Source of the DNA: Synechococcales cyanobacterium PMM_0003
GTDB lineage: Bacteria > Cyanobacteriota > Cyanobacteriia > Pseudanabaenales > Pseudanabaenaceae
NCBI GenBank assembly: GCA_949128015.1
Contig: CASBRC010000217.1
Coordinates: 1 to 8,031 of the forward strand
Length of the DNA: 8,031 nt
Direction of reading: 5' to 3'
Shown: positions 1 through 8,031 of the stretch, piece after piece
How positions within the stretch are numbered: position 1 is the first letter of the stretch
How the letters are laid out: every line of letters starts with the position of its first letter
The notes under the pieces: generated by a model
Seen by the model: only the letters and a program-made list of their open reading frames with translations
What the model was told of the DNA's origin: nothing
Database searches by the model: none
Made by a program: the position numbers and the translations under genes

Positions 1-26
1 AAAGGGGGAAGACCAGAAATCTTGTT

Positions 27-49
27 CCCTCCCCTTTGCAAGGGGAGGG
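27..49. repeat. Short G/C hairpin repeat at window edge
   Basis: Perfect inverted repeat: the 10-base arm CCCTCCCCTT, a TGC loop, then AAGGGGAGGG, followed by TTAGGGTGGGG. This arrangement resembles a short interspersed repeat common between genes in many cyanobacteria (recognised from memory, not searched). No gene is visible between position 1 and the next hairpin at 108. Confidence 0.6.
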
Positions 50-107
50 TTAGGGTGGGGTAAATTCTTTGTTAGAAATCTCCTAAGTAGGTGGACAGAT
101 TTAAATA

Positions 108-164
108 CCAAACCCAGAAAGCTGTGGCGCACGCGCAGCGTGCGCCACAGCTTTTTGGGTTTGG
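108..164. repeat. Extragenic palindrome 1 (GCTGTGGCGCAC hairpin)
   Basis: The arms 108-132 and 140-164 are 25 bp with one mismatch (G117). The 7-nt centre GCGCAGC folds further into GC-GCA-GC, leaving a GCA loop. The inner 31 bases (121-151) are an inverted copy of the core of the palindrome at 776-830 (28 of 31 identical after reverse complementing). It lies 27 bp beyond the stop of the minus-strand gene at 192-584, so it could stop or stabilise that transcript. There is no clear T-tract on the minus side, so it is called a repeat rather than an intrinsic terminator. Confidence 0.85.
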
Positions 165-191
165 GTTATTTATTATGTTCATTTACTCAAT

Positions 192-584
192 TTAATTACC
201 TTCAATACTGGTCAGTTTGAGTCGAAACAACTTGCTGTAGAAGATTTGGGGGAAATCAACATAGCCTTTATCACGAATATTGGCAACAACTTCAATTAAG
301 TAGCCAATAAATTCTGAATTTTCTAATGTCATTTCATAGCTCATGTCCGCATCACCGTCAAAGGTCAAACGACATAGCACTAAATCAGATGGTAAGTTTG
401 CTACGCGCCATACTGCCATAAAAGACACCGCAGGACTTCCTTCAATATGACGTTCGCCTGTAATTTCGCCTTGTTTATATAGGGAAATTGCATAGGGGAG
501 AGTTTGACGCTTGTTTGGCTCTCGATAATAGGGCATGTAGATGGAAACTTCTTGCGGAGGAGCAGCTTTAAGTTCGATCGCCAT
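192..584 (-). CDS. Conserved-looking hypothetical protein, 130 aa
   Basis: An intact 130-residue reading frame with ATG at 584 and TAA at 192-194. I do not recognise the family. The protein is soluble in character, with no signal peptide, membrane segment, cysteine pair or repeat. It begins MAIELKAAPP, has an aromatic N-terminal stretch (IYMPYYREPNK), an acidic middle (DGDADMSYEMTLEN) and a basic C-terminal tail (YSKLFRLKL). No Shine-Dalgarno sequence stands out before the ATG, which is common in cyanobacteria. It stands alone between palindromes: palindrome 1 lies just past its stop and palindromes 2 and 3 lie upstream. It has no HIP1 site, but it is short. Gene-like codon and residue composition supports a real gene. 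Function unknown. Confidence 0.75.
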   Translation of the reverse strand: MAIELKAAPPQEVSIYMPYYREPNKRQTLPYAISLYKQGEITGERHIEGSPAVSFMAVWRVANLPSDLVLCRLTFDGDADMSYEMTLENSEFIGYLIEVVANIRDKGYVDFPQIFYSKLFRLKLTSIEGN

Positions 585-677
585 AGATGGTCGCGCCTTT
601 ATTAATGTGGGTTACGTGAATTTTTACAAAAAAGATTAGCAGGTTTTTGCGGTTATTAAGTAGGTACTCTCTTCGCC

Positions 678-726
678 CCCAAGAATTAGCGTTGCGGCGC
701 TTCGCGCCGCAACGCTAATTCTTGGG
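678..726. repeat. Extragenic palindrome 2 (23-bp perfect arms)
   Basis: Arms 678-700 and 704-726 are perfectly complementary over 23 bp with a TTC loop (701-703). The tip therefore reads GC-TTC-GC, which is GC-GAA-GC on the minus strand. The right edge continues into GGGTTTT, and a GGGTTT boundary also follows palindrome 1 and element A on the same side. The spacer 585-858 shows nothing else beyond palindrome 3. Confidence 0.88.
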
Positions 727-775
727 TTTTACTGTCTAATCTTTCACTGGGAAGGGAGTAGGCAAAAGAACCCTT

Positions 776-830
776 AAAACCTAAAAAGCTGTAGCGCATG
801 CTGCGCGTGCGCTACAGCTTCTTGGTTTTT
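776..830. repeat. Extragenic palindrome 3, inverted relative of palindrome 1
   Basis: The perfect inner arms are 786-798 and 808-820 (13 bp). Pairing continues inward through T799-G807 to GC-TGC-GC and outward with mismatches through A/T-rich flanks to about 776 and 830. Reverse-complemented, its 31-base core (788-818) matches palindrome 1 at 28 positions. Read on the minus strand, it lies 29 nt past the stop of the lipoprotein gene at 859-2175, and the stem is followed by a run of five T. It may therefore serve as that gene's rho-independent terminator (inference). Confidence 0.8.
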
Positions 831-858
831 GGGTTCAATTATGGTTGCCTAATTAATT

Positions 859-2175
859 TTAAGGAGAAACGCGATCAATCACGGTAATTTTGCCGTCGGG
901 TTGGACTTCCCAAACGTCATAGCTACCTTTGACATCGCCAAATTCATCTAGATCAACGTTGCCGCTTGCACCTTGGTAGTCAATGTCTGTACCAGCTTTA
1001 ACTAGCTTGATCGCTTCACAAACATCGCTGACTTCCTGTCCAGGAGCGTTGGCAATTTCGCGGATTTTGCTCTTAATGCCATCGCCTGTAGCATCTTTGG
1101 CGGCTTCGGCTGCGATCGCAATTAGAGCCGCCGCATCATAGGAATGGGGGACAAAAGCACCCAGATCCTGACCTGTTTTTTCTTTATAGCTCTTGGTGAA
1201 TTCGGCAAGAGATTTGCCGTCGGCTCCAGGAACCGTCCCGATCGCACCCGCTAAAATCAATTTACCTTCAGGAGTATTACCAATTAGCTTCGGAAAGTCT
1301 TCGGTTTTAACACCGTCGGTTAGCAAAATTTTCACATCTTTAGTCAAGCCTTGCTCAAAAGCTGCCTTGATTACCGCGCCACCAGAATCAGGATAGAGAA
1401 TTGCGGCAACTGCATCAGGCTTGCTGCCAAATGCGCCCTTGGCTTCAGCTTCAAAGGTAGTAGCTTTAGGATCGTAGCGAGTTGGGTTGATTTTGTTGAC
1501 AATTGTGCCGCCGAGTTTTTCAAAGGCTTCGACAAAGGATTTTTCAAAACCGACACCATAATCATTATTAATTACTAGGGTCGCCACTTTTCTGGCACCT
1601 TTTTTATAGGCAAGGTTGGCAAGGGCTAAGGCTTGATAGGTGTCAGGTGGCGCGGTGCGATACCAGTAGCCATTAAACTCACCTTTTTTAGCGCGTTCGG
1701 TAAAGATGGGGCTAGTGCTACCTGGGGAAATCATCGTGACTTTGTTAGGAACTGCGATCGCAAGCGCTGCGGTCGAGACACTGCTAGCAAATGAGCCAAT
1801 TACTGCACCAACATTATCGACTTTTACCAATTTGGTCATCGCTTCCGCCCCCGCAGGTGGATCGGTGCGATCATCTTCCTTAAAGTAAGCGATTGGTTTT
1901 CCCATTACCCCACCGCATTTATTTACAGTTTCGACCAGAAAATCAATGGACTTGATCATTGGTGCTCCAATCGAAGACAAGTCACCTGTTATCGGTAACA
2001 ATGCACCTAGCCGTAAATTGTCTTTAACACCGCCACTAGAGCTTGATGTGGGTGTTGTCGTAGTTGTAGTGTTAGTGTCTGTTACTGAAGTGCTAGGCTG
2101 ACACGCCACTATCCAAATTGTTGTCACTGTTGCTAGTAGGGCTAGGCAAAGTGTAGAGAAAAACCTTTTAGTCAT
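859..2175 (-). CDS. ABC transporter substrate-binding lipoprotein, branched-chain/neutral amino acid type
   Basis: A 438-residue periplasmic-binding protein of the LivK/NatB kind (Peripla_BP_6 fold). Such proteins capture amino acids or related ligands in the periplasm and deliver them to a membrane ABC permease. Residues 1-24 form a lipoprotein signal peptide with lipobox IVAC, so Cys25 should be lipidated. A Thr/Ser-rich linker (about 28-48) leads to the binding domain, which starts LRLGALLPITGDLSSIG and includes the family-like stretches EDDRTDP, FRTAPPDTYQ-like YRTAPPDTYQ, INNDYG and HSYDAA. Similarity to NatB-type proteins is from memory; the ligand cannot be read from sequence. No permease or ATPase gene is in the window, so it is an orphan here. 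ATG at 2175 is chosen because it gives the complete signal peptide. It carries two HIP1 sites. A TATGAT-like -10 sits at 2198-2193 on the minus strand, too close to the ATG to be convincing. Confidence 0.93.
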   Translation of the reverse strand: MTKRFFSTLCLALLATVTTIWIVACQPSTSVTDTNTTTTTTPTSSSSGGVKDNLRLGALLPITGDLSSIGAPMIKSIDFLVETVNKCGGVMGKPIAYFKEDDRTDPPAGAEAMTKLVKVDNVGAVIGSFASSVSTAALAIAVPNKVTMISPGSTSPIFTERAKKGEFNGYWYRTAPPDTYQALALANLAYKKGARKVATLVINNDYGVGFEKSFVEAFEKLGGTIVNKINPTRYDPKATTFEAEAKGAFGSKPDAVAAILYPDSGGAVIKAAFEQGLTKDVKILLTDGVKTEDFPKLIGNTPEGKLILAGAIGTVPGADGKSLAEFTKSYKEKTGQDLGAFVPHSYDAAALIAIAAEAAKDATGDGIKSKIREIANAPGQEVSDVCEAIKLVKAGTDIDYQGASGNVDLDEFGDVKGSYDVWEVQPDGKITVIDRVSP

Positions 2176-2210
2176 GGTTGCAATGAACTACGATCATATT
2201 TACAAAGTTG

Positions 2211-2246
2211 CTGTAATTGTATCTGCAACTGTATCTGTAACTGTAA
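2211..2246. repeat. Three 12-bp imperfect tandem repeats in divergent promoter region
   Basis: The units are CTGTAATTGTAT, CTGCAACTGTAT and CTGTAACTGTAA, placed head to tail. They lie in the spacer between the divergent lipoprotein gene and rnc. Each unit also contains near-repeated 6-mers (CTGTAA/CTGTAT). They could be binding sites for a regulator of either gene, or slippage products. No convincing -35/-10 pair could be placed. Confidence 0.7.
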
Positions 2247-2257
2247 TTTTAAGACAG

Positions 2258-2279
2258 ACAAGGGGCTTAATCCCCTTGT
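2258..2279 (+). promoter_or_regulatory. Leader hairpin upstream of rnc
   Basis: The arms ACAAGGGG (2258-2265) and CCCCTTGT (2272-2279) pair perfectly over 8 bp around a 6-nt loop. The hairpin ends 21 nt before the rnc start codon, so it would lie in the 5' untranslated leader if transcription begins upstream of it. The string ACAAGGGGCTTAA recurs in the palindrome directly after rnc. A regulatory role is inference. Confidence 0.55.
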
Positions 2280-2300
2280 TATCAATTCCCTACAAATCTC

Positions 2301-3035
2301 ATGCCATCCACCATTGATCCACGCCGTCTTAAAGAACTAGTCCGTCTATTAGATCAGATGGGACTAGAACAGGTAAAGCTAGAACGGATAAATCCATCTG
2401 AATTTGATTGGCTATTGATCGATCAGGCCTTAGTACATCCCAGCTTCTCAGGGACTTATAACAATGATCAGCTAGAGTTTGTGGGCGATAGTGTCCTACG
2501 TTTGTCAGTGAGCTTATTTTTGAAAGAGCACTATGGCGATCGCAAAGTTGGGGACTTAGCCGCTCTGCGATCGCATTTAGTTAGTGACAAAACCCTCGCT
2601 GAAATTGCCAGTTTTTACGATCTCCAAAAATATGTCGTAGTTTCTAATGCGGCTCGAAATGATTTGCAAGCTTTGCGATCTCTACTTGCAGATGCACTCG
2701 AAGCATTAATGGCGGCGATATATATTAATACTCAAGATTTAGCCTTTATTCGTAAATGGCTTGATCCGCATATGCAGCGTTTTGCAGAATCTCTGTTGGC
2801 GATTCCTGCACTGGGCAATTACAAAGTTGCTCTGCAAGAGTTAACCCAAGGACGTTGGAAGCGTCTTCCTGAATATCGCAATGTAAGTACGGCTCAAGAC
2901 AATCCCAGCAATCTTTTTTCGGTAGAAGTATGGTTTGACGATCGCCTCTGGGGGCAAGGTCAAGGCAAAAGCATCAAGGCAGCTCAACAAGAAGCGGCTG
3001 CGATCGCACTTCAAGAAATGCAAAGTGAAATTTAG
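2301..3035 (+). CDS. rnc: Ribonuclease III
   Basis: A 244-residue double-strand-specific endoribonuclease, normal length for bacterial RNase III. Such enzymes process rRNA precursors and structured mRNAs or antisense duplexes in the cytoplasm. The nuclease domain (about 8-155) has the signature LEFVGDSVLRL with metal ligands Glu59 and Asp63, and the second pair Asp131 and Glu134 in LADALEALMAAIY. All four acidic residues matching E. coli E41, D45, D114 and E117 are present, so it should be active. A dsRNA-binding domain fills about 168-243: NYKVALQELTQ, then PEYR, and GQGKSIKAAQQEAAAIAL in place of the usual GxGxSKKxAEQxAA. ATG 2301 is chosen because the N-terminal helix starts here; no Shine-Dalgarno is visible. 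Three HIP1 sites are present. Related palindromes flank the gene on both sides. Cyanobacteria often have more than one RNase III, so this may be one paralogue. Confidence 0.95.
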   Translation: MPSTIDPRRLKELVRLLDQMGLEQVKLERINPSEFDWLLIDQALVHPSFSGTYNNDQLEFVGDSVLRLSVSLFLKEHYGDRKVGDLAALRSHLVSDKTLAEIASFYDLQKYVVVSNAARNDLQALRSLLADALEALMAAIYINTQDLAFIRKWLDPHMQRFAESLLAIPALGNYKVALQELTQGRWKRLPEYRNVSTAQDNPSNLFSVEVWFDDRLWGQGQGKSIKAAQQEAAAIALQEMQSEI

Positions 3036-3075
3036 CCATCAATAACAAGGGGCTTAAGCCCCTTGTTATTGATGG
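3036..3075. repeat. Perfect 40-bp palindrome directly after rnc
   Basis: The 20-base arms (3036-3055 and 3056-3075) are completely self-complementary, with GGCTTAAGCC at the centre. It begins at the base after the rnc TAG stop. As RNA it would form a stem of about 18 bp with a tight TTAA loop. No T-run follows on either strand, so it is not a classical intrinsic terminator. It may protect the mRNA 3' end or be an RNase III target (inference). Confidence 0.9.
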
Positions 3076-3118
3076 TCTACTAGAAATACCCAGATTTCAC
3101 ATTTCTATCTTCAGATAT

Positions 3119-3167
3119 TTGGCAAACTCACACAATGTTTATTAATATTGGCAAATGTCTGTATAAA
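3119..3167 (+). promoter_or_regulatory. Possible promoter/operator region of the glycosyltransferase cluster
   Basis: The 224-bp AT-rich stretch between the post-rnc palindrome and 3300 has no gene. It contains a direct repeat TTGGCAAA at 3119-3126 and 3148-3155, and a TATAAA hexamer at 3162-3167. The first TTGGCA could be a -35 paired with TAATAT at 3143-3148 (18-bp gap). Both hexamers are imperfect and several readings are possible, so this is only a candidate. Confidence 0.22.
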
Positions 3168-3284
3168 GACTTAGAGTCAAATCGTAAATTTTTCTACAAA
3201 TACAGGACAAGCATCGTAATATTTCTTAGTGTGCTAATTTCACTTGTCTGATCAATTTTTAAGATTAGTGCTTCGTGTGGTAAG

Positions 3285-3290
3285 AAGGAG
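3285..3290 (+). promoter_or_regulatory. Shine-Dalgarno AAGGAG pointing to a start upstream of GTG 3342
   Basis: AAGGAG is a strong match to the anti-Shine-Dalgarno complement and lies 9 nt before ATT 3300, in the frame of the glycosyltransferase. It is 51 nt from GTG 3342, too far to serve it. It therefore supports initiation at ATT 3300 (or CTG 3303, 12 nt away). Confidence 0.45.
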
Positions 3291-3341
3291 TCAAGAGTCA
3301 TTCTGATACTAATAATATCGATCCTAGCCGCCCTCAACGCT

Positions 3342-4961
3342 GTGGCAGCAATGTGGCTATTACTTTATGGGCTAAATGCTTATTGGCTCACTGCTGTCCA
3401 TAAGCCCAAGCCATCTCTACGGAAACAGCTTGTTTTTCCGCAGCTCAATCCTGCGCGAGAATACCAGACTGCCCAAGTCGCCGCATTGCCGTCGCCAAGT
3501 TTAGGTGCGATCGCAGTCAATAATTTTGATAATTTTGATCAATTTCGCCTCGACAAAAACTTTGGTAGTTATGTTTTGGCAGTTGATCCACCTGAGCATC
3601 TTGCGATCGCTTTAGAAGATCTTCCGATTGTCACGGTTCAGTTACCAATTTTTAATGAGCGCTATGTTTCACGCCGATTGGTAGATGCAGTTTGTAAGCT
3701 GGACTATCCTCGCGATCGCATGCAAATTCAAGTACTCGATGACTCTATTGATGATACTCAAGCCATTCTTAGCGAAACTGTCCAAGAATACAAAGATCAG
3801 GGCTTTTGGATCGAATACATACATCGTGTCAATCGGGCTGGTTTTAAAGCAGGGGCTTTGCAAGATGCGATGCCAATGGTGCAGGGTAATTACATCGCCA
3901 TTTTTGATGCGGATTTTATTCCGTCATCAAACTGGCTCAAGGATACGATCCGCCATTATGTAGAAAATCCCGATGCTAAAGTTGCGGTTGTGCAGACCCG
4001 TTGGGGACATATCAACTCTGAATATTCTTTACTTACCAAGTTGCAATCGACAGGAATTGACGGGCATTTTGCGATCGAGCAGCAAGCCAGATGCAACAAT
4101 GGCTATTTTCTCAACTTCAACGGTACTGCGGGTATTTGGAATCGTCAGGCGATTATTGATGCTGGCGGTTGGCACGCTGACACCTTAGCTGAAGACATGG
4201 ATTTGAGCTATCGCGCTCAACTCAAAGGTTGGCAAGTAGTTTATGACAATAATATCGTCGCGCCAGCAGAGTTGCCAGTTGCCATGCTTGCCTTTAAATT
4301 ACAGCAGTTTCGCTGGGCAAAGGGCAGCATTCAATGTGCGAAAAAGTTGATTTTCCAAATCTGGAAAGCGGATCTTAGTCTGGCTGTCAAATTTCAAGCC
4401 ACAATGCATTTGTCAGGATATTCGGCGCATCCTTTGATGTTGCTATTGATATTGCTCTCGGTTCCTCTGATGCTGATTACTCCTGATAGTGCGATCGCCA
4501 CGCGGATCTTCTTTGAAGGCATTTGGTCAGTCTTTATGCTGCCTGCAACATTTGGCCCCCCATTTTTGTACTTCCACGCCCAGAAGGAGTTGTATCCACA
4601 ATTATGGCATCGCCGACTCGGACGGATATTTCTGTTAGCGGTTCTTGGGACTGGGATATCTTGGAGCAATAGTCGTGCTGTATTTGCTGGTTTATCGAAT
4701 ACAGGTGCAAATTTTCGCCGCACGCCCAAGTTCGATATTCAGAACAAGAGCGATCGCTGGGATAATAAAGCCTATAAGATACCGCTAGATGCAACCGCAG
4801 GTATCGAGATCGGCTTGTGTGTATACAGTGCGATCGCAGCAATGTTGGCATATAGCAAAGGGCTGTATATAACCTTGCCATTTATGGTGCTATATGCGTT
4901 GAGCTATGGCTATGTTGGCGGTCTTACTTTTTGGCAATATTGGAGACAATCACGCAATTAA
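3342..4961 (+). CDS. Membrane GT2 glycosyltransferase, cellulose/mannan-synthase-like
   Basis: A 539-residue processive-type family 2 glycosyltransferase of the CESA/CslA-like group. These use nucleotide sugars at the inner membrane, usually to make beta-linked glycan. The catalytic domain spans about 94-335. It has PIVTVQLPIFNE, the UDP-binding DD at 133-134, DAD at 189-191, the catalytic-base motif AED (Glu284-Asp285) and QQFRW (321-325, the QxxRW motif). Hydrophobic segments follow at about 365-380, 395-412, 428-442, 488-503 and 508-530. The SNSRAVFAGL...FRRTPKF stretch (442-463) is also typical of this group. GTG 3342 is the first canonical start codon in frame. However, the open frame continues upstream to 3252, and 3300-3341 encodes ILILIISILAALNA, which completes the first membrane helix. 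The true start is probably ATT 3300 behind AAGGAG, giving 553 residues. The sugar product is unknown. No BcsB- or BcsC-like partner is nearby. Six HIP1 sites. Confidence 0.93.
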   Translation: MAAMWLLLYGLNAYWLTAVHKPKPSLRKQLVFPQLNPAREYQTAQVAALPSPSLGAIAVNNFDNFDQFRLDKNFGSYVLAVDPPEHLAIALEDLPIVTVQLPIFNERYVSRRLVDAVCKLDYPRDRMQIQVLDDSIDDTQAILSETVQEYKDQGFWIEYIHRVNRAGFKAGALQDAMPMVQGNYIAIFDADFIPSSNWLKDTIRHYVENPDAKVAVVQTRWGHINSEYSLLTKLQSTGIDGHFAIEQQARCNNGYFLNFNGTAGIWNRQAIIDAGGWHADTLAEDMDLSYRAQLKGWQVVYDNNIVAPAELPVAMLAFKLQQFRWAKGSIQCAKKLIFQIWKADLSLAVKFQATMHLSGYSAHPLMLLLILLSVPLMLITPDSAIATRIFFEGIWSVFMLPATFGPPFLYFHAQKELYPQLWHRRLGRIFLLAVLGTGISWSNSRAVFAGLSNTGANFRRTPKFDIQNKSDRWDNKAYKIPLDATAGIEIGLCVYSAIAAMLAYSKGLYITLPFMVLYALSYGYVGGLTFWQYWRQSRN

Positions 4962-4962
4962 A

Positions 4963-4995
4963 AAAATTAGAGGCCGCGATGCGCCCTCTAATTTT
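4963..4995 (+). terminator. Hairpin between the two glycosyltransferase genes
   Basis: The arms AAAATTAGAGG (4963-4973) and CCTCTAATTTT (4985-4995) pair over 11 bp. The inner GCG/CGC (4976-4978/4982-4984) continues the stem after a two-base CC bulge, leaving an ATG loop. It begins just after the upstream stop codon and ends 12 nt before the next ATG, with TTTTATAATT downstream. It looks like an intrinsic terminator or attenuator that would reduce read-through into the second gene. It could also place the second start in a structured leader. Confidence 0.55.
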
Positions 4996-5007
4996 ATAAT
5001 TGTTAAC

Positions 5008-5925
5008 ATGTGGTCAATTATCATCCCGACTTATAATCGCCTGCCAATCTTGCAAAAATGTTTGCAAGCTATGGAAACACAAGATTTCACACAGCCATAC
5101 GAGATTGTAGTGGTTGATGATGGATCGACAGATGGCACTGTAGAATTTCTAAAAGACAAGGCTAACGAGTTTCCCCACGTTAAGCTATTTCTGCAAAATC
5201 ATGAAGGGGCGGCGATCGCTAGAAATACTGGGCTAGATTTGGCGCAGGGCGACACAATCGTATTTATCGACAGCGATCTCGTAGTTACGCCAGTATTTTT
5301 GTCATCCCATGCTAAGGCTTTAGAAGGTAGCGATCGCGCTTTTACCTATGGTCGGGTGATCAACACCTCTAATTTTGACAACCCCACTTCTGAGCAAATT
5401 AAAGTCACCGATATTTCTACCGCTTTTTTTGCGACGGGTAATGTTGCGATCGCAAAACATTGGCTGATCGAAGCAGGAAAATTTGACACGAGTTTCCGTC
5501 AATATGGCTGGGAAGATTTAGAGCTAGGTGTGCGCCTCAAAAATTTGGGATTAAAATTAATTAAATGTCCTGAAGCTGTTGGCTATCATTGGCATCCAGC
5601 CTTTACAATCGAGCAATTACCAAAACTTGTCGATATCGAAGCTCAACGTGGACGCATGGGTGTAGTGTTTTATCAAAAACATCCCACATGGGAAGTGCGG
5701 ATGATGATCCAAATGACATGGCTGCATGTATTGCTCTGGGGTGCTTTGTCATTAGGTGGTTTGTTAAATGAGCGATCGCTAAAACCATTTTTAAAATGGC
5801 TAATCGATCAAGGCAAGCCCCAACTAGCCTTAGAAATCGCTAGAATTTTCTTGAACTGGTACAACGTCAAGGGCGTATACGCCGCCTATCGAGATGCTGC
5901 TAACTCAACCCAAACAAAATCCTGA
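5008..5925 (+). CDS. Soluble GT2 family glycosyltransferase
   Basis: A 305-residue GT-A fold family 2 glycosyltransferase. The frame is open further upstream, but ATG 5008 is chosen because the product then begins MWSIIIPTYNR, the normal first strand of the fold; the earlier frame lies inside the preceding gene. Motifs: IVVVDDGSTDGT (33-44, Asp37/Asp38 for nucleotide binding), GAAIARNTGL (67-76), IDSD (87-90, the DxD-type metal motif) and YGWEDLELGVRL (166-177), resembling the WED acceptor/base motif of chondroitin-polymerase-like GT2 enzymes (Glyco_transf_7C region). The C-terminal third (about 230-305) is helical, with one hydrophobic stretch (WLHVLLWGALSLGG, 238-251) that may peripherally attach to the membrane. 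It follows the membrane GT2 and probably acts in the same envelope-glycan pathway, though the intervening hairpin may uncouple expression. Four HIP1 sites. Donor and acceptor cannot be inferred. Confidence 0.92.
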   Translation: MWSIIIPTYNRLPILQKCLQAMETQDFTQPYEIVVVDDGSTDGTVEFLKDKANEFPHVKLFLQNHEGAAIARNTGLDLAQGDTIVFIDSDLVVTPVFLSSHAKALEGSDRAFTYGRVINTSNFDNPTSEQIKVTDISTAFFATGNVAIAKHWLIEAGKFDTSFRQYGWEDLELGVRLKNLGLKLIKCPEAVGYHWHPAFTIEQLPKLVDIEAQRGRMGVVFYQKHPTWEVRMMIQMTWLHVLLWGALSLGGLLNERSLKPFLKWLIDQGKPQLALEIARIFLNWYNVKGVYAAYRDAANSTQTKS

Positions 5926-6487
5926 AGTCAGAATTGAGCAACCCCTGATTACGTGGGAACAGTTCAAATTGATTCAGCGCGGATTTGCTGATTCACGGGG
6001 TATTCGACTAGCTTATTACGACGGAGTTTTAGAGATTGTGTCCACTTCAGTCGATCATGAGCTAATCAAAACGATTATTGGCGCATTGCTAGAACTATAT
6101 TTTTTGGAGATGGAAATTGAGTTTTTCCCAATGGGGCAAGCAACTCAAGAAAAAGCAGAACAGGTGTCTTTACAGCCCGATGAATCTTATAGCTTTGAAG
6201 TCTCCAAAAAGATACCTGATCTTGCTATAGAAGTTATTTTGACCAGTGGCAATATTGAGAAATTAAAAAAATATTATTTGCTTGGTGTCCCTGAAGTTTG
6301 GTTATGGGAGGATGGGGTTCTTGATATTTATCACTTAGATAATCGCGATAATCGCCAGTATCAAAAATCATCGACTAGCAAATTTTTGCCTAATCTCGAC
6401 ATGGCAATATTTCAACGTTGCATTTTATGTGCCTCACCCCTCGAAGCCCTAAAGACCTTTAGGCAAACGTTTCGCCAAAGCCTATGA
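5894..6487 (+). CDS. Uma2 family endonuclease-fold protein (DUF820)
   Basis: A 197-residue member of the Uma2/DUF820 family, a PD-(D/E)XK nuclease fold strongly expanded in cyanobacteria and of largely unknown biological role. Features seen: ITWEQFKLI (19-27), YYDGVLEIVS (41-50) then DHELI (54-58), PDESYSF (95-101), PDLAIEV (108-114) and EKLKKYYLLGVPEVWLW (122-138). Asp96, Asp109, Glu113 and Lys125/126 are the likely active-site acids and lysine, so the fold looks intact. ATG 5894 starts inside the previous gene, giving a 32-nt overlap, and the TGA overlaps the ATG of the next gene. Translation is therefore probably coupled to both neighbours. There is no HIP1 site in this 594-bp gene, in contrast to the glycosyltransferases; this could hint at separate acquisition but is weak. 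The link to glycan synthesis is unclear. Confidence 0.9.
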   Translation: MLLTQPKQNPEVRIEQPLITWEQFKLIQRGFADSRGIRLAYYDGVLEIVSTSVDHELIKTIIGALLELYFLEMEIEFFPMGQATQEKAEQVSLQPDESYSFEVSKKIPDLAIEVILTSGNIEKLKKYYLLGVPEVWLWEDGVLDIYHLDNRDNRQYQKSSTSKFLPNLDMAIFQRCILCASPLEALKTFRQTFRQSL

Positions 6488-6693
6488 AAGTTTCCTTAGA
6501 ATTTCTTTATCATTTCCATTGCGATCGCTGTCGCAAATGGTGGAGTCGTGCCGACATCGAGCCACAAATTGGCGAGCAAGTTTACTGTCCATACTGCGGT
6601 CACATCAACACTGTTGAAGCCGTCCAAACTTTTCGCAATGCGGCAAGGGGGGGCAGTTGCCTAAGTCAACGCCCCGACAATCAAGAAAAATGA
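6484..6693 (+). CDS. Small zinc-ribbon protein, 69 aa
   Basis: A 69-residue protein with two CxxC knuckles, CDRC (Cys13, Cys16) and CPYC (Cys35, Cys38), the second followed by GH. This is a textbook zinc-ribbon arrangement. FHCDRCRKWWSRADI and QVYCPYCGHIN form the knuckle regions, and the last 20 residues look disordered. The start ATG 6484 shares the sequence ATGA with the Uma2 stop, so it is likely translated by termination-reinitiation. The family is not recognised; small ribbons of this kind may bind nucleic acid or protein partners. A run of seven G (6647-6653) near the 3' end is a possible slippage site: a one-base change there would alter only the tail. One HIP1 site (6521). Palindrome A starts within 40 bp of the stop and may end the transcript. 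Confidence 0.82.
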   Translation: MKVSLEFLYHFHCDRCRKWWSRADIEPQIGEQVYCPYCGHINTVEAVQTFRNAARGGSCLSQRPDNQEK

Positions 6694-6702
6694 CATAGAT
6701 TA

Positions 6703-6809
6703 GTACAGCCTATTGAGGCTTTAAAGGGTACAGAGAAATTTTTGAAAGTGCCGCTTCGCGGCACTTTCAAAAATTTCTCTGGGTTTCATGGCAACGCAAA
6801 GCGTTGTAA
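6703..6809. repeat. Palindromic element A (107 bp, TTACAGC-type ends)
   Basis: The centre is the TTC loop at 6755-6757. The arms 6731-6754 and 6758-6781 are a perfect 24-bp inverted repeat. Beyond them the pairing decays, but the ends (G)TACAGCC at 6703 and GTTGTAA at 6809 lie exactly 53 nt each side of the centre, as in elements B and C. The left arm (6703-6754) matches the left arm of C at 41 of 52 ungapped positions, including an exact 15-mer TACAGCCTATTGAGG (6704-6718). The right arm matches B at 36 of 52. These are hand counts. It contains a nested hairpin CAACGC-AAA-GCGTTG (6792-6806). The 38-bp-distant stem may terminate the upstream operon. Confidence 0.8.
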
Positions 6810-6832
6810 TGAATTGCCATTATGTTTTGACA

Positions 6833-6855
6833 CTCTCAGCGCTGAAGCGACTGAG
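6833..6855 (+). repeat. Hairpin CTCAGCGC-TGAA-GCG(A)CTGAG
   Basis: The stem CTCAGCGC/GCG-CTGAG has one bulged A (6850) and a TGAA loop. Seventeen bases at 6833-6849 recur at 7171-7187 with one change. The form resembles subterminal hairpins near TnpB-type IS200/IS605 ends in cyanobacteria. Positions 6856-7140 hold short open frames but no gene I can support. Confidence 0.4.
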
Positions 6856-7144
6856 ATTCTTGAATAGCCTATTACTAAGCTTCAAGGGCATTGTCAAAAT
6901 ACCCCTAGACGCTCAAAACAACTGGCTTTCGCCGATGCAATTGCGCTTACTTGTGTGTTTTATATTTTCTGAGTCCATCAAATTAGAAGTTATCGCGCTC
7001 CACGATTGACTATTGCTTGTCTGCTCAGGCTACGGATATACCGAGACGAAACAAATCAGGAGTTACACCTTATCAAATCGATTCTTTGCACGGATGGTTA
7101 TTCTTACTCACTTTCTAATTATAATGCATTTGTTGAAAGAATAA

Positions 7145-7201
7145 GGCGGTTGAAACCGCCGTTCGCTTACCTCTCAGCGCTAAAGCGCGGAGCTTCCCGC
7201 G
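7145..7201 (+). mobile_element. Possible right-end remnant of an IS200/IS605-type element
   Basis: Three small hairpins are packed together: GGCGGT-TGAA-ACCGCC (7145-7160), GCGC-TAAA-GCGC (7177-7188) and the competing CGCGG/CCGCG (7186-7190/7197-7201). The phrases GTTGAAAC, CGCTTACCTCTCAGCGCT and GGAGCTTCCCGC resemble, from memory, the 3' ends of cyanobacterial tnpB elements, where such structures form the omega-RNA guide scaffold and the cleavage end. No tnpA or tnpB gene is present in the window, so this could be a solo end or a decayed fragment. Confidence 0.4.
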
Positions 7202-7216
7202 TATCGTATGTTTCGG

Positions 7217-7357
7217 TGATTTTACATTAGCACTTACAGCGCTTTGCATTCAAAACCGAACCAGTAAATTTTTTGAAAGAGTTGCAAAGCAACTCTTTCA
7301 AAAAATTTACTGGTTCGGTTTTGAATGCAAAGCGCTGTAAGTGCTAATGTAAAATCA
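7217..7357. repeat. Palindromic element B: 69-bp perfect inverted repeat
   Basis: The arms 7217-7285 and 7289-7357 are complementary at every one of 69 positions, around an AAA loop (7286-7288). The central tip is GC-AAA-GC. The TTACAGC/GCTGTAA pair at 7234 and 7340 lies 53 nt from the centre, as in A and C, and the symmetry continues 17 bp further out on each side. The left arm shows the right-end sequence type (GCAAAGCGC...) instead of the CCTATTGAGG seen in A and C. This suggests it was rebuilt by inverted duplication of the right half. Confidence 0.92.
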
Positions 7358-7380
7358 ATATAGATAGAGCGCTCAACACT

Positions 7381-7487
7381 TTACAGCCTATTGAGGGTTT
7401 GAGTGATATAGATAATTTTTTGAAAGTGTTGCGAAGCAACACTTTCAAAAAATCTTTTGTGGTTCGTTTGATCGGTAATTGCTGTAT
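7381..7487. repeat. Palindromic element C (107 bp, TTACAGC-type ends)
   Basis: The centre is the GAA loop at 7433-7435, with perfect 18-bp arms (7415-7432/7436-7453) reading ATTTTTTGAAAGTGTTGC. The ends TTACAGC (7381) and GCTGTAT (7487) lie 53 nt from the centre. The left arm shares TACAGCCTATTGAGG with element A. The outer right arm has diverged (TGGTTCGTTTGATCGG). It sits 40 bp after the matching end of B and 40 bp before the GAF gene, so it occupies that gene's leader or promoter. A small AGCGC-AAG-GCGCT hairpin follows at 7491-7503. Confidence 0.8.
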
Positions 7488-7527
7488 GTCAGCGCAAGGC
7501 GCTTTATCGTTGTCGGAATAATTGATT

Positions 7528-8031
7528 ATGACCAGCTTTTCTGTAATTAGAAGTTTCCTTAGCCTTTTGCTCCTATTGGTAAGTTCTTTTTTTTTAGTAA
7601 GAGAAGGAAACCGTCGCCGTCAGACAGAAAAATTACTGCGACAGCAAAGCGATCGCGAAAGACTGGTCACCCAAATTACGCGGCAAATCCGACAATCTCT
7701 GGATCTCGAACAAGTACTCTCAACAACAGTAAAAGAAGTTCAACAATTCTTAAAAGCCGATCGCGTTTTAATCTATCGACTCTGGGACGATGGCACTGGT
7801 AGCGCCATTCATGAAACTGTTTTACCACCTTATACCAGCATCTTAGGGCAAGTATTCCCCGAAGAAGTCTTTCCGAAACAATATCATCAGGCATACAGCC
7901 AAGGCAAAACCCGCACAATTACCAATGTTGAACAGATCGATGTAGAGTCTTGTTTGGCGGATTTTGTGAAGCAATTTGGGGTGCAAGCAAAATTGGTAGT
8001 GCCAATTATCCAAGAAAGTCGCGATCATCAA
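7528..8031 (+). CDS. Membrane-anchored GAF-domain sensor protein, 5' part (cut by window edge)
   Basis: The frame from ATG 7528 is open for 168 codons to the end of the window, so the gene continues beyond it. Residues 5-24 form one hydrophobic membrane helix, followed by a basic stop-transfer (REGNRRRQ) and a heptad-like linker (about 32-56). A GAF domain of the phytochrome/cyanobacteriochrome-like type begins at about 46 (LVTQITRQIRQSLDLEQVL). It includes FLKADRVLIYRLWDDGTG (74-91), SILGQVFPEE (104-113) and VQAKLVVPIIQ (152-162). Cys142 in ESCLADF is near where bilin-binding GAF domains have Cys-His, but here the next residue is Leu, so chromophore binding is uncertain. The output domain (histidine kinase, diguanylate cyclase or chemotaxis type) is outside the window. 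TAA at 7519-7521 bars a longer start; the Shine-Dalgarno is weak. One HIP1 site. Confidence 0.9.
   Translation, partial: MTSFSVIRSFLSLLLLLVSSFFLVREGNRRRQTEKLLRQQSDRERLVTQITRQIRQSLDLEQVLSTTVKEVQQFLKADRVLIYRLWDDGTGSAIHETVLPPYTSILGQVFPEEVFPKQYHQAYSQGKTRTITNVEQIDVESCLADFVKQFGVQAKLVVPIIQESRDHQ

Follow-up and report, generated by a model that had tools for sequence, protein, structure and literature searches.

Probable IS630-type MITE copies in a cyanobacterial contig, with a central palindrome likely rewritten by template switching

The stretch of DNA analyzed here, an 8,031-nucleotide contig referred to as the window, carries three palindromes of constant size, elements A, B, and C. They raise the questions of what kind of unit they represent and how their perfectly paired stems arise and are kept. 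The best explanation, to which we assign a probability of about 0.85, is that A, B, and C are nonautonomous copies of an IS630-type MITE that is likely moved by an IS630 transposase, and that the core palindrome has likely been rewritten by template switching.

Geometry of the three elements in the window

A preliminary description of the locus, made from the sequence alone, had recognized three members of one family with a fixed geometry. The centers that it gave (6756, 7287, and 7434) and its half-length of 53 nt are exact for all three. It had also proposed a 107-bp unit with the ends TTACAGC and GCTGTAA. The ends lie where they were placed, but the extent must be reduced: the element proper, CAGC...GCTG, measures 101 bp and lies between TA dinucleotides. 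Because the TA on either side belongs to the target, TTA/TAA is not a constant end (element A reads GTACAGC..GTTGTAA). The features are as follows.

6704..6808, + strand: element A, TA to TA (101-bp CAGC..GTTG inside); left end type 1 (CAGCCTATTGAGG), right end GCGC type
6707..6720, + strand: left terminal mini-hairpin of A, AGCCT-attg-AGGCT, resembling an IS630-type inverted repeat
6731..6781, no strand: central perfect hairpin of A from the palindrome scan, 24-bp stem, loop TTC
6793..6805, + strand: right terminal mini-hairpin of A, AACGC-AAA-GCGTT
7217..7357, no strand: 141-bp perfect palindrome that includes B, 69-nt arms, loop AAA at 7286-7288; template-switch product or assembly fold-back
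7235..7339, no strand: element B, TA to TA, GCGC type at both ends
7382..7486, + strand: element C, TA to TA, chimeric: its left half is type 1, its right half type 2, and the junction falls in the common core
7415..7453, no strand: central perfect hairpin of C, 18-bp stem, loop GAA
7487..7506, + strand: orphan GCGC-type end (TGTCAGCGCAAGGCGCTTTA) behind C, from comparison with loci L052 and L024; its history is a reconstruction

Copies of the family have two kinds of end on one side (type 1, TACAGCCTATTGAGGCTTTAAAGGGTA; type 2, TACAGCAATTAYCGATCAAACGAACCAC) and a third kind on the opposite side, TACAGCGCTTTGCGCT followed by ..AAAACCCAG in type 1 or by CAAACCC(A/G)AACC in type 2. Both end types sit on one shared hairpin core. 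The arms had been called divergent, which holds for their outer parts, because the two ends belong to different types. It does not hold for the inner stem of about 24 bp (d 2-25), which is paired in almost every copy: 2-3% of pairs are mismatched within a copy, versus 10-13% differences between copies.

Element A is a normal type-1 copy. The left end of C (CAGCCTATTGAGG) is of one type and its right end (GATCGGTAATTGCTG) of the other, with an orphan CAGCGCAAGGCGC end at 7487-7506. The sequence past the last TA of C, TGTCAGCGCAAGGCGCTTTA, resembles a type-1 right end, as comparison with L052 shows. This arrangement suggests that a type-1 copy received a type-2 copy at the TA of its ..TTTTATGTCAGCGC.., after which the stretch between the two cores would have been lost; the orphan end is probably the remaining right end of the type-1 element that was hit. 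Elsewhere in the window, CTCTCAGCGCTRAAGCG is repeated at 6833-6849 and 7171-7187 and resembles an isolated GCGC-type end that lacks the remainder of the element. Three further long palindromes with short GC-closed centers, at 112-165, 680-727, and 775-835, lie between predicted open reading frames and belong to other repeat families.

Element B is fully symmetrical because both of its ends are of the GCGC type, and its palindrome runs past the 107-bp ends proposed earlier by 17 nt, and past TA..TA by 18 nt, on each side. Symmetrical forms do occur, since PCC 7429 has a symmetrical copy with unlike flanks (L238 9963, 53-nt arms, in a draft genome) and a half-converted copy with a GCGC end on a type-2 arm (L289 9951). 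A template-switch event would have made B symmetrical, and the extension into the flanks could be either a template-switch product or an assembly fold-back. We consider it unlikely, though worth weighing, that fold-backs account for this extension and for some of the loop orientations described below. Draft contigs often end in such palindromes (L044 and L054), contigs of PCC 7429 start in the core, and the window comes from an assembly that is 77% complete and split into 503 contigs, of which it is one. However, nonpalindromic sequence flanks B on both sides, and the symmetrical copy in PCC 7429, itself also from a draft, argues for a genuine form. Furthermore, 8 of the 10 loop inversions found at stems of at least 8 bp lie in palindromes of 19-33 bp, which are shorter than ordinary reads.

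Copy number, target site, and IS630 relatives

The core pattern TTTGAAAG-N15-CTTTCAAA, searched with up to two mismatches, has 110 sites in the window's own 3.1-Mb assembly versus 4 for a reversed-pattern control. The MITE family itself has fewer than 110 copies, because 9 of the 50 places listed among these sites are a second repeat (L001, L006, L012, L024, L035, L038, L044, L054, and L057). This second repeat shares the TTTTTTGAAAG stem start with the MITE; its center is mostly GGCAGCC-TAC-GGCTGCC, often with another hairpin adjoining, and its flanks are different (CAATTCTCATTATAAAAATTGG on one side) and not TA/CAGC-ended. The loci fetched from the assembly hold 67 distinct cores, and those lacking both ends are the second repeat, two chance matches, or cut or end-decayed copies.

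To delimit elements, we required at least 13 paired positions out of 16 in the stem flanking a 3-nt loop, and then both TACAGC/GCTGTA ends with at most one change in total; half-lengths of 39-66 were allowed and ties were broken toward 52. In the window this search returns A, B, and C and nothing else. Across the loci retrieved from three genomes there were 168 detections: 39 from the window's own assembly, 73 from G015 (which we infer to be Pseudanabaena biceps PCC 7429), and 56 from G037 ("Roaring Creek"). Places fetched twice are included in these figures, which correspond to 162 distinct copies (35, 72, and 55, respectively). The expectation of many copies with one half-length was borne out: the TA-to-TA length is exactly 105 bp in 142 of the 168 detections, and the half-length is 52 on the left in 151 and on the right in 152. 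The family is a feature of the genus. All 18 genus genomes searched with at most one mismatch hold 25-164 core sites each, and an asymmetric pattern of the family was positive in 26/26 Pseudanabaena genomes. Outside the genus but in the same class, 1 of 11 genomes had a single match, which was nonpalindromic. Nested repeats occur as well: at L181 2404, L265 9967, and L296 4794 the MITE lies within copies of another palindrome family (AAGTTAAGAAATGGC), each time at the identical TA.

The preliminary description had found no target-site duplication, but the TA inside its TTA/TAA ends is the duplication, and five clean empty sites keep a single TA. Queries with 129 detections from PCC 7429 and Roaring Creek yielded 24 rows in which both flanks were found in one locus of the other strain. 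Exactly TA lies between the flanks in 6 of these rows (5 loci); the other 18 were set aside because their flanks were poor or repetitive or the gap differed from 2. The best case is L092 12929 versus L093, with flanks 97.8 and 95.0% identical. It is the only one of the five loci with clearly orthologous flanks. The other four lie inside other repeats, where the empty partner may be a paralogous site that is still informative about the target. The single TA at the empty sites, together with the terminal repeats described below, indicates an IS630-type MITE with TA duplication. The suggestion that relatives would have empty sites thus holds for other members of the family and not for A, B, and C, whose own empty sites were not found: their neighborhood is not conserved among relatives, and in 16 of the 19 loci from relatives the match to the window breaks off at about 6677-6691.

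Transposases of the IS630 family (Pfam DDE_3) are present in 26/26 genus genomes. Terminal repeats of the MITE kinds were found at 6 of the 30 transposase loci examined; the rest have other repeats or none, and many are cut by contig ends. These six elements measure 934-1065 bp. Three carry type-1 terminal inverted repeats (TACAGCCTATTGAGG.., in L132, L135, and L148) and three type-2 repeats (TACAGCAAATTCCGATCAAAC.., in L121, L127, and L145). With one end each scored for five of the six elements (L121 was left out), the IS end matched the MITE end of the window's own assembly at 23 (L132), 18 (L135), 20 (L148), 22 (L127), and 21 (L145) of 26 bases. Only one MITE end matches IS630 in this way. 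For the GCGC end the likeness consists of CAGC plus, in type 2, portions of the inner repeat, and this end occurred on none of the IS elements whose ends were found. The element thus belongs to a known kind, the IS630-type (Tc1/mariner-like) MITEs, and combines two end types with a single core; the MITE-like character proposed earlier is upheld by TA insertion, constant length, and ends similar to those of IS630-family elements.

At 101 bp the element is too short to encode a transposase. Judging from the shared ends, the MITE is likely moved by the enzyme of IS630-family elements with similar ends: an IS630-family transposase of the genus with similar terminal repeats would cut and paste the 101-bp unit at TA. 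A transposase gene with matching ends, which the preliminary description had anticipated, was found in other genomes of the genus but not in the window's own assembly. The sole IS630 transposase there is unrelated to either parent, and its element (L119) is rejected as the parent, with ends only 13/26 alike to the MITE end. This absence is weak evidence because the assembly is 77% complete. Roaring Creek likewise yielded no parent IS, the only trace of one being a 39-residue fragment akin to the type-1 parent; PCC 7429 yielded a type-1 element but no type-2 parent, though type-2 copies are abundant in it; both strains are rich in type-2 copies. Drafts lose IS copies, and a parent in these two strains stays putative. 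In another genome of the genus, G002, one contig carries an IS630-family transposase gene in 22 copies that score equally and lie at separate positions, with type-1-like ends at the copies whose ends were viewed (L135, L319, L322, L326, L330, and L334), which suggests recent activity.

The closest parallel for the transposon is RUP of Streptococcus pneumoniae, described as 107 bp with 108 intergenic copies, a TA target, ends like those of IS630-Spn1, and stops in all frames (PMC2229807). The likeness is one of description rather than of compared sequences, and the Pseudanabaena element differs in its host and in having two end types on one shared core. The same source describes the Correia/NEMIS (about 107/155 bp) and ERIC (127 bp) elements as likewise short and stem-loop forming with TA termini, and assigns them RNA-level roles; here too descriptions, not sequences, were compared (PMC2229807). 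Nezha, cited in PMC10969869, is, to go by its title alone, likewise a MITE of cyanobacteria. A central stem with a flipping 3-nt loop does not appear in the available part of the RUP description (PMC2229807).

Inversion of 3-nt loops

With orientation fixed by the element ends and arms, the central loop of 151 copies reads TTC in 51, GAA in 32, TTT in 26, AAA in 24, TAA in 7, TTA in 6, and each of five other triplets once. The 5-bp mini-hairpin of the GCGC end, intact in 113 copies, rarely flips, unlike the central loop of the same copies. Its loops in the same two classes are AAA 86 and TTT 1, and GAA 9 and TTC 1; the remainder are AAG 1, CTT 1, AAT 12, AGT 1, and CAA 1. Among 132 standard-length copies there are 13 disjoint pairs with at most one difference outside the loop, and their loops are the same in 4, one substitution apart in 3, exact inversions in 3, and inverted with one further change in 3. 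This evidence for flipping rests on paralogous copies, and stepwise change through TTA/TAA (13/151) is possible. No 107-bp copy could be placed with confidence at one and the same site of both strains; the one possible case (L201/L264) lies in repeat flanks.

Orthologous palindromes of other families provide a direct comparison. Palindromes with a 3-nt center were followed through 149 kb of alignments from four strain pairs, mostly Roaring Creek and PCC 7429, at 6.0% substitutions per site; loci sharing a contig with another (L205 with L093, and L236 with L092) were left out of the count. With stems of at least 10 bp, exact inversion, in which all three bases change, was found at 9 of 27 sites; 9 others were unchanged, 3 had single substitutions, 5 had other multiple changes, and 1 was gapped. 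One of 4 sites was inverted with stems of 8-9 bp, versus 1 of 481 with stems of 4-7 bp (11 of these gapped). The contrast by stem length is strong (Fisher, 6.5e-12 with gapped sites dropped). All nine long-stem inversions come from the Roaring Creek/PCC 7429 pair, and five of them have GTA/TAC loops and related arms ending in ATGGC. Exact spacer inversion thus depends on arm length in other palindrome families of the genus, and within the MITE itself the evidence is indirect.

The arms change in concert as well. The 20 palindromes with ungapped cores contain 345 stem pairs, of which 13 were altered on both sides and still paired, 15 were broken, and 317 were unchanged. By our own arithmetic, assuming independent changes at 6% substitutions per site, about 0.4 paired double changes would be expected. 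Loop inversion together with paired arm changes fits the published signature of replication template switching. In Saccharomyces cerevisiae, template switching at short inverted repeats is reported to homogenize the arms and invert the spacers, with inversions only where arms exceed 9 bp and ten spacer inversions in coding genes (PMC8604942). For rRNA hairpins, complete loop inversion is described as rare and as a mark of interstrand switching (PMC8794818). Exact inversion of short spacers, including 3-nt loops, perfect arms of more than 9 bp, and homogenized arms are shared with these cases as they are described (PMC8604942 and PMC8794818). Unlike in those cases, a third of the long-stem palindromes compared here are inverted between genomes that diverge by about 6%, and the hairpin is carried by mobile elements. 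In chloroplast DNA, loops between inverted repeats of at least 18 bp are reported in either orientation within species (PMC2903610); those loops are 25-27 bp long and lie in a plastid spacer, whereas the Pseudanabaena loops are 3 nt long in a free-living cyanobacterium.

Template switching during DNA replication would rewrite the central palindrome repeatedly and invert its loop, and we infer that it, rather than another process acting on inverted repeats, does the flipping. A loop could also be turned round through conversion by a paralogue in the opposite orientation. On that alternative the unit is still an IS630-type MITE, with the flips and perfect arms arising from recombination among oppositely oriented copies instead of template switching within single copies. 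The many copies with a common palindromic core, the origin of C as a recombinant of two types, and the GCGC end on a type-2 arm at L289 9951 are what such recombination would produce. We nevertheless judge it improbable, because inversions occur in palindromes with unchanged arms (for example, L204 5127) and, as in yeast template switching (PMC8604942), track stem length. In addition, one inversion lies in a frame that is open across the 200 codons examined in Roaring Creek (L194 4885 versus L258; stem of 8-9 bp), where the loop is TTT versus AAA in PCC 7429, giving Phe versus Asn.

Perfect palindromes across the genus

In 0.98 Mb of PCC 7429, perfect palindromes with arms of at least 12 bp and loops of 0 to 8 nt number 8, 46, 18, 456, 45, 26, 11, 28, and 9, respectively, a peak at 3 nt (456/647). 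Among the 3-nt loops, 430/456 are GC-closed and 271/456 are GNA or TNC. Such palindromes number 271 in 0.58 Mb of Roaring Creek, 66 in 0.33 Mb of 17 further genus loci, and 5 in 0.29 Mb of cyanobacteria outside the genus; none was found in seven noncyanobacterial loci (0.12 Mb) or in a first-order shuffle. The densities of 464 and 466 per Mb in PCC 7429 and Roaring Creek are biased upward, as the stretches were picked for holding the element; the 17 other loci, picked by a glycosyltransferase gene, have 203 per Mb. Clustering affects the reading of these counts. Single-linkage arm clusters chained most palindromes together, and with one palindrome per cluster only 4/16 in PCC 7429 were GC-closed, which argues against the triloop reading. 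With complete linkage, 3-nt loops fell into 49 clusters and other sizes into 5-19; 35/49 were GC-closed and 19/49 GNA/TNC. Counting once per cluster thus keeps a smaller 3-nt excess, and some eight large repeat families contribute much of the copy number. The peak is unusual because four-base spacers are the commonest in bacteria: a survey of 118,019 genomes reports mostly four-base spacers in bacterial inverted repeats, and spacers more polymorphic than expected (PMC13155455).

This loop-size distribution also bears on whether selection at the RNA level, for terminators, RNase III sites, or mRNA-end signals, keeps the stems paired, with mobility incidental. A, B, C, and the three other palindromes of the window sit between longer open reading frames, and ERIC and Correia elements are described as acting on mRNA (PMC2229807). 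Such selection, however, predicts compensatory changes and not exact loop inversion, and against it stand the sharp peak at 3-nt, GC-closed loops, the lack of a T run directly after the stems of A, B, or C, and the lack of any Rfam family at the gathering threshold in the window, which also removes a known RNA family from consideration. We regard this explanation as very unlikely. Chance hairpins, which the preliminary description had already dismissed, are ruled out by the copy number and controls (none in the shuffle), and its alternative of a REP-like unit, like REP/BIME generally, is rejected on account of TA insertion and IS630-like CAGC ends, REP/REPIN being described as 20- to 40-bp palindromes tagged GTAG or CGTC at one end (PMC3733652).

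Mini-hairpins of the GCGAAGC type, with a GNA loop and two G-C pairs, are reported to be extraordinarily stable DNA structures (PMC4686876). A tentative wider reading, which we place somewhat below even odds, is that Pseudanabaena is a hot spot of hairpin rewriting. A GC-GNA-GC mini-hairpin (or its complement) would tip many of the hundreds of perfect palindromes per megabase and would trigger fold-back and so drive template switching; the arms would be built and kept perfect, the loop would flip several times faster than point mutation, and IS630-type MITEs would spread the core. The genus may then offer a free-living counterpart of chloroplast hairpin inversions.

As a transposon the element is ordinary, one more IS630-type MITE that is abundant across the genus. 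Among the open-access matches listed, no paper dealt with such an element or with loop inversion in Pseudanabaena. The loop inversion matters more than the identity of the transposon. It provides a bacterial system in which a one-step mutation of all three loop bases, and sometimes of both arms, is frequent enough to be seen between strains. The origin and upkeep of perfect hairpins thereby become testable in culture, and phylogenies of strains should not treat these loops as independent substitutions.
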